NCBI GenBank assembly: GCA_023230325.1
Contig: JALNXN010000003.1
Span: forward strand, 1 to 64,000
DNA length: 64,000 nucleotides
Reading direction: 5' to 3'
Origin: an archaeon
GTDB lineage: Archaea > Iainarchaeota > Iainarchaeia > Iainarchaeales > CSSED10-239
Of this stretch, positions 1-64,000 are shown in pieces. How positions within the stretch are numbered: the stretch's first letter is position 1; every line of letters starts with the position of its first letter. The position numbers and the translations under genes are program-made. The notes beneath the pieces were generated by a model, which was not told where the DNA came from, ran no database searches, and saw only the letters and a list, made by a program, of their open reading frames with translations.

Positions 1-2
1 TT

Positions 3-998
3 GATCTAGTCTTATATTTAGATGATGACACTATAATCACAAAGACAGGAATGAAAACCACCAACAGACAACCAAGAAACTGTCCAGAAGGCTTTATCCC
101 AGTTCCAGGAAACTTCTTATATGACACTACAAACGACAGCAGTATGGGTTTTTGTGTTGCAAAATGGGAAATGAAAGCAGATGTTGATGGAGATGGAAAA
201 GGTGATTCTAATCCAAATTGTATGTTTGGAGGTCTACTAGTCTGGACAAACACAATAGATGGTTGTAAAGATTATAATGTTGTTTCCTCTTCAGTTGGCT
301 ATCCAATAACAAATATCAAACAAACAGAAGCAATAACAAAGTGTGAAAGTATTGGTGGTCATTTAATAACTAACAACGAATGGATGACCCTTGCAAGAAA
401 CATAGAACAAGTTCCAGAAAACTGGTCAAGTGGAACAATAGGTATAGGAAAAATAAAGATGGGTAATAATGGAAAAAATGAAGCAGGAGTATCTTATGAC
501 GGTAATAACCCAGAATCAGGTATAGAAGAAAACAGAAACACCCTTTCAAGGTTAAGATTAACAAACAAAGAATATATATGGGACCTTTCAGGAAATGTTT
601 GGGAACTAATTAATAAAAAGATCTCTCAAAAGGACATGGTAGACATCTACAACTTAGATGGAATTCCTAATAATCAAGGTTGGAATGAAAAATTTGCAGA
701 CTATCATTTGTCTAGTTCTTCATACCATTATATAGACTATCAAAACTTAGGAAATACAACTTTAAAATATAAAGATCTATTTCTACTTAATCCAAGTTAT
801 GATGTAAACAATGGAATTGGTCAACTTCACACATATAGTAATAGAAGCTCAACAGATGACACAAATTACACTCTTGGTAGAGGTGGAAAATATAATAGTG
901 TTGATGATATGAGTAGTGGAATGTTATCTAGTTACTTTCAAATACTTCCAAATGATTTTGGTTCAAATTTTGGATTTAGGTGTGTTGTTATTCCATAA
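3..998 (+). CDS. Sulfatase-modifying-factor-like (FGE) surface protein, 3' part
   Basis: The reading frame is open back to the window edge (no stop from base 3), so this is the C-terminal part of a longer gene; the ATG at 51 is probably internal. The visible part resembles the FGE-sulfatase fold: CPEGFIPVPGN near the start, GFCVAKWEM, a helix with TNNEWMTLARN, the family hallmark DLSGNVWEL, and the closing GFRCVV. A DVDGDGKGD segment resembles a Ca2+-binding loop. In DPANN archaea such domains usually sit at the end of large secreted proteins and are thought to be structural or ligand-binding rather than true formylglycine-generating enzymes. I cannot see the N-terminus, so a signal peptide cannot be judged. 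Confidence 0.75.
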   Translation, partial: DLVLYLDDDTIITKTGMKTTNRQPRNCPEGFIPVPGNFLYDTTNDSSMGFCVAKWEMKADVDGDGKGDSNPNCMFGGLLVWTNTIDGCKDYNVVSSSVGYPITNIKQTEAITKCESIGGHLITNNEWMTLARNIEQVPENWSSGTIGIGKIKMGNNGKNEAGVSYDGNNPESGIEENRNTLSRLRLTNKEYIWDLSGNVWELINKKISQKDMVDIYNLDGIPNNQGWNEKFADYHLSSSSYHYIDYQNLGNTTLKYKDLFLLNPSYDVNNGIGQLHTYSNRSSTDDTNYTLGRGGKYNSVDDMSSGMLSSYFQILPNDFGSNFGFRCVVIP

Positions 999-1163
999 AA
1001 AAGAACTGTTATTTATTTTCTACAAAGTATTATGATTTTTAATTTTTTTAATAACTTAAATTTATTAAAACTTCAATTTACCATACTGCTTCTGTTTATA
1101 TTTCTTTTTCTGTATATATTATCTATATAAAATATATAATAATTTTTAATAAAAGAAACAATT

Positions 1164-1694
1164 ATGAGACAAAGTAAATTAGAAGAATATCCAATTAAAA
1201 AACCAAAATTTAAAGATACTCTTTTGGCTTTTAAGAAGAATTCTTTTTTCCACAAGATTTATTATAGGTTAATAGACATAGCTTTTATTTACAAGAATAA
1301 AAAAACTTTAAAATATTCAGCCATCTCTCTTTCAGGAGAAGTTATTGATTTTAGTGTTCTATATTTATTGACATCTTTTTTAGGACTTTACTATATTCTT
1401 TCAGGAATAATTTCATACACTACAGCAATTCTTTCAAATTATTTTCTAAATAGAAAATTTACCTTTAAATATCACTCTCCTAATCTAAAACAACAAGTTA
1501 AAGATGTAATTTCTTACTTCTTTGTATCTCTGACTGGATTAATAATAAACATTTTACTTTTAGCTTTTGTTGTTGAGGTTATTGCCTTACATTATCTATT
1601 AGCAAAGATATTAGTTAATTTTTTAGTATTTATCTATATCTATTCAGGACACTCCTTTATTTTTAGACAAAAAGTAATAAAGTTAAGTAAATGA
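1164..1694 (+). CDS. GtrA-family membrane protein
   Basis: A 176-residue protein with a basic N-terminal tail (about 45 residues) and four hydrophobic segments, at roughly 52-75, 80-97, 115-138 and 143-163. The pattern SGEVIDFSVLYLL then YTTAILSNYFLNRKFTF is typical of GtrA/DPMS-associated proteins (PF04138), which are thought to help move polyprenyl-linked sugars across the membrane for cell-surface glycosylation. The N-terminal tail is longer than in most GtrA proteins, which often begin near the first membrane helix. No glycosyltransferase lies next to it here. The family call is strong; the substrate is unknown. Confidence 0.8.
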   Translation: MRQSKLEEYPIKKPKFKDTLLAFKKNSFFHKIYYRLIDIAFIYKNKKTLKYSAISLSGEVIDFSVLYLLTSFLGLYYILSGIISYTTAILSNYFLNRKFTFKYHSPNLKQQVKDVISYFFVSLTGLIINILLLAFVVEVIALHYLLAKILVNFLVFIYIYSGHSFIFRQKVIKLSK

Positions 1695-1765
1695 AAACTT
1701 ATAAAAGGTTTTTACTGTATAATTATATATTTAAAAATTATAATTAATAATATAGGTAAAAAATT

Positions 1766-3106
1766 ATGTGTGCACTTTTAAAAGAAGATGTTGGAAAGTT
1801 AATAACAATTACTAATGTTAAGGAAGATAAAGAGATTACCTTTAGAGGATATCTAGTAGATATTAAAGATAATTTTTATAAAATTAGATTACTTGACAAT
1901 GGCTATAATGTTGATGTTCTAGTTACTAGTTCTTCAAAAGTAACAATTGAAGATCAAAAGATAAGCTTAGGAAAACCAAAAGTTCAACCTCTAAACTATA
2001 ACAAAGATCTACCAAACATTGTGTACATTGGAACAGGTGGAACAATTGGAACTCATGTAGATTACAATACTGGTGGAGTCTTTATGTGCAGAACTCCAGA
2101 AGAAATAATTTCTACAACTCCAGAACTTGAAAAAATAATAAATATTAAAGAAACAAAATCCCCATTCATAAAAGCAAGTGAAGATTTAGGTTATAAAGAT
2201 TGGCAAGAAATTTCAAAAATTGTTTATAATTCAATTATTCAAAAAGAAATTGATGGGGTAATAATCACACATGGCACAGACACTCTTTCCTGGACAGGCT
2301 CAGCAATCTCCTTTTTAATAGACAACATTAACAAACCAGTGTTGTTGGTTGGTGCCCAAAAGTCCCCTGACAGAGCAAGCTTTGATGGCTCCATGAACCT
2401 TATCTGTGCAGCTCACTTTGTTAAAGAGAAGATTCCTGGAGTCTATACAGTTATGCATGGCTCAATTAATGATGATTTTTGTTATGTTATTAAAGCTGTA
2501 AAATCAAAAAAGCTACATACTTCTAGAAGAGATTCTTTTAGAGCAATAAATGATTACCCAATTGCAAAAGTCTACCAAAATGGAACCATAGAATATTTAG
2601 TTAATAAAAATGAAATTGTAGTTTTAAAACAACCAATTCTAAATAATCTTTTCTGTAACAAAGTTGCAATCATTAAAGTCTATCCTGATTCTGATCCAAA
2701 AATAATTGATTGGTATTTAGAGAACAACTATAAGGGCCTAGTAATTGAAGGCACAGCATTAGGGCATGTCCCAATTTTAAAAACAGAAAATGGTTATGAG
2801 GATAATAGTTGGTTACCTTACCTTAAAAAAGCAATTGAAAATAATGTAATTGTAATTATGTGCTCTCAATCAATCTTTGGAAGAGTAAATGGGAAAGTTT
2901 ATGCAAACCTAAGACACTTAGAAAAAATTGGTGTTGAATTTTTAGAGCAACATGACATGCTTGTAGAGGTTGCTTACCTAAAATTAGCAAATACACTTTC
3001 AAGATTTAAAACAAAAAAAGAAATAATTAATTTTATGAAAATAAATTTAGTTGGAGAAATTTCAAACAAAGAAATTGCGGGTTCCTTTGAAAAATCTTTA
3101 GAATAG
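1766..3106 (+). CDS. gatD: Glu-tRNA(Gln) amidotransferase subunit D
   Basis: Asparaginase-like glutaminase subunit of the archaeal GatDE complex, which turns Glu-tRNA(Gln) into Gln-tRNA(Gln) in the cytoplasm; ammonia released by GatD is passed to GatE. An N-terminal beta domain (about 1-75) is followed by the amidohydrolase domain with GTGGTIGTH (89-97, catalytic Thr), HGTDT (169-173, Thr and Asp) and the Lys-containing VGAQKSPDRASFDG (from about 195). Length 446 is normal for GatD. gatE follows after a 124 bp gap that holds a tandem repeat array. Presence of GatDE implies that the organism has no glutaminyl-tRNA synthetase, and a tRNA-Gln gene lies 4 kb downstream. Confidence 0.97.
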   Translation: MCALLKEDVGKLITITNVKEDKEITFRGYLVDIKDNFYKIRLLDNGYNVDVLVTSSSKVTIEDQKISLGKPKVQPLNYNKDLPNIVYIGTGGTIGTHVDYNTGGVFMCRTPEEIISTTPELEKIINIKETKSPFIKASEDLGYKDWQEISKIVYNSIIQKEIDGVIITHGTDTLSWTGSAISFLIDNINKPVLLVGAQKSPDRASFDGSMNLICAAHFVKEKIPGVYTVMHGSINDDFCYVIKAVKSKKLHTSRRDSFRAINDYPIAKVYQNGTIEYLVNKNEIVVLKQPILNNLFCNKVAIIKVYPDSDPKIIDWYLENNYKGLVIEGTALGHVPILKTENGYEDNSWLPYLKKAIENNVIVIMCSQSIFGRVNGKVYANLRHLEKIGVEFLEQHDMLVEVAYLKLANTLSRFKTKKEIINFMKINLVGEISNKEIAGSFEKSLE

Positions 3107-3109
3107 TTA

Positions 3110-3217
3110 TTGCTGATGTTAGAAAAGATTTGCTGTTAGAAAATAAGTTGCTGTTAGAAAAGATTTGCTGTTAGAAAAGATTTGCTGTTAGAAAATAAGT
3201 TGCTGTTAGAAAATAAG
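3110..3217 (+). repeat. Tandem 17-18 bp repeat, six copies, between gatD and gatE
   Basis: Six head-to-tail copies fill almost the whole gatD-gatE gap. Two unit types alternate: a 17-mer (TTGCTGTTAGAAAAGAT) at 3148 and 3165 and an 18-mer (TTGCTGTTAGAAAATAAG) at 3130, 3182 and 3200, with a longer degenerate first copy at 3110 that fits the 17-mer type. The last copy ends 13 bp before the gatE start. There are no spacers between the units, so this is not a CRISPR. Confidence 0.95.
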
Positions 3218-3230
3218 TTGTTGATTAAAT

Positions 3231-5156
3231 ATGAAAAAAATAGATATAGATAATTTAGATTATAAAGAGCTAGGTCTTTGTTGTGGTATAGAGTTACATC
3301 AACAACTTAACACCCATAAACTCTTTTGCAATTGTAAATCTAAATTAATTAATGAGTCAACTAAACCTGATAAAACAATTTCAAGAAGACTAAGAGCAGT
3401 CTCTTCAGAAGCAGGAGAGCTTGACTCAACAGCAAAAGAGGAACAAAATAAAAACAAATTATTTGTTTATAACTTTTATAACTCTTGTAATTGCCTAGTA
3501 GAAACTGATTCTCAACCACCTTTTCCAGTCAACAATGAAGCCCTAAAGATTGCAGGGGTAATAACAAAGCTAACAAACTCAGTTTTTGTAGATAGATCAT
3601 ATGTTATGAGAAAACAAGTTGTTGATGGCTCAAATGTCTCTGGTTTTCAAAGAACAGCATTAATTTCTACAAATGGAAGTCTTGATTTTGATTTTGGAAA
3701 GGTAAGGGTAGACAAGATCCTTTTAGAGGAAGATGCAGCAAGGGCAATTGAAAGAACAGATGACAAAGTGATCTATTCTTTAGATAGATTAGGCATACCA
3801 TTAATTGAACTTGTAGTTTGGCATGATATTCACACCCCTGAAGACACAAAGACTGTTGCATTAAAAGTTGGACAGATTTTTAGATCTACAGGCAAAACTA
3901 AAAGAGGCCTTGGAAGTATTAGACAAGATATAAATATCTCTATAAAGAGAGGTTCAAGAGTAGAAGTTAAAGGTGCACAAAACCTTGACTTGATTCCAGA
4001 GATTGTAAAGAGAGAGATTGTAAGACAATTAAGTCTATTAGAAATTAAAGAAGAACTTCTAAAAAGAGCTGTGAAAAAAATAAGCCTAGACACAAAAAAA
4101 ATAACTTGTCTCTTTTCAAAAACAGAATCAAAAGTTATCAAAAATTCTTTTAATTTAAAAAAAGAAATCTTTGCTTTTAGGTTAGAAAATTTTAAAGATC
4201 TTTTAGGTTATGAAATTCAGCCAGACAGAAGACTTGGAACAGAAATTGCAAGTGTCCTAAAAGCAACAACAACTCTAAAAGGTATTTTCCACCTAGACGA
4301 ACTTCCAAACTACGGAATAACAAAGGAAGATATCGTAAATATTAAAAAAGAGATAAATCTTAAAGAGAATGATTCTTTCATAATGGTTATGTGCTTTGCT
4401 GATGAAATTGAAGATGTAAAAAGAATTATAGAAAAAAGACTAAACCAATTGTTAGTTGGTGTTCCAAAAGAAACAAGAATGGCAACAGTAGAAGGAAACA
4501 CAGAATATCAAAGACCACTTTCAGGAAGTGCAAGAATGTATCCTGAAACTGACTTGGGTGCAATTGAGTTTAGTCCAAATTACCTAAAAGAAGTAAACAA
4601 CTCCTTGCCTCTAACAATTAAAGAAAGAGAAAAACTTTACTTAGAAAAATTTAAATTAAATTCACAATTGGTAGATAAGATGAAACTAAGTAATTTTGCT
4701 CCAGTCTTTGAAAACATAGTTTCAAATTCAAAAATTTCTCCAACAACTGTTTGTGTTTTTCTCTTAGAAGATCTAATAAAAGCACAAAGGGATAATTTAA
4801 TTGATCTTGATGATGTTCTATACTCTGATCTAATCAATTTCTTCTTAGACAAAGACTTTAATAAAGTTCCTAAACAAAAGTTACTAGAGTGCTTTGTTTA
4901 TTCTTTTAACAATAATGTAAAGATAGATAAAGCTTTATTAGACTTAGGCTTTTTAGAGCAATCAACTGATCTCTCTAAGGTTATTGACTTAGTTATTGAG
5001 GACAATAAACAAAAGATCTTAGAACTAAAAGAAAGGTCTGTTGGGTTACTGATGGGAAGGGTAATGTCTGAGACAAAAGGGTTAGTTGATGGGAAAGTTA
5101 TTTCTAGAATGGTGTCTGAGAAGTTAAAGACTTTTTTAAAAAATAACAATGTTTAA
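3231..5156 (+). CDS. gatE: Glu-tRNA(Gln) amidotransferase subunit E
   Basis: tRNA-binding and transamidase/kinase subunit of GatDE, related to bacterial GatB. It starts with the family motif GIELHQQLNTHKLFC (about residues 19-33), then the GatB-like core with DKILLEEDAARAIER and SLDRLGIPLIELV, an AspRS-type insertion in the middle (about 270-400), SGSARMYPETD near 430, and the helical YqeY-like tail that contacts tRNA. 641 residues is the usual length. It overlaps the next gene by 8 bp, so the two are probably translated together. The start at 3231 directly follows the repeat array and I see no clear Shine-Dalgarno site. Confidence 0.97.
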   Translation: MKKIDIDNLDYKELGLCCGIELHQQLNTHKLFCNCKSKLINESTKPDKTISRRLRAVSSEAGELDSTAKEEQNKNKLFVYNFYNSCNCLVETDSQPPFPVNNEALKIAGVITKLTNSVFVDRSYVMRKQVVDGSNVSGFQRTALISTNGSLDFDFGKVRVDKILLEEDAARAIERTDDKVIYSLDRLGIPLIELVVWHDIHTPEDTKTVALKVGQIFRSTGKTKRGLGSIRQDINISIKRGSRVEVKGAQNLDLIPEIVKREIVRQLSLLEIKEELLKRAVKKISLDTKKITCLFSKTESKVIKNSFNLKKEIFAFRLENFKDLLGYEIQPDRRLGTEIASVLKATTTLKGIFHLDELPNYGITKEDIVNIKKEINLKENDSFIMVMCFADEIEDVKRIIEKRLNQLLVGVPKETRMATVEGNTEYQRPLSGSARMYPETDLGAIEFSPNYLKEVNNSLPLTIKEREKLYLEKFKLNSQLVDKMKLSNFAPVFENIVSNSKISPTTVCVFLLEDLIKAQRDNLIDLDDVLYSDLINFFLDKDFNKVPKQKLLECFVYSFNNNVKIDKALLDLGFLEQSTDLSKVIDLVIEDNKQKILELKERSVGLLMGRVMSETKGLVDGKVISRMVSEKLKTFLKNNNV

Positions 5157-5964
5157 AATCTTTTCCTTCTTTTCTTTTAATATGCAAAAAACAAAAGCTT
5201 CTAAAAAAGGTAAAAATCTAGTTTCTAAAAAGAAAAACAGTAGCTCTAAAAAATCAGTAGTGTCTACTTCTAAAAAGAATAATTCTTTAAACAAAACTTC
5301 TAAATTAAAAAAAAATTCTAAATTAGAAAATAATCTTAATCTAAAAAAAGTTCCAAATTTAAAAAAAGTTTCTTCAAAAAAAGTAAATCTTCCAAAAGTA
5401 AAAGTTAAGAAAAAAGACAAGCCTCTACAAGTAAAAACAATAATGGAACTAAAAGAACCAATCACAAGTTCAAAGACTTCTTTTTTTAAAGAGTTGTTTG
5501 GCCTAAAGGGTTATTATAAGCTTGTGTGGATTCCAATTGTTGTTTTGTTGTTCATAATATTTTTTGATTTTGCTTTCAATTTAGTTATGAACACAAGCTT
5601 TCCTTCAATTTTTGTTTCTTTTTTTAAGTCATCCTTTCTATATAAGTTGTTTGTCTTTTTTATAGTCCTAATCAATTTCTTTGCATATTTGGTTTTTTCT
5701 TCTGAGGCTGTAAGGCATAATTTTAAGCTAAAGGATGTTTTTAATAAAATTCTAAATTTAACTTTAGTATTATTCATAATTGAAATAATATTAATAACAA
5801 TTAGTAATTTTATATTTTTAAAAAACAATTTAATTTTTGTAAGTGTTTCTAAAAACATTCTCTACATTTTATATTTATATCTTTGGGTAGTAATTAAGGC
5901 CTTTGTCTTAATGTGTGTTTTTTTAGTCTCTTACATCCTCTTTAAAAAAAGTAAACAATTATGA
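5149..5964 (+). CDS. Lys/Ser-rich membrane protein of unknown function
   Basis: Not recognised. The first ~95 residues are very rich in Lys, Ser and Asn (low complexity, probably disordered and cytoplasmic). Four hydrophobic segments follow at about 122-147, 160-185, 200-222 and 238-262. The gene overlaps the end of gatE by 8 bp and its stop overlaps the HIT gene start (ATGA), so it sits inside a gatE/HIT operon. ATG at 5182, giving a start MQKTKASKK, is an alternative that removes a short Phe-rich leader; I cannot decide between them. A membrane protein in a translation operon may simply be carried along. Confidence 0.6.
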   Translation: MFKIFSFFSFNMQKTKASKKGKNLVSKKKNSSSKKSVVSTSKKNNSLNKTSKLKKNSKLENNLNLKKVPNLKKVSSKKVNLPKVKVKKKDKPLQVKTIMELKEPITSSKTSFFKELFGLKGYYKLVWIPIVVLLFIIFFDFAFNLVMNTSFPSIFVSFFKSSFLYKLFVFFIVLINFFAYLVFSSEAVRHNFKLKDVFNKILNLTLVLFIIEIILITISNFIFLKNNLIFVSVSKNILYILYLYLWVVIKAFVLMCVFLVSYILFKKSKQL

Positions 5965-6488
5965 TTATTATGTTAGTTGAAAATAAAAATATCTTATATG
6001 CTCCAGGCAGACAAAAATACATAGAAGCTTCTAAAAAGAAGGAAAGTAAAAACCTAAAAAAATGTGTCTTTTGTAAATCTGAAAAAGATCTATTAATCTT
6101 AGAATCAAAAACTTGCTTTATTTGTGCAAACAAATATCCTTATGGCACAGGGCACCTCTTGATTATTCCAAAAAGGCATGTAAACAGCATCACAGATCTA
6201 ACAACTAAAGAAAGAATAGAGATCTTTAATTCAATTGATCTTTGTGTTTATGCCTTAGACATTTATCTAAAACCAGATGGATTTAACATAGGTGCAAGTA
6301 TTGGTGATGTTGCAGGTCAAAGTATCTCTCATCTTCACTTTCATATCCTTCCAAGGTTTCAGGGGGATGTTGGATGGAATGTTCTTCTAAATTTTAAAGT
6401 TTTGTCTGTTTCTCCAAAGGATGTTGTCTTAGAAATTAAGAAGACTATAACAAAATTCAAATTAAAAAAGAAGTTTGGTTTAGTTTAG
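5961..6488 (+). CDS. HIT-family nucleotide hydrolase/transferase
   Basis: Histidine-triad protein, a family that hydrolyses or transfers on dinucleoside polyphosphates and nucleoside phosphoramidates in the cytoplasm. The triad HLHFHILPR is at 124-132 (His124, 126, 128). CVFC at 35-38 and a second CFIC at 52-55 form the zinc site seen in archaeal and some bacterial HIT proteins. TGHLLIIPKRHV matches the nucleotide-binding strand. The start overlaps the preceding stop (ATGA at 5961); a second Met at 5970 is also possible. The exact substrate cannot be read from the sequence. Confidence 0.92.
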   Translation: MIIMLVENKNILYAPGRQKYIEASKKKESKNLKKCVFCKSEKDLLILESKTCFICANKYPYGTGHLLIIPKRHVNSITDLTTKERIEIFNSIDLCVYALDIYLKPDGFNIGASIGDVAGQSISHLHFHILPRFQGDVGWNVLLNFKVLSVSPKDVVLEIKKTITKFKLKKKFGLV

Positions 6489-6568
6489 TAATAACCAATT
6501 GTTTTTAAATATAATTATCTATACATATATTAGTCATGTATTTAATTATGCTTAAGGAGAAATAAATT

Positions 6569-7060
6569 ATGTTTAAAATTTTTAAAAGAAGTACAAGTTC
6601 TGATAGTAAGTTTGAGATTGATGAATCAGTTATAAAAGAGTCACAAAAACCAAAAGATAGACCTTTTTTAGACTATAAAAATTATAGAGACAAACCAATT
6701 GATTGGTTGATCCAACATCTAAAGGTTATTAACGAAGTTGTTAATAATAAAAAGTTAGGGACCAAACAACAAAGTAACTTTATTTTAGATGGAAAAAAGA
6801 TCTATAAAAATGAAATTACAAAAGTATTATTTAATGAGATGTTTGATAGTTACACAGCTTATTATTTTTCTCTAAAAAGATACATTATTGTTAGAAGAGA
6901 ATTAGAACAAATTGAAAAGATTAGAGAAGAAGAATATTTGATTGCTGGGAAAGCAAAAGAATTTAATTTAGAGGCAACAAGACTTGAAAAAAACATGAAT
7001 GTTCATCTAGATAATATCTTACAAACTAAGGCAAAGATTAAAAGGGAAATTTTTAATTAA
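6569..7060 (+). CDS. Hypothetical helical protein
   Basis: Not recognised. 163 residues, charged, mostly predicted helical; the C-terminal half (about 105-163) looks like a coiled coil rich in Glu/Lys (LEQIEKIREEEYLIAGKAKE). There is no signal peptide, membrane segment or Cys cluster. A good Shine-Dalgarno site (AAGGAG, 6555-6560) lies 8 bases before the ATG. It stands alone between the HIT gene and a convergent small zinc-protein gene. Confidence 0.65.
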   Translation: MFKIFKRSTSSDSKFEIDESVIKESQKPKDRPFLDYKNYRDKPIDWLIQHLKVINEVVNNKKLGTKQQSNFILDGKKIYKNEITKVLFNEMFDSYTAYYFSLKRYIIVRRELEQIEKIREEEYLIAGKAKEFNLEATRLEKNMNVHLDNILQTKAKIKREIFN

Positions 7061-7075
7061 CTTTTTTTAAAAAAA

Positions 7076-7285
7076 TCAGATCATTCCCTTTGCCATCCCC
7101 TTTGTGCTTCTTAGACATTTTTTATGCCAATATTGTCCACCCCATTTTTTATCACAACCTTTTTGACTACAGAGTGCACACGTTTCCTCAGGGTACTTAG
7201 AATTAACCAAATCTATTTGATATTCCTTTTTAGTTTCTTTTTTTTCTTTTTTCTTAAACAAATTAAAACCCATATCTTTTACCAT
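7076..7285 (-). CDS. Small Cys/His-rich, probably zinc-binding protein
   Basis: A 69-residue basic protein; the family is not recognised. Basic N-terminal half, then CALC (36-39), Cys44, a Trp-rich turn WGGQYWHKKC with His and Cys. The CxxC...C...HxxC arrangement would bind one zinc and resembles half of a treble-clef or LIM knuckle. The Met at residue 5 (7273) is an alternative start. It lies 17 bases downstream of the tRNA-Gln gene on the same strand and may be transcribed with it. Confidence 0.65.
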   Translation of the reverse strand: MVKDMGFNLFKKKEKKETKKEYQIDLVNSKYPEETCALCSQKGCDKKWGGQYWHKKCLRSTKGMAKGMI

Positions 7286-7302
7286 CCCAATTTAAAGATA
7301 AA

Positions 7303-7375
7303 TAGTCCGGAGGAGATTCGAACTCCTGTCGCCAGGTTCAAAGCCTGACATGCTTGGCCCCTACACTACCGGACT
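7303..7375 (-). tRNA. tRNA-Gln (UUG)
   Basis: Full cloverleaf on the minus strand: acceptor AGTCCGG/CCGGACT with discriminator A, D-stem GTGT/GCAT, anticodon stem TCAGG/CCTGG with loop CTTTGAA (anticodon TTG), T-arm AGGAG-TTCGAAT-CTCCT. No intron. It is the substrate charged through the GatDE route encoded at 1766-5156. The first base pair is A-T, as is usual for tRNA-Gln in archaea that use the transamidation route. Confidence 0.96.
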
Positions 7376-7530
7376 GTTTTTAAAATAGAAAACACTTCTT
7401 TTTACAATTTAAAAAAAAGAAAGGTTTTTATTTCCTTATTAAGTTAAATAATTATGAATAGAAATGTTTATATTCTTTTTTTATCTTAATATACCTTAGA
7501 ATATAAAAATATAGTTTTTTTATAATGGAG

Positions 7531-7538
7531 TTTATAGT
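7531..7538 (+). promoter_or_regulatory. TATA box of tRNA-Ile(GAU)
   Basis: TTTATAGT lies 26-33 bases upstream of the mature tRNA 5' end, the normal distance for an archaeal TATA element. The call rests on position and composition only; the region is AT-rich, so false positives are easy. Confidence 0.45.
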
Positions 7539-7563
7539 TTTTTAAAAGTTAAAAAAATAATTT

Positions 7564-7638
7564 GGGAGTGTAGCTTAGTCTGGTTGGAGCACTCGACTGA
7601 TAATCGAGAGGCCGCAGGTTCGAATCCTGCCATTCCCA
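7564..7638 (+). tRNA. tRNA-Ile (GAU)
   Basis: Acceptor GGGAGTG/CATTCCC with discriminator A, D-arm GCTT...GAGC, anticodon stem CTCGA/TCGAG with loop CTGATAA (anticodon GAT), T-arm GCAGG-TTCGAAT-CCTGC. It reads AUC and AUU. Its first 22 bases are identical to those of the tRNA at 11111, which supports the shared isoleucine identity of both. Confidence 0.97.
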
Positions 7639-7737
7639 CTTTTAAAATCTATTTTTATAAATGTAAATGATTATTTAAATGTTTTTGTTCTATAAGATAA
7701 TATTATTAAAAATAATAAAAAAGGAGAGTTTTTATTT

Positions 7738-7944
7738 ATGAACAATTTTATAATTACAGAAGATTTAAAATTAGTTAAGTTAGGGACAGATTATGATCCT
7801 TCTGATTTTGATTATGACAAAGACCCACACAAAAATGGAAAGGATGTTTTAGAAGAGGATGATTCTGAAAAGATAGAAGATGATTGGGATGAAGATGTTG
7901 ATGATGATTGGGATGATAGTAGTGATTCTGATTCAGAATATTAA
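7738..7944 (+). CDS. Small highly acidic protein
   Basis: A 68-residue protein whose C-terminal two thirds is almost all Asp, Glu and Ser, with two DDW motifs (WDED, WDDS). A clear Shine-Dalgarno (AAGGAGAG, 7721-7728) precedes the ATG, which supports a real gene. No family recognised. Similar acidic tails occur on other proteins in this window (8378, 43057). It could be a nucleic-acid-mimicking or disordered protein; nothing more can be said. Confidence 0.6.
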   Translation: MNNFIITEDLKLVKLGTDYDPSDFDYDKDPHKNGKDVLEEDDSEKIEDDWDEDVDDDWDDSSDSDSEY

Positions 7945-8377
7945 TTTCTAACTTCTCTTTTTTTCTTTATTTTTTATTTTCAATTTCTTAAGTTTTCTAA
8001 AATTTAATTTCTTTAAATGTTTTTAATTTCTAATTTTTTTCCATTTTTTATTTCTAATCTCTTTTTCAAATCAACTCAAATCAACTCAACTCAACTCAAC
8101 TCAACTCAACTCAAATCAAATTAAATAATTCCAAACCATTTCTTTTTAAGTTAAATTTAAACATAATTTTTTGACCTTTTTTTAAGTCCTTTTTTTCATC
8201 TAAAAAAATCAAAATAATCTAATTTAAAAATAGATAAATACATATTAAATATTATGTAAATTATTATTAGATTTTCTTATAAATCATCCCAAATAATAAC
8301 ATATTTAAATACTTTCTAACATAATTATTACAGTTAATAAGCTAATTTTTATAATAAAAAAAAAGGGGTAATTTGAT
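7945..8377. other. 433 bp intergenic region without a gene
   Basis: Very T-rich on the plus strand (7950-8065, many runs of T, likely transcription-termination sequence for the acidic protein gene), then a pentanucleotide repeat at 8071-8115, then AT-rich sequence with a TATA-like stretch (8299-8314) that probably drives the histone-like gene. No reading frame with coding character and no RNA fold was seen. Confidence 0.6.
8071..8115 (+). repeat. TCAAC/TCAAA pentanucleotide microsatellite
   Basis: TCAAC-TCAAA followed by six perfect TCAAC copies (8081-8110) and a final TCAAA. It lies in a non-coding stretch, so length changes would not shift a reading frame, but it sits about 260 bp upstream of the histone-like gene. 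Confidence 0.9.
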
Positions 8378-8815
8378 ATGAATGATGTTGATTTAAAAAA
8401 AGAAGAAGTTGTAGATAATTCAATAGACAATACTACAAAATTAGATGGAAAAGATATAGAAAACAAAGACATAGACACTGATGAAGAATTAGAAGAAGAT
8501 GAAGCTTTACCTTTCCCAAATGCAAGAGTGGTTAGGTTAATGAGAGAAAGCTTAGATCCAAACAAACAAATTAAATCAATTGTAAAAAAAGAAATGAATA
8601 TATTTTTAGGAAACCTAGTTAAAACAATTTGTAAAAAAATGAATGACTTTGATTATAGTTATGTTGATTACGGAATGTTTAAACAAGCAATTGAAACTTT
8701 TGAAAATATACAAACAATTGAATTAGAAAAAATTAGAATAATTAAAGCATTAGAAAAAATAAAAGCTGATTGTGATGTTTTAGTTAATGATGTTGAAAGA
8801 AAGTTCCATGCTTAA
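8378..8815 (+). CDS. Histone-fold protein with acidic N-terminal tail
   Basis: Probably an archaeal histone. Residues ~48-112 align without gaps to the HMf-type histone fold: an LPFPNARVVRLMRE first helix (compare LPIAPIGRIIK), a long central helix from about 69 to 92 (KEMNIFLGNLVKTICKKM), then a short strand and FKQAIETF as third helix. The RKT motif of loop L2 is replaced by DYSYV, so DNA contacts may differ. A ~45-residue acidic tail precedes the fold and a ~35-residue Lys/Glu helix follows; classical archaeal histones (~67 residues) have neither. It is followed by the thermosome gene. The fold assignment is my alignment by eye. Confidence 0.6.
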   Translation: MNDVDLKKEEVVDNSIDNTTKLDGKDIENKDIDTDEELEEDEALPFPNARVVRLMRESLDPNKQIKSIVKKEMNIFLGNLVKTICKKMNDFDYSYVDYGMFKQAIETFENIQTIELEKIRIIKALEKIKADCDVLVNDVERKFHA

Positions 8816-8875
8816 TTTTCTTTCTAAGTTTCTTTTTTAAAAATTATTATAATATATATAAAACAGGTGATATGT

Positions 8876-10507
8876 ATGGCAAATGAGTCACAATCTCAAA
8901 ATAGTGCAGCCTTTAATGAAGGAACAAGAAGAGATAAAGGAAAAGATGCACAAAAAATAAACATTTTAGTTGCAAAAGCAATCTCTAACTCCATAAAATC
9001 AACATTAGGTCCTAGAGGAATGGACAAGATGCTTGTTGATGAGTTTGGAAATGTAACAATTAGTAATGATGGTGCTACAATTTTAAAAGAAATGGCAATT
9101 GAACACCCAATTGGAAAGATGCTTGTTAATCTTGCAAAAACACAAGACACAGAGGTTGGAGATGGAACTACAAGTGCTGTTGTTATTGCTGGGGAGTTAA
9201 TCTCTAAAGCTGAATTTTTATTAGATGAAAATATCCATCCTTCAATTATTATTAAAGGATATAAGATGGCAAGTGAAAGAGCAGTTGAAATCTTTGACTC
9301 AATTTCAGAACCAATTGTTCTTGAAGATAAAGAATTACTATTAAATATTGCAAGAACTTCAATGACTGGAAAAGCCTTTGAATATAGTTCTCTTTTATCA
9401 AAGATTGTTATTGATTCTATTCTTGAGGTTAACACAAAAGAGAATCTTGACTTTGATAGAGACTCAATAATTATAGAAACAAAGTTAGGTTCTAGTCTTT
9501 CAGAAACACAATTGATTGATGGAATTGTTCTTGATAAAGAGATTGTTCATCCTGAGATGCCAAAGGATGTTGTTAATGCAAAAATTGCAATTATTAGTAG
9601 TGCCTTAGAAATTAAAGAACCTGAAACAGATGCAAAGATTCAAATTACTTCTCCTGACCAACTTCAATCATTTATTGACCAAGAAGAAGAAAGTCTAAAA
9701 AATATGGTTGACACCATCAAAAGAAGTGGAGCAAATTATGTTTTCTGTCAAAAAGGAATTGATGACCTTGCACAACATTATCTAGCAAAGGAAGGAATTG
9801 TTGCAATTAGAAGAGTAAGACAAACAGATGTTGAAAAAATTGCAAAGGCAAGTGGTGCAAAAATAGTTACAAGAATTAATGATCTTTCAGATAAAGATTT
9901 AGGTACTCTTGAGCATATTTATGAAAAGAAGATAGCAGGAGATAACATGATCTTTATTGAAGGTCTAAAGTTAAAGAAATATATAACTATCCTTCTAAGA
10001 GCAGGTTCAGAACAAGTGCTAGATGAAACTCAAAGAACCTTGAATGATGCTATTTGTGCAGTAATCTCTGCTCTAAAGGTTGGAAAGTATGTGGCAGCAG
10101 GTGGGTCTTCAGAAATAGAAGTTGCCCTAAAACTAAGAGACTATGCAAAAACCATAGGTGGTAGAGAGCAATTGGCAATAGAAGCTTATGCAGATGTTTT
10201 AGAAGTCATCCCAAAAGTGCTTTCTGAGAGTGCTGGACTTGATGCAATTGACACCATTGTCAACTTAAGAAGCAAACACCAAGATCCAAATAACAAATTT
10301 GTAGGAATTGATGTTCTGGGTGGAAGGCTTTATGATATGAAAGAATTAAATATAATTGAACCTTTAAATGTAAAAACACAAGCTGTAGTCTCTTCTTATG
10401 AAGTTGTTGAGATGATATTAAGAATTGATGACATTATTGCTGCTTTTGCAAAAAATAAAGGACCGATGATGCCTCCAGGTGGCATGCCTCAAATGCCTGG
10501 AATATAA
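8876..10507 (+). CDS. thsA: Thermosome subunit (group II chaperonin)
   Basis: ATP-dependent cytosolic chaperonin subunit that forms the double-ring folding chamber. GPRGMDK (45-51), NDGATILKEM (64-73) and GDGTTS (95-100) are the equatorial nucleotide-binding motifs; the apical domain lies around 210-370 and IVNLRSKH marks the returning equatorial part. The C-terminal tail GPMMPPGGMPQMPGI is the flexible Gly/Met end typical of the family. I chose ATG 8876 because AGGTGA (8865-8870) sits five bases upstream; a GTG at 8867 in the same frame overlaps that site. 543 residues is normal. Confidence 0.98.
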   Translation: MANESQSQNSAAFNEGTRRDKGKDAQKINILVAKAISNSIKSTLGPRGMDKMLVDEFGNVTISNDGATILKEMAIEHPIGKMLVNLAKTQDTEVGDGTTSAVVIAGELISKAEFLLDENIHPSIIIKGYKMASERAVEIFDSISEPIVLEDKELLLNIARTSMTGKAFEYSSLLSKIVIDSILEVNTKENLDFDRDSIIIETKLGSSLSETQLIDGIVLDKEIVHPEMPKDVVNAKIAIISSALEIKEPETDAKIQITSPDQLQSFIDQEEESLKNMVDTIKRSGANYVFCQKGIDDLAQHYLAKEGIVAIRRVRQTDVEKIAKASGAKIVTRINDLSDKDLGTLEHIYEKKIAGDNMIFIEGLKLKKYITILLRAGSEQVLDETQRTLNDAICAVISALKVGKYVAAGGSSEIEVALKLRDYAKTIGGREQLAIEAYADVLEVIPKVLSESAGLDAIDTIVNLRSKHQDPNNKFVGIDVLGGRLYDMKELNIIEPLNVKTQAVVSSYEVVEMILRIDDIIAAFAKNKGPMMPPGGMPQMPGI

Positions 10508-10637
10508 TTCTTTTTTTCCAACTTCTTTTTTCTTCTTTTTCTTCCTTTTACAAAATTGCAAAGATATATATACTTTTTTATAATTAATTAATATCATAGT
10601 AACTTATAAATTACAATAAGTTAAAATGTGAGATGTT

Positions 10638-10979
10638 ATGAAAATAAATGAAATAAAAGCTTATCAAAAAAAGATAGACTTTACAGCATTAGTTCTTGAA
10701 AAAACAGAACTTAGAAAAGTTGTTTCTAAACTTGATGATGTTGAGCACAAAGTTTGTGAGGCATTAGTTGGTGATGAGACAGGAACTGTTCTTTTAACCC
10801 TATGGGACCAAGCAATTGATCTTTTAGAGGTTGGAAAAGTCTATTCTTTTAAAAATTTATATTCCTCTGAATTTAAGAAGTCCACAAGACTAAATTTAGG
10901 AAGATTTGGAGAATTTAAATTGGTTGATAAGAAGATAGATGTTAACAAAGAAAACAAAATTTCAAAGGATTCAAATTAG
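10638..10979 (+). CDS. ssb: Single-stranded DNA-binding protein, OB fold
   Basis: 113 residues with one OB fold closely resembling the crenarchaeal/thaumarchaeal SSB: DVEHKVCEALVGDETGTVLLTLWDQ, then LEVGKVYSFKN and a closing LNLGRFGEF strand. It should coat single-stranded DNA in replication and repair. A short Lys/Asp tail (about 100-113) follows the fold and may recruit partners. It is a stand-alone gene between the thermosome and a tRNA-Ile gene. Confidence 0.88.
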   Translation: MKINEIKAYQKKIDFTALVLEKTELRKVVSKLDDVEHKVCEALVGDETGTVLLTLWDQAIDLLEVGKVYSFKNLYSSEFKKSTRLNLGRFGEFKLVDKKIDVNKENKISKDSN

Positions 10980-11081
10980 TTCTTCAAACCTTTTGGTTTT
11001 TAAATATTTTGTATTATTAATACTTTACATTTATCTCTTTAAGATTAAATAAAAGTAATCTAAGAGATTTATACTCAATGC

Positions 11082-11089
11082 CTTATAAG
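11082..11089 (+). promoter_or_regulatory. TATA box of tRNA-Ile(UAU)
   Basis: CTTATAAG ends 21 bases before the tRNA 5' end. Another TTTATA at 11068-11073 could serve instead. Assigned by position only. Confidence 0.4.
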
Positions 11090-11110
11090 ACTAAGTTTTT
11101 AGCTAAAAAT

Positions 11111-11186
11111 GGGAGTGTAGCTTAGTCTGGTTTAGAGCATTGGTCTTATACACCAAAGGTCGCAGGTTCAAATCCTGCTACTCCCA
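11111..11186 (+). tRNA. tRNA-Ile (UAU)
   Basis: Acceptor GGGAGTG/TACTCCC with discriminator A, D-arm GCTT...GAGC, anticodon stem TTGGT/ACCAA enclosing the seven-base loop CTTATAC (anticodon TAT), T-arm GCAGG-TTCAAAT-CCTGC. It decodes AUA directly. Most archaea instead use a CAU tRNA modified to agmatidine by TiaS; a UAU version is known from Nanoarchaeum equitans. The 5' half is nearly identical to tRNA-Ile(GAU) at 7564. The only CAU tRNA in this window looks like a methionine tRNA. Confidence 0.93.
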
Positions 11187-11381
11187 TTTTTTTAATATAA
11201 AGTATATTTTTAGCTTTAAGTTATCTTTTTATTTATTTTTAAATTTCTAATTTCTAAGTTTTAGTTTTTTAAATTTCACTTTTAAATTTAATTTTTACTT
11301 TTCTAAAATCAGTACTCTTTTTAAATTTTATTCTTTTATTATATATAACTATATATATTTTATTAAGGAAAGTAAATCATT

Positions 11382-12812
11382 ATGTTAGAAGGCAATAAGA
11401 AAGGAAATAGTAAGATTTTTTTTTGGATCTTTGGAATCATTTTTGCAATAGTTATTTATATATCTATTAAGACCATACCTTTCTTTAGTTACCTAAATCA
11501 GATCATGTGGTTGCCCCTATTTATTTCTTTAATAATTATTATCTTATTTTTCATAATTGGAAATTTTTCAAAAAAAGTCCCCTTCTATTATATTAGTCTA
11601 ATTTTTAATAAGAATAAAAAAAATCTAAAAGATCTTTCTCTAAAGATAGAAGAAAAAGAAACTGAAAGTGATATTCAAAACTTAGTTTCAAAATTAAAAA
11701 ATATCTTAAAAATTATAAGTGCTTATGGCTATTCAAAAGAATCCTCTTTATTTCTAATCAATTCAATTGGAATTTCAAAAGCTTTAGCTGAAAAAATAAT
11801 CCACGAGTTAAAAAGACTTAGAAACATAAAAAGAACTTGTATTTTTTTAGGTTTATTTATTTCAATTTCTGTTTTTATTTTAATTAGTTATCTACCTATC
11901 TTTGAGTTTATAAAAGAAGTTACAATTTTAAGATTTGCAATTCCTTTTGTTATTTTATTTTTGTTCTTTTTAGAGGGTTTTTTAGTAACAAGAATGCCTC
12001 AATCTTTCTACTTAAAGTTAATAGATCTAAATAAAGAAACAATTCTTAATAATAAAAAATTAATTTTAGAAAAATACACAAACATAAAAAAAATTAAAGA
12101 TGTTGAAAAAAAGGATATTGCAAGCATCAAACAAACAATCAAATATCTTTTAAAGGAAGGACTAAAAAAAGAATGGATTGAACAAATTATTAAAAATTAT
12201 GGTTTTAGTTCAGATGTCTCTTCAGAATTTGTAGATGAAGCAATTAAGGAACTAAAAGAACTACCAAAGGATCTCAAAGAAATAAAGTTAGGAAATGCTG
12301 CCTTAAAGTTGTCTCTTGCAAAAATAGAAGAATCCTTTTCTGATCTTAAAAAGATCTATTCTAAATTATCTGAGCTTCAATCAGTTGTTGATAATCTTTC
12401 AAAAAGACAAAAAGAATTAGAAACTCTTTCAGAAATTGCAATTAAAAAGCAATTAAAATCTTTGTCTGGAAAGAATTCACAACTAAACAAACAACTCTCA
12501 GAGACTCTAGAAAAACCAATAATCTCAATTGATCTAGAGAAGTTAAAGAAGTTAGGAGAGGATCCAGAAAGAAATGAAATTGTTAATTTTCTATATAATT
12601 TAGTTTTACCACATATCAAAAACTATTCAGAAAAAGAGTTAGTGTCTTTACTTTTATATAAAGGTTATTCTTATGAGTTGGTTGAAGATTTGATCTTAAA
12701 AATTAAAAATAATAAAAAGAAATTTGGAAAAATTGAAAAGAGTGCTCAAGAAAAAATTATTAGTAAGATTAACCTACTTTATAACTTGTTTTCTAAAAAA
12801 GAAAAAGATTGA
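11382..12812 (+). CDS. Membrane protein with helical repeats and coiled coil
   Basis: Not recognised as a named family. Two pairs of transmembrane helices (about 11-30 and 41-59; 152-174 and 183-203) frame a soluble segment. The soluble parts contain about three copies of a ~35-residue helical unit of the form GYS-x-E-hydrophobic-x-x-I...: around 101-140, 255-295 and 415-448, the last with YKGYSYELVEDLI. A coiled coil lies at about 310-370. The repeats resemble UBA-like or short helical-hairpin units found in membrane proteins of other archaea. GGAA upstream (11366-11369) is the only ribosome-site candidate. It could be a scaffold at the membrane; this is inference. Confidence 0.65.
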   Translation: MLEGNKKGNSKIFFWIFGIIFAIVIYISIKTIPFFSYLNQIMWLPLFISLIIIILFFIIGNFSKKVPFYYISLIFNKNKKNLKDLSLKIEEKETESDIQNLVSKLKNILKIISAYGYSKESSLFLINSIGISKALAEKIIHELKRLRNIKRTCIFLGLFISISVFILISYLPIFEFIKEVTILRFAIPFVILFLFFLEGFLVTRMPQSFYLKLIDLNKETILNNKKLILEKYTNIKKIKDVEKKDIASIKQTIKYLLKEGLKKEWIEQIIKNYGFSSDVSSEFVDEAIKELKELPKDLKEIKLGNAALKLSLAKIEESFSDLKKIYSKLSELQSVVDNLSKRQKELETLSEIAIKKQLKSLSGKNSQLNKQLSETLEKPIISIDLEKLKKLGEDPERNEIVNFLYNLVLPHIKNYSEKELVSLLLYKGYSYELVEDLILKIKNNKKKFGKIEKSAQEKIISKINLLYNLFSKKEKD

Positions 12813-12865
12813 CTAATAATATCTATTTATATATATTTATAGATAGTATATATAATATTTTAATT

Positions 12866-12909
12866 AAAAAGAGATTATAAGAAATTTAAAAAGAGATTAT
12901 AAGAAATTT
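12866..12909 (+). repeat. Perfect 22 bp tandem duplication
   Basis: Two adjacent identical 22-mers (12866-12887 and 12888-12909; unit begins AAAAAGAGATTATAAG) lie 44 bp upstream of the antiporter start, downstream of a TATA-like ATATATAATATTTT (12848-12861). It is probably within the leader of the antiporter mRNA. Confidence 0.9.
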
Positions 12910-12953
12910 AAAAACAGTAACAAAATAAACAATTATTTTAATTTAATTTAAGC

Positions 12954-14354
12954 GTGATAAATGTGATTCAAACAAACCTAATATTTTTATTTATTTCAGG
13001 AGTCTTTCTTCTAGGTTTTTTTGGAAACCTAATTTTTAGAAAAACAAAAATCTCAGACATTATTTTCTTAATACTTATTGGTTTCTTGTTAGGGTCAGGA
13101 CTAAACATCATACCAGTTGGAGAACTTAATCTTCTAAAAAGTTTTTCCTCATTTTTTGGTGCCTTAGCTTTAATTATTTTAATGTTTGAAGGTGGACTTC
13201 ATCTAAAGTTTTTCAAAGTTCTCTCAGAGATTGGAAAGGCTGGACTTTTTACAGTCTTAGGTTTTATTTTAACTGTTGGTTTGTCTTCTGTTATCTTATA
13301 TTATGCTTTTTCAATTCCATTTATTTATGGTATCCTGGTAGGAGCTGTTGTTGGTGGAACTTCTTCAGCAGTAGTCATTCCATTAATTTCAAGATCAAGT
13401 GCTAAAGAAGACACAAAAGTGTTACTTACTTTAGAGTCTGCAATCACTGATGTTTTATGTGTTATTACTGTTATTGCTGTTGTTGACATTATTATTTCTA
13501 AGACAGCAAGTGTTCAATTAATTACTCAAAATATATTTAGTGCTTTTGCAATTGCTGCTGTGATTGGTGCTGCAGGTGGAATCTTTTGGTTAAGGATTCT
13601 TAGAGACTTTGAACTTGCAAGAGAGTTTGGTTATCTTTTAACTTTATCTTTTTTATTTTTAGTATATATCTTAATTGAGTTTGCAAAAGGAAATGGAGCC
13701 TTTGGAGTTTTAATTTTTGGAATTGTTCTTGGTAATGGTTCTCATATTTTAAGTATGTTTAGGATGAAGACTTTCTCAATAAGTAATACCCTTACTCAGT
13801 TTCAAGCAGAGATCTCTTTATTTATAAAAGCTTTTTTCTTTATATATCTTGGAATATTAATTGAGATTTCAGATGTTACTTTTAAGATTGTTATAATTGC
13901 ACTTGTTCTAATTGCCTTTGCTTTACTGTCTAGATTTTTAGTTACAAAGTTATTGTTTAGGAAAAGCAAAGACCCAATCCAATCTAAGTTTGTGATGTCT
14001 TTGCATGCTAGGGGTTTAGCTGCTGCTGTTCTTGCAACTTATCCTTTAACTATGGGGCTTGTAGACGAGTATACATTATTAATTTTACCAATTGCTTTTT
14101 TGGTAATAATCATAAGTAACATCTCAACAACCATACTGTTCTTTAAAGCAGAGAAAGTTGCTTGTGAACTTAAGTCTCCCGAAGACTCTTTTGAGGGCAG
14201 AGATGGTGATTCTGAAAGTGAGGGTGAAAATGATAACAATTCAGATTCAGATTCAGGAAATGAAAATTCTGGAAATAGAAATAGCAATTCCTCTACTTCA
14301 GGTTCCTCAAAAGAAGATATTTTTAGTCAATTGAAAAAGAAGTATAGTGATTGA
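12954..14354 (+). CDS. Na+(or K+)/H+ antiporter, CPA superfamily
   Basis: Cation:proton antiporter of the NhaP/Kef type with about 12-13 transmembrane helices over residues 5-400. Visible landmarks are LMFEGGLHLKF in helix 3, AVVGGTSSAVVIPLIS and the active-site region LTLESAITDVLCV (Glu and Asp pair of the unwound helix), and SLHARGLAAAVLA near 345. The last ~60 residues are an acidic Ser/Asn/Asp/Gly-rich cytoplasmic tail, with no RCK/TrkA domain. The start is GTG (12954 or 12963); no ATG or Shine-Dalgarno is visible. It probably exports Na+ or K+ to hold pH and ion balance. Confidence 0.9.
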   Translation: MINVIQTNLIFLFISGVFLLGFFGNLIFRKTKISDIIFLILIGFLLGSGLNIIPVGELNLLKSFSSFFGALALIILMFEGGLHLKFFKVLSEIGKAGLFTVLGFILTVGLSSVILYYAFSIPFIYGILVGAVVGGTSSAVVIPLISRSSAKEDTKVLLTLESAITDVLCVITVIAVVDIIISKTASVQLITQNIFSAFAIAAVIGAAGGIFWLRILRDFELAREFGYLLTLSFLFLVYILIEFAKGNGAFGVLIFGIVLGNGSHILSMFRMKTFSISNTLTQFQAEISLFIKAFFFIYLGILIEISDVTFKIVIIALVLIAFALLSRFLVTKLLFRKSKDPIQSKFVMSLHARGLAAAVLATYPLTMGLVDEYTLLILPIAFLVIIISNISTTILFFKAEKVACELKSPEDSFEGRDGDSESEGENDNNSDSDSGNENSGNRNSNSSTSGSSKEDIFSQLKKKYSD

Positions 14355-14514
14355 ATGCTCTTTTCAAAATTATAAACCAACCCTAACCTTTTAAAAACAA
14401 TTTGCTTTTTAATTTAATTAGTATGAATAAATATTTTAATTTTTTTAAAGTTTATGTTTCCAATTTCAATTATCTAATTTTTTTAAACATAAATATAATT
14501 ATTATATAATAAAG

Positions 14515-14543
14515 GGTAAGATTAATCTCTTTTAAATCTTACC
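14515..14543 (+). promoter_or_regulatory. Hairpin in the ileS leader
   Basis: GGTAAGATT and AATCTTACC form a perfect 9-bp stem around an 11-base loop, 33 bases before the ileS ATG and just after a TATA-like stretch (14496-14510). Stem GC content is above the local background. It may regulate ileS or block upstream transcription; no classical T-box is expected in archaea and none is seen. Confidence 0.5.
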
Positions 14544-14576
14544 AAAATAAAAAGAGATAAAGATAGGTGTAGAAAA

Positions 14577-17420
14577 ATGTTTTCAAACGAAACAGAAAAT
14601 GAAATTAAGAAATTTTGGGAAGAAAAACAAATCCCTAAAAAAGTTAGAGAAAAAGAATCTGAAAAATTAGATTACTTTATTGATGGTCCACCCTATGCTT
14701 CTGGAAAGCTACATTTAGGAACAGCAATGAACAGAATCCTAAAAGATATAGTTTTTAGATTTAAAAGACAGAAAGGCTATAAGGTCTTAGACATCCCTGG
14801 CTTTGATTGTCATGGTGTTCCAATTGAAATGAAAGTTCAAAAGAAACATGATCTAAAATCAAAAGAAGATATTGAAAAATTTGGAATTGAAAATTTTATA
14901 AAAGAATGCTATAAGTTTGCAACAGAACATATTGAAGATATGTCTAAAGAGATCTATAATCTTGGACAATGGCTTGATTGGGAAAATCCATACAGAACCT
15001 TAGACCAAAAATATATGCAATCTGCCTGGTGGACCTTTAAAAAAGCATATGAAAAAAACTTACTTTACCATGGAAAATATCCAGTCCACATCTGCCCTAG
15101 CTGTGAAACCTCAGTATCTTTTAATGAAATTGAACATAAAGACCTAACTGACACCTCAATCTATGTTACCATGCAAGCAGTTGATGATGAAAACCTATAC
15201 TTTGTAATTTGGACAACAACCCCTTGGACTCTTCCAGCAAACATGGGAATTATGGTCCACCCAAAATACGAATATGTAGAACTAATTTCTAATAATAAAA
15301 AATATATAATTGCAAAAGACCTTGTTGAAAAACTAATAATTGAATTTGATCTAAAAGAAAACTATTCCTTAGGAAAAACATACACAGGACAAGACCTTGT
15401 TGGAAAAAAGTATAAACCAATCTTAGGGGAGTGGGTTAATCTTTCAAAAGATGATGAAAACAGAGCCTACAGAATAATACCATCAGCAAGATATGTAAAC
15501 CTAGAGGATGGTTCAGGACTTGTGCATTGTGCCCCAGGACACGGAAAGGAAGACTATCAAGTTGGTTTTGAAAACAATTTACCTTTCTACTCCCCAGTAA
15601 CAATGACAGGTGTTTATGATGAAACAATCTCCAAGCATTCAGGAAAAAAAGTAAAAGAACTAGACCCATTCATTATTGAATATTTACAAGAAAAGGGATC
15701 TTTACTTTCTAAAAAGAAAATAAAGCATAGTTACCCTACCTGTTGGAGATGTCACTCTCCACTATTGCAAGTAGCTTTACCTCAATGGTTTTTAAAAGTT
15801 GAAGACCTAAAACCAAGATTACAAGAACTAAATGAAAAGGAAGTAACCTGGTTTCCAACTTGGGGAAAAGACAGATTTAATGATTGGTTAAAGACCCTTT
15901 CTGATTGGCCAATCTCAAGAGCAAGATATTGGGGTATACCAATTCCAATTTGGAAGTGTGAAAAATGTAACAAGTTACATGTGTTTGGCTCTCTGCAGGA
16001 ACTAAAAGAAAAAAACCCAAATGTAGATCTAAACATGGACATCCATAAACCATATATTGATGACGTAGAGATAACTTGTGATTGTGGAAATAAAGTAAAA
16101 AGAATACCAGAAGTCTTTGATGTTTGGTTTGACTCTGGAGTTGCATCTTGGGCATCTCTTAACTACCCTTTTAAAAAAGAAAGGTTCGAAAAATATTGGC
16201 CTCCAGGAATGAACATTGAAGGAAGTGACCAGATAAGAGGGTGGTGGAATTCACAGATTATTACTTCTGCAATTGTCTTTGATAAAGCTCCGTTCAAGCA
16301 TATTGCCTTACATGGAATGATTCTAGATGGAGCAAGAAGAAAACTATCAAAATCAGAAGGTAATGATAGACCTTTACAAGAAAGATTTAAGGAATTATCA
16401 ATTGACTATTACAGATATTATTTTGCAAAAGAATATGATGGCACAGACCTGGTCATGGATGAGTCTAAGTTTAAGGATGTTAAAAGAATCTTTAATCTTT
16501 TAGAAAATGTTTTTTCTTTTTTAACCATCTACAATTCCAATATAGATTTTATAGAAACATTTAATGTTGGACAAACAGAGTTGACAACAGAAGACAAATG
16601 GATATTATCAAAGTTTCAAACTACACTTTCAGAAAGTTACAACAACTACACAACTGCCAATTTCTCAAAGGTAATTCAAGATGTTGAAAAGTTCATTTTA
16701 GAGGACTTAAGTAGAGTGTATGTTAAGCTTTTAAGAAAAAGAAAAGACAAAAATTTAATTTTAAATTATGTTCTTTCCTCAACTCTGTTATTACTTTCTC
16801 CAGTAATTCCACATTTTACAGAGTATATGTTTAGAAAGTTTAAAACAACTAAAGAATCAATTCATCTATGTTTACTTCCAGAAGTAAAAGCTGACATGAT
16901 AGATAAAGATCTAGAGACAAACTTCAATGTTTCTCAAGAAATTGTAACATCTGTTTTATCTTTAAGAGAAGAGGATAAAAAAAGATTAAGATGGTTACTT
17001 CCTCATCTAGTTGTTCAAACAGAATCTCCTGAGAAGCTAAAAGATTTTAGATCAATAATCTCTGACATGACAAACATCTCACAAGTTACAATTTCAAAAG
17101 AAAAGCCAAGTGGTAATTTCTTATCAAAGGAGATTTCAAAAGAGATAACAGTTCATCTAGACAAAGACATCTCAAAGGACTACAAAGAAATTTGGGAAGT
17201 AAGTGAACTTACAAGATTGATACAAGATAAAAGAAAGAAAAGTAATCTAAATCCAAATGACGTAATTGATCTAAAGATATCCTCTGATGATTTGTCTTTC
17301 TTAAAAGATAATAAAGAAAAAATAGAAACTGCAACAAGTTCAAATATGAGGATCTTAGATAAACTAGACCCAGAAAATAAATTTAAATTAATTGAAAGAG
17401 AAGTTTCTTTTTCTTTCTAA
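14577..17420 (+). CDS. ileS: Isoleucyl-tRNA synthetase
   Basis: Class Ia synthetase that charges tRNA-Ile in the cytoplasm. The ATP signature appears as HLGT at 46-49 (within ASGKLHLGTAMN) and the second as KLSKS at 589-593. The CP1 editing domain (about 180-390) contains WTTTPWTLPAN and GSGLVHCAPGHGKEDYQ. CEKCNKLH (about 461-468) and CDCG (about 501-504) look like zinc ligands. Length 947 is slightly shorter than the usual ~1000-1050, with the reduction at the C-terminal end. AGGTG six to seven bases before the ATG supports the start. Two tRNA-Ile genes lie within 7 kb upstream. Confidence 0.97.
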   Translation: MFSNETENEIKKFWEEKQIPKKVREKESEKLDYFIDGPPYASGKLHLGTAMNRILKDIVFRFKRQKGYKVLDIPGFDCHGVPIEMKVQKKHDLKSKEDIEKFGIENFIKECYKFATEHIEDMSKEIYNLGQWLDWENPYRTLDQKYMQSAWWTFKKAYEKNLLYHGKYPVHICPSCETSVSFNEIEHKDLTDTSIYVTMQAVDDENLYFVIWTTTPWTLPANMGIMVHPKYEYVELISNNKKYIIAKDLVEKLIIEFDLKENYSLGKTYTGQDLVGKKYKPILGEWVNLSKDDENRAYRIIPSARYVNLEDGSGLVHCAPGHGKEDYQVGFENNLPFYSPVTMTGVYDETISKHSGKKVKELDPFIIEYLQEKGSLLSKKKIKHSYPTCWRCHSPLLQVALPQWFLKVEDLKPRLQELNEKEVTWFPTWGKDRFNDWLKTLSDWPISRARYWGIPIPIWKCEKCNKLHVFGSLQELKEKNPNVDLNMDIHKPYIDDVEITCDCGNKVKRIPEVFDVWFDSGVASWASLNYPFKKERFEKYWPPGMNIEGSDQIRGWWNSQIITSAIVFDKAPFKHIALHGMILDGARRKLSKSEGNDRPLQERFKELSIDYYRYYFAKEYDGTDLVMDESKFKDVKRIFNLLENVFSFLTIYNSNIDFIETFNVGQTELTTEDKWILSKFQTTLSESYNNYTTANFSKVIQDVEKFILEDLSRVYVKLLRKRKDKNLILNYVLSSTLLLLSPVIPHFTEYMFRKFKTTKESIHLCLLPEVKADMIDKDLETNFNVSQEIVTSVLSLREEDKKRLRWLLPHLVVQTESPEKLKDFRSIISDMTNISQVTISKEKPSGNFLSKEISKEITVHLDKDISKDYKEIWEVSELTRLIQDKRKKSNLNPNDVIDLKISSDDLSFLKDNKEKIETATSSNMRILDKLDPENKFKLIEREVSFSF

Positions 17421-17570
17421 TTTTTTTATTTTTAGATTTTTCTTTTTCTCTTTTTTAAAAAATTCCATTTTTCTAATTTTATTAATTTTTCCAAAATTGT
17501 TTTTAATTTTTTCATAGTTTTTTTCTTTTTTAAAAGATATGCTTAAATACTTTATTAGCTACTTTTATTT

Positions 17571-18536
17571 ATGCACATAATTTTTTCAATCTTAATTTTA
17601 ATTTTAAGTTCTTACATAATATTTCTTGCAGGAAAAAGATTTGCAAGTGCTTCCTCTAACCTAGGAGATTACTTAGGTTTACCAAAATCTGTAAAGGGAG
17701 CAACCTTTGATGCAGTTTCAAGTTCTCTACCTGAGTTGTTGGTAGCAGTTTACTCTATAATTTTTTTTAAACAATTTGAGTTGGGTTTAGGAACTATAGT
17801 TGGTTCCTCTTTGTTTAACTTGTTAGTAATTCCTGCAATTTGTGTTCTAGCTTCTTCAGCAATCTTTAAGGTAAGTGAGAAGGTAGTTTCTAGAGAGGCA
17901 ATCTTCTATCTAATTTCAATCTTTGTTTTGTCAATGGTTGTCTTTTACTTTAAATCTTGGACAATTGGAATTGCTTTAGTTTTCTTGTTATTCTATGTGT
18001 GGTATGTTTCAAACCTTGTTAAGCACACAAAAGAACATAAAAAGACTATTGAGAAAAGAATTAAAATTTCTATGAAAAAAGAGGTTATTACTTTTGTTCT
18101 TACCTTGGTGGCAATTGGTGTAGCAACTTACCTTTTAACATCCTCGGCAATTGACATCTCTGTGTTTCTAAACATCAACCCAATTGTAATTGGTTTTACA
18201 GTTGTGGCTATGGCAACTTCTCTTCCAGACACAATCATTTCTTATGTTAATGCTAAGAAAGGAGACTTTGATGATGCAATTTCTAATATCTTTGGCTCTA
18301 ATATTTTTAATATCTTTATAGGCTTAAGCATACCTGTAATTCTTGCAGTTATTTTTGGTTTAAAAGCAAACATTGATTTTGCAAATATTGAGATTATCTT
18401 TGCTCTTTTAGGTATTAGTATTTTGGTAATCTATTTATTATTACAGAACTATTCTATAAACAAAAGCCAAGCTTATTTATTTTTATTAATTTATTTACTT
18501 TTTAATGCATATGTTATCTATCTTTCCTTTGTTTAA
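17571..18536 (+). CDS. Ca2+/cation antiporter (CaCA family)
   Basis: Na+/Ca2+-exchanger family membrane protein with ten hydrophobic segments in two inverted halves. The two alpha repeats are GATFDAVSSSLPELLVAVYS with GTIVGSSLFNLLVIPA (about 43-93) and VAMATSLPDTIISYVNAKKG with DAISNIFGSNIFNIF (about 215-253). The Glu of repeat 1 (LPEL) and the Asp of repeat 2 (LPDT) are the ion ligands; the D-for-E change in repeat 2 is seen in some subfamilies. 321 residues is normal. It likely extrudes Ca2+ using a Na+ or H+ gradient. It stands alone. Confidence 0.92.
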   Translation: MHIIFSILILILSSYIIFLAGKRFASASSNLGDYLGLPKSVKGATFDAVSSSLPELLVAVYSIIFFKQFELGLGTIVGSSLFNLLVIPAICVLASSAIFKVSEKVVSREAIFYLISIFVLSMVVFYFKSWTIGIALVFLLFYVWYVSNLVKHTKEHKKTIEKRIKISMKKEVITFVLTLVAIGVATYLLTSSAIDISVFLNINPIVIGFTVVAMATSLPDTIISYVNAKKGDFDDAISNIFGSNIFNIFIGLSIPVILAVIFGLKANIDFANIEIIFALLGISILVIYLLLQNYSINKSQAYLFLLIYLLFNAYVIYLSFV

Positions 18537-18801
18537 GGTATTTTTAAGAATAATAAGTTGTCTTTAAAAATATTTCCATACATGTTGTATACTTATGATA
18601 TACCAAACAAAACTTGAAAAATATTATTTAATTTCAAGATATACAGTTTCTATTAAAATTTTCAATTGCCCTTAAAGAGAGGGTAGAAATAATTGTGCTT
18701 TTTAAATTATGGTTCTTTTTTTAAATATAATCATAACTATTATATAAATGATAAAAAAGAATAATTAATAAATAAAAATTTATGGAGTTGAAATTAAAAT
18801 T

Positions 18802-20109
18802 ATGGAATTAAAAAAATTTATAAAAGTAAAAGAGGCCTTAGATAAAAAGGAAGGTCAAGTAAGTCTAAGGGGTTGGGTCTACAGGCAAAGAGCTCAAAAA
18901 GATCTAGTGTTTATAACAATAAGAGATGAGAGTGGGATTGTTCAGGCTGTTGTTGACTCTTCAAAGGTTTCTGAAAAAGTTTTTGAAGATGCAAAAAAAC
19001 TAACCATGGAGTCTTCCTTTAAGCTTACAGGTAAACTAAGAAAGGAAGAGAGATCCCCTCAAGGTTATGAAGTTGATGTTGTGGATCTAGAGATTGTCCA
19101 GATTGCAGAAAACTATCCAATTTCTAAAGACTTCTCTGAAGAGTTTCTTTTAGATGTTAGACATTTATGGCTAAGGTCAAGAAAGATGACTTCAATTTTA
19201 AAGATAAGATCAACTGTCTTTAAGGCAATTCATGACTTTTTTAGAAAAAAAGACTTCTATGAATATCATTCTCCAATCTTACAATCTGTGCAGTGTGAGG
19301 GTGGGTCTAGTCTTTTTAAAGTTGACTACTTTGAAAAACCAGGAGTCTTTCTAGCACAGACTTGGCAACTTTATGCTGAACCTGCAATCTTTTCTTTAGG
19401 GAAAATCTATACAATCTCTCCATCATTTAGAGCTGAAAAATCAAAAACTACAAGGCACTTAACAGAATATTGGCATGCTGAGATGGAAGGTGCATGGATA
19501 ACTTTTGAAGAGTTACAGGATTATGGGGAGCAGTTGATTAAGTCTGTAATAAAGGAAGTTTTAGATAAGAATAAAGAAGACCTAATAATTCTAAAAAGAG
19601 ATACGAAGATATTAGAGAGTTCTTTAAAGATACCATTTGTAAGAATGACCTATGATGATGCTCTTAAAGTTCTAAAAGAAAAGTTTGATTTTGAGATTTC
19701 TTGGGGTAAAGATCTAAGAACAATTGAAGAGGATAAGCTTTCAAGTTTGTACGAAACTTTTGTAATTGTTACAAGATACCCAAAAGTTGTAAAGGCATTC
19801 TACATGAAGGAAGACCCAGAAAATAAAGATGTAGTCTTAGGCTTTGACTGTATAGCCCCTGAAGGTTATGGGGAGATTATTGGTGCAAGTCAAAGAGAAT
19901 CAGATCTAAACAAATTAATTTCTAAACTTAAAGAGCAAGGGGAAGATGCAAGTCAATATAAATTTTACTTAGACACAAGAAGGTATGGTTCAGTTCCTCA
20001 TTCAGGCTTTGGAATGGGTGTTGAAAGACTTCTATCTTTTATAGTTGGTGCACAGACAATCAAAGACACAATTCCTTTCCCAAGAACAATGGTTAGGTAT
20101 AAGCCTTAA
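18802..20109 (+). CDS. asnS: Asparaginyl-tRNA synthetase
   Basis: Class IIb synthetase. The N-terminal OB fold (about 15-105) holds LRGWVYRQRAQKDLVFITIRD for anticodon recognition. Motif 2 is FRAEKSKTTRHLTEYWHAEMEGAW (about 213-236, here in parts), and motif 3 is FGMGVERLLSFI near 400; the chain ends PFPRTMVRYKP. The TTRHLTEYW pattern and the PFPRT ending are typical of AsnRS rather than AspRS. The tRNA-Asn gene lies 31 bp downstream on the same strand, an unusual and informative pairing of enzyme and substrate. With AsnRS present, GatDE is needed only for glutamine. Confidence 0.95.
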   Translation: MELKKFIKVKEALDKKEGQVSLRGWVYRQRAQKDLVFITIRDESGIVQAVVDSSKVSEKVFEDAKKLTMESSFKLTGKLRKEERSPQGYEVDVVDLEIVQIAENYPISKDFSEEFLLDVRHLWLRSRKMTSILKIRSTVFKAIHDFFRKKDFYEYHSPILQSVQCEGGSSLFKVDYFEKPGVFLAQTWQLYAEPAIFSLGKIYTISPSFRAEKSKTTRHLTEYWHAEMEGAWITFEELQDYGEQLIKSVIKEVLDKNKEDLIILKRDTKILESSLKIPFVRMTYDDALKVLKEKFDFEISWGKDLRTIEEDKLSSLYETFVIVTRYPKVVKAFYMKEDPENKDVVLGFDCIAPEGYGEIIGASQRESDLNKLISKLKEQGEDASQYKFYLDTRRYGSVPHSGFGMGVERLLSFIVGAQTIKDTIPFPRTMVRYKP

Positions 20110-20140
20110 GTCAAAAGGTATTTTGGCTTTTTCCTTTTTT

Positions 20141-20213
20141 GCCTTGGTAGCTTAGTGGTTGGAGCAATCGGCTGTTAACCGATAGGTCGCAGGTTCAAAT
20201 CCTGCCCGAGGCG
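20141..20213 (+). tRNA. tRNA-Asn (GUU)
   Basis: Acceptor GCCTTGG/CCGAGGC with discriminator G, D-stem GCTT/GAGC, anticodon stem ATCGG/CCGAT with loop CTGTTAA (anticodon GTT), T-arm GCAGG-TTCAAAT-CCTGC. No intron. A T5 run follows directly (20214-20218), a plausible end of the asnS-tRNA transcript. Confidence 0.97.
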
Positions 20214-20270
20214 TTTTTATTTTCAAATATTTTTAAAAATAAAAAATCAATTTTAAAGAGAGTGTTTTTT

Positions 20271-20603
20271 ATGAGAATGTGGATGGTTCCTGTTTCCAAA
20301 ATGTGCAGAAAACATTTACTTGGAGAGCATGTAGAGATTCATATGCTTGTAGGTACTATTCTTAGAGAAAGATCAATTGAAGGCTACATAAAAAATGACT
20401 TGATTGAACCAAAAAGCATCTACAAAAGACATCAAGAAATAGTTGAGGAGATGTTAAAAAGAGGCTATAACCATAACAGTCCTCTTTTAGAGATCAACTT
20501 TTCATCAAAGGTAATAAAACCTTATCTAGAGCATAAGGTAGATTCTAAAAAAAGCTATTTAGATTTAATCATAAGATGTAAGGATTGTAGAGATTTAAAA
20601 TAA
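20271..20603 (+). CDS. Pyrimidine-dimer DNA glycosylase (T4 endonuclease V family)
   Basis: 110-residue protein resembling PF03013 (T4 DenV-like) base-excision enzymes that remove UV-induced cyclobutane dimers. The segment HLLGEHVEI (15-23) aligns with HLMAEYREL of T4 endonuclease V, placing Glu22 on the catalytic Glu23. GYNHNSPL (about 69-76) is also typical of the cellular branch. The second residue is Arg rather than the Thr whose free amine is the T4 nucleophile, so the chemistry may differ. ATG 20271 (MRMWMVP) is chosen over a GTG at 20262. Based on recall, not on a search. Confidence 0.7.
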   Translation: MRMWMVPVSKMCRKHLLGEHVEIHMLVGTILRERSIEGYIKNDLIEPKSIYKRHQEIVEEMLKRGYNHNSPLLEINFSSKVIKPYLEHKVDSKKSYLDLIIRCKDCRDLK

Positions 20604-20636
20604 GCATTTTCATAAAAATTTAAAAAAAAGAAAAAA

Positions 20637-22082
20637 CTATTCCTGTGTCCACGTAGTTTCATCTTTATTATCATAAAGCACAATTCCTTTCTGTGAGAGC
20701 TTAACCCTAATTTGGTCAGCTTCTTCCCATTTCTTTTCCTTTCTTAACTTCTTTCTTTTCTCAATCAGATTAAGAATTTCTTCTCTTGGGATTTGTGGTT
20801 TTTTACAAGAGTCATCTTCTTGGCTTTTAAAGCTTAAAAACTTAAATACCAAATTAACTTTGATTAAAAATTCTAAAATTCTTTTTGCTTGTTGAGTAGT
20901 GATGCTATTTTTCTCAATCAACTTATTAATTTCCTTTACTAAAAAATGAATTTCTGAAAGAGCCATAGGAGTGTTTAGATCATCATCCATTGCTTTTGAA
21001 AAATTAAAGATTGTGTTTTCAATTATTGGTTCTGCAAGTTTACTTTCAGAGGTGTTATCTACATTTTGTAATCTTTTAATAAATGCATTTAGTTTCTTAA
21101 TTGTGTTTTCTGCATCCTCAACTGCTTTTTTAGTATAATTTTGTGGTTTTCTATAATGCCCAGTGGTTACAAGATATCTTAGGTTTTCAGCAGAGTTGTC
21201 TTTTAGAAAGTCTTTAATGGTTATAAAGTTTCCTAGAGACTTACCCATCTTCTTTCCCTCCACCATAAGCATAGAGGTATGCACCCAGTAGTTTACAACC
21301 TTATGTTGGTAATATCCAAAATTTTGAGCAATCTCATTTTGATGGTGTGGAAAAACATGCTCAATTCCTCCTCCATGAATATCAAAATTTTCACCTAAAT
21401 ATTTACAACCCATAGTTGAACATTCAAGATGCCATCCAGGGTAACCAACAGACCATGGAGAGTCCCATTTAAGTATGTGGTTGTCATTTGCTTTAATCCA
21501 TAATGCAAAATCAGAAGCATGTCTTTTATCAGGATCATTTGTAAACCTTGTATTTTTTTCAAGTTCTTCTATGTTTTTTTTAGAAAAAACCCCATAATCC
21601 TTAAATTTAGAAATATCATAATAAACATTTCCATTAACCTCATATGCAAACCCATTATTTAACATCTTCTTAATCCAGGACTGCATTTCAATTATGTGAG
21701 CAGAAGCTAATGGCTCAACATTTGGTCTTGTAAGTTTAAGTTTGTCAAAAGCCTCCCACATGTTTCTTGTGTACTTTTGAACAAGTTCCATTGGGTGATG
21801 ATACTTTCTTTCCTTTGCTCTCTTTTCAATCTTATCTTCTTCAAGATCATCTTCTGTAAGGTGTCCAACATCTGTAATGTTTCTAACATAGAAGATATCG
21901 TAGTTATGAAAATGTTTAAAATAATTAATTAAGATATCATAGTAGATATACGAAAGAGCATGTCCAATATGCACATCATCATAAACAGTAACTCCACAAA
22001 CATAAATTTTTAGTTCCTTTTTAGTAACTGGTTTAAAATTTTCTTTCTTTCTTGTAAGTGTGTTATATATTTTTAGAGTCAT
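20637..22082 (-). CDS. cysS: Cysteinyl-tRNA synthetase
   Basis: Class Ia synthetase for tRNA-Cys. Near the N-terminus YVCGVTVYDDVHIGHALSY holds the first zinc ligand Cys and HIGH; WHLECSTMG gives the second zinc Cys and HVFPHHQNE the His ligands; KKMGKSLGN is the KMSKS loop. The C-terminal helical and anticodon-binding part ends near RKLRKEKKWEEADQIR. About 480 residues is normal. I start at ATG 22082 (MTLKIYN); an in-frame GTG at 22094 adds four residues. The gene converges on the glycosylase gene with a 33 bp gap. Confidence 0.97.
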   Translation of the reverse strand: MTLKIYNTLTRKKENFKPVTKKELKIYVCGVTVYDDVHIGHALSYIYYDILINYFKHFHNYDIFYVRNITDVGHLTEDDLEEDKIEKRAKERKYHHPMELVQKYTRNMWEAFDKLKLTRPNVEPLASAHIIEMQSWIKKMLNNGFAYEVNGNVYYDISKFKDYGVFSKKNIEELEKNTRFTNDPDKRHASDFALWIKANDNHILKWDSPWSVGYPGWHLECSTMGCKYLGENFDIHGGGIEHVFPHHQNEIAQNFGYYQHKVVNYWVHTSMLMVEGKKMGKSLGNFITIKDFLKDNSAENLRYLVTTGHYRKPQNYTKKAVEDAENTIKKLNAFIKRLQNVDNTSESKLAEPIIENTIFNFSKAMDDDLNTPMALSEIHFLVKEINKLIEKNSITTQQAKRILEFLIKVNLVFKFLSFKSQEDDSCKKPQIPREEILNLIEKRKKLRKEKKWEEADQIRVKLSQKGIVLYDNKDETTWTQE

Positions 22083-22356
22083 GTTATGTTTCACAATTAA
22101 TGTTTTATTTTTTTAATTTAATTATAATATATTTAATATTGTAAATACTTATAAATTGTGCTGTTTTTTAAAAAAAAGCTTATAATTTACTTAAAGGAGT
22201 TAATTGTTTGTAGGTTTTTCTTAAAAGTTAAATTTATTAAATTAACCATATACTATATAAATAATTTGTTTATAATATATTTAATTAATTATAAATTAAT
22301 TAACTGTTAATAATGTTATTTTTAAAAAATAAAGGAAATATTATTGGTGTTTTTGA

Positions 22357-25300
22357 ATGGAAAAGAAAAGAGATGTAATTAAGTTGAATAAGATTATTTT
22401 AATAGGAGTTGTGTTTTCCTTTTTATTAATGTTTATGGTTGGAAATATTTCTTCTCAAGAGACTGATGATTTTGGATTAAAAATAAGCAAAGTTTCTGTA
22501 AATAAAGATGGAAATTTAGATGTAATGATTGAAAGAAATGATGGAATTAAAGCTAAAGATATAACTTGTGTAAGTGTCTTTTCAAAAGAAGAGTTTGATA
22601 AAGCAAATCTAGATGAATTTATGTCTCTTTTATTGCATGATAGAAAAAAATCTTATAGCCTTGAGGATATTCAAAATGATCTTAAATTTAAAGGTATTGA
22701 TTTAGATTTTAAAAGTTTTTTTGAAAATTCAGATAATTTAAATCATTCTAGAAACATCTTTCCAAAAGATATGGTTTTTCCAGTAGAAATTAAGATTCCA
22801 AATTCAGACTTTAGATATCTTTATATGTATTGTGTTAGTTATTTAGATGATTCTAAAGCTGACTGGATGGGAAATAGGTATGATCAAAGTATTACTCCTG
22901 AATTAAAAGGGGCATTGAAAAATATGTATTCAAAATATAAAACTTCTGAATTTTTTAGAGGTAGTATATTTTTTTTTGATCTGTTTAGAACTGAAAAATA
23001 TATTTTTTTAGAACCTAATTTAGAAACCTCAAGTTATTTCTTAGATTTAGCCGAAAGTAAAGCAGAGGTCTTAACTAATGTAGATACAACTCCTACTGTT
23101 ATAGCTGATGTTTCAGCAAATCTAACTATTTCAAATTCTATCTCAGATTTAACCATGTCTCCAGAATCTCTTCTTATTGCAGGAAAATCTTCACAAGATT
23201 ATGTTTGTGTAGATCATATTTGTTATATTAACAAAAATGAAAGTGACAAAATAGATGTTAACATTTCTTTCTTAGTAAATAATGTGACCTCTAAAGATAT
23301 TTATGTAACCTCCTCTTTAAAGGACAATTCATCTTTTCTAAAAAATTCAATTTATAATAAACTTAATAATGCTAGTTCTAAACATGTTTTCAATTTTAAT
23401 ATTGGAGATAATTTAACTTCTGTTGAAAACATTCAAGATGGCAATGTAATTTCATTTACAGGTAGTTTAAAAGATAAAATCTATTTAGTTACAATTGCAG
23501 ATTATAATAAAGGTGGAAGTCCAACTGTTACTGACTTTTCAGGATTAAAAATAAATAACAACAGCCAAGTAACCTACCAAATATTAACTGAAGATAATTT
23601 CTTACAAGATCCAAATTATGAACTTGATTATTATTACCTAGTTCCTGTTGAAAAGAACAATTATAATAAACTATTAATCTATCTTTCAAATAAAAAAATA
23701 CTTAATTTCTTTTGTGAAGATTGTTTACCAAATTGGTTATTCTATGAAAAAGATGTTGTTAGAGCTGAACAAACAATTGATCTTAAAGATGTTGAAATAA
23801 TTCCAGAAGATACTGCTTCTGAAGGTATTACTGCTATTAATTTAGATCCTGATTTTTCTGATCAAATTACTATAAATAATCCACTTAAAGTGTATATTAG
23901 TGTTAATTACTTACAATTTTTAATTGATCAATTAGATATTTTTGATTTAGATGAGAAACATAAAGCCACAAATGGTTATGGAAATGAATATGATGACAAT
24001 TCTTATCGTGAAATTTTATGGGATCTAATTTCAAAAAAATATGCAGAATTTTGCACAGATACTCCAAATTTAAATTATCCTAAACTTTTTGAAGTTGGAA
24101 AAGACTTTGGTTTTTCAGATGAAGAGATGGCACAATTTTGGGCAATTGTAACTCAAGAATCTTCCTTTGGAAAGAGTACTATTTCAAAAGGCACTGAATC
24201 ATCATATGGTATGGCTCAAATAAATTATGATGTTTGGTGTTCTGGTAATGGAAAGATAAACGGTTATAATCAATTAAAAGACTATTTTCCAAATAGTATT
24301 GTATCTAATCAAACAGATTATGATACTCTCTGTGACAATATAAAAAATAATAAAGAAGCTGATAAAGATCAAACCTATTCTTTACAATTTGGAGCAGCAG
24401 TCTATAAGGCTTACAGAGATAAAGTAATTGGTACAACAAATGATTTTCCAAGGGAAGCTTTTAAAACCTATGATCATAAAGATGCAATTGATGCAATGTT
24501 TGCAATTGGATATAAATATAATTCTCCAAATAAAGGATTTAATATAAATAAAAAATATACTTTAGAAAGTTCTGGAAACAGTTCCAATTTTAATAATATT
24601 TATTTACCTGTAACTACAACTTTCCAAACTGTTACAAAGTTAGCAAATTATCTTGTATACAAGAAAATAATGTTTGATATTAATACTTTACAAGATGAAG
24701 ATTTAGATAATTGTATAAAGCTTCAAATTAAAAATAACTATAGTAAATTTAGTGCCACATATCCAACAATTCCATTTTTAAAAATGGAATTTTCTACTCC
24801 TGGGTCATCAGCAGTAGATACTACAAATTTAAGTTCTTCTGAAATTGGACCAAAAATCTTAGAAAACGCAGAAAAATATTTAGGTGAGAAATATGTTTCT
24901 GGTGGAAGAAAAGGATATTATGATAAAGATGGTGTTGACTGTATTGGTCTACAATATCTTGCATTAAGAGATACTAGTCTTCTAAATAACAAACCACAAT
25001 TTAATTTTCAAGGAATTCCACAAACTATAGAAGCAAAGAAGGTTTTTAGTTGGGGAGGAACAATTTTAGAATATGTTGCTGATGAAAAATTCGTAATTGA
25101 ATATTCTTCTGATATAGATTATCTTCAACCAGGAGACTTTTTGTATTTTGATTATTCTCATGCTGGTATTTATAAAGGTTATAACTCTCAAACAAAGAAA
25201 CATGAGTTTATACATGCAAACACAATTAATAGTGCTAACCAACAAGTAAATACAGTTTTTTATGATAATATAGAAGATAAACTTAAAATTACTAACACCC

Positions 25301-25953
25301 AGAATAAAGTTCAAAAGTTATCTTCCCCAATTTATGTAGGGAGAATAACTAATAATGATTTTGGTTCAATTAAAGATCTAGCAAGGTATATTGACCAAGA
25401 TAATGATGGTGATTGGAATGATAATAAAATTGATGATTTATATACATTAGATAATACAGACTATTTTGATAGCTCAAATCAACAATTTGGTTTTGAAAGT
25501 GCATTGTTAAAAGGCTGTATTTTGACAACAATTGGAAAATTAAGTTTTAATGAAACTAAATCTTCTGATGAAATTCAAAATATAACACTAACTAAAAAAG
25601 ATATTCGTGCATTAAATGCTTTAAGTTGTTCTAAAACAGTTCCAAAATACCAAGAATTTAATTCTTTAAAAGGTTTAGAATTTTTTAAAAATTTAAGAGT
25701 TTTAGATCTAAGTGGTTCAAAAATTAATAATTCCAGTATAATTGATATAATTAATTTAAAAGAATTAAGAGAATTAGATCTAAGTAATACAAATATAAAA
25801 CTAAGTTCAGACCTTTCTGAATTAGCATATCTTTCTAATAGTAGTTATTTCCCAAATTTAAATTATTTAACTTTAGATGATAGTTTTAAAGATACTCAAA
25901 TAGTTAATGAGATCAAAAATATCCATCCAGGAATTGTTATAGAGTTTAAGTAA
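22357..25953 (+). CDS. Secreted lysozyme-like/NlpC-P60/LRR protein
   Basis: 1198 residues with an N-terminal signal or anchor helix (about 11-31, ending near SSQETDD). The first ~560 residues are Asn-rich and probably beta-structured, unrecognised. Residues ~560-700 look like a lytic transglycosylase (SLT/lysozyme-like) domain: TQESSFG with candidate catalytic Glu601, then SSYGMAQIN. Residues ~845-995 are an NlpC/P60 cysteine peptidase: GVDCIGLQ (Cys862), YSHAGIY (His935) and EFIHAN (His953). A Ca2+-loop-like DQDNDGDWND (1013-1022) follows, and the C-terminus (about 1085-1198) has leucine-rich repeats (LRVLDLSGSKINN, LRELDLSNTNIK). Both enzyme domains normally cut peptidoglycan, which archaea lack. 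Confidence 0.82.
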   Translation: MEKKRDVIKLNKIILIGVVFSFLLMFMVGNISSQETDDFGLKISKVSVNKDGNLDVMIERNDGIKAKDITCVSVFSKEEFDKANLDEFMSLLLHDRKKSYSLEDIQNDLKFKGIDLDFKSFFENSDNLNHSRNIFPKDMVFPVEIKIPNSDFRYLYMYCVSYLDDSKADWMGNRYDQSITPELKGALKNMYSKYKTSEFFRGSIFFFDLFRTEKYIFLEPNLETSSYFLDLAESKAEVLTNVDTTPTVIADVSANLTISNSISDLTMSPESLLIAGKSSQDYVCVDHICYINKNESDKIDVNISFLVNNVTSKDIYVTSSLKDNSSFLKNSIYNKLNNASSKHVFNFNIGDNLTSVENIQDGNVISFTGSLKDKIYLVTIADYNKGGSPTVTDFSGLKINNNSQVTYQILTEDNFLQDPNYELDYYYLVPVEKNNYNKLLIYLSNKKILNFFCEDCLPNWLFYEKDVVRAEQTIDLKDVEIIPEDTASEGITAINLDPDFSDQITINNPLKVYISVNYLQFLIDQLDIFDLDEKHKATNGYGNEYDDNSYREILWDLISKKYAEFCTDTPNLNYPKLFEVGKDFGFSDEEMAQFWAIVTQESSFGKSTISKGTESSYGMAQINYDVWCSGNGKINGYNQLKDYFPNSIVSNQTDYDTLCDNIKNNKEADKDQTYSLQFGAAVYKAYRDKVIGTTNDFPREAFKTYDHKDAIDAMFAIGYKYNSPNKGFNINKKYTLESSGNSSNFNNIYLPVTTTFQTVTKLANYLVYKKIMFDINTLQDEDLDNCIKLQIKNNYSKFSATYPTIPFLKMEFSTPGSSAVDTTNLSSSEIGPKILENAEKYLGEKYVSGGRKGYYDKDGVDCIGLQYLALRDTSLLNNKPQFNFQGIPQTIEAKKVFSWGGTILEYVADEKFVIEYSSDIDYLQPGDFLYFDYSHAGIYKGYNSQTKKHEFIHANTINSANQQVNTVFYDNIEDKLKITNTQNKVQKLSSPIYVGRITNNDFGSIKDLARYIDQDNDGDWNDNKIDDLYTLDNTDYFDSSNQQFGFESALLKGCILTTIGKLSFNETKSSDEIQNITLTKKDIRALNALSCSKTVPKYQEFNSLKGLEFFKNLRVLDLSGSKINNSSIIDIINLKELRELDLSNTNIKLSSDLSELAYLSNSSYFPNLNYLTLDDSFKDTQIVNEIKNIHPGIVIEFK

Positions 25954-26010
25954 TTTAATTTTTTTATAATTTTAAAATATTACTATACAAAAAAAATAAA
26001 ACTTATTATT

Positions 26011-27006
26011 ATGAATAAAAAAATCATCTGCCTAGGAATAGAGTCAACAGCTCATACCCTAGGAATAGGAATTATTGATTCTAAAGGTAAAGTATATACT
26101 AACTCTAAAAGACAATATGTTCAGAAAGACACAGTATCTGGCATAAAACCCTATGATGCAGCTCAATTTCATTACCAAAATTCTATAGATCTTCTTAAAG
26201 AGGCACTAGAGGATGCCAAATTGACTATGAAAGACATACATGTAATCTCCTTCTCAAAAAGTCCAGGGCTTGGTCCTTGCTTGGTTGTTGGTGCAACTTT
26301 TGCAAGAACTTTAGCAATCAAATATAATAAACCAATTGTAGGTGTCAATCATTGTGTTGCTCATTTAGAGATTGGAAAAACTTTAATGAAAGCAAAAGAT
26401 CCACTTTTTATTTACACTTCAGGAGCAAACACCCAAATTATTGCAAGAGATGACAACAGATATAAGATTTTAGGAGAAACTCTAGATATTGGTCTTGGAA
26501 ACTTATTTGATTCTTTTGCAAGAGATCTAGGTTATGGTTTTCCAGGTGGTCCAATCTTAGATCAAATTTATTTTAAATCAAATAATTATCTTGATATCTT
26601 ACCATACTCTGTAAAAGGCATGGACATTGTCTATTCAGGACTATTAACCTCCAGTCAGAAGTTGATTGGCAAATATAAAAATGAAGATCTAGTTTATTCC
26701 TTTATGCACACAGCCTATGCCATGCTTTTAGAGGTGTGTGAAAGAGCAATTTCCTACACTAATAAAAAAGAAATTATGGTTATTGGTGGTGTTGCTGCTT
26801 CAAAGGCCTTAAAGGAGATGTTAACTGCTTTTTCAAAAGAGAGAAAAGTAAAGCTTTTCATCCCTCCAGTCTCAGCATGCTTAGACAATGGCTTAATGAT
26901 TGCTGATCTAGGCTTAAAAGAGTATCTTTCAAATGGAGGTCAACAACTAAAAGACACAACAATTGACCCAACAGAGAGAACAGATCAAGTAATAATTTCA
27001 TGGTAA
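26011..27006 (+). CDS. kae1: tRNA threonylcarbamoyltransferase Kae1
   Basis: Catalytic subunit of KEOPS, which makes t6A37 on ANN-decoding tRNAs. The ASKHA-fold landmarks are ESTAHTLGIGI (11-21), the iron/zinc motif HCVAH (114-118), YTSGANTQI, LGNLFDSFARDLG, and CLDNGLMI with the third metal ligand Asp. 331 residues covers Kae1 only; no Bud32 kinase is fused, unlike in some archaea. It directly follows the large surface protein gene (57 bp gap) but is followed by terminator-like hairpins. Confidence 0.97.
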   Translation: MNKKIICLGIESTAHTLGIGIIDSKGKVYTNSKRQYVQKDTVSGIKPYDAAQFHYQNSIDLLKEALEDAKLTMKDIHVISFSKSPGLGPCLVVGATFARTLAIKYNKPIVGVNHCVAHLEIGKTLMKAKDPLFIYTSGANTQIIARDDNRYKILGETLDIGLGNLFDSFARDLGYGFPGGPILDQIYFKSNNYLDILPYSVKGMDIVYSGLLTSSQKLIGKYKNEDLVYSFMHTAYAMLLEVCERAISYTNKKEIMVIGGVAASKALKEMLTAFSKERKVKLFIPPVSACLDNGLMIADLGLKEYLSNGGQQLKDTTIDPTERTDQVIISW

Positions 27007-27015
27007 TTTTTAAAG

Positions 27016-27040
27016 TTTTTCCTTTTTAAAAAAGGAAAAA
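27016..27040 (+). terminator. A/T palindrome after kae1
   Basis: TTTTTCCTTTTT and AAAAAGGAAAAA form a 12-bp inverted repeat nine bases after the kae1 stop. As RNA it folds into a hairpin, and its T-tract also fits archaeal termination. Part of a double structure with 27053-27076. Confidence 0.5.
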
Positions 27041-27052
27041 TTGTTTGTTTCT

Positions 27053-27076
27053 AGAACTATAAAAATAGTTCTTTTT
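27053..27076 (+). terminator. Stem-loop followed by T-tract after kae1
   Basis: AGAACTAT-AAAA-ATAGTTCT is a perfect 8-bp stem with a four-base loop, followed at once by TTTT. It looks like an intrinsic terminator. Archaea mostly terminate on T-runs, so the hairpin may also act as a 3'-end stabiliser. Confidence 0.5.
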
Positions 27077-27217
27077 CTTCACATTTCCAATGGTAAAAAA
27101 TAGTGTAGATTATAAGCTTTCAAGATAAAAGCCATGTATTTTTAAACTTATTTGTGTAACCTTATATAAGATAATATATATCTAAAAATTATGTTTTAAA
27201 ATAAAAAAGGGATCAAT

Positions 27218-27595
27218 ATGGAATATGTATTTAGAATTATAAAAAAAGTAACTGACATGGAAAGACCAACCAGAAACACAGAAGAAATCTTAAAAGTATA
27301 TGTGGAGAAAGGAGAAACTTTCCAAGATGATGGGAAAAATGGTCATGTTTTCAAATTACTTTCAGGAGATTCAAGAAGTGTAATGCTTGAGTATGATAGA
27401 GAGTATCTTGTGAAAAATGAACACAAAGCCTATGAGTATGTAACAAACTTAGCAGTAAATGAATCTAAACAAATTACTTCTATGTGGAGTAGGTTACAAA
27501 CAACAATAACAATTACTTATCTTGGTGTTGAAGGAGATATTTCTTCTTCTCAAAACAATTTAAAAGAAGAAGTCAATTTAGAAGAAGATAATTAA
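27218..27595 (+). CDS. Hypothetical protein
   Basis: 125 residues, not recognised. No membrane segment or Cys. The N-terminal ~75 residues (EYVFRIIKKV, then DDGKNGHVFKLLSGDSRSVMLEYDREYLV) suggest an alternating beta fold; the end is acidic (NLKEEVNLEEDN). AAAAAAGGG lies six bases before ATG 27218. It is a single gene between two gaps. Confidence 0.6.
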   Translation: MEYVFRIIKKVTDMERPTRNTEEILKVYVEKGETFQDDGKNGHVFKLLSGDSRSVMLEYDREYLVKNEHKAYEYVTNLAVNESKQITSMWSRLQTTITITYLGVEGDISSSQNNLKEEVNLEEDN

Positions 27596-27713
27596 TTTTA
27601 ATTTAATTTTAATTTTTTCTCTAAATTAAAAATGTGAGTAAATCTGCAAATCTGCAAATCTAAAAATCTATAAATTAAAGAATTTAAAAAACAAAAAAAG
27701 AAATTTATAATAT

Positions 27714-28061
27714 ATGTACAAACAAATAATAATTGTTAGAAATGACCTAAAGATGGGCAAAGGCAAGATTGCAGCACAAGCTTCTCATGCCTCTCTTTCT
27801 GCTTATCTTTTAGCTTCTAAAAAGACTCCTCAGATAACATCCAATTGGCTAGAGTTTGGACAGAAAAAAGTAGTCTTAAAGATTGATTCAAAAAAAGAAC
27901 TATTACTTTTGTTTGAAGACATTAAAAACATCTTTCCATGTGCTTTAATTAAGGATGCTGGCTTAACCCAATTAGCTCAAACTGACATAACCTGTTTGGG
28001 AATCGGACCTATCAAAGAAATTGAAATTGATAGGTTTACAAAAAAATATAAGTTGTTGTAA
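27714..28061 (+). CDS. pth2: Peptidyl-tRNA hydrolase, Pth2 type
   Basis: Releases peptides from peptidyl-tRNA that dropped off the ribosome. The archaeal/eukaryotic Pth2 pattern is clear: KMGKGKIAAQASHASL (13-28) with the catalytic Lys/His region, then DAGLTQLAQTDITCLGIGP (about 82-100, compare DAGRTQ...TVLGIGP). 115 residues is the usual size. The next gene starts five bases after the stop. Confidence 0.96.
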   Translation: MYKQIIIVRNDLKMGKGKIAAQASHASLSAYLLASKKTPQITSNWLEFGQKKVVLKIDSKKELLLLFEDIKNIFPCALIKDAGLTQLAQTDITCLGIGPIKEIEIDRFTKKYKLL

Positions 28062-28066
28062 AAGAT

Positions 28067-28588
28067 ATGGTTTCTAAAGATCCACTTACTTATAAAGTTT
28101 ACAATTTTGAAAGTGTAATTGATGAGAAATTAGTTAAAGACTTTATAAATGTTTATTCTTACTTTAATGCTAGTAATCCAACCATAAGCAGTATTAATGA
28201 TTTAACTTCCTTTTTACAAAAAAAATTAAGATCTAAAAACTATAGACTATTTATAGCTTATAAAGATAATGTTTCTTGTGCTTTTTTAGAAGGGAAACTT
28301 AAAGATAATTCTTCTTTCCATATTGACCTGTTTAAGGTAAAGGAAGATTCTAAAAATAAAAAAAATAACTACAGAAATCAAAAAATTGGAAAAAAGCTAT
28401 TTTTTCATGCTGTTTCTTACCTAAGTTCTAAAGAAAATATTTCACACTTCCCAATCTCCTCTGTAGTCTTAGATCCTAAGGTGTATGGGATTAGGGAAGA
28501 CTTTATAAAAAGAAAAAACACCTCTAAAAGAATAAGCTATACTTCTAAAAAATACAGCATCTCTGCAATTAGGAAAAAATTAAAATAA
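28067..28588 (+). CDS. GNAT-like protein, diverged
   Basis: 173 residues. The middle shows beta strands YRLFIAYKDNVSCAFLEGKL and a loop-helix NQKIGKKLFFHAVSYL (about 104-119) like the acetyl-CoA pyrophosphate loop (R/Q-x-x-G-x-G/A) of GNAT acetyltransferases, but the second Gly is Lys and an Asn/Lys-rich insert precedes it. The C-terminal 30 residues are strongly basic, as in RNA-binding proteins. It probably shares a transcript with pth2. The call is weak. Confidence 0.4.
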   Translation: MVSKDPLTYKVYNFESVIDEKLVKDFINVYSYFNASNPTISSINDLTSFLQKKLRSKNYRLFIAYKDNVSCAFLEGKLKDNSSFHIDLFKVKEDSKNKKNNYRNQKIGKKLFFHAVSYLSSKENISHFPISSVVLDPKVYGIREDFIKRKNTSKRISYTSKKYSISAIRKKLK

Positions 28589-28704
28589 TTATTAAAAATA
28601 AAAATTAAAGTCAAAAAATAAAAAGATTCAAAATAAATCTAAATAATAAAAAATCTAAAAAGGAAAAGTGTAAACAAAAAAAGAAATTAAAAATATAAAG
28701 AGAC

Positions 28705-28836
28705 TTACATCTTCCTTTCCTTAATTTCATCTAAAGCCTTGATTGCTTGTTCATAAAGTACTCTATTTTTTAGTCCCTTTTCTTTTGCCATTTCTCTTTT
28801 AAGAGAATTAATTATATCTTCTAATTCTAAGTACAT
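28705..28836 (-). CDS. Small helical protein, 43 residues
   Basis: A short open frame begins MYLELEDIINSLKREM and ends with a charged amphipathic helix (EQAIKALDEIKERKM). Codon use matches neighbouring genes (GAA, AAA, AGA, TTA), and it lies 66 bases downstream of hjc on the same strand. Composition with regular Leu/Ile spacing suggests a helical hairpin or coiled coil. No Shine-Dalgarno is evident. Reality is likely but not proven. Confidence 0.55.
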   Translation of the reverse strand: MYLELEDIINSLKREMAKEKGLKNRVLYEQAIKALDEIKERKM

Positions 28837-28902
28837 TTGTTAATCACAATTGCTCTATATCTAATATATAATATATATACAATAACCTTTTTAAGTAGAA
28901 AC

Positions 28903-29307
28903 TTATTTAAGACTTTTAAGAAATTCTTCAAAGATTTTACCATTTTCTATAATTTCTTCTTTTTTAATAGAATATGCTTTTTTTGTTTTATTTAATAAAG
29001 AATAATGTAAAAAATACCACTTATTCTTTCCAAGCCTCCAAGCAATATAAGATTTTAATCCTGAAGTTTCTTCCCAAATTTTTAATTCCTCAATTTGAGA
29101 TTCTTTAATATTCAAATACAATCCTTTCTTTGTCTTACACTCAATTGAAACACCATTACCCTTCTTAATTGCAATCAGGTCAGGGCAAGGTAAGCTACTT
29201 GATCCAGAACCAGCTACCCTAAGAACAGCAAAACCTTTATTATATAACTCTAAAAGAAGTTCTCTTTCAGCATTTGAGCCTTTTTTCTTATTTTTCATCA
29301 TTTCCAT
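28903..29307 (-). CDS. hjc: Holliday junction resolvase
   Basis: Archaeal Hjc nuclease that cuts four-way junctions. The PD-(D/E)xK motifs are all present: KGSNAERELLLEL (catalytic Glu), GFAVLRVAGSGSS, CPDLIAIKKGNG and IECKTKKGLYL. The C-terminal tail after about residue 110 is basic. I start at ATG 29307; further Met codons at 29301 and 29298 and a TTG at 29310 are alternatives. Length is normal. Confidence 0.94.
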   Translation of the reverse strand: MEMMKNKKKGSNAERELLLELYNKGFAVLRVAGSGSSSLPCPDLIAIKKGNGVSIECKTKKGLYLNIKESQIEELKIWEETSGLKSYIAWRLGKNKWYFLHYSLLNKTKKAYSIKKEEIIENGKIFEEFLKSLK

Positions 29308-29548
29308 CAAATTTAGTTAATTTATAAATCTTTTGTTACATAATATAATATACAATAATTAAATTATAAATATTTTATTTTTATAATATAAAATTTAATA
29401 TAACTTAAATAATAAGACAAGTATAATATATAAAGATTCCTGTAATTTACAAGAAAGTAATGTGATTTTAGGGTCTTTTAAAGAAAAACAATTTAAAGTA
29501 TAAAAGAAAAACAGTTTATTTTTAATAAAATTAATTTTTAAAAGTTTT

Positions 29549-29779
29549 ATGAATTCATTACAATTAAAGAAAGGAGATGTGATTTTTCTTCAAGTTATCG
29601 CTAATGCAAAGGAAAGTGAGTTAACTTATAAAGATGGAATTTATAAGATACGACTAAAGTCAAAGGCATTAAAGGGACAAGCAAATAATGAATTAAAAGA
29701 TTATTTTAAGAAGTTAGGTTACAATATTGAAATTATAAAAGGTCAAAAAAATAAACATAAAATAATAAAAATAAACTAA
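29549..29779 (+). CDS. DUF167/YggU family protein
   Basis: 76 residues with the full family pattern: FLQVIANAKESEL, YKIRLKSKALKGQANNELKDYFKK and the closing IEIIKGQKNKHKIIKI. Small alpha/beta proteins of this family are widespread in archaea and bacteria; the function is unknown, with RNA binding suggested by structure. It lies 100 bp upstream of dnaG. Confidence 0.9.
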   Translation: MNSLQLKKGDVIFLQVIANAKESELTYKDGIYKIRLKSKALKGQANNELKDYFKKLGYNIEIIKGQKNKHKIIKIN

Positions 29780-29827
29780 AGATTTATACTTTTTCTTTAA
29801 AAGAACAAAAGATTACTATTCTTGTAC

Positions 29828-29853
29828 TTTATATGTGTCTTTTTACATATAAA
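29828..29853 (+). promoter_or_regulatory. Inverted repeat in the dnaG upstream region
   Basis: TTTATATGT and ACATATAAA form a 9-bp inverted repeat with an 8-base loop, 25 bases before the dnaG start. It contains TATA-like sequence on both strands, so it may be the promoter itself, or an operator; a leader starting downstream would be nearly absent. Confidence 0.35.
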
Positions 29854-29878
29854 AAATTAAAATAGGATGTGATCTTAT

Positions 29879-31711
29879 ATGGGTAAAACCTACTTAGAGA
29901 CAATCAAATATATGATAGTTGCAGACTTTGAAGTTGAGGGATTAGTTGAAAGACCAGATGTTATTGGTGCTATCTTTGGACAATCAGAAGGTCTGTTAGG
30001 CTCTCAATTGGACATTAAAGAATTACAACAAAATGGTAAGATTGGAAGAATAGAAATTACAGTTAACCATTCAAACAACAAAACAAACGGAACTTTAAAA
30101 CTACCTTGCTCTTTGTCAATGGTTGAAACAGCAATCATTGCAGCCTCAATTGAATCAATTGACAAGGTTGGTCCGTGTGACACTTCTTTTAAAATTAAAC
30201 AAATTGAAGACACTAGAGGTCTAAAAAGAAAACAAATTAAAGACAGAGCAATTGATCTTTTAGGAAAGTTAATGCAAGAGGAGATTCCAGACACTAGAGA
30301 GTTGATGGATGAGATTACAGATTCCTTTAAGACAAGAGACATAATTTTGTATGGTCCAGAGAAACTACCTTCAGGTCCAACTATTGAAAATTCTAAAGAA
30401 GTTACTATTGTGGAGGGTAGAGCAGATGTTATTAACATGTTAAAATATGGATTTACAAACATTATTTCTACTGGAGGAGCAAGAGTTCCAAAAACCTTAG
30501 CAGACATTGTTAAAGATAAAGTTGTTACTTTGTTTTTAGATGGAGATAGAGGTGCAGAAATACAGCAAGCTCAACTTCTAAAAGCAATAAGAGTTGATTA
30601 TGTTGCTAGAGCTCCAGATGGTAAAGAAGTTGAAGAATTAACACAAAAGGAAATTAATCAAGCACTTAGAAGAAAAATAAAAGCTAGTTATTTAGAGTCT
30701 TCTTCAAGACCAAGACAACCAGGATTAATTAAGAATACAAAATTTTCTGTAACTCATGAACATAAGTTCAAAAACCAACAATTCCCAAAATCAACCTTTA
30801 CCCCTACTAGGGTAAATGAGCCTAAAAAAACTGATGATTCTTTTTCAAGTATGCTTTCAAGCATTCCAAATGTTGAGAGGGTAGATGTTGATAAACAAGG
30901 CGGTTCTTCTTTTGAACAAAGACAAAACAATAGACACAATTCCAATAACCAAAATAGAGATAGAAATTTTAATAGAAATTCTAACTTTAGACAAAATCAA
31001 AGTAGATCAACAAATAACCAATTTAAACCAAGAGACTATAATCAAAGTTCTTCAGGTGGTAGGGTAAACAACTATGCAGATTCTTCAAAAGGTAATTTAA
31101 ATAATCAAAACAAAGTATATAGCGATTCAAAAGCAGTTGAGGAAAAGATTACAGACTTAAAAAAACAAATAACTTTAAAACAAAAAGTTGAGGATGCAAT
31201 TAAGAAATTAAATATTACTAGCAGACCAGAACAGATTAGAGTTTCTAAAAGAGAAGATAGTCTAAGTCCATTAACTAGCAAACAAGAAGCTAACACAGTT
31301 ACAAGCCAAGCTCAAAGTAAGGTAGACTCTAAAGATAACCAAGAAACACAGAAACAAAAAACCCCTGAGAAAAAAGAGCTCCCAAAAAAGCCAATAGTTT
31401 TACCAAAATTGACTGAAAAAATTTCTAAAAACTTTATTAAGATTTTAGAAGAAGTGGATGGAAAAAACACTTCCAGAATTTTAAATGAGAAGTTTAGAAG
31501 AATTGGTAGTTCAAAAAATTCTGATCTAGAGTATAAATTGAAAGGCTTTAAACAAAATAAGATTTTTGCAGTTGTCACTGATAAAGATCCAGATGCAGAT
31601 TTTATAAATTTGTGTAAAGAAAAAGGTGTTTTGTTTTTGGTTGTTCCTAAATCTAAAATAAAAGAAGACAAAGAAATAAACATTGTAACTTACAATGATT
31701 TAAAAAAATAA
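29879..31711 (+). CDS. dnaG: DnaG-type primase with long disordered linker
   Basis: Archaeal DnaG, an RNA-synthesising Toprim protein that also associates with the exosome. The N-terminal conserved domain is followed by Toprim motifs: VEGRAD with Glu179, STGGARVPKTLAD, and LDGDRGAE with Asp221 and Asp223. A long low-complexity region (about 270-500) is rich in Asn, Gln, Ser and Arg. A C-terminal domain from about 505 (ITEKISKNFIKILEEVDG-like helices, then FAVVTDKDPDADF) resembles the usual DnaG end. 610 residues is longer than the ~400-450 of many archaeal DnaG proteins, mainly because of the linker. The Shine-Dalgarno site is AGGATGTGAT. Confidence 0.93.
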   Translation: MGKTYLETIKYMIVADFEVEGLVERPDVIGAIFGQSEGLLGSQLDIKELQQNGKIGRIEITVNHSNNKTNGTLKLPCSLSMVETAIIAASIESIDKVGPCDTSFKIKQIEDTRGLKRKQIKDRAIDLLGKLMQEEIPDTRELMDEITDSFKTRDIILYGPEKLPSGPTIENSKEVTIVEGRADVINMLKYGFTNIISTGGARVPKTLADIVKDKVVTLFLDGDRGAEIQQAQLLKAIRVDYVARAPDGKEVEELTQKEINQALRRKIKASYLESSSRPRQPGLIKNTKFSVTHEHKFKNQQFPKSTFTPTRVNEPKKTDDSFSSMLSSIPNVERVDVDKQGGSSFEQRQNNRHNSNNQNRDRNFNRNSNFRQNQSRSTNNQFKPRDYNQSSSGGRVNNYADSSKGNLNNQNKVYSDSKAVEEKITDLKKQITLKQKVEDAIKKLNITSRPEQIRVSKREDSLSPLTSKQEANTVTSQAQSKVDSKDNQETQKQKTPEKKELPKKPIVLPKLTEKISKNFIKILEEVDGKNTSRILNEKFRRIGSSKNSDLEYKLKGFKQNKIFAVVTDKDPDADFINLCKEKGVLFLVVPKSKIKEDKEINIVTYNDLKK

Positions 31712-31725
31712 ATAAAAAAGAAGAT

Positions 31726-32142
31726 TTATTTTTTCTTCTTTTTTCTAACAACTCTTTTTGTGCTTTTAATAACTGGTTTTACAATTGCCTTTTCTTCTCT
31801 TTTCTTAATAGTTCTAGCTTGGAAGATAAAGTCTCCAACTATTATTAACAACACAGCAAGTAGTACTTCTATAATTTCTTTAATATATACTTTAAGATAT
31901 TGTCCAGTACTTAATTCAACTTGGTTAGATCTAATTACAACATTTAACCCGTCAGATACATTTGCTTTACAAGTATCAATTACGCTTGGATCAAATTTAG
32001 ATACTTCAATACAAGCCTTGTATTCCTGAATAAATTCAACATCATTAAATATATTTACTACAGAAAGTAATAGAAAGAATATTCCAAAAACGAATATAAA
32101 AGCACCAACTATTTTTGTTAAATACATTTTATTTTCTGACAT
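31726..32142 (-). CDS. Two-helix membrane protein with basic tail
   Basis: 138 residues, unrecognised. Transmembrane segments at about 8-29 and 87-104 flank an exposed loop with two Cys (Cys43 and Cys58) that could form a disulfide. The C-terminal 30 residues are strongly basic (ending RRVV-type then a Lys run). GGTGAT lies seven bases before the ATG, fitting the Shine-Dalgarno form seen elsewhere here. Converges with dnaG. Confidence 0.7.
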   Translation of the reverse strand: MSENKMYLTKIVGAFIFVFGIFFLLLSVVNIFNDVEFIQEYKACIEVSKFDPSVIDTCKANVSDGLNVVIRSNQVELSTGQYLKVYIKEIIEVLLAVLLIIVGDFIFQARTIKKREEKAIVKPVIKSTKRVVRKKKKK

Positions 32143-32596
32143 TCTTAAATCACCTTTTTTTAATTAAAATTTTATAATTATATATAACAAATTGTTTATT
32201 TAAATCTTTTCTTTTTTATAGTTTTTAGAAGATTATATAAAAAGTGAAATATTTGTTATATAAGTTAAGTTGATAGGTTATTATTTGGTGTGCTCATGTA
32301 ATTTTAATACCAATTAATAATAAAGACAAAAATATATTATTATAGTATTTTTTAAACAAATTCCAATTGTGCAGGGTTCTGTAAGCTATCAATATTTACA
32401 ATCAGTTTCTATTTCATAGTCATCAAACACACTAACCCAAACCCCATAAAAGTCAACTTAATCCTAAAATTCTTACCTCGTCTAAAAATAACAAAAAATA
32501 GCTTTTAAAAGAACTAATTTTAATAATTTTTAAAAAAGAAAACCAAGATTTTTACAAATACTAAATATTATATAGTTTTTGTTATATAATATAAGT
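32143..32596. other. 454 bp gap between divergent genes
   Basis: This divergent promoter region serves 31726-32142 (minus) and the operon at 32597 (plus). Sequence 32350-32480 is less AT-rich than the flanks and holds a possible but imperfect C/D box RNA on the minus strand. A TATA-like stretch (32569-32590) lies just before the operon start. No coding frame was found. Confidence 0.5.
32368..32430 (-). ncRNA. Possible C/D box sRNA (imperfect)
   Basis: Read on the minus strand: C-like box TTGATGA (32426-32420), D' CTGA (32405-32402), C'-like TTGATAG (32392-32386) and CTGC (32374-32371) in the D position, enclosed by TGTG/CACA. Spacings suit a C/D sRNA, but the first C-box base and the last D-box base break the consensus. 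A low-confidence candidate. Confidence 0.25.
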
Positions 32597-33175
32597 ATGT
32601 CAGATGATAAAAATTCAAAAATAGAGATCTCATATAATGATCTAGTTAAACAAATAATTGATGCATTTACTAGAAAAGACTTAGAAAAGTTACATATTTT
32701 AGAAAACCAAGCAATAGAAAATGCAGTTATGGCTTATGATAGATTATTTGCAGAGATTGGAATTGCAATCTATGGAATTAGAAAATTAGATTCAAAAATG
32801 CACATCTCTTCTAAAGAGTCTTGGGTAAACAATTCTAAGGAGATTTTAAAAATACTACATTCTTTTTTAGAAACAGAGAATGTTGAACAAAAGAAAATAA
32901 ACATTTCAAAAGTAATTCAAATTATAAAAGACACAGACAAACAACTTGGAAGATATGTTACCCATGTAATTTCAGATGCAAGTGTAAAATTAGCTTCTTC
33001 TGCTTATGCTTTTGGATTGTCAGCTTCTCAAGCTTCTTCTTTATTTAATTGTGATAAAGAGCAATTAATGAATTATTTAGGTGCAACAAAAATGTCTGAT
33101 GAAGACAAACAATTTAAAAGTATAAAAGAGAGATTACATCTTTTAGAAGTGATGTCAAAGAATGATAAAATATGA
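32597..33175 (+). CDS. Helical protein upstream of PIN protein
   Basis: 192 residues from ATG 32597 (MSDDKNSKIE); an in-frame TTG at 32579 is less likely. Almost wholly helical; the helix EISYNDLVKQIIDAF opens it and SAYAFGLSASQASSLFNCD near 140-158 is a conserved-looking turn. No known family recognised. The stop overlaps the start of the PIN gene (ATGA), so the two are translationally coupled and may form a complex. Could be an adaptor or regulator of the PIN protein. Confidence 0.7.
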   Translation: MSDDKNSKIEISYNDLVKQIIDAFTRKDLEKLHILENQAIENAVMAYDRLFAEIGIAIYGIRKLDSKMHISSKESWVNNSKEILKILHSFLETENVEQKKINISKVIQIIKDTDKQLGRYVTHVISDASVKLASSAYAFGLSASQASSLFNCDKEQLMNYLGATKMSDEDKQFKSIKERLHLLEVMSKNDKI

Positions 33176-33840
33176 AAATAGTTTTTGATTCAGGAGTGTT
33201 AATTAGTTTCTCAGAAACATGCTTTTTATCTTTATTTAAAGGTTTAAGAGACAATCTAGGGGAATTTATAATTACTAAAAATGTAAAATATGAGGTGATT
33301 GATAGACCCAAAAATGTTATGAGATTTAAATTAAGTTCAATTAGAATTGACGAACAGCTAATGGGTGGAATTTTTACAGTTGCACAAGGCAGTAAAGAGC
33401 TAGATAAGGTTACTAAGAAAATAATAGAATTAACAAACAACATGTTCTATGTTAGAGGAAAACCAATTAAGATAATTCAGATTGGGGAAGCTGAAAGTCT
33501 AGCTTTAATAGGGCTTACAGAAGCAAGTTATTTAGCAGTTGATGAGAGAACAACAAGGATGTTGATTGAAGAGCCTTATGCTTTACTTTCTATTTTTAAA
33601 AGAAAATATAATACTGGTAATATTAATTTTGATAAAAATAAATATCTAAAATTTAAAGAAATTATTGGAAATGTTCAGTCTGTAAGGTCTGTTGATCTTT
33701 TTTCATATGCTTATAAGAATAATTTAATAACAGATGTTTACAAGGACAAAGATGCTTTAAAAGCAGTTTTATATGCTTTAAAGTTTAAGGGTTGTGCAGT
33801 TTCTTTTGAAGAAATTAATCAATATGTTTCTGAAATGTAA
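33172..33840 (+). CDS. PIN-domain protein
   Basis: 222 residues. The PIN nuclease acid residues are visible: Asp6 (VFDSGVLIS), Glu in YEVID (about 41), Glu in GEAESLAL (about 107-114) and Asp in LAVDERTTRML (about 125). PIN proteins are Mg2+/Mn2+-dependent ribonucleases in toxin-antitoxin pairs, rRNA maturation and decay. This one is longer than VapC toxins (~130), with ~80 extra C-terminal residues, and its partner upstream is much larger than a typical VapB. It is coupled to that partner and followed 11 bp later by 33852. Confidence 0.78.
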   Translation: MKIVFDSGVLISFSETCFLSLFKGLRDNLGEFIITKNVKYEVIDRPKNVMRFKLSSIRIDEQLMGGIFTVAQGSKELDKVTKKIIELTNNMFYVRGKPIKIIQIGEAESLALIGLTEASYLAVDERTTRMLIEEPYALLSIFKRKYNTGNINFDKNKYLKFKEIIGNVQSVRSVDLFSYAYKNNLITDVYKDKDALKAVLYALKFKGCAVSFEEINQYVSEM

Positions 33841-33851
33841 AATGATTGCTT

Positions 33852-34799
33852 ATGAAAATTATAAAAAAAGATAATAACTATATTTTAAAAGGTAATGAGA
33901 GTGAGATTGGTTTAGTTGATAGATTAGAAGGTATTGAGTTAGATGTTATAGAAGTTAATGAGGTTGTTTTTGTTTTATCTAAAGTAATTTCTAAAAACAA
34001 AACAAAAGACTTAGATAATTTTAGAAGTTCTTTTGAAAAAGGAAAAGACTTTGAAAAAGGAAAAGACTCTCTTCTAGAAGTTAAAGATAAGATTTTACAG
34101 ATCCTAAATAATAGAGACATCTCTGTAAAGGACAAAGTTGAGGGTAGATTTGAAAAATTGTTTTTAAGAGATGTAGATTTACCAATTTTCAAAAAAATGA
34201 TTAAAGATAATGAGATAATTTTATTTAAATTATCCCAAAAATATAAAAGAAATATCTATAAGGTTAATGAGGGTTTAGAAGATTTAAAAGAACCTGCACA
34301 TGAGGAAGTTAACTTTAAAGAGCCAATTTCTAAAATTAACACTTATGATGAAATAAATTTTAAAAAAAATGCCATAGATAAAACTAATGGTAATAAAACC
34401 AATTCTGATAGTAATTCCAAAAGTAATACCAACAATTTAGACTTTAAAACTGCTGATGACTACAAAGACTCATTTTCTTTCTTTGACAACAACCAATACA
34501 TAATAATTAAAAACCAAAACCTAGCTTTACACTTTTCAGAAAAATATAAAGAAAAAATTAAGAATAACGAGATTGTTGGGCTTAAGTCTTTTGATGGCAA
34601 CTACTATGTTATTTCTTTTGAGTTACTTTCAGAAATTAAAAATAAGATTTTAAATTTAAAAATGTCTTCAACTTTTAATATTGAGGAACTTTCAAGCAAA
34701 TTAAGTTTAGATAAAGATGTTACAAAAATAACCTTAGAAATATTAAAGGAAGAGTGTTTAGTTATTGAAAAGAAAAAAAATCTTTTTCAATTTGTTTAA
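33852..34799 (+). CDS. Hypothetical protein with internal duplication and winged-helix-like end
   Basis: 315 residues from ATG 33852; a TTG at 33846 is also in frame. The protein seems to hold two copies of a unit: a short beta stretch (NNYILKGNES at the start; NQYIIIKNQN near 213) followed by a helical wHTH-like part (EVKDKILQILNNRDISVKDK near 72; EIKNKILNLKMSSTFNIEEL near 256). An acidic/Asn-rich linker joins them. The last 45 residues look like a winged helix. No family recognised. Part of the PIN operon. Confidence 0.6.
   Translation: MKIIKKDNNYILKGNESEIGLVDRLEGIELDVIEVNEVVFVLSKVISKNKTKDLDNFRSSFEKGKDFEKGKDSLLEVKDKILQILNNRDISVKDKVEGRFEKLFLRDVDLPIFKKMIKDNEIILFKLSQKYKRNIYKVNEGLEDLKEPAHEEVNFKEPISKINTYDEINFKKNAIDKTNGNKTNSDSNSKSNTNNLDFKTADDYKDSFSFFDNNQYIIIKNQNLALHFSEKYKEKIKNNEIVGLKSFDGNYYVISFELLSEIKNKILNLKMSSTFNIEELSSKLSLDKDVTKITLEILKEECLVIEKKKNLFQFV
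34032..34067 (+). repeat. In-frame 18 bp tandem duplication
   Basis: Two exact 18-mers (TTTGAAAAAGGAAAAGAC) inside the 33852 gene encode the repeated hexapeptide FEKGKD. A recent slippage event, in frame and probably harmless. Confidence 0.9.
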
Positions 34800-34821
34800 A
34801 TAAAGAGGATGTGAAGATAAG

Positions 34822-35022
34822 ATGGATATTATAACAATTATTTTATTGTGTGCAATTGGTGTTTTTGTTATTGGAAATATTTTAGTTTCAATTATGCTTA
34901 AAAGAACAAAACAAACTTTATCTTTTGGAAATTCCTATAATGCAAAAATAGATGTTTTAAAATCAAAGATAGATGTTTTAAACAACAGAGTTACAAGATT
35001 AGAAGCAAATCTTAAGAAATAG
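34822..35022 (+). CDS. Small membrane-anchored coiled-coil protein
   Basis: 66 residues: one hydrophobic helix (4-25) then a short coiled coil (about 42-66, IDVLKSKIDVLNNRVTRLE). GAGGATGTGA precedes the ATG. It is the last gene of the PIN operon and could tether the complex to the membrane, which is inference. Its stop codon touches the 3' end of the C/D box sRNA on the other strand. Confidence 0.65.
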   Translation: MDIITIILLCAIGVFVIGNILVSIMLKRTKQTLSFGNSYNAKIDVLKSKIDVLNNRVTRLEANLKK

Positions 35023-35081
35023 GCTCAGCCCGCCCATCTATCATCATAAAATCAGCAGGTGTTCAAATTATCATCATTGCC
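35022..35081 (-). ncRNA. C/D box sRNA, predicted 2'-O-methylation guide for 16S C1402
   Basis: On the minus strand all four boxes are perfect: C ATGATGA (35077-35071), D' CTGA, C' ATGATGA, D CTGA (35028-35025), closed by GGC/GCC ends; total 60 bases, standard for archaeal C/D sRNAs that guide fibrillarin. The stretch before box D (GATGGGCGGG) pairs with the universal 16S sequence CCGCCCGUC (E. coli 1399-1407) over nine pairs including one G-U. By the N+5 rule this places the methyl on C1402, which human SNORD43 also targets in 18S rRNA. The target of the D' guide was not found. Confidence 0.88.
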
Positions 35082-35167
35082 ATAAATATATATTGCTTAG
35101 AAAGCTTTTTATTCTGTAACCATAAGCTTTAAAAAAAGTATGAGCTTAATAAATTATAGTGTTTGTT

Positions 35168-35839
35168 ATGAATATACCATTGATTGTTCAAGAGTTACTT
35201 AAGAGAGTAAAAGAAGAGCAGATAATCTCTATTTGTGCTTTTGAAAAAGATATTGAACTGATTGATGAGTTAGTAAAGATTTTAATTATTGAAAAAAAGA
35301 ACCTCTTTTTTGTACCAATCAATTCAAGGCAAGCAAAACAATTAAGTGATCTTGGTCAAAAGACAATCTCCTTAAACGATAGAGAAATTGACGTTGCTAT
35401 AGAGTTTGTGGATGGTGTTGATCAATATTATAATTTTTTTAAGAAGAAAACAAATTCTTTTATAAGGGATAAGATGATAAGTCAATCTGCTCTAAACCTA
35501 ATTGTTGTTGTTAACAATCACAATTTTAAAGAAGAAATAGATTCTGATATTTATGTTGAGATTAGTTCTTTTGCTTGGCAGAGAACAATTTCTAATCTTC
35601 AAAGTTATGGGCTTGCAAGAATTGTAAGTGATGTTGATGGTAATTTTTTTAAAACAGAAATGGGTCATTATTTAGCAAGAATAACAATTGATAAGAACAT
35701 AATTCTTGAGGACTTTGAATATTCTGTAAGAAACATTCCTGGAGTTTTAGAGACTGGTTTATTTTTGGGTTTAGCAGACACAATTTTTGTGTACTTTGAG
35801 GAAGAGAACAGATTAGAGATTAAGACAAGAGCTAAATAA
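35168..35839 (+). CDS. rpiA: Ribose-5-phosphate isomerase A, diverged
   Basis: Interconverts ribose-5-P and ribulose-5-P. RpiA features: the acidic motif VDGVDQ (compare IDGADEVD, both Asp kept), then KKKTNSFIRDK in place of the usual KGGGGALLREK, and the strong closing GVLETGLFLGLADTIFV (compare GVVENGLFLGMADIVIV). The catalytic Lys is plausible, the Gly loop is lost and the second catalytic acid is Asp instead of Glu. Starting at ATG 35168 (MNIPLIVQ) gives 223 residues, normal for RpiA; GTG 35159 is an alternative. The N-terminal substrate-binding GSGST region is not obvious. Confidence 0.72.
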   Translation: MNIPLIVQELLKRVKEEQIISICAFEKDIELIDELVKILIIEKKNLFFVPINSRQAKQLSDLGQKTISLNDREIDVAIEFVDGVDQYYNFFKKKTNSFIRDKMISQSALNLIVVVNNHNFKEEIDSDIYVEISSFAWQRTISNLQSYGLARIVSDVDGNFFKTEMGHYLARITIDKNIILEDFEYSVRNIPGVLETGLFLGLADTIFVYFEEENRLEIKTRAK

Positions 35840-35857
35840 TTTATAATTAGAGGACAA

Positions 35858-35995
35858 TTTTTAATTTAAAAGCATGATTTCTAATTTAAAGTGTGGTTTG
35901 TGATAAGTAGAATTTGATTTTCAATTAGATGAGTGGGTTTTTCAATTTGAAGAGTAGCTTCTAATTAGAAGAGTAGTTTTTAATTTAGAAATATA
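35858..35995 (+). repeat. Degenerate ~20 bp tandem repeats
   Basis: About six diverged units with consensus near TTTYTAATTTRAAGAGTAG begin at 35858, 35878, 35918, 35938, 35958 and 35977. Each unit is itself nearly palindromic; the unit at 35958 contains CTTCTAATTAGAAG, a perfect 14-bp palindrome. They lie between rpiA and tRNA-Met, in a gap with no gene. Confidence 0.7.
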
Positions 35996-36055
35996 TATAA
36001 ATAATTTGTTTCTAAAATATATAGATCTTATTTTTAAAAACAAGTAAAATATTGT

Positions 36056-36128
36056 GCCTCGGTAGCTTAGTGGTTAAAGCGCCAGACTCATAATCTGGAG
36101 ACCGCCAGTCCGACTCTGGCTCGAGGCA
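36056..36128 (+). tRNA. tRNA-Met (CAU), elongator type
   Basis: Acceptor GCCTCGG/TCGAGGC with discriminator A, D-stem GCTT/AAGC, anticodon stem CCAGA/TCTGG with loop CTCATAA (anticodon CAT), T-stem GCCAG/CTGGC. The anticodon stem lacks the three G-C pairs of an initiator and the first pair is G-C, so this is an elongator. The T-loop reads TCCGACT: position 55 is C instead of T. A tRNA-Ile2 identity is unlikely because a UAU tRNA-Ile exists. Confidence 0.9.
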
Positions 36129-36237
36129 CTTCTAGTTTATAGAATAATTAATTTTCATATTATATTCAACTAATTATTTTCAATTAAATATGTTTCTATA
36201 TTAAATACACATATAGTTTTAAATAAAAGAAAAATAT

Positions 36238-36672
36238 ATGAACAAGAAGTTTTGGTGGGTAATTATTGCGATAGTTATTGTCATAACTGTATTTTTAGTT
36301 GTCAATTTTAATTCTAATCGTTCTCGGGTATCTGACAATTTATCTTGTGAGATTACTTTTGAATTTTATAAATTAAATTATTGCGAAACAGATTCTGATT
36401 GTCTTATTGGCTGTTCAAGTACATTGCACCCTTGTTGAGAACTACACTTTTATAATAAGTATGAAGATTTATCTAATTTAAATGGGTTATTTGAAAAATG
36501 CTGAATGCTTAAAAAAGATTTATATCAAATTGTTTGTTTTGTAAATACCTGTTATGATTTTGAGAATGGTAATTTTAATGATGTTAATATAAGTTGTGTA
36601 AATAATATTTGTTTTTCTAATAGTGATAATAAACATTATTTTAGGAGTGAGGATATAATTTGTTCGAAATAA
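36238..36672 (+). pseudogene. Cys-rich membrane-anchored protein gene with two in-frame TGA codons
   Basis: The frame opens with a membrane anchor (MNKKFWWVIIAIVIVITVFL), then CETDSDCLIGCSSTLHPC and a TGA at 36436. The same frame continues for 21 codons to a second TGA at 36502, then 55 more codons of Cys-rich sequence (NTCYDFENG, ISCVNNICFSN) to TAA at 36670. Cys spacing and codon use stay coherent across both TGA codons, so this was one 144-codon gene. Both TGA follow a Cys codon, and each could come from TGG by one transition. TGA ends other genes here (1692, 14352, 38284), so it is not generally read through. A decayed gene is most likely. Confidence 0.65.
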
Positions 36673-36870
36673 TTTAAGAATAATTATTTTACTTTTTTAA
36701 TAATATCTTTTTGTATATAAAATGTGTTATTTTTTCTAGAGAGATCAACTAATCAGACATTATTTTTGTATAGTATTTTTTTAAGATAAAAGGTTAACTA
36801 CTACAAAACATAGCAAGTTTCTTAAATTAATTGGTAGCTATTAATATATTTAATTTATAGCCTGACAAAC

Positions 36871-38286
36871 ATGAAGAAACTAAAAAGATTATTTAGATTG
36901 GAAAGAATTGTATTTTACCCAGTATTATTTATAAGTAGTATTCTTATTTTTTTAATTGGCTTATTGTTAATAAAATTACTGTTTGGTAATTGTAGTGGCA
37001 TGAGTTGTATTACAACAGGAATTTTTATTTCATTTTTATTATTTGGAGTAGTTATTGCCTTAGTTGTTAGTAATATATTTTTAGTTATTAAATACGAAGC
37101 AAAGAACAAAAACAATAATAAACAAAAAAACATATTAACTATTTACATTGTTGTTGTTTCACTATTGATTTTGGCATTATTTTATGGTCCAACCATAACT
37201 GATAAATATTATAAAATCAAATATGATAAATTTCAATCAGATTATGAACTTGCTATGGAGGAAGCTGCAAAAAATAGTGATATAGGCGCTTGTATAAAAG
37301 AAGTAGAAAAAACATATTCTAAAAACTATTGTGTTTCTGAATATGAGTATTGTAGAAACATATGTGACAAATATTTTGGGATTTATCTATCTAAATTTGC
37401 AATAGATAATAATGATAGTGATCTTTGTAATGATAACATCTATTGTTTTTATGAATTTGGGAAAAGTACATTAGATGTAAATTATTGTTTAAAAGTAACT
37501 GATAATTATTTTAAGAATGAGTGTATTTTAACTGTTGCCAGCAATAAAAAAGAACTTAACTTTTGTAACTACTTTGAAAAAAATGAAGATAAACAAAATT
37601 GTTTCTCTTTAGTATTAACTTATATTTCAAAAAATACAAAAATTAAAGATGCATCAATTTGTTCAAAGATTGAAGATATAATTGCAAAAGAAAATTGTAT
37701 TATCCAATATTCTAATAATTTTGATGATTGTTATTCTTTAACTTTAAGTGGTAATAAAGACAAGTGTATAAATGGATTATCTAGCCGTATAAAAAATAAT
37801 CCAGATAATTATGGAAATACAACAGACAAAGATACAAGTCATTGTTTAGATATTAATTCAGTAGGAGAGAGTAATATAATTATTAGAGATAACTGTATAA
37901 AAAATTTAGCAAAAACAATTGATGAGTGTGATTGGATATCTAGTAAATATACGAAAATAGATTGTTACAAGTCAATTGCTGTAAATAAAAATGATGCAAA
38001 TATTTGCATGTTAATGTATGATATTCCTGATTTTACTGAATCTGATATAACTTCTGTTCGGAGTTGTTTATATTCTATTTTAATTATAAAAATAGAAGAC
38101 TGTAAAAAATATTCTGATTTCTTTATAACACAAGATGATATAGACGAATGTGTTAAGAGAGTTGCAATATCATATTTCGATTTAGAGGCATGTAATGAAA
38201 TTGTTTCTCAAGAAATTAAAGATGAATGCGAATCAAATATTAATTCCTTTTTAAAAAAGAATAAAAAATTTAAAATTTATAGATGA
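36871..38286 (+). CDS. Membrane protein with extracytoplasmic Cys-rich repeats
   Basis: 471 residues. Three transmembrane helices (about 16-37, 47-73 and 87-107) precede a large domain with more than 30 Cys, arranged in short helical units of ~25-30 residues, each with two or more Cys (such as CIKEVEKTYSKNYC, CNYFEKNEDKQNC, CYSLTLSGNKDKC). The pattern suggests disulfide-pinned helical hairpins on the cell surface. No known family name; comparable Cys-paired repeats occur in other DPANN proteins. No Shine-Dalgarno visible. Lies 200 bp after the interrupted Cys-rich gene, which may be functionally related. Confidence 0.75.
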   Translation: MKKLKRLFRLERIVFYPVLFISSILIFLIGLLLIKLLFGNCSGMSCITTGIFISFLLFGVVIALVVSNIFLVIKYEAKNKNNNKQKNILTIYIVVVSLLILALFYGPTITDKYYKIKYDKFQSDYELAMEEAAKNSDIGACIKEVEKTYSKNYCVSEYEYCRNICDKYFGIYLSKFAIDNNDSDLCNDNIYCFYEFGKSTLDVNYCLKVTDNYFKNECILTVASNKKELNFCNYFEKNEDKQNCFSLVLTYISKNTKIKDASICSKIEDIIAKENCIIQYSNNFDDCYSLTLSGNKDKCINGLSSRIKNNPDNYGNTTDKDTSHCLDINSVGESNIIIRDNCIKNLAKTIDECDWISSKYTKIDCYKSIAVNKNDANICMLMYDIPDFTESDITSVRSCLYSILIIKIEDCKKYSDFFITQDDIDECVKRVAISYFDLEACNEIVSQEIKDECESNINSFLKKNKKFKIYR

Positions 38287-38454
38287 AAATTATTTTTAAC
38301 TATATATTTAAAACTAATAGAAACTCATCACTTAAAAATGTATTAATTATTTTTGATGGATGACTGTATATGTTTTTAAATTTAGTAATAATTACTTGAA
38401 ATCAAGAGTCAATGCTTTTTTAAACTAATATTTTTTAGTTTAAACAAATTATTT

Positions 38455-40653
38455 TTACAATTTCTTCTTCTTTAAAAGTAAAGAGTTTGTTACAACACTC
38501 ACACTACTTAAAGCCATTGCTCCTCCAGCAATTATTGGAGATAAAAGCCAACCTGTAGACATATAAAGAACACCTCCTGCAATTGGTATTCCAATAACAT
38601 TATAGAAAAGTGCCCAAAACATGTTCTGCTTTATTTTTCGCATAGTTTGCTTTGATAGTTTAATGGCTTTTGCAACATCTAGCAGATCATTTTTCATAAG
38701 AACAATGTTTCCAGTTTCCATTGCAACATCGGTCCCACTTCCCATTGCTATTCCTATGTCTGCCTGGGCAAGAGCTGGTGAGTCATTTATTCCATCTCCA
38801 ACCATCCCAACTTTATAAGTTCCATTCTGTTGAAGCTTTTTAATATAATTTGCTTTTTCTTCAGGAAGAACCTCTGAGAAGATATTTTCAATCCCAACTT
38901 GTTTAGCAATAGCTTTAGCTGTTCTATCATTATCTCCTGTTATCATGTAAGGTATTATTCCTAACTTTTTAAGTTCTAAAACGGCCTTTGGAGAAGACTC
39001 CTTAATAATATCTGCTACTGCTATAATTCCAAGTATCTTTTGTTCATTACACAGAATCATCACAGTCTTACCTTGTGTTTCAAGTTCTTGTATTTTTTCT
39101 AAAAACATATTATCTTGGACACTTTGTTGGGTCATAAGTTTCATATTTCCAAAGTAATATGTTTTATTATCTAAATTTGCTTTTACCCCATAACCAGGAA
39201 TTGCTTTAAAGTTAGTTGTATTTTTAAAATTTATTTTATCTTTTCCATAATTAACAATTGCTTCTGCAAGAGGGTGCTCAGAATGTTTTTCAATGCTTGC
39301 TACAATTTCTAAAAATAAATTGTTTGATATTTTCTTGTCTGTTAAGATATCAGTAACAACTGGTTTTCCAACTGTTAAGGTTCCAGTTTTATCAAACACC
39401 ATATACTTCAATTTATGAGCAGTTTCTAAAGCTTCTCCCCCCTTAATCAAAATTCCATGTTCTGCACCTTTCCCAGTTCCAACCATTATTGCTGTTGGTG
39501 TGGCAAGGCCTAAGGCACAAGGGCAAGCAATAACTAAGATCCCAACTGAAATAAGTATAGAAAAACTTAAAGTTTGACCTATTATTAAATACCAAATAAG
39601 ACCAGACATTAAAGCAACACCAATAACAATTGGAACAAAGTAGGAAGAAATGTAATCTGCAAATCTCTGGATTGGTGCTTTTTTACCTTGAGCATCCTCA
39701 ACAAGCTTAATTATGTGTGCTAAGGTGGTTTCTTCTCCAACCTTTGTTGCCTTAACCTTTAAGCTTCCATGTTTATTGATTGTTGCACTAATAACAAAAT
39801 CTCCTTTTCTTTTCCCAAGAGGTATACTTTCTCCTGTAATCATACTTTCATCAACAGATGAAATTCCTTCTATAATTATCCCATCAACAGGAATCTTACT
39901 CCCAGGTTTAACTAAAAAAACATCTCCTACTTTTAAATCATCAACAGAAATAATAGATTCCTTTCCATCCTTAATTACAATTGCAGTCTTTGGAGAAAGA
40001 TTAATTAATTTTTTAATTGCATTACTTGTTTTTCCTTTTGCAATTTCTTCCAGTAACTTTCCAAGTAACACAAGTGTAATTAATATTATTGATATTTCAA
40101 AATATTGCATACTTCCTGGACTAAACAAGACATTGTACACACTTAAAAAGTATGCAGAAAGTGTTCCAATTGAGATTAAAGTATCCATGTTTGTACTTCT
40201 GTTTTTTAATGCATTTAAAGCACCTTTATAAAATCCCCATCCTGAAATAAATTGAACTGGGGTTGCTAGTAGGAATAAAATATAATCTGTGTATAAAAGA
40301 TGTACATTAAACCAATCTAGAAACATAATAATTAAAGTTGGGATTGCAAATATTAAAGAAAACACAAATAATCTTTTTAATTTGTTAAAGGCTTTTCTTT
40401 TATCTTCTCTAATTTTATTTTGATCATGTTGTTTGGTGATCAATTCTGCTCCATATCCTGTTCTATCTATTGTTTTTATGATATCTAAAGTAGAGATTGT
40501 GTTTTCATCATATACCACAGTAGCTTTTTCTGTTGCTAAATTAACATTAGATGAAAGAACACCTTCCTTTTTATTCAATCCATTTTCTATAATTGTAGCA
40601 CAGCTAGCACAATGCATTCCCTTAATTGATAAATCAATTTCTTTTTTATTCAT
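38455..40653 (-). CDS. copA: Copper-exporting P1B-type ATPase
   Basis: Pumps Cu+ out of the cell using ATP. One heavy-metal domain at the N-terminus (GMHCASC, Cys15 and Cys18), eight transmembrane helices, TGES (274-277) in the actuator domain, the metal-binding CPC (377-379) in [21 protein letters not shown] (421-427, phosphorylated Asp), SEHPLAEA (P1B His-Pro) and [10 protein letters not shown]. 732 residues with a single metal-binding domain is a compact CopA. Last gene of a minus-strand copper operon with a membrane regulator, CopZ, a Met-rich membrane protein and a cupredoxin. Confidence 0.97.
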
Positions 40654-40709
40654 AAATTCTCTTTTTTATTTAATTTTTTTCAATTTATTTTCTTAGTACA
40701 ATTTTTAAT

Positions 40710-41177
40710 TCAATTTACTGAAAAAAAACCTTTCCCCATATTCATTGAACAAGCAATTAGAAATTTTCCTTCTTTATTTGGTGTAAATTCTATTATGTTG
40801 TCTGTTGGTGTAACATACTTTCTAACCCCAAAATCTTTAATCACTACACTTCTCATACATCCATTAACAGTTTTTGTATCAACTGTAATTTTTACAGGTA
40901 TTCCTTTCTTTAAAGTATTTGGTGTAAGAACATATTCATAATTTTTAAAGCTTAAAGTTGCAGTTTGTGTTTCTTGTTTTTGTGTCTCTTGTTTTGGATC
41001 TAAATTATTTTTGTTTGAAGTGTTGTCATTATTTAAAATCTTATTATTTGATAATGTGTTATTTTCATTTATAATTGTTTTTGATGGATTATTAAAAGCA
41101 GATGCAGATATTATCCCAAAAGCAACAATTATTGCAATCGCTACAATTCCTAAGACTATTGTTTTCTTATTTCCCAT
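40710..41177 (-). CDS. Membrane-anchored cupredoxin-like protein
   Basis: 155 residues: N-terminal anchor (about 7-27), an Asn/Gln-rich linker (30-72), then a cupredoxin-like beta domain (73-155). Candidate copper ligands are Cys107/Met108 (NGCMRSVV) and the cluster Cys143, Met145, Met147 (ACSMNMGKG). This differs from a classical type-1 site, which needs two His, and suggests Cu+ binding. Similar domains occur as fusions to copper ATPases and in CusF/EfeO-type carriers. It probably takes copper outside the membrane next to CopA. 23 bp upstream lies the Met-rich membrane protein gene. Confidence 0.8.
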   Translation of the reverse strand: MGNKKTIVLGIVAIAIIVAFGIISASAFNNPSKTIINENNTLSNNKILNNDNTSNKNNLDPKQETQKQETQTATLSFKNYEYVLTPNTLKKGIPVKITVDTKTVNGCMRSVVIKDFGVRKYVTPTDNIIEFTPNKEGKFLIACSMNMGKGFFSVN

Positions 41178-41199
41178 ATATTATTTCCCTCCTATAAAC

Positions 41200-41880
41200 T
41201 TATACTAAAAAGATTGATTTTGGTAAAAATAAAATAACTCCATTTAATAAAAATGTTACAATTACTGTTACTGATATTATTGTTGATATTTTTACATGCA
41301 CAAGCTTATATTCTTCATGATTGTCCTTTATTGCTTCCTCATAAAACATGTACGACATACCAACTAATATTGCAACATTGATTAGCATGTAAACTGGCAT
41401 AAATGCTTTTATGTGGTCAGTAAACATCATAACTGTGATCATAGACCCCATTGTTCCACCCATGATCCCAGACATCATTCCCTGTAAAACACCCATGGTG
41501 GTTTTAGAGTGTAGTCCTGACCAAACCCCAATTCCAACTCCAATCAATGTTCCCGCCATTGCTCCTATAAAAAAACCATTAGTGATACCAACAATTCCTC
41601 CAATTAGCATCCCAGCCTGCATTCCAAGACTCATCCCTATCATCATTCCAGTCATACAGTTTATTTTGACTTTATAGGTTATAAAATGCCAGGTGCAACC
41701 TATAAGAAAAGCAATACTGATGTTTAGGTATAAAAACCAAAGAGCATAGTCAATCATTATTCCTGAACTTTTTAGAAATAAAAAATGAATTCCAATTTCA
41801 ATTATTGAAGATATTATAAATGTTAATATTATAATAAATATTGCTTTTTTTTCAATTTTAAAATTATTATTTTTACTCAA
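41200..41880 (-). CDS. Met/Gly-rich membrane protein of the copper operon
   Basis: 226 residues with about six transmembrane helices, not recognised. The middle helices are full of Gly and Met (NCMTGMMIGMSLGMQAGM; GVLQGMMSGIMGGTMGSM), a composition suited to Cu+ transfer through Met thioethers. It lies three bases after copZ and 22 bases before the cupredoxin gene. It could be a copper channel, a partner of CopA or a copper-sequestering membrane protein. The role is inferred from the operon and the Met content. Confidence 0.75.
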   Translation of the reverse strand: MSKNNNFKIEKKAIFIIILTFIISSIIEIGIHFLFLKSSGIMIDYALWFLYLNISIAFLIGCTWHFITYKVKINCMTGMMIGMSLGMQAGMLIGGIVGITNGFFIGAMAGTLIGVGIGVWSGLHSKTTMGVLQGMMSGIMGGTMGSMITVMMFTDHIKAFMPVYMLINVAILVGMSYMFYEEAIKDNHEEYKLVHVKISTIISVTVIVTFLLNGVILFLPKSIFLV

Positions 41881-41883
41881 AGT

Positions 41884-42087
41884 TTATTTCACCCTATACC
41901 CTTTTTCTCTAATGACTTCTTTTATTTTTAAATCACTAATTTTGTTTTCATCAAATATTACTTTTACCTTTCCATTAGCTGAGGAAACATTAACTTCTGT
42001 AACTCCTTTTTTTTCAAGAAGTCCCTCCTTAATAAGATACTCACAACTTTTACATGTCATACCTTTTACATTAAATTCTAGATCCAT
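41884..42087 (-). CDS. copZ: Copper chaperone (HMA domain)
   Basis: 67 residues forming one ferredoxin-like heavy-metal domain: FNVKGMTCKSCEYLI with Cys12 and Cys15 as Cu+ ligands. It would deliver Cu+ to the N-terminal domain of CopA. The Shine-Dalgarno GGTGAT (42098-42093) is placed six bases before the ATG. First gene after the operator/promoter region of the copper operon. Confidence 0.93.
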   Translation of the reverse strand: MDLEFNVKGMTCKSCEYLIKEGLLEKKGVTEVNVSSANGKVKVIFDENKISDLKIKEVIREKGYRVK

Positions 42088-42129
42088 TTTAAATCACCTT
42101 TTTATAATTAATTTGTAATTATCTTATTT

Positions 42130-42167
42130 TGAAACTACTTATATATATACTTATGAAACTAGTTTCA
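42130..42167 (-). promoter_or_regulatory. Copper operon promoter with palindromic operator
   Basis: TGAAACTAGTTTCA (42154-42167) is a perfect 14-bp palindrome; a second half-site TGAAACTA repeats at 42130-42137, 24 bp away. Between them lies the TATA-like CTTATATATATAC (42138-42150). For minus-strand transcription this puts the palindrome just upstream of TATA (BRE position) and the half-site just downstream, with copZ starting 43 bases further on. A winged-helix regulator binding here would block or recruit TBP/TFB. Confidence 0.7.
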
Positions 42168-42274
42168 AAGAGGATTATAATCAAGGTATTATAAAAATAA
42201 GGTTAAAAAAATATATTAGAAATAAAATTTAATTAAAGAGTTAAGAAAAGTAGTTATAAGTAAAAAAAGAAAAG

Positions 42275-42784
42275 TTAATTTTTCAAGATAATAATGTTAG
42301 TCATTCCTCTTCTTTTTCTTTCAATTAATTCTTTAAATTCAAGTTTGTCTAAAATTCTACTAATTTTTACTTTTGTAAATCCAGTTTTTAAAATCAGATC
42401 AGATTGATAAATTGAACCATTATTTGCAATTATTTTTTCTAGAACCTCTTTTTCATCAATTGCAAGTTCTGAAAGTACTTTTGTATAGTTTGTTTTTGGT
42501 TGTTTGTTTGTATGCTTCTCTTTTATTTTTTTAATTTTAACTTTAGTTATTATTTTTTCATTTCTTCCAAACAATATTAGATAAATTCCAAGAACTATTA
42601 CTCCAATCATAACACCTATACTTATACTTGTTTGGAAGTTGATTGTGTCCCACATTGTGCACTCAGGACCATGAGAACAAGAATCATTAACGATGTCTGT
42701 CATTGCACTATTAAACAAAAAAGTAATCCCACCGATAAGTAATGCTATAATTATTATTAAAATTCCTACAAATTTGTTTTTCAT
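42275..42784 (-). CDS. Membrane-anchored winged-helix regulator, probable copper sensor
   Basis: 169 residues. Two transmembrane helices (about 6-25 and 53-72) enclose a 27-residue exposed loop with Cys36, His38, Cys42 and Met44 (SCSHGPECTMW), a likely Cu+/Ag+ site. A basic linker leads to a MarR-like winged helix (about 103-169: LSELAIDEKEVLEKII, GSIYQSDLILKTGFTKVKISRIL, ELIERKRRGMTNIIIL). It would sense metal outside the membrane and act on DNA inside, as a one-component system. It lies directly upstream of the copper operon, on the same strand, with a palindrome between. The sensing role is inferred. Confidence 0.8.
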   Translation of the reverse strand: MKNKFVGILIIIIALLIGGITFLFNSAMTDIVNDSCSHGPECTMWDTINFQTSISIGVMIGVIVLGIYLILFGRNEKIITKVKIKKIKEKHTNKQPKTNYTKVLSELAIDEKEVLEKIIANNGSIYQSDLILKTGFTKVKISRILDKLEFKELIERKRRGMTNIIILKN

Positions 42785-43056
42785 AAATATTCTTTGTTAC
42801 CAAATATTTTAAAACCTTTTTTAATTTGTATTTCTCTTAAGAAAATAAGATTAAATCGAAAAGTAAGTTATCATGGCTTAATTAACATTACTTTTTTTGG
42901 AAATTATCTAAGACTCATTTATATATAGATCCTAAATTCTAATTTTTAATATTAAAAAATTAAATAATTTTAAATATTTTTTTTTAAATATCTTTAAATA
43001 TCTTTGTGTTACTTATAATTATATTGCTTTTATAATTTTAATTAGAGAGAAAAAAT

Positions 43057-43719
43057 ATGGTGGAAAGAAACAGATCTTTTTTAGAAAAAATTGCACCTTA
43101 TTTGTTGTTTGTATTTACTGTTGTTTCTTTTGTTGTATCTAATTCGGTTTTAGTGCTTATAAGTGTAATTTTTGCAATTGTTGGTTTTATTTTTGTAAAC
43201 ACTTTACAATTATTTAATAAATTTAGGTATGTTCATTATTTGGGATTATTTTTTAGTCTTTTGTTATTTGTGAGATTATATTTACTTTTAGATGGTAGTC
43301 TTTTTTATAAGATTTCCTTTGCATTTATTATTTTAAATTTTGTAATTATATATTTTTTACATTTTTCAAACACTATTGCTAAGAACACAAATAGTTTAGG
43401 AATAAAAAAAGAAAACACACATGATAAAAGATTTGATTTAGAAACAGATGGTGATGACCTAGATGACCTTGACGATGATCTTAAAGAAAGTAATTTTGGT
43501 GATGATGAAGGTGAGGAAAATTTGGGTGGTGACCACGATGATGAAGATGATTATGATGACGAAGAAGATGATGGTAAAGATGATGATGGTAAAGATGATT
43601 TAGATGAAGATGATTTAGATGAAGATGATGACTACGATGATGAAGATGATTTAGATGAAGATAAAAATAAAGCTAAAAAAGAAATCGTAAAAAAATCAAA
43701 AAGTAAATCCAAAAAATAA
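43057..43719 (+). CDS. Membrane protein with long Asp-rich tail
   Basis: 220 residues, not recognised. Four hydrophobic helices lie within residues 10-105; then an Asp/Glu tail of ~75 residues (repeats of DDD, EDD, DLDEDDLDED) and a final Lys-rich end (about 205-220). The acidic tail could bind Ca2+ or basic proteins. It is transcribed away from the copper regulator. Confidence 0.65.
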   Translation: MVERNRSFLEKIAPYLLFVFTVVSFVVSNSVLVLISVIFAIVGFIFVNTLQLFNKFRYVHYLGLFFSLLLFVRLYLLLDGSLFYKISFAFIILNFVIIYFLHFSNTIAKNTNSLGIKKENTHDKRFDLETDGDDLDDLDDDLKESNFGDDEGEENLGGDHDDEDDYDDEEDDGKDDDGKDDLDEDDLDEDDDYDDEDDLDEDKNKAKKEIVKKSKSKSKK

Positions 43720-43815
43720 TAATCTGATATTTTTGAAAATATGAAAATTAAAAATTATAAAAAAGCTTTTTAAATTATTCTCATCTTAAATTATCTACAA
43801 TCTTTAATTTCTATT

Positions 43816-43889
43816 GCTCGAATAGTGTAGCCCGGTAATCACATCAGACTCTCACTCTGATAACGGGGGTCCGAATCCCCCTTCGAGCA
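43816..43889 (+). tRNA. tRNA-Glu (CUC)
   Basis: Acceptor GCTCGAA/TTCGAGC with discriminator A, anticodon stem TCAGA/TCTGA with loop CTCTCAC (anticodon CTC), T-stem GGGGG/CCCCC. The T-loop is TCCGAAT, with C at position 55 as in tRNA-Met at 36056. The D-stem has the 13-22 mismatch usual for tRNA-Glu. It reads GAG only; a UUC isoacceptor must lie elsewhere. Confidence 0.94.
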
Positions 43890-43971
43890 CTCTTTTTAAA
43901 AGTCCCATAATTCTTTATAAACTCTTTCTTACATGTATACTTTACACTTATACATTTTATTTGTGAATCTT

Positions 43972-45519
43972 ATGGTGCCTTATAAAAAAATAAAAGAGAA
44001 TGTAAAAAAAAATATGCACTTCTCAATAATGGATGGTGTCTTTTGGGTTTTAATGAACACCATTGCCATAACTTTTTTAGCTCCATATATTATTGAATTG
44101 GGCGCAAATCCTTTACAGGTTGGGTTACTTAGTTCTTTACCAATCTTTATTTCTGCCTTTACCGTTCTTTTATCTTATAAGATTTTAAAGTATTTTAGAT
44201 CTAAAAAAGCACCTGTGATATTATCAGTAACCATTCAAGCAGCACTATGGATTCCAATTGCCCTAACTCATGTCTTATTTAAAGAAAATCTTGCAATCTG
44301 GTTTGCTATAATAATTTACATTTTAATTTACACTTGTGGAATAATAATTTATCCAATCTACACTGACTGGTTTAGAAGGTTATTACCAATTAGTATTATG
44401 GGTAATTTCTTTGCAAGAAAGCACATTATCATAGAGACAATTTCTATATTTGTAATTTTAGGTATTGGTTATTTTTTAGACTTTATAAATTCAAATGAAA
44501 CATTAATTGGTTTTTCAATAATTTTCCTTTTCGCAGGAGTTGCAAGATTTATAAGTTCTAGATATTTAAATAAAATTGATGTTACTGAAGACCGTGAGTC
44601 AATACTTAGAGAAACTAGTGAAGTAAGAACCTCAATTCTAAAAAGATTCAATAATGATGTAATTAATAATAGAATTTTTTTAAATTATTTAATTTTCATA
44701 GTACTTTTTTATTTTGGCTTTTACATTGGAACCGTATATTGGCCATACTTTTTATTAAAGGTTTTAAATTATAGTTATAGTGGATATATTTGGTGGAAAG
44801 TTGCCTTAGTTTCAGGAACCATTCTAAGCTTAAGTTATTGGGGGTACATTTCTGACAACTATGGAGTAATTAAGATCATTAAGACAACTAGTTTTTTCAT
44901 GCCATTATTAGTTATAATTCCAGCAATTTTTTATTATTCTAATTTTATAATTATTTTTTTGAGTTTTTTAAGTGGGGTTGTTTTAGGTGGTTTTAATTTA
45001 GCAATTAATAATTATTTATATAAAAATATTAAAAAAGATGTAATCCACTATACTTCTTATTTTATAATAATCCAATCAACTGCAATATTACTTGGAACCT
45101 TGTTTGGTGCCTTAGTAATTAAGTTAGCTCAAAATCATTTCAATAATGACCTATATGCTTTGTTAGCTGTGTTTATAGTTTCTGGGATTTTTAGATTTAT
45201 TGCTTACCTTTATAGTAATAATTTAAAAGATAAAGATAAAGGTCTTCTTAATCTATATAGAAGTATAGTTTTACAAAAGCCTGTTTACTTTGGTTTAAAA
45301 AAAATCACTTACTTTGTTTCTGGTAAAGTGAAAATTTTAACACCAAAATTTAAAGAAAATTCAATTAAGATTACTGAGTTTAGAAAAAATAAAACAAAAG
45401 AATTATTTAATTCAATTAAGAAAGAAAAAACAAGTTTGCTAAATCTTAAATCTAAGATTACAAGGGAAGAGAAAAGAATGATTGCAAAGTTTAATAAAAA
45501 TAAAAAAGATAGATTGTAA
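43972..45519 (+). CDS. MFS-like multi-pass transporter
   Basis: 515 residues from ATG 43972 (MVPYKKIKENV); an ATG at 43933 would add a short hydrophobic leader that overlaps the likely transcription start. About twelve transmembrane helices; the first pair reads VFWVLMNTIAITFLAPYIIELGANPLQVGLLSS, typical of major-facilitator proteins. Loop 2-3 carries KILKYFRSKK. The ~85-residue C-terminal tail is basic and helical, probably cytoplasmic. The substrate is unknown. tRNA-Glu lies directly upstream. Confidence 0.82.
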   Translation: MVPYKKIKENVKKNMHFSIMDGVFWVLMNTIAITFLAPYIIELGANPLQVGLLSSLPIFISAFTVLLSYKILKYFRSKKAPVILSVTIQAALWIPIALTHVLFKENLAIWFAIIIYILIYTCGIIIYPIYTDWFRRLLPISIMGNFFARKHIIIETISIFVILGIGYFLDFINSNETLIGFSIIFLFAGVARFISSRYLNKIDVTEDRESILRETSEVRTSILKRFNNDVINNRIFLNYLIFIVLFYFGFYIGTVYWPYFLLKVLNYSYSGYIWWKVALVSGTILSLSYWGYISDNYGVIKIIKTTSFFMPLLVIIPAIFYYSNFIIIFLSFLSGVVLGGFNLAINNYLYKNIKKDVIHYTSYFIIIQSTAILLGTLFGALVIKLAQNHFNNDLYALLAVFIVSGIFRFIAYLYSNNLKDKDKGLLNLYRSIVLQKPVYFGLKKITYFVSGKVKILTPKFKENSIKITEFRKNKTKELFNSIKKEKTSLLNLKSKITREEKRMIAKFNKNKKDRL

Positions 45520-45641
45520 TTTGGAAAAAAATAAAACTTTAAATTAAAAATTGTAAAAAAAGATAATGTTTAAAGTTAAAAAGAAATTTAAAATTAAAAG
45601 TTAAAAAGAAGAAGAATTAGAAAAAGGAATTAAAAAGAAAA

Positions 45642-48158
45642 CTAATCTGTAAAAACATTAGCTGTCTTTCCACCATCCCAGGTAAGTCTTGGTCTAATCT
45701 TAATTAACATAACCTTCTCAGAATTGTCATCCACTAATATTGCATACCCTTGTGATTTTGGCATCTGTGCATAAAACTTATCCATTGGCACATTTAAATA
45801 ACTTGGTCTTATGGTAGCCACAGCATTAATGTCATCTTGAGCAGTCATTCTCATAGACAAAAACAAATCACATTGAGAGATTGCCTCAGAGTGAAGTTTG
45901 TTAGGTCTCTGTGTTGCAAGAATTAATGAAAGCCCAGGTTGCCTTCCAACCCTTATCCAGTCTAACAAAACATCTAAGGCCATTGAAGGTCTGTCTTGAG
46001 GCATAAACATATGTGCTTCATCAATAACCATCCACACAATCGGCATCTCACTTTCTTTTCTTCTTCCAGACAGTAAGTTCATTTCTTCTTCCTTTCTATA
46101 AAGCATTCTTTCCTCAAATAATCTTTTTCCTAAAAGACCAACAATCAACTCCTTGATTGCCTCCATACCAATTGCTTGCTTATATGTTGACACATCGATG
46201 ACTGTTAAAGTTCCTGCTCTTGCAAACTCTTTAGTTGTTGTTCCAACCTTTGAAAATAGACCCCAGGACTTTGCAACCTTCATCCTATTTATCAAAGAAT
46301 TTTTAATATCTTGACTTGTGTCTTCATCTGTTAAGCAAACCTTAATAATATCATCAATATCAAACAGACTACCAAGCTTTTCTTTAATAATTTCTAAAGT
46401 TCTTTGAAGTAAAGCACTTTCAGGGTCTTTCCAAGTTAATCTAAAAACACCCAACCAATCTTCAAGATCCATTTGAGAGGTTCTTAAGGAAAAAGGTTGA
46501 TCAAAAGGTATTTTTTTTTCTTTATAAAATTCTTGTTTTCCAAAAGGAATCATATTTCTAATCTCAATACCTTCTGGTTTTAGATCCCAACTAGAAAGAT
46601 AATCTTTACCTTCCTTATTTCCAAACTTCATTGTCCAAAAAATTCCAACAGTATCAATTACAATTGTAGAAAGTCTTTCTTTAATTTCAAAAGGCTGTCT
46701 TGCCATCTCTTCTATAATAACTGATAACGTGTAACTGTTGTGTATTATTATATTATTTGCAATAAAATTATAATCTTTAGGCACACTTATATCATAAACT
46801 TCAAATTTTCCATTTTTAATTTCAATACTTTTAATTTCATCCCAAAATATATCTGATTCTGCGATTTTTTTTAAATCTTTATTTTTCTCTTTATTTGCAA
46901 TTGTCAGTAATTTACTTCTAGATGGTGCATAATTAATTGACGATCTGAGTGCTTTTGGAACTTTATAATTAAATTTATCTCCTAATTCTTTCCAACTTTT
47001 TGGTTTAAAGGCATTCCATATTTCTTTAGGGATTGTATCTATATTTGAGTTATTAATTTTTTTAATTTTAATTTGATTATTTCTTTCTTCTTTTTTTCCA
47101 CAAAATCCAATTTCTTTACAATATTTATTTACATCTTGTTCAAATATTTCTAATTCATAATTAGGTCTTACTTTAGTTTTTTTAGTTCTAATTTTTGATA
47201 GTATTTCTAATTTCAGTAATAAACTTTGAACTTGCTTTATCATTTTATTAGATGAAGATGAGTAGCTTATTCTGCATCTATCTTTTTCAAAAAAGATAGA
47301 TCCATCACAACTAAATAATCTATTTAAAAATAATTGGATTGATTTTTTATTTAATTGAAATATTATTTCTGGAATTTCTTTTTCATGTGCTAATTTGTTA
47401 TACATTTTAATTTCTTTTAAATATTCTTTTAATGTATTTTTTGTGTTTTTTTCCTTTTTTTCTTTTTTCCAAATAACTTTATAATTGTATAATCCCATTT
47501 TTTTCAAATCAAGTTCATTATTAAATTTTTCTATTGTGTTTTTAAAATCTAATAATATCTTTTTATCAGAGTTACAAAATAGAATAACTCTATTTGAGAG
47601 GTGGCCTTCAGCAAGAAGATACGCAATTAATTTTATTTTATCTTCAGATAATGTTTTTTTACCTAAATTGTTTAATTTTCTAGGAGTTGCGATTCTAGAT
47701 CCAACTTTTAAATTTTGTATATCTACCCATCCAGTAATTGTAAGCAGAGGGTGTTCAGGAGTAAGTTCTATTTCTTTTCCACTTCTTAATTTGACTTTCA
47801 TAATTTTATCTACTGTTCTCTTGAAAAACTTATTTTTCTTTTTTTTATTAATTTTTAAATTATTATTAATTGAAAGTATTTTGTTATTTGATTTTTCTAT
47901 ATCTTTGATAGGTAATTCTGTTCCATCATCTAATGCTACAAGTGTGTCTCCAGTTACGCATTTCCCCCCTCCGCGCTTTCCACAAACAATCATAACATGT
48001 GATCTAGAGATATCCATTAGCACTTTTTTACCAAGAACAGGATCATCCCCACTAGAGACAACAACTTTACCAATATATCCAGTTGCCTTTTCTCCATATT
48101 TCTCAAATTGTTTTTGAGTTCTTCCAATTACTATATTTTCTGTAAAGTCTAATGTCAT
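45642..48158 (-). CDS. HerA-like ATPase interrupted by an intein
   Basis: 838 residues encode a ~430-residue HerA/DUF87-type hexameric ATPase plus a 408-residue intein. The extein starts with the HAS-barrel-like IVIGRTQKQFEKYGEKATGYIG and reaches the Walker A motif GKRGGGK (60-66), where the intein begins; after splicing Lys66 is joined to Ser475 giving GKRGGGKS. Walker B is VWMVIDEAHMF (about 683-693), and LILATQRPNKL follows. HerA normally works with NurA, Mre11 and Rad50 in DNA end resection, but none of these is nearby. Its start overlaps the stop of a membrane-protein gene by 4 bp, so the two are coupled. Confidence 0.9.
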   Translation of the reverse strand: MTLDFTENIVIGRTQKQFEKYGEKATGYIGKVVVSSGDDPVLGKKVLMDISRSHVMIVCGKRGGGKCVTGDTLVALDDGTELPIKDIEKSNNKILSINNNLKINKKKKNKFFKRTVDKIMKVKLRSGKEIELTPEHPLLTITGWVDIQNLKVGSRIATPRKLNNLGKKTLSEDKIKLIAYLLAEGHLSNRVILFCNSDKKILLDFKNTIEKFNNELDLKKMGLYNYKVIWKKEKKEKNTKNTLKEYLKEIKMYNKLAHEKEIPEIIFQLNKKSIQLFLNRLFSCDGSIFFEKDRCRISYSSSSNKMIKQVQSLLLKLEILSKIRTKKTKVRPNYELEIFEQDVNKYCKEIGFCGKKEERNNQIKIKKINNSNIDTIPKEIWNAFKPKSWKELGDKFNYKVPKALRSSINYAPSRSKLLTIANKEKNKDLKKIAESDIFWDEIKSIEIKNGKFEVYDISVPKDYNFIANNIIIHNSYTLSVIIEEMARQPFEIKERLSTIVIDTVGIFWTMKFGNKEGKDYLSSWDLKPEGIEIRNMIPFGKQEFYKEKKIPFDQPFSLRTSQMDLEDWLGVFRLTWKDPESALLQRTLEIIKEKLGSLFDIDDIIKVCLTDEDTSQDIKNSLINRMKVAKSWGLFSKVGTTTKEFARAGTLTVIDVSTYKQAIGMEAIKELIVGLLGKRLFEERMLYRKEEEMNLLSGRRKESEMPIVWMVIDEAHMFMPQDRPSMALDVLLDWIRVGRQPGLSLILATQRPNKLHSEAISQCDLFLSMRMTAQDDINAVATIRPSYLNVPMDKFYAQMPKSQGYAILVDDNSEKVMLIKIRPRLTWDGGKTANVFTD
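46737..47960 (-). mobile_element. Intein with LAGLIDADG homing endonuclease in the P-loop
   Basis: A 408-residue protein intron in frame. N-terminal splicing block: Cys1 then CVTGDTLVALDDGTELPI; block B with ELTPEHPLLTITGW (the His of block B); two LAGLIDADG-type helices, LIAYLLAEGHL and LFSCDGSIFF; C-terminal block YDISVPKDYNFIANNIIIHN ending His-Asn, with Ser as first C-extein residue. All residues needed for splicing are present. The acid residues of the endonuclease helices appear as Glu (AEG) and Asp (CDG), so it may be active. It sits in the most conserved ATPase motif. Confidence 0.94.
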
Positions 48159-48955
48159 ATGTTCTCAATTTTATTATTTGTAACTTCCTTAACTGTCTTG
48201 TAAATTACATATCCAGCTAAGCTAATAAATATTATATAGATTAAGATAATTAAGGCATAAGCAATTGATTTTAAATTAATTAAGAAAATAAACAAAATTC
48301 TAATCAAGTAGGTTTGAATGACTGTTCCAATAATTAATGAGATGATTGCTATATATAAAAACTTAATATCCTCTTTATTAAAGAATTTAATTTTTATTTT
48401 TTTAGTTTTTAAAAATAAATTACTTACAAGTTTAATAATGTATAAAATTAATTTCAATCCAATTGTTGAAAAGATAATGTATGTTATAAAAAAGAAAATT
48501 AATGGAATTAAGGTTACTAGTAACTTAATTTGCCCAAGAAAAGAAGAGGTTAACAGAATTGTGTGTGAGAACCCAAACTTAACTGCATAGATTAAGTAAC
48601 TAAAAGGGATAATTGCTAATTGCATAGCATTCTGCATGGTGGTGTAGTAGATGTTTTTAAAGTGGAGGGTATTTGCTAGAGTTATTGTGTTAATAAAGCT
48701 TGTTGGTTCAATAAACACAGAACCTCTTAAGATATATAGTAAGGCAACAACTAAACCTATAAAATATGCAAGTCCAAAAGTAGAGGATACAATTTTATAA
48801 TAATTATCTAGTTTAAGCATATAAAAATAGTTAAGAAAATAGTTTATAAATACTTTGTTTTTTTTGGAAATGTTTTTAGAGGAAAATAATGAAAGTAGAA
48901 AATAATAAAAAAATAAGATTAGCTTTTTTATTTTAGAAAATATGTAATTGGTCAT
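48155..48955 (-). CDS. Multi-pass membrane protein coupled to HerA-like ATPase
   Basis: 266 residues with about six transmembrane helices; rich in Ile, Leu and Phe. A shape of helix pairs with an exposed segment (VFIEPTSFINTITLANTLHFKN) resembles SpoIIM/DUF95-type proteins, but this is a weak likeness. The stop overlaps the start of the ATPase gene. Met46 (48820) may be the true start, as the first 45 residues are unusual. The pairing suggests a membrane-bound complex with the ATPase. Confidence 0.65.
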   Translation of the reverse strand: MTNYIFSKIKKLILFFYYFLLSLFSSKNISKKNKVFINYFLNYFYMLKLDNYYKIVSSTFGLAYFIGLVVALLYILRGSVFIEPTSFINTITLANTLHFKNIYYTTMQNAMQLAIIPFSYLIYAVKFGFSHTILLTSSFLGQIKLLVTLIPLIFFFITYIIFSTIGLKLILYIIKLVSNLFLKTKKIKIKFFNKEDIKFLYIAIISLIIGTVIQTYLIRILFIFLINLKSIAYALIILIYIIFISLAGYVIYKTVKEVTNNKIENI

Positions 48956-49023
48956 TAGTGGTTTAGATAATCTTATAAATGTATTTTCTCATATATTTTT
49001 AATATTTATTAAAATAAAGGAGA

Positions 49024-49584
49024 ATGATTAATTTATGCCAATTAAAAAACCACTTAAACCAACATTTGCAAAAAAGAGAAGCTTTAGGTATAATAAGGGA
49101 ACCTGAATTACATAGTAGAAAAAGCAAAATGTTATATGGTCAAACCATAAATCCAAAAATACGTAAAATTAAAAAAATTTCTGCAAACAAAATTGAAGAT
49201 ATTAAAATAAAAATACAGAAACTAAAGGACAAAAAACCAACACTTGCTTCTGAAGTCCAAAAAATAAAAACGGAAATTTCCAAACTGGAACAGAAATTGA
49301 TAGGTTTAAGATGGGAAAGGGATATTATGGTTTTTGATATTAGAAATAATAGAGATCATAACAGGAGATTTAGACAAGAAGACATTCTTTTCAAAAAAAT
49401 ATATTTAATTTTAACCCCTAGCGTTCGTAAGCAACTATCTTTTTCTAAGTTAAAAAGTAATTTAGATGGACAAAAATTTAAACAAAATTATTTGAAGCTC
49501 TTAAAAGAAGGGAAAAAAACTTTTAAAGACTTGACCCCAGAAGATGCATACGATATTTTATTTAGATCTTTATATAAAAATTAA
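49024..49584 (+). CDS. Hypothetical coiled-coil protein
   Basis: 186 residues, not recognised. A coiled coil lies at about 52-100 (IEDIKIKIQKLKDKK, KIKTEISKLEQKLIGLRWER), followed by a charged Arg-rich stretch (NNRDHNRRFRQED) and a C-terminal segment FKDLTPEDAYDILFRSLYKN. No membrane segment. The Shine-Dalgarno AGGAG (49018-49022) is only one base before this ATG. A second ATG at 49035 in the +1 frame gives 23 basic codons (MPIKKPLKPTFAKKRS...) to a TGA at 49104, so the N-terminus may be frameshifted. Confidence 0.6.
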   Translation: MINLCQLKNHLNQHLQKREALGIIREPELHSRKSKMLYGQTINPKIRKIKKISANKIEDIKIKIQKLKDKKPTLASEVQKIKTEISKLEQKLIGLRWERDIMVFDIRNNRDHNRRFRQEDILFKKIYLILTPSVRKQLSFSKLKSNLDGQKFKQNYLKLLKEGKKTFKDLTPEDAYDILFRSLYKN

Positions 49585-49652
49585 TCTTAAAATATTATTT
49601 TTAAAATAAGATCTAGAAAATAAGAAAAGAAAATTAAAAGAAGGAAAGGAAT

Positions 49653-49937
49653 TTAAGTTCCTTTAAATTCAGTTTTCTTCATTTTCTTTGGTATTACAAA
49701 ATAACTTTTTTGTTTACAGATATTACATTCCGCAAGATACACTGGTTTTTTGTTCTGTTTTTTAACAGTTGCAATCAATTTTGCTTTTCCACCATATCCG
49801 CTCTTATGCTTTTCTAAGTTTTTTCTAGTCCCAATTGACTTTACCCTTGCTTTTCTAGGCTTAAAAACTTTTAATTTTTGTTCACTATGTTTTTTACATT
49901 TTTTACAATATGCTTTTATTTCTTTTGGAAGTTCCAT
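49653..49937 (-). CDS. rpl44e: Ribosomal protein eL42 (L44e)
   Basis: 94-residue zinc ribosomal protein of the large subunit near the E site. Zn ligands CKKC (11-14) and CNIC (about 73-76) are present, with KVFKPRKARVKSIGTRKNLEKHKSGYGGK as the conserved core in parts. I start at ATG 49937 (MELPKEIKAY); ATG 49943 adds two residues. GAGAGTGA is placed six bases before 49937. In many archaea rps27e follows; here it does not. Confidence 0.95.
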   Translation of the reverse strand: MELPKEIKAYCKKCKKHSEQKLKVFKPRKARVKSIGTRKNLEKHKSGYGGKAKLIATVKKQNKKPVYLAECNICKQKSYFVIPKKMKKTEFKGT

Positions 49938-50093
49938 AATCATTCACTCTCAGTTTTTATATATTAATTTTATAATTTTAAATTTTTTTATTTTTAAAAT
50001 AATTAGTGTTCACTATAATATATTATATAATGAGCAAGCTTTAAAAAGAAATCATTTTATTTGTACATTTAATTTTAATCTTTTAGAGAACAT

Positions 50094-52016
50094 TTATTTA
50101 AAAAAATCAAAAATATCCTCTTCAGGTTTGTTTGTTATCTTAAACCTTAAGGTTCTTGGTAAATATTGTCTATAATTTTGCCAACCATACCTTTGATCTA
50201 AATAAACAATTACTCCTTTGTCAGTTGTGTTTCTAATCACTCTTCCAGCACTCTGTATGGTTTTTTGTATTGCTGGCTGGATATATGCATATGCCCAGCC
50301 CTTCTTATACTTGGCTTCATAATAGTCAATCTTTGCAGTTGTGTAGATGTCCATTCTCCCCAGAGGGATCCCAACAATAACTGCTGCAATTACGAAGTTA
50401 CCAGGCAAGTCAATACCTTCAGAAGCCTTTCCCCCCATGACTGCAAAAAAAGCACCTCCAAATCTACTTGAATGTGATTTAAATTCCTTAATCTGTTCCT
50501 CAAAATCATACTGTGTAGATTTCTCTTCCTGAATTACTTTTGGTTTATTAATTTTAATTTGTTCAGCAATTCTTCTTAATATTTCAAAAGATGGAAAAAA
50601 CACTATTATGTTTCCAGGCGTTGCATTTATAATGTTTGTAATATAGTTTGTAATCTTTATATATTCCTCTTCTCCTCTCTGAGTGTATTTGGTGGTCACA
50701 TCTGTAACTAAAAGGTCAAGTTTATTTTTACTATCAAAAGGAGAAGAATATTCTTTAAGCAAAGTTGTGTTTGGTAAACCAAAAATCTCCTTGTACATTG
50801 ACAAAGGAGTCAAGGTTGCTGACATTATAATTGCACAATAAACTTCTTCAAAGATTTCTTTTGTAACTAAAGAGATATCTAAAGCATTATATTTAACACT
50901 AATTAAATTATTTTCAAAAGTAACAAATCTTGTGTGAGCTTTTAGATTTAAAATCCATTGTTCTAAGAACAAAGCAACATTAAGAAGAGCTGACCTTGTC
51001 TCATTTGTTTTTTCTAAGTATTTGATTCCAGTTTCTTCAATTTCAATTATTAGTTCTAGGAGGTGGTCTTGATACTTTTCAGGGATCAGGTCTTCTTTTT
51101 GAATAAATTCTTCCTTATTAAAATTATTTTTTGGTTTTGCAAGAAGATTTTTTGCTTTTAATTTATTTTCATTTAAACCTTCCATGTTATGTAACATATT
51201 ATCTAAGACTTCCCTTAATTTAGGATTTTTCATATCAGAGGCTTCTTTCATTGCTCTTGTTAGATGTGAGGTGTTTAATGATTTTGATAATAATTTTAAA
51301 ACTCTATCTTCAAGATTGTGAGCTTCATCAACAATCAATATACAATCAGAAAGATCAATTCCAATTTCAGGCAATAAAGAATCAGCAATTTTTTTTGAAA
51401 ACACATGATAATAGTCAGCCACAATAATAGTGCAACTTTTAGCATAGATTTTTGCAAGTTCATATGCACAGAGAGGAAGTGGTTTGTTAGAAATTGATTT
51501 AAAATTAATTGCAATTTCTTTAATTTCTGAGTGACTAAGTGTTTTTTTAGTATTAAGTTCTTTTTCAAGCTTATATCTTAATAGTTCTCTTTCAGTTTTG
51601 TTAGTTGGTTTAATATTTAGGTAAAAAGGACATTGTTTTTTTTCAATTGCAGATTTACAGACTTCATAGAACCCAGCATTAACTTTTGAAACAACAGGAT
51701 CAACACAAAGGTTTTTTTTCCCTACAAAGTCAATTGCTTTTAGGTCTGTATCATACTTCTCATTAATGTCTCTAATTACTTCTAGTGCAATTTTATGTTG
51801 TGAGATTTTAGGTGTTAAAAACAGAATTTTTTTATTATTCTCAATTGCAAAAGATATGGCTGCAGAAAGAGATGCGTCTGTTTTTCCTGTCCCTGTTGGT
51901 GCATGAATTAAAATTGATTTTTTTAAATTAAGTGCTTCAATTATATCTTTTATAATTTTGTCTTGTTCATTTCTGAAGTGTTCGTGCCTGAAGTATATTT
52001 TTTTATTGCTTGACAT
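50094..52016 (-). CDS. XPD/Rad3-family iron-sulfur DNA helicase
   Basis: 640-residue superfamily 2 helicase with 5'-3' polarity. Walker A APTGTGKT (39-46), DEAH box VDEAHNL (229-235), motif VI QSAGRVIRN near 595. Four Cys in the FeS domain (Cys104, Cys120, Cys129, Cys183) would hold a 4Fe-4S cluster; they are spaced as in archaeal XPD. Likely role in nucleotide excision repair or other DNA unwinding. No repair partner gene is adjacent. Confidence 0.94.
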   Translation of the reverse strand: MSSNKKIYFRHEHFRNEQDKIIKDIIEALNLKKSILIHAPTGTGKTDASLSAAISFAIENNKKILFLTPKISQHKIALEVIRDINEKYDTDLKAIDFVGKKNLCVDPVVSKVNAGFYEVCKSAIEKKQCPFYLNIKPTNKTERELLRYKLEKELNTKKTLSHSEIKEIAINFKSISNKPLPLCAYELAKIYAKSCTIIVADYYHVFSKKIADSLLPEIGIDLSDCILIVDEAHNLEDRVLKLLSKSLNTSHLTRAMKEASDMKNPKLREVLDNMLHNMEGLNENKLKAKNLLAKPKNNFNKEEFIQKEDLIPEKYQDHLLELIIEIEETGIKYLEKTNETRSALLNVALFLEQWILNLKAHTRFVTFENNLISVKYNALDISLVTKEIFEEVYCAIIMSATLTPLSMYKEIFGLPNTTLLKEYSSPFDSKNKLDLLVTDVTTKYTQRGEEEYIKITNYITNIINATPGNIIVFFPSFEILRRIAEQIKINKPKVIQEEKSTQYDFEEQIKEFKSHSSRFGGAFFAVMGGKASEGIDLPGNFVIAAVIVGIPLGRMDIYTTAKIDYYEAKYKKGWAYAYIQPAIQKTIQSAGRVIRNTTDKGVIVYLDQRYGWQNYRQYLPRTLRFKITNKPEEDIFDFFK

Positions 52017-52141
52017 AGTAATTTACCTTTTTTAAAAATAGTAATATATATTATTTTAACAAATTAAATATAAAGCTTTCTAAAGTGGTTTGCCAAAAAA
52101 GGAAAAACATTAATTGCAATTGTAACTGTAAAGATTTATAA

Positions 52142-52157
52142 GCTATTAGAAAATAGC
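52142..52157 (+). promoter_or_regulatory. Short hairpin upstream of EFR1 gene
   Basis: GCTATT-AGAA-AATAGC, a 6-bp stem with four-base loop, 45 bases before the EFR1 start and just after a TATA-like ATTTATAAG (52132-52140). Possibly in or near the transcription start. Confidence 0.3.
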
Positions 52158-52201
52158 AAGTAATATAATTATTTACACTTATACTATTTATGTGAAAATA
52201 A

Positions 52202-53026
52202 ATGGTTGATTTTTTATTCAAAAAAGAAAATTTAAAAAAGGGTGTTTTTTTCTATTTCTCAGGAACAGGTAACACTGAGTATGTATCTAGAAAATATAAA
52301 GAACTGTTTAAAAAGAAAAACATATCTGTGGATTTAAAAATAATTTCAGATATCTTTATAACACCATCTTTATCTGATTATGATTTTGTGATTGTTGGAT
52401 GTCCTGTTTATTCTTTTAATCCACCTTTATTTGTTTTAGAGTTTTTAAAGATATTACCAGTTGTTGAAAAAAAACCTTTTTTTGTTTTTGCAACTTGTGA
52501 AAAGACTGTTGGTGCAACTTTTTTTAGTATTAAGAATATATTGACTAGTAAAAATTATGATTATAGAGGTTCATATAAATATCTTATGCCTTCAAACTGT
52601 AATGGGTTATTTGGAAAGGAAGAAATTTCTGAAGATAAAATAAAAGAAATAATTTCAAAAACAGATTTAAAGATTGAAAAAGATTTTAAAAATATTATTG
52701 ATGATAATAAAGAAGAAGTTAAAAATTTTATTTTCTTAATTTGGGGTTATTTGATAATTTATAAGTTTTTTAATAAATTTTATATTAAAAAACACAAATG
52801 GAATTTTGATTCTAAAAAATGTATTCAATGTGGGCTATGTGAAAGGATATGCCCAACAAACAACATTATTCTTAAGAAAAAGAAAAATCAATTAAAATTT
52901 TCAAACAATTGTGTGTTGTGTACAAGGTGTTATAATTTCTGTCCAACTGGTGCAATTTATTATAAATCTTCAAAAAACAAATCTTCAAAAAGATATGATT
53001 TTTTTAAAAATAATTTTAAAAAGTGA
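52202..53026 (+). CDS. EFR1-family flavodoxin-ferredoxin protein
   Basis: 274 residues. An N-terminal flavodoxin-like fold binds FMN (FYFSGTGNTEYV, 18-29), and a C-terminal ferredoxin part has two 4Fe-4S motifs: CIQCGLCERICP (Cys207, 210, 213, 217) and CVLCTRCYNFCP (from about 238). Such proteins shuttle electrons in anaerobes; the partner is unknown. Basic Lys/Ser tail. The next gene starts five bases after the stop, so they share a transcript. Confidence 0.92.
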   Translation: MVDFLFKKENLKKGVFFYFSGTGNTEYVSRKYKELFKKKNISVDLKIISDIFITPSLSDYDFVIVGCPVYSFNPPLFVLEFLKILPVVEKKPFFVFATCEKTVGATFFSIKNILTSKNYDYRGSYKYLMPSNCNGLFGKEEISEDKIKEIISKTDLKIEKDFKNIIDDNKEEVKNFIFLIWGYLIIYKFFNKFYIKKHKWNFDSKKCIQCGLCERICPTNNIILKKKKNQLKFSNNCVLCTRCYNFCPTGAIYYKSSKNKSSKRYDFFKNNFKK

Positions 53027-53031
53027 AATAA

Positions 53032-53886
53032 ATGAATATTTTAGAAAATGTTTATATTAAAGACGGGGCTCTTTTAAATTTAAAATTAAAAAAAATAAAA
53101 GAAGAGGGAATTAATAATTTACACATCATTTCAGATTTTGATAAAACATTAAATAAATTTAATTTAAAATCAGGAAAATTTAAATCTGCAATATCTTTAA
53201 TAAGAGATGGAAATTATTTAGAATTAGATTATCCAAAAAGAGCGAACCAATTGTATGATAGGTTTCATAAATTTGAAATGGATTTAAATTTGCCTTTTGA
53301 TAAAAAAAGTGCTAAGATGTTGGAATGGTGGAAGAACCATGTTGAATTATTATCAGAATGCAAAATGCATAAATCAGTAATTAAGGATATTTTATCTAAA
53401 GATAATATTCAATTGCGAGAAAATGTATCTAACTTTTTAAAATTTCTTTCTGAAAATAATATTCCAATATTAATTTTCTCATCAGGAATTGGGCAAATTA
53501 TTTCTGGTTTTTTAGAAAAGAAAAAACTGCTATTCTCAAATATGTTTATAATTTCTAATTTTTTTGATTGGGATAAAAATGGTTTTGCAAAACCAATGTA
53601 TAAGGGTAATAAGATAATTCATATGTTAAATAAAAATGGAAATGAGATAAAAGAAATCCCATATTACAATAAAATAAAAGATAGAAAAAATATTATCCTT
53701 TTAGGTGATTCTTTAGAAGATCTAAATATGTCTTTTGGTTTAAATCATAATGAGTTTGTTTCAATTGGTTTTTTAAATGAAAATATAAATGAAAGATTAG
53801 AGATTTATAAAGATAAATTTGATATAGTAATAACTAATGATGGAACTTTTGATCAAGTCTTAGAGCTTTTAAAAGAAATTATTTAA
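53032..53886 (+). CDS. UMPH-1-type pyrimidine 5'-nucleotidase
   Basis: 284-residue HAD phosphatase resembling eukaryotic cytosolic 5'-nucleotidase III (NT5C3, PF05822). Motif I ISDFDKTL (33-40; Asp35 nucleophile, Asp37 acid/base), motif II FSSGIGQIISGFL, motif III Lys near FAKPMYKGNK, motif IV LLGDSLEDLNMSFG. The extra helical cap (about 70-130, with LDYPKRANQLYDRFHKFE) matches NT5C3. It would dephosphorylate UMP or CMP for nucleotide salvage. This family is best known from eukaryotes and patchy in prokaryotes. Operon with EFR1. Confidence 0.8.
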   Translation: MNILENVYIKDGALLNLKLKKIKEEGINNLHIISDFDKTLNKFNLKSGKFKSAISLIRDGNYLELDYPKRANQLYDRFHKFEMDLNLPFDKKSAKMLEWWKNHVELLSECKMHKSVIKDILSKDNIQLRENVSNFLKFLSENNIPILIFSSGIGQIISGFLEKKKLLFSNMFIISNFFDWDKNGFAKPMYKGNKIIHMLNKNGNEIKEIPYYNKIKDRKNIILLGDSLEDLNMSFGLNHNEFVSIGFLNENINERLEIYKDKFDIVITNDGTFDQVLELLKEII

Positions 53887-54027
53887 ATTATTTTGCTTTT
53901 AATTTTAATTTAAAACAAAACTCTTTTATATGTGTTAGACAACATATATTATGATCTATTATATAATTTAGTAAACAAAAATATTAAAATTAAAAAAATT
54001 TAAAAAAATAAAAAAGAGGAAACCTAT

Positions 54028-56451
54028 ATGTGTGCAAATGTAAGTAGAGATAAAAAATTTATACTTTGGTTTAAAGAAACAGGAATTGAAGATGTCCCTT
54101 TAGTTGGTGGAAAGAATGCATCCTTAGGTGAAATGTATAAAAATCTAACCAAAAAAGGAGTCCCTATTCCAAATGGCTTTTCAGTAACTGCTTACTCTTA
54201 TGTTTATCTTTTAAAAAAATCAGGAATTGAAGAAGAAATTAAAAGAATACTTAAAAACTTGGACACTTCCAATTTACCACAACTTGCTCAAAAAGGAGAA
54301 GAGGTTAGAAGACTTATTAGGCATGCAGAATTTCCAAAGGATCTAGAAAAAGAAATAATTGAAAGTTATTATAAATTATCTAAATTAGAGAATGTTAAAG
54401 AACTAGATGTAGCTGTAAGATCTTCAGCAACAGCAGAGGATTTACCAGATGCCTCTTTTGCTGGACAACAAGAAACCTACTTAAATATTAAAGGTCCTGA
54501 ACAATTAATTGATGCTTGTAGAAAATGCTTTGCTTCTCTTTTCACAAACAGAGCAATTTCCTACAGACAACATAGGAATTATAATCATTTTAAAGTAGCC
54601 CTCTCAATTACTGTTCAGAAGATGGTAAGAAGTGATCTTGCAACCTCAGGAGTTATGTTTTCAATAGACACAGAGACTGGTTTTAATAATGTTGTGTTAA
54701 TTAATGCAGCTTATGGTCTTGGAGAAAATGTTGTGCAAGGAGCAGTTAACCCAGATGAATTTTTAGTTTTTAAACCAACTTTACATCAAAAAGGAAAAGT
54801 TCCAATCATCTCTAAAAAGTTAGGTTCAAAATCAATTAAGATGATATATGAGAAGGAAGGAAGTAAAGCAACAATTAAGAATGTACCAGTTGATATCTCT
54901 TTAAGAAATCAATTTTGTTTGAATGAAAAACAAATAACTCAATTAGCAAAGTGGGCCTGCATTATTGAAGATCACTATTCTAAAAAAGCAGGTTATTATA
55001 AGCCAATGGATATGGAGTGGGCAGTAGATGGTGTGACTAACAAGATGTACATTGTTCAAGCAAGACCAGAAACTGTACAATCACAAAGAAAAAGAAATGA
55101 GACAGTTACCTTTACACTTCTAGAAGAAAAAGAACCAATTGTTCAAGGAATAAGTGTTGGTCAACAGATCTCTTCAGCAAAAGTAAATATTATAAAAGAT
55201 TCTAAAAATATTACTGAGTTTGTAAAAGGTGACATCTTGGTTACAGAGATGACAGATCCTGATTGGGAACCAATTATGAAAATTGCTTCAGGGATTATTA
55301 CTAACAGAGGTGGAAGAACTTGCCATGCTGCAATAATTGCAAGAGAATTAAATATCCCTTGTATTGTTGGAACAATTGATGCAACAAGCAAGTTAAAAAA
55401 TAAACAAATAATAACAATGGATTGTTCCTCAGGAGATGCTGGATATATCTATGATGGTTTATTAAAATTTAAAAAAGAGGTAACTAAAGTAGGAGTTCTT
55501 CCAAAAACAAAAACAAAAATTATGTTAAATATTGGAAATCCAGAAATTGCATTTGAACAATCTTTCTTACCAAATGATGGTGTTGGTCTTGCAAGAGAGG
55601 AGTTTATTATTAACTCTTGGATAAAGATACATCCTCTAGCATTAATCAACTATAATAAGATAACAGACAGATCTATTAAAAAGAAAATAGATGATTTAAC
55701 TGTTGGGTATGATAACAAGAAAGAATATTTTGTTGACAAGTTATCGCAAGGAATTTCAAGAATTGCAGCTGCCTTCTATCCAAAAAAAGTTATCTTAAGA
55801 TTGTCTGATTTTAAGTCAGATGAGTATGCAAACTTGATAGGTGGAAAAGAATATGAACCAGTTGAATCAAATCCAATGATTGGTTGGCGTGGAGCTTCTA
55901 GATATTATCAAGGAAACTACAGAGCCGGTTTTAAACTAGAGTGTGATGCAATTAAAAGAGTAAGAAATAAATTTGGTTTGACTAATGTTGAGATTATGGT
56001 ACCTTTCTGTAGGACCATAGAGGAAGCAAAGTTAGTGATTTTGGAATTGAAAAAAAATGGCTTAAAACAAAAGGAAAATGGTTTAAAAATAATTTGTATG
56101 TGTGAGATTCCTTCAAATGTTTTGTTAGCTGACAAGTTTTTAGATCTCTTTGATGGGTTTTCAATTGGTAGTAACGATCTTACCCAGCTTACCTTAGGTC
56201 TTGATAGAAATTCAGAACTTTTAACAAACATCTATGATGAAAGAAATGAAGCTGTTAAATTATTAATTTCAAATGTAATTAAGGTAGCAAAAAAGAAAAA
56301 GAAATATATTGGTATTTGTGGTCAAGCTCCAAGTGACTATCCTGAATTTACAAGGTTTTTGGTAAAGGAAGGAATTGAGTCTATTAGCTTAAACCCAGAC
56401 AGTGTAATTAAGACAATCCCTATTGTTAGTTCTTCTGAAAAGAAGAAGTAA
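54028..56451 (+). CDS. ppsA: Phosphoenolpyruvate synthase
   Basis: Converts pyruvate plus ATP to PEP, AMP and phosphate (or the reverse). The N-terminal ATP-grasp domain opens with VPLVGGKNASLGEM and has RSSATAEDLPDASFAGQQ (about 131-148); the swivelling domain holds the phospho-His in GGRTCHAAIIAREL with His433; the C-terminal TIM barrel has IGSNDLTQLTLGLDRN (about 708-723) and ICGQAPSDYPEF with the catalytic Cys. 807 residues is normal. The GAGG Shine-Dalgarno lies nine bases before the ATG. It can serve gluconeogenesis or ATP synthesis in glycolysis. Confidence 0.97.
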   Translation: MCANVSRDKKFILWFKETGIEDVPLVGGKNASLGEMYKNLTKKGVPIPNGFSVTAYSYVYLLKKSGIEEEIKRILKNLDTSNLPQLAQKGEEVRRLIRHAEFPKDLEKEIIESYYKLSKLENVKELDVAVRSSATAEDLPDASFAGQQETYLNIKGPEQLIDACRKCFASLFTNRAISYRQHRNYNHFKVALSITVQKMVRSDLATSGVMFSIDTETGFNNVVLINAAYGLGENVVQGAVNPDEFLVFKPTLHQKGKVPIISKKLGSKSIKMIYEKEGSKATIKNVPVDISLRNQFCLNEKQITQLAKWACIIEDHYSKKAGYYKPMDMEWAVDGVTNKMYIVQARPETVQSQRKRNETVTFTLLEEKEPIVQGISVGQQISSAKVNIIKDSKNITEFVKGDILVTEMTDPDWEPIMKIASGIITNRGGRTCHAAIIARELNIPCIVGTIDATSKLKNKQIITMDCSSGDAGYIYDGLLKFKKEVTKVGVLPKTKTKIMLNIGNPEIAFEQSFLPNDGVGLAREEFIINSWIKIHPLALINYNKITDRSIKKKIDDLTVGYDNKKEYFVDKLSQGISRIAAAFYPKKVILRLSDFKSDEYANLIGGKEYEPVESNPMIGWRGASRYYQGNYRAGFKLECDAIKRVRNKFGLTNVEIMVPFCRTIEEAKLVILELKKNGLKQKENGLKIICMCEIPSNVLLADKFLDLFDGFSIGSNDLTQLTLGLDRNSELLTNIYDERNEAVKLLISNVIKVAKKKKKYIGICGQAPSDYPEFTRFLVKEGIESISLNPDSVIKTIPIVSSSEKKK

Positions 56452-56746
56452 CTTTTCTTTTTTCTTATTTTATTTCTTCTTTTTAGAATTCATTTTTTAA
56501 AAATTTACGCCCACCTCTCACATTATTTGTTGGACACCTCTTTTTAAATTTATTTTCCTTTAAATTTAATTTTTTGTTTTTTTTAATTTTAACTTGATCT
56601 TTTGTTATATTTTTTTAACTTCTTGTTTTTATGTTTAAAACAGCTAGTTTACTTTATAAACAATTTGTAACATTATATTTAACTTAAAATAAAAAATCTT
56701 TTTTTGTGTAGAAAATATAAAAGTAAACATTACAGGTGGGTTATAT

Positions 56747-57028
56747 ATGGTTAAAAAAAATTTAGGGTATTTATTTCTGGCAATAATATTATTTTTGATA
56801 TTTATTTCTGTTTTAAATCCTGTTGATTCAAAAGAAACTAATAATTTCAATAAAAATATAAAAATTGATTATATAAAAATTGATTATAAAAGGATTGATT
56901 TTAATAACTATTATCACAATCTATTTAGTTCTTATTTAGCATCTTGCTATTGTGGGGATGGGACTTGTGACTATAGGGCTGGAGAAAATCCGTACAATTG
57001 TCCAGAAGATTGTTTTGTAAGAAAATAG
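56747..57028 (+). CDS. Small exported Cys-rich protein
   Basis: 93 residues: an N-terminal membrane anchor (about 6-24), a KID-type repeat (KIDYIKIDYKRIDFNNY, 41-57), and a C-terminal Cys knot CYCGDGTCDYRAGENPYNCP ending CF. CGDGxC...GEN...CPxDC motifs recur in DPANN and other archaeal surface proteins and look like a small metal- or disulfide-stabilised module. GGTGGGTTAT lies just before ATG 56747. Confidence 0.75.
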   Translation: MVKKNLGYLFLAIILFLIFISVLNPVDSKETNNFNKNIKIDYIKIDYKRIDFNNYYHNLFSSYLASCYCGDGTCDYRAGENPYNCPEDCFVRK

Positions 57029-57097
57029 ATTGCTTTTTATTTATTTCTAACTACTATATTATAATTAAGAGTTATTTAAAATTTAGGGGGTAGAAAA

Positions 57098-57652
57098 ATG
57101 GCTATATTAATTGTTGTTTTAATTATAATAGTTGTTTTTTTGTTGTTTATAATCTTTGGAATCTATAACAGCTTAATTATTGCAAAAAATAGAGTGAAAA
57201 ATGCATGGAGCCAAATAGATGTTCAGTTAAAGAAGAGATATGATTTAGTTCCAAACTTAATTGAGACTGTTAAAGGTTATATGAAACACGAGCAACAAAC
57301 ATTAACAAAAATTACAGAACTAAGAAATCAAGCAATGAATGCAAAAGATCAAGATTTAAAAATTAAAGCAAATAATGAACTATCAAAAGCTTTAGGATCA
57401 TTAAATGTTGTAGTTGAAAATTATCCAGATCTAAAAGCAAGTCAAAATTTCTTAATGCTTCAAGAAGAATTATCAGGAATTGAGAATAAGATTGCATACT
57501 CAAGACAATTCTATAATGATTCTGTAATGACATTCAATAACAAGGTTGAGATGTTTCCAACAAATGTTATTGCAAACATGTTAGGTTTTAAGGAAAAAAC
57601 TTTCTTAGAAACACCAGATGTAGAAAAAAAGAATGTAAAAGTTTCTTTTTAA
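57098..57652 (+). CDS. lemA: LemA-family membrane protein
   Basis: 184 residues: one N-terminal membrane helix (about 2-23) followed by the four-helix LemA domain with NSLIIAKNRVKNAWSQIDVQLKKRYDLVPNLIETVKGYM (split across 28-66), ENYPDLKASQNFLMLQEELSGIENKI (about 107-132) and FNNKVEMFPTNVIANMLGF. Function is unclear; widespread in bacteria, found in many DPANN genomes. AGGGGG precedes the start by seven bases. Confidence 0.95.
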   Translation: MAILIVVLIIIVVFLLFIIFGIYNSLIIAKNRVKNAWSQIDVQLKKRYDLVPNLIETVKGYMKHEQQTLTKITELRNQAMNAKDQDLKIKANNELSKALGSLNVVVENYPDLKASQNFLMLQEELSGIENKIAYSRQFYNDSVMTFNNKVEMFPTNVIANMLGFKEKTFLETPDVEKKNVKVSF

Positions 57653-57821
57653 TTTTACATTTTTTCTTTTTTTATTTTTTTTAAAATATTTAATGATTAT
57701 CAATCTATTTTTATAAATAAATACTTGTTAATCTATAATCTAATTATAGTCTTTATAATCTATATTATTTAGAAAAAGAAAATTATTTTTTATTTGTAAA
57801 AAAGATTTTTTAAAAAAGTTA

Positions 57822-58013
57822 TGGGGACACCGGGATTTGAACCCGGGTCAACAAGTTTCTCCCAAATTCCCTTTAATTTTAAATTCTTCTAAAAAAATTT
57901 AAATTAAACAAACTTGTTTATCTTTCAATCATCTGCTTTTAAAAAGCATCTTGCTTTATAGGAAATGTGATGTCTGGAGCCTGTTAGGCTAGACCGGACT
58001 ACCCTATGTCCCC
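57822..58013 (-). tRNA. tRNA-Trp (CCA) with 117-base intron
   Basis: Exon 1 is 58013-57974 (acceptor GGGGACA, D-stem GGGT/GCCT, anticodon stem ACAGG, loop CTCCAG); exon 2 is 57856-57822 (A38, CTTGT, T-arm CCGGG-TTCAAAT-CCCGG, acceptor TGTCCCC, discriminator A). The intron follows position 37, the site common for archaeal tRNA-Trp. CTCC of the loop pairs with GGAG at the intron end (57863-57860), giving a 4-bp helix between two three-base bulges, a proper bulge-helix-bulge site for the splicing endonuclease. Confidence 0.93.
57857..57973 (-). other. tRNA-Trp intron
   Basis: 117 bases, AT-rich, with a short GATGATT near its middle that resembles a C box. No CTGA D box occurs in it, so it does not look like the C/D guide RNA that the tRNA-Trp introns of many euryarchaea carry. 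It contains no reading frame. Confidence 0.8.
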
Positions 58014-58229
58014 ACATAACTTATATATTAATACTAATAACTATTTATAAATATTTTCATATCTTTTACTTTTCTTTTTGATTACAAAAAACCTATAATT
58101 TTAAGTTTTTAGATTTATAAATAATAAATCTTATAACTTCTCTTTTAAAAAAACAGCAATAACCTTTTTATTTCTTTTCTTTCATAAATCTTTATTAGAT
58201 GTCTTTTTTTAAATTTACAAAAAGATATT

Positions 58230-58302
58230 GGTCCTGTGGTCTAGTGGTTATGATATCGCCCTTACAAGGCGAGGATCGACGGTTCGAACCCGTCCAGGAC
58301 CA
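58230..58302 (+). tRNA. tRNA-Val (UAC)
   Basis: Perfect acceptor GGTCCTG/CAGGACC with discriminator A, D-stem GTCT/TGAT with a 13-22 mismatch, anticodon stem TCGCC/GGCGA with loop CTTACAA (anticodon TAC), T-arm GACGG-TTCGAAC-CCGTC. The 3' end is three bases from the stop of the convergent SdpI-like gene. Confidence 0.97.
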
Positions 58303-58305
58303 CTC

Positions 58306-58953
58306 CTATTTATTTTCAATTTTATAATATAGAACATAAGAATAGATGATTGGAACTATTGTAGCTAAAATAATAGTTAAGAAAAAGAAAGAATATGCAT
58401 ACTCATATAAGAATAAACCAATAAAGATAATAATTCCTGAAACCTTAAACAAAATACTTGCAAGCCTATGTGTTTTATTCCAAACCATATCATTATGTAA
58501 AGTCCAAGGTGTCTTAATTCCAATAAACCAATTCCTTTTAGATTTCTTAATAAGTATTCCAGCAGAATAAACAATTACAGCAAAGGCAGGAATCATAAAC
58601 TTAGAGAAATTAAAAATTACTCCTAGATTATATAAGATTAATAATACTAAAATATATAACATAAACAAAAAAAGCAAAACTATAAAATTATCAAATTGTA
58701 ATTTAAATTTAATTATGTTTTTCTTTAGTGGGTCAACCTTTGGAATAACTAGATAAAATAAAAATAAAATAATTAAAATAAATGGAACTAAAAAGACCCC
58801 AACTGCTTTTGGCATATAGTCATCAACAATTCCCTTTTGGTTCCAATGGGATGCTATTTTTGCAGGTAATTTAGGATAAGCAACTATTGCTAAAATTATT
58901 GATATTAAAATAATTCCTATTAGAAGAATATATGTAAGTTTACCTCTATCCAT
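58306..58953 (-). CDS. SdpI/DUF1648-type membrane protein
   Basis: 215 residues with about six transmembrane helices. The exposed motif after helix 1, LPAKIASHWNQKGIVDDYMPK, is the DUF1648 signature; KRNWFIGIKTPWTLHNDMVW then NKTHRLASILF is the SdpI signature. Bacterial SdpI gives immunity to a killing factor and controls a repressor, but most family members are of unknown role. No toxin gene is adjacent. Ends three bases from tRNA-Val. Confidence 0.9.
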   Translation of the reverse strand: MDRGKLTYILLIGIILISIILAIVAYPKLPAKIASHWNQKGIVDDYMPKAVGVFLVPFILIILFLFYLVIPKVDPLKKNIIKFKLQFDNFIVLLFLFMLYILVLLILYNLGVIFNFSKFMIPAFAVIVYSAGILIKKSKRNWFIGIKTPWTLHNDMVWNKTHRLASILFKVSGIIIFIGLFLYEYAYSFFFLTIILATIVPIIYSYVLYYKIENK

Positions 58954-59116
58954 ATTTGACCTTATTTTTATTTTTTAAATTATATTTTTTATAAATTATA
59001 TCTGTTATCACACAGAATATAAAATTACACAATAACTATATAATTTTAAAATATATATATATACATATTATTTACATTGCTTTTATTTTTAAATGTTATG
59101 TGTTATTAAGTAATGT

Positions 59117-60994
59117 ATGTTGTATAAAAAAATTCTTTTAATAATCCTTCTTTTATTAATAATTCCTTTATCTATAAGTGCAGAGACAACAAATAATTTA
59201 AATTTTGATGCAATTAAAGGCAAAGTTATCGATGTTGACATAAACATTGAATATCCAATAATTATAAACAGTTATAAGGAGGGAAATTATCTAAATTTTA
59301 AAATGGCAGTTCCTTATAGTTCAAGAAATCAAAAATCAACTACTTCTGCATATTATTATAATGACCTAAATCAAAAGGTGTTTGCTGAAATTGAAGAAGA
59401 CAAGTTTGGAAACTCCATAGCAGTTTTTAATATCTCCAAAATTGAGAAAAACAAATATATTTTTTATGTAAACTCTAACATCAAGTCAGAAAATAATATT
59501 ATCTTTTCTAAAAATGAATATTATCTTTCAAATGACATTAATGAGTTTGTGGATTATAAACTCCCAACTAAAAACATGCAATCTGATAAAAGTGAAATTA
59601 TTTCTCTTGCAAATTCAATTAGTAGAAGTGATAATGCTTTAGAAGAAATTGTAAACATTACCAATTGGGTACACCAAAATATAGAGTATGATTTAGCTTA
59701 TGGAGAGAGCGTGGAAGACTCATTAACAGTGTTGTCAAACAGGGCAGGAGTTTGTGATGAGCTTGCAAATTTGGCAGGAGCATTGCTTAGGGCAAGGGGC
59801 TTTCCTGTAAAGTATATCTCAGGATTTGCAAACAGTACTCTTAGTTGGCAACCACATGCTTGGTTAGAGGTGTATGTTCCTGGGCAAGACTGGATACCAG
59901 TTGACCCTACTTATGGAGAGGTAGGTTTAGTTGATGCAAGCCACATTGTTGTCTCAAAATCATATGATGCAAGTGATATTAAAGACATAGTCACTACAAC
60001 AAACACAGTTGATATAAGCTTTGGAGAGAAAAATAATTCTTTTCTAATTAATGATCAAAGAAGTTATTCAGATAATGGTTATGCAAACGTCTTAAACATC
60101 AATTTAGTTTCTGAAAAAAAATATAAACAAAATAGTGCTTTTACAATTAAAGTTAAGGTAAAAAACACAAATGTAAATCCAATTACTAATCTTTTAATTT
60201 TAAAAACAAATGATAACTTTACACAAATCTATCCAAAATATAATGAAGTTATAATCTATTTAGGACCATTAGAAGAAAAAGAAATAATCTATTATTATAT
60301 TCTTCCAAAAACAGAAGTGCCTGTAAGCTACCCATATATTCTTGCAACTCAATTTAAGGACTTTGAGGGTTCTGTAAATGTGTATCCTGATCAAGGTCTT
60401 TATGAGGATGCTTTTTTTATCTTAGACCCAATTTTTTATTTTAAAGACAATTCTTTATTTATGGAGCAAGACATAATCAATCATACTCTTGAAAATAAAA
60501 ATTTAATTTTTGATTTTAATATCAACAATGAGGTGTCTAACCAGACAGTTGACATAGAGCCTAATAAAATTATTAATTTTGAAAAGGAAATAGGTTCTTT
60601 TTTAGAAGGTTTTTTTAGTTATAAGATATCAGGAGATTATGATTATGAAAATAAGATCACAATCTATTCAGACAAAATTGTTGTAGACGAAAATTATGAA
60701 AAAGAAAATTTAGTTGTTGGAAATAATCAAAATCTTCCTGTTGAGGATGGTAATGATGTTTGGAAAGATTTTAAAGAAGAAATTGAAGATGCAAGTGATA
60801 AACCTAAAATAAATAATATTTTAATATATATAATAATAGGTGTTTTTTTCATAATAATATTTTTAATAATAATCTTAAAACCAAAAAAACCAGAAAAACC
60901 AAAAGAAGAGATAATTAAACAAAAAATACACAACTCTTTAAAAAATAATTATTATAATGATAGCTTTGTAATTTCTGATAACCCAAATAAATAA
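59117..60994 (+). CDS. Surface transglutaminase-like protein
   Basis: 625 residues: signal peptide (about 4-22, ending SISAETTNN), a beta-rich N-terminal part, a transglutaminase-like cysteine protease domain (about 155-285) with the triad Cys213 (GVCDELAN), His247 (WQPHAWLEVY) and Asp263 (VDPTYGE), then Ig-like beta domains and a C-terminal membrane helix (about 572-592) with a short basic cytoplasmic tail. The catalytic domain would therefore face outside. Such proteins may cleave or crosslink surface proteins. The start is supported by the signal peptide. Confidence 0.9.
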   Translation: MLYKKILLIILLLLIIPLSISAETTNNLNFDAIKGKVIDVDINIEYPIIINSYKEGNYLNFKMAVPYSSRNQKSTTSAYYYNDLNQKVFAEIEEDKFGNSIAVFNISKIEKNKYIFYVNSNIKSENNIIFSKNEYYLSNDINEFVDYKLPTKNMQSDKSEIISLANSISRSDNALEEIVNITNWVHQNIEYDLAYGESVEDSLTVLSNRAGVCDELANLAGALLRARGFPVKYISGFANSTLSWQPHAWLEVYVPGQDWIPVDPTYGEVGLVDASHIVVSKSYDASDIKDIVTTTNTVDISFGEKNNSFLINDQRSYSDNGYANVLNINLVSEKKYKQNSAFTIKVKVKNTNVNPITNLLILKTNDNFTQIYPKYNEVIIYLGPLEEKEIIYYYILPKTEVPVSYPYILATQFKDFEGSVNVYPDQGLYEDAFFILDPIFYFKDNSLFMEQDIINHTLENKNLIFDFNINNEVSNQTVDIEPNKIINFEKEIGSFLEGFFSYKISGDYDYENKITIYSDKIVVDENYEKENLVVGNNQNLPVEDGNDVWKDFKEEIEDASDKPKINNILIYIIIGVFFIIIFLIIILKPKKPEKPKEEIIKQKIHNSLKNNYYNDSFVISDNPNK

Positions 60995-61097
60995 TTTAAA
61001 ATTTTTTAAATTACAATTCTTAATCTAAACCATTTATAAATTTAATTTAATATAGTTATATATATTAACTTAGAATATAAATATAAAAAACAAAAAA

Positions 61098-61169
61098 GCA
61101 CTCGTAGTATAGTGGTTAGTATGGGAGCTTGCCAAGCTTTCGGCTCGGGTTCGAATCCCGGCGAGTGCA
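61098..61169 (+). tRNA. tRNA-Gly (GCC)
   Basis: Acceptor GCACTCG/CGAGTGC with discriminator A, D-stem GTAT/GTAT, anticodon stem GGAGC/GCTTT (two G-T pairs) with loop TTGCCAA (anticodon GCC), T-arm TCGGG-TTCGAAT-CCCGG. It ends 17 bases before the RNase P subunit gene on the same strand. Confidence 0.96.
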
Positions 61170-61186
61170 TAATTATCTATGATATT

Positions 61187-61498
61187 ATGTCTAAAAATAA
61201 ACAACTAATTAAAGATAAAGTTCATTATTTAGTTGACTTTGCAGTTTCTGAATTCAATTCAGACAAACCAAACCCTTATGTCTATGATTATGTGAAGTTA
61301 AGTTTTAAACTTGCAAAAACAATCAATTATAGGGTTCCAAAAGAGATACATAGAAAGGTATGTAAAAAATGCAACTCTATAAGGAATATAGAAAACACTA
61401 AGATTAGAACAGAAAGAAGAAAAGTAAACGGAATTTATAGAAAGTATATTAAAATAAATTGTTTATCTTGTGGCAATATTAAAAAAATTGCAATTTAA
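61187..61498 (+). CDS. rnp4: RNase P protein subunit 4 (Rpp21/Rpr2)
   Basis: 103 residues. Archaeal RNase P protein that pairs with RNP1 (Rpp29) and cuts tRNA 5' leaders. N-terminal helices (YVYDYVKLSFKLAKTINYRVP) followed by a zinc ribbon with CKKC (59-62) and CLSC (about 93-96). ATG 61187 is chosen because upstream codons of the frame lie in the tRNA-Gly gene. A tRNA gene followed by an RNase P subunit on one transcript would need cutting by the enzyme itself. Confidence 0.9.
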   Translation: MSKNKQLIKDKVHYLVDFAVSEFNSDKPNPYVYDYVKLSFKLAKTINYRVPKEIHRKVCKKCNSIRNIENTKIRTERRKVNGIYRKYIKINCLSCGNIKKIAI

Positions 61499-61697
61499 AG
61501 AGTTGTGATTTTCATTAAGTTTGCTAAAGAAACATATTTAAATAGAACTCTACTTATATTATATATTAATTATAAAAAAAATCAAAAAAATAGATAATTA
61601 AGAAAATTTCAAAAAAATAAAACAAGTCTGTTTTTAAAATTACAAAATAATTTTGAAAAGTTATTATGAACAGATATTTATTATGAGGTGAGTAACT

Positions 61698-62282
61698 TTG
61701 ACAAGTGTTCAAGATGTTTTAGCACATCCATTAATTGAAAAAATTGCAAATGATTTAAAAGAAAATAAAAAATTAAAAGCACCTGAGTTTACTTTATTTA
61801 TAAAGACAGGAAGTCATAGACAAAGAGCTCCTGATAACCCAGATTGGTGGTTTATTAGAATGGGTTCTATTTTAAGAAAGGTTTATGTTTCAGGACCAGT
61901 AACTGTTAAGTCATTAAGATCATATTATGGTGGTAAGAAAGAAAGAGGAGTTAGACCTTCTAAATTTAGAAGATCTGGTGGAAAGATCATTAGAGTTTGT
62001 TTACAAGAACTTGGTAAATTAGGGTACATAAAAATCTCTGATGATAAGAAGGGGAGAGTAATTACTCCACAAGGACAAAAATATTTAGATTCTTTAGCTG
62101 GTATTGTTTTTAAAGAACATTCTTCTAAGAAAGAAACTATTGTACCAAAAATTGAAATAAAAATTAAAAAAGAAGTTTCAAAGACAGATGTTAATAAAGA
62201 AGAAACTAGAAAAGAAGAAACTAAGGTTGATAAAGAAAATAATGACAAATTAAAAAAAGTAGATTCTGAAAAGAAGAATTAA
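61698..62282 (+). CDS. rps19e: Ribosomal protein eS19 with Lys/Glu tail
   Basis: Small-subunit protein at the head of the 30S subunit. The core shows SVQDVLAHPLIEKIANDLK, GSHRQRAPDNPDWWFIRMGSILRKVY, GVRPSKFRRSGGKIIRV and LGYIKISDDKKGRVITPQGQ. It extends to 194 residues; archaeal eS19 is about 150, and the extra ~55 are a Lys/Glu tail. TTG start at 61698 with GAGGTGAG five bases upstream. First gene of the eS19-eL39-eL31-aIF6 operon. Confidence 0.96.
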   Translation: MTSVQDVLAHPLIEKIANDLKENKKLKAPEFTLFIKTGSHRQRAPDNPDWWFIRMGSILRKVYVSGPVTVKSLRSYYGGKKERGVRPSKFRRSGGKIIRVCLQELGKLGYIKISDDKKGRVITPQGQKYLDSLAGIVFKEHSSKKETIVPKIEIKIKKEVSKTDVNKEETRKEETKVDKENNDKLKKVDSEKKN

Positions 62283-62310
62283 ATTTATTATTTTTGAGGT
62301 TAAGATATTT

Positions 62311-62628
62311 ATGGCAAGAAACAAAGATAGAGAATTAAAAGAATTTTTAATTTCTCAAAGACAAAAAATAGGTCCAGGTTATATGAATACTCCTGTTTGG
62401 ATCATACAAAAAGCAGGAAAAAGAATCTGGAATAGAAGACAAAAAAGGAATTGGAGAGAAACAGAGTTTGGTGCTCAGTATAGAGCATTAGTTTTAAAGC
62501 AAGAAGTTCTTAAAGATAAAAACACAAAGAAAAGTGGAAAGAGAACAAAGAAGCTTAAACTAACTTCAAAGAAGAAAGTTAGAACAAGAAACACAACTGT
62601 AATTCCTAAAAAGTTTATTAAAAAATGA
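62311..62628 (+). CDS. rpl39e: Ribosomal protein eL39 with basic extension
   Basis: 105 residues. The eL39 core is MARNKDRELKEFLISQRQK...PVWIIQKAGKRIWNRRQKRNWR (about 1-50), which lines the peptide exit tunnel. Normal eL39 has ~51 residues; here a basic C-terminal extension of ~50 residues (KSGKRTKKLKLTSKKK) follows. The stop overlaps the upstream start of eL31 (ATGA at 62625). Confidence 0.9.
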   Translation: MARNKDRELKEFLISQRQKIGPGYMNTPVWIIQKAGKRIWNRRQKRNWRETEFGAQYRALVLKQEVLKDKNTKKSGKRTKKLKLTSKKKVRTRNTTVIPKKFIKK

Positions 62629-62639
62629 GAGTGAAATTT

Positions 62640-63227
62640 ATGCCACAAGAAAGTTATATAATACCATTACAAAAAGCTTATGACAAACCAAGAACCAGAA
62701 GAGCAAATGTTGCTGTTAGCTTGATTTTTGATTTTTTACGTAAGCATACAAGAAAAGAAAAAGAAGATGTTATTCTAACAAAAGAAGTTAATGAATTTAT
62801 TTGGAGTAAAAGTATAGAAAAACCTCCAAGACAGATTCCAGTGTCCATTAGAATCAAAGAAAATAAGGTTTATGTTTTTTTAAAAGGATCAAAAGAAATA
62901 GAAACTTTCTTTAACAAACAAAATGAAGTTAAAAAGAAATCTTTAAAAGAAAAAGTAACTGAAATTAAAGAAAACATACAAGAGGGTCCAAAGGCAGACA
63001 AGAAAGGAAAAACTGAAGCAAAAGTAGAGATTCCTGTATCCAAACCTAAAAAAGAAACTGATCTTAAAGAAACTGTTCCGCTAGAAATAAAAAAAGATTT
63101 AGAAACAAAAGAAAATAAAAGTTCTGCTAAAGAAGTTGTTACAGAAAAATTTACTGAAGAAAAATCTGCTGAAGAGAAACCAGAAATTAAAAAAGAAACA
63201 AAAGAAAATAAGGAACAAATAAAATGA
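62640..63227 (+). CDS. rpl31e: Ribosomal protein eL31 with long charged tail
   Basis: 195 residues from ATG 62640 (MPQESYIIPLQKAYDKPR). The eL31 core covers residues 1-85 (TRRANVAVSLIFDFLRKH, KSIEKPPRQIPVSIR), near the exit tunnel. The remaining ~110 residues are a Lys/Glu/Thr-rich tail, more than doubling the family's usual ~90. ATG 62625 overlapping the eL39 stop is an alternative start adding five residues. The stop overlaps the aIF6 start. Confidence 0.92.
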   Translation: MPQESYIIPLQKAYDKPRTRRANVAVSLIFDFLRKHTRKEKEDVILTKEVNEFIWSKSIEKPPRQIPVSIRIKENKVYVFLKGSKEIETFFNKQNEVKKKSLKEKVTEIKENIQEGPKADKKGKTEAKVEIPVSKPKKETDLKETVPLEIKKDLETKENKSSAKEVVTEKFTEEKSAEEKPEIKKETKENKEQIK

Positions 63228-63889
63228 GAATAAAAAAAGCAAGAATAAATAACTCCCCTTACCTAGGAGTTAATTCCTATTGTAATGATGAGGTTTGTTT
63301 AGTTCCAAACAATATATTTCCAAAAGAAGAAAAGATCTTTAAAGAATATTTAGATGCAAAAGTTGTTAAAATAAATATTAATCAATCCCCTTTACTAGGA
63401 GTATATGCTATTGGTATTAAGTATAAGCTAGTTATAGGTGCAGAATCAATTAGTAATTATGAATTAAAAATATTAGAAAAAGAAGGTTTTAAATTAAAAT
63501 TTGTAACTGACTATAATGCTTTAGGAAACCTAATTGCTCTTAATTCAAATTATGGAATTGCTTCTCCATTATTATCAGACACTACAATTAAAGAAATTTC
63601 TAAATTCTTAAAGGTTCCAATTGAGAAAAAACAATGTGTGGAACTTGACTTACCTGGTAGCTCAGTTTATGTAAATGATTCTTTATTTTTAGTAAATCCT
63701 TCTATCTCTGAAAAAGAATATAAATATTTACAAAAGAAATTTAAAGTTCCAGGAATTGCAACTACCCTAAACTATGGGGGTTCATTTGTTGGAAATGATG
63801 TTGTTGGTAACTCTAAGGGCTTACTTGTTGGTGCGAACACAAGTAATATTGAGTTACAAAAGGTTGATAGTCTTGTAGTTGAGCTATAA
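63224..63889 (+). CDS. eif6: Translation initiation factor aIF6
   Basis: 221 residues. Binds the large subunit and prevents premature joining with the small one. The five-fold pentein repeat is visible: SPYLGVNSYCNDEVCLV, SPLLGVYAIG, NALGNLIALNSNYGIASPLL, LPGSSVYVNDSLFLVNP, GGSFVGNDVVGNSKGLLVG. Length normal for archaea. Overlaps the end of rpl31e by 4 bp (ATGA), the usual archaeal gene order L39e-L31e-aIF6. Confidence 0.97.
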   Translation: MRIKKARINNSPYLGVNSYCNDEVCLVPNNIFPKEEKIFKEYLDAKVVKININQSPLLGVYAIGIKYKLVIGAESISNYELKILEKEGFKLKFVTDYNALGNLIALNSNYGIASPLLSDTTIKEISKFLKVPIEKKQCVELDLPGSSVYVNDSLFLVNPSISEKEYKYLQKKFKVPGIATTLNYGGSFVGNDVVGNSKGLLVGANTSNIELQKVDSLVVEL

Positions 63890-63925
63890 GGTTATGCAAC
63901 TATTAAAAAATTAAGGTGATATTTT

Positions 63926-64000
63926 ATGGTAGCAGAAAAAGGAAAAGATGTTAAAAAGATCAGACTAAATAAAGAACAAACAATCTCATTATATAGATCT
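63926..64000 (+). CDS. Start of a gene cut by the window edge
   Basis: 25 codons are visible, beginning MVAEKGKDVKKIRLNKEQTI. AAGGTGAT (63913-63920) stands five bases before the ATG, a strong Shine-Dalgarno. In other archaea eL20 (LX/L18a) or prefoldin alpha follows aIF6. The 25 residues are too few to choose. Confidence 0.7.
   Translation, partial: MVAEKGKDVKKIRLNKEQTISLYRS

Follow-up and report, generated by a model that had tools for sequence, protein, structure and literature searches.

The 64,000-nt window analysed here, from an archaeon of the Iainarchaeota, encodes a large secreted protein that is, judging by its sequence, probably an exported enzyme cutting bacterial peptidoglycan. 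The gene (22357-25953, plus strand) is one ORF of 1198 residues with an ATG start. Outside the archaeal cell, an SLT/lysozyme-like domain would cleave the glycan strand of the bacterial wall and an NlpC/P60 domain the peptide stem, while C-terminal leucine-rich repeats (LRRs) with a calcium-loop motif may hold the enzyme on the target surface. The C-terminal module differs between relatives, as would be expected if the target changes. The sequence shows the export signal, the domain families, the catalytic residues, the conserved chromosomal slot, the differing C-terminal modules and at most one Mur-ligase gene per genome examined. The activity, the substrate (most likely bacterial peptidoglycan), binding by the LRRs, and a role against living bacteria as opposed to dead walls are inferred.

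The protein has a charged start followed by a hydrophobic stretch (19-residue windows starting at residues 6-16). Because this N-terminal stretch is the only strongly hydrophobic one in the protein, it looks like a signal peptide (residues ~1-34, 22357-22458, plus strand, the cleavage site being a guess), and the protein looks exported, without a second membrane anchor. This agrees with the export signal claimed in an earlier interpretation made from the DNA letters (below, the sequence-only reading). The subsequent N-terminal body (residues 35-551, 22459-24009, plus strand) carries no Pfam domain and shows a weak relationship to the corresponding region of the Forterrea-type proteins described below. 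A near-identical database protein (2 differences in 1198 residues) represents a cluster of 11 member sequences (1 contig); this protein and the collinearity with the Forterrea chromosome disfavour an assembly chimera or contamination. The GC3 of the gene is low (0.12 versus 0.19-0.26 in six other genes), which fits fast evolution and acquisition alike.

Searches with the protein by itself returned little. Pfam gave only weak matches, all below cut-off, to C-type lysozyme (residues 585-639) and to LRRs (1086-1159), and NCBIfam gave nothing useful. Both domain claims therefore needed relatives. A whole-protein search of genome contigs yielded 7 stretches, none of which was confirmed, and among 87 genomes of the phylum the sole match was a protein of G009, via its NlpC part.

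Residues 815-1010 (24799-25386, plus strand) are well supported as an NlpC/P60 domain by family comparisons. Pfam found no NlpC/P60 match in the window protein, but PHROGs matched a minor tail protein family over residues 817-995 (E 2.5e-9), and the G009 relative passed PF00877 with 35 bits (cut-off 23). A two-row profile of the window protein and this relative retrieved 9 database proteins, every one of them carrying PF00877. D861 and the predicted catalytic residues C862 (24940-24942), H935 (25159-25161) and H953, the predicted third one (25213-25215, all plus strand), were invariant across 12 rows. The Cys-His-His residues, the family-level profile match and a papain-like NlpC/P60 fold were thus all found, as in peptidase C40. 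The sequence-only reading had proposed an NlpC/P60 domain with intact Cys862-His935-His953 and a check of its fold, and both came out as it anticipated for this part of the protein. The NlpC frame of G009 lacks its own signal peptide; a signal-bearing frame lies just upstream, and the G009 gene may be broken.

The assignment of residues 552-776 (24010-24684, plus strand) to the SLT/lysozyme superfamily is moderately supported by profile and alignment comparisons. The G002 counterpart passed Pfam SLT (PF01464) with 23.2 bits (cut-off 21.3). Neither the window protein nor the Forterrea protein was listed for PF01464; the former had a weak C-type lysozyme match (18.7 bits, cut-off 27). E601, the predicted catalytic glutamate (24157-24159, plus strand), S602, G618, Q621 and Y719 were invariant across 15 aligned rows, 11 of which had been chosen because they match SLT. 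These residues correspond to a catalytic Glu-Ser, a G-x-x-Q and the Tyr of an AYN-like motif, which we take to be the SLT/GH23 motifs. The alignment retrieved 1956 candidates from the protein database, none at E 0.001. E601, like the NlpC/P60 residues, lies where the sequence-only reading had placed it. That reading's SLT-like domain with intact catalytic residues is supported.

Beyond the NlpC/P60 domain, a DQDNDG motif (residues 1013-1018, 25393-25410, plus strand) resembles a calcium loop and may bind calcium. The LRR part (residues 1086-1198, 25612-25953, plus strand) has its best stretches in residues 1086-1159 and scored below Pfam cut-offs (LRR_14, 21.5 bits versus 40; LRR_4, 18.3 versus 27). 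The LRRs noticed earlier are thus present as weak matches and form a plausible binding tail, but a short and low-scoring one. No wall-binding Pfam domain was detected in the protein at E up to 1.

The gene occupies a conserved slot between cysS (20637-22094, minus strand) and kae1/tsaD (26011-27006, plus strand), both identified by gene family and by collinearity with Candidatus Forterrea multitransposorum. Neighbouring genes are of archaeal type (GatE, a thermosome subunit, Kae1/TsaD, PTH2, CysRS, class I and class II tRNA synthetases). Among named genomes, Kae1 was closest to that of Ca. Forterrea (78% identity) and of MAG STF1_257 (77%), compared with 44-55% in a sample of 27 further genomes of the phylum. 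On the Forterrea chromosome, the order of the genes for the two synthetases, for CysRS and for Kae1 and of the genes downstream is the same as in the window. The neighbouring genes and this collinearity support the archaeal (DPANN) origin assumed in the sequence-only reading. In Forterrea, the cysS-kae1 slot holds an SLT protein and, after it, another large protein with no Pfam family (tested for the L001 copy). This other protein (L001:4114-7983; L007:2651-5857) comes after the SLT protein both in Forterrea and in STF1_257 but is missing from the slot in the window.

Proteins of the Tn916 Orf14 type have a glycosidase before a peptidase, with SLT preceding NlpC/P60. This order was found here (residues 552-776, then 815-1010) in one protein with predicted export, and it raises the alternative that the genome merely carries a wall hydrolase belonging to a plasmid, a virus or a conjugative element. 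The PHROG match to a tail protein and PDB sequence matches of the NlpC/P60 domain, which include the Tn916-like CTn7-Orf16 and CTn1-Orf17 (9ubf, 4hpe), point the same way. The likeness to these two lies in the NlpC/P60 domain, which is of the same family; they and Tn916 Orf14 belong to bacterial mobile elements and are without the archaeal chassis of the window protein, and 4hpe has ~300 residues. Closest to the gene lie cysS, kae1, pth2 and genes for a class II tRNA synthetase and a pyrimidine-dimer glycosylase, with no conjugation-gene context; all but the glycosylase, which is unmatched there, are collinear with Forterrea. Given this shared order of the flanks, no relative in 50,697 phage records and none confirmed in viral contigs, a phage, viral or conjugative origin is unsupported and we regard it as highly improbable. 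The Tn916/phage link suggested earlier holds for the layout but fails for the context, a conserved chromosomal slot among translation genes.

The relatives of the window protein end differently. The Forterrea relative (800 residues) stops after SLT and, among the 87 genomes, matched only itself and G002. The G002 relative has an Lcl_C domain in addition (56.5 bits, cut-off 34.9), and behind it, too, comes the other large protein seen in the Forterrea slot. A related muramidase, P0003, carries an FGE-type domain (31 bits, cut-off 23.3), and its C-terminus shares 51-55% identity with three G001 and G002 proteins, the Forterrea-lineage DGR variable proteins, which adjoin reverse transcriptases. 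Identity to the Forterrea-lineage proteins is 28-35% for SLT versus 65-78% for the flanking genes. In the reading proposed here, body and SLT make up a rapidly evolving chassis, and the module attached at its C-terminus varies from one relative to another. Such variation on a single archaeal lysin chassis, in one case with a domain of the type hypermutated by retroelements, is the strongest new element and lies outside the gene itself; the sequence-only reading had missed it, as it had the fused hydrolases of the phylum and the published precedents PMC8204110, PMC9723730 and PMC12352652.

Ca. Forterrea (G001) has two DGR cassettes with template repeat and reverse transcriptase, L086 (C1:22000-34000) and L087 (C1:623000-636000), with bAvd confirmed in L086, the one tested. 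Of the template/variable mismatches, 12 of 14 and 20 of 20 were at adenines of the template. The variable proteins of L086 and L087 have an archaeal pilin-like N-terminus (by eye) and an FGE-type C-terminus. No separate template repeat was found in G002, and RVT_1 occurs in 6 of the 87 genomes. When P0003 was compared with the L086 template, 11 of 12 template-Asn positions differed versus 8 of 25 others (p 0.0008), a pattern that either hypermutation or shared ancestry with ordinary divergence may have left. DGRs are known in DPANN, and modular proteins that end in lectin folds are known as DGR targets (PMC8144416). We tentatively, and rather doubtfully, suggest that Forterrea-lineage archaea have a secreted wall lysin with an exchangeable targeting module, in at least one relative (P0003) a DGR-type lectin domain, so that retroelement-guided hypermutation could retarget the lysin; the window version would have NlpC/P60 and LRRs instead. 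The likeness to DGR variable proteins with FGE/C-type-lectin folds runs via the P0003 C-terminus. The window protein has no lectin domain, and a DGR acting on it was rejected.

An FGE-type (C-type-lectin-like) ORF does occur in the window (51-998, plus strand), 44-47% identical to the Forterrea-lineage DGR variable proteins and related to the P0003 C-terminal module. It differs from the template at 11 of 12 template-Asn positions versus 15 of 25 others, which is not significant (p 0.051), and it lacks the N-terminal membrane part of DGR variable proteins. No template repeat for it was found within the window, and no reverse transcriptase was seen by eye among the listed window ORFs. It is perhaps a remnant, or else connected with sequence past the window edge.

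Wall-hydrolase domains recur in the phylum, sometimes fused. In the 87-genome set, in which a few contigs may be contaminants, SLT exceeded the cut-off in 20 genomes, M23 in 6, Amidase_3 in 4 and NlpC/P60 in 3; the contigs of the 20 SLT genomes were partly checked, and L051 (GC 0.52), L057 (GC 0.48) and L075 (phage-like by eye) may not be archaeal. Fusions with all domains above cut-off comprise SLT+M23 in L059 (neighbours resembling hjc and dnaG by eye), Amidase_2+SLT in L060, M23+Amidase_3 in one frame of G047, and NlpC/P60+Amidase_3+glucosaminidase in one frame of more than 3000 residues in L067 (G060:C26:44000-60000). In G003, SLT is accompanied by a weak match to GDSL (23.2 versus 32.9 bits). 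The SLT in the M23 protein of G004 (L061) was not counted, being under cut-off in a direct scan (16.6 versus 21.3 bits). Small SLT proteins of ~270-300 residues in G055, G049 and G054 (L049, L048, L050) lie in a common neighbourhood with what look by eye like an RFC-like gene and a YchF-like GTPase, which suggests vertical inheritance of SLT in this subgroup. The SLT proteins of L055, L056, L064 and L065 have a C..C......CLACVD.K-like motif close to the C-terminus, except in L065, where it is mid-protein; it may serve in sorting or anchoring.

A peptidoglycan pathway needs several Mur ligases. Mur_ligase_M was found in 44 of the 87 genomes, one gene each (in G017 two matches, apparently in one frame), and also in two control archaea; the closest relatives, G001 and G002, had none. 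As no genome of the 87, of unstated completeness, had more than one Mur-ligase gene, no peptidoglycan pathway was seen, and synthesis of own peptidoglycan was rejected. This is in line with the earlier assumption that the organism has no peptidoglycan of its own.

The peptidoglycan need not belong to living cells. Scavenging, in which dead wall fragments are digested for amino acids and sugars, would suit a small-genome organism, and for Pacearchaeota it has been proposed that peptidoglycan from dead bacteria supplies amino acids (PMC11537232). We consider it rather unlikely, because the different C-terminal modules, two of them lectin-like, and the fast divergence of SLT relative to the flanks look more like target tracking. 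A chassis that is kept while tails differ among relatives points to these archaea attacking bacteria or feeding on them. The enzyme may also serve episymbiosis, thinning the wall of one host bacterium in places, with the archaeon held on by the C-terminal module. This is possible, though on the doubtful side: lectin-like C-termini occur in relatives, and such a role has been put forward for large transglycosylase proteins in Pacearchaeota and Woesearchaeota (PMC8204110), but the window protein has no anchor apart from the signal peptide, and no host is known. Both alternatives are sub-cases of peptidoglycan cutting and differ in purpose. The weapon or host-invasion role that the sequence-only reading put forward, as opposed to scavenging, may hold, and so may its target binding by the LRRs.

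A different glycan or glycoprotein target, such as chitin or the coat of an archaeal host, would be a departure from it. Known DPANN hosts are archaea (cf. PMC8204110). This favours such a target, as does the SLT superfamily, which includes chitinases and whose fold does not dictate function. NlpC/P60 in the window protein and M23, Amidase_2, Amidase_3 and glucosaminidase in related genomes are, however, peptidoglycan-cutting families, making another target quite unlikely.

Archaeal and DPANN wall hydrolases have already been published, and the window protein is a variant with SLT, NlpC/P60 and LRRs. Large extracellular proteins with an SLT-type domain were described in Pacearchaeota and Woesearchaeota in 2021, with action on bacterial walls proposed (PMC8204110); they resemble the window protein in all these respects but come from other lineages, and, as NlpC is absent from the main text, the likeness rests on SLT. 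GH23 lytic transglycosylases in Woesearchaeota MAGs, for which predation was proposed (Vigneron et al., 2022; PMC9723730), belong to the same peptidoglycan-cutting SLT family in DPANN and differ in lineage. A murein-like transglycosylase was reported in three DPANN MAGs from oxygen-deficient zones (PMC10936187), the only paper that a literature search for Iainarchaeota and peptidoglycan found; a search for DPANN, NlpC and peptidoglycan found none in the library used. Modular archaeal peptidoglycan hydrolases were reported in 175 of 3,706 archaeal genomes, two Halogranum enzymes being shown to kill bacteria (Strock et al., 2025; PMC12352652). These share with the window protein modularity, domain shuffling and a substrate lacking in the producer; one of them, Woldo, has M23 and PG-binding-1 domains. 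Their definition requires a catalytic and a Pfam wall-binding domain, and since the window protein has none of the latter, that screen would probably have missed it, which points to a blind spot. For the question whether DPANN live on bacteria, the locus offers a concrete, testable enzyme in the Diapherotrites/Iainarchaeota.

Two further features of the window were noted. ARAGORN predicted a tRNA-Ile with anticodon TAT (11110-11187), which is unusual for archaea and may be a misread or intron-containing tRNA. A HerA-like ATPase (45642-48158, minus strand) is split by an intein, with N- and C-terminal intein models above cut-off.
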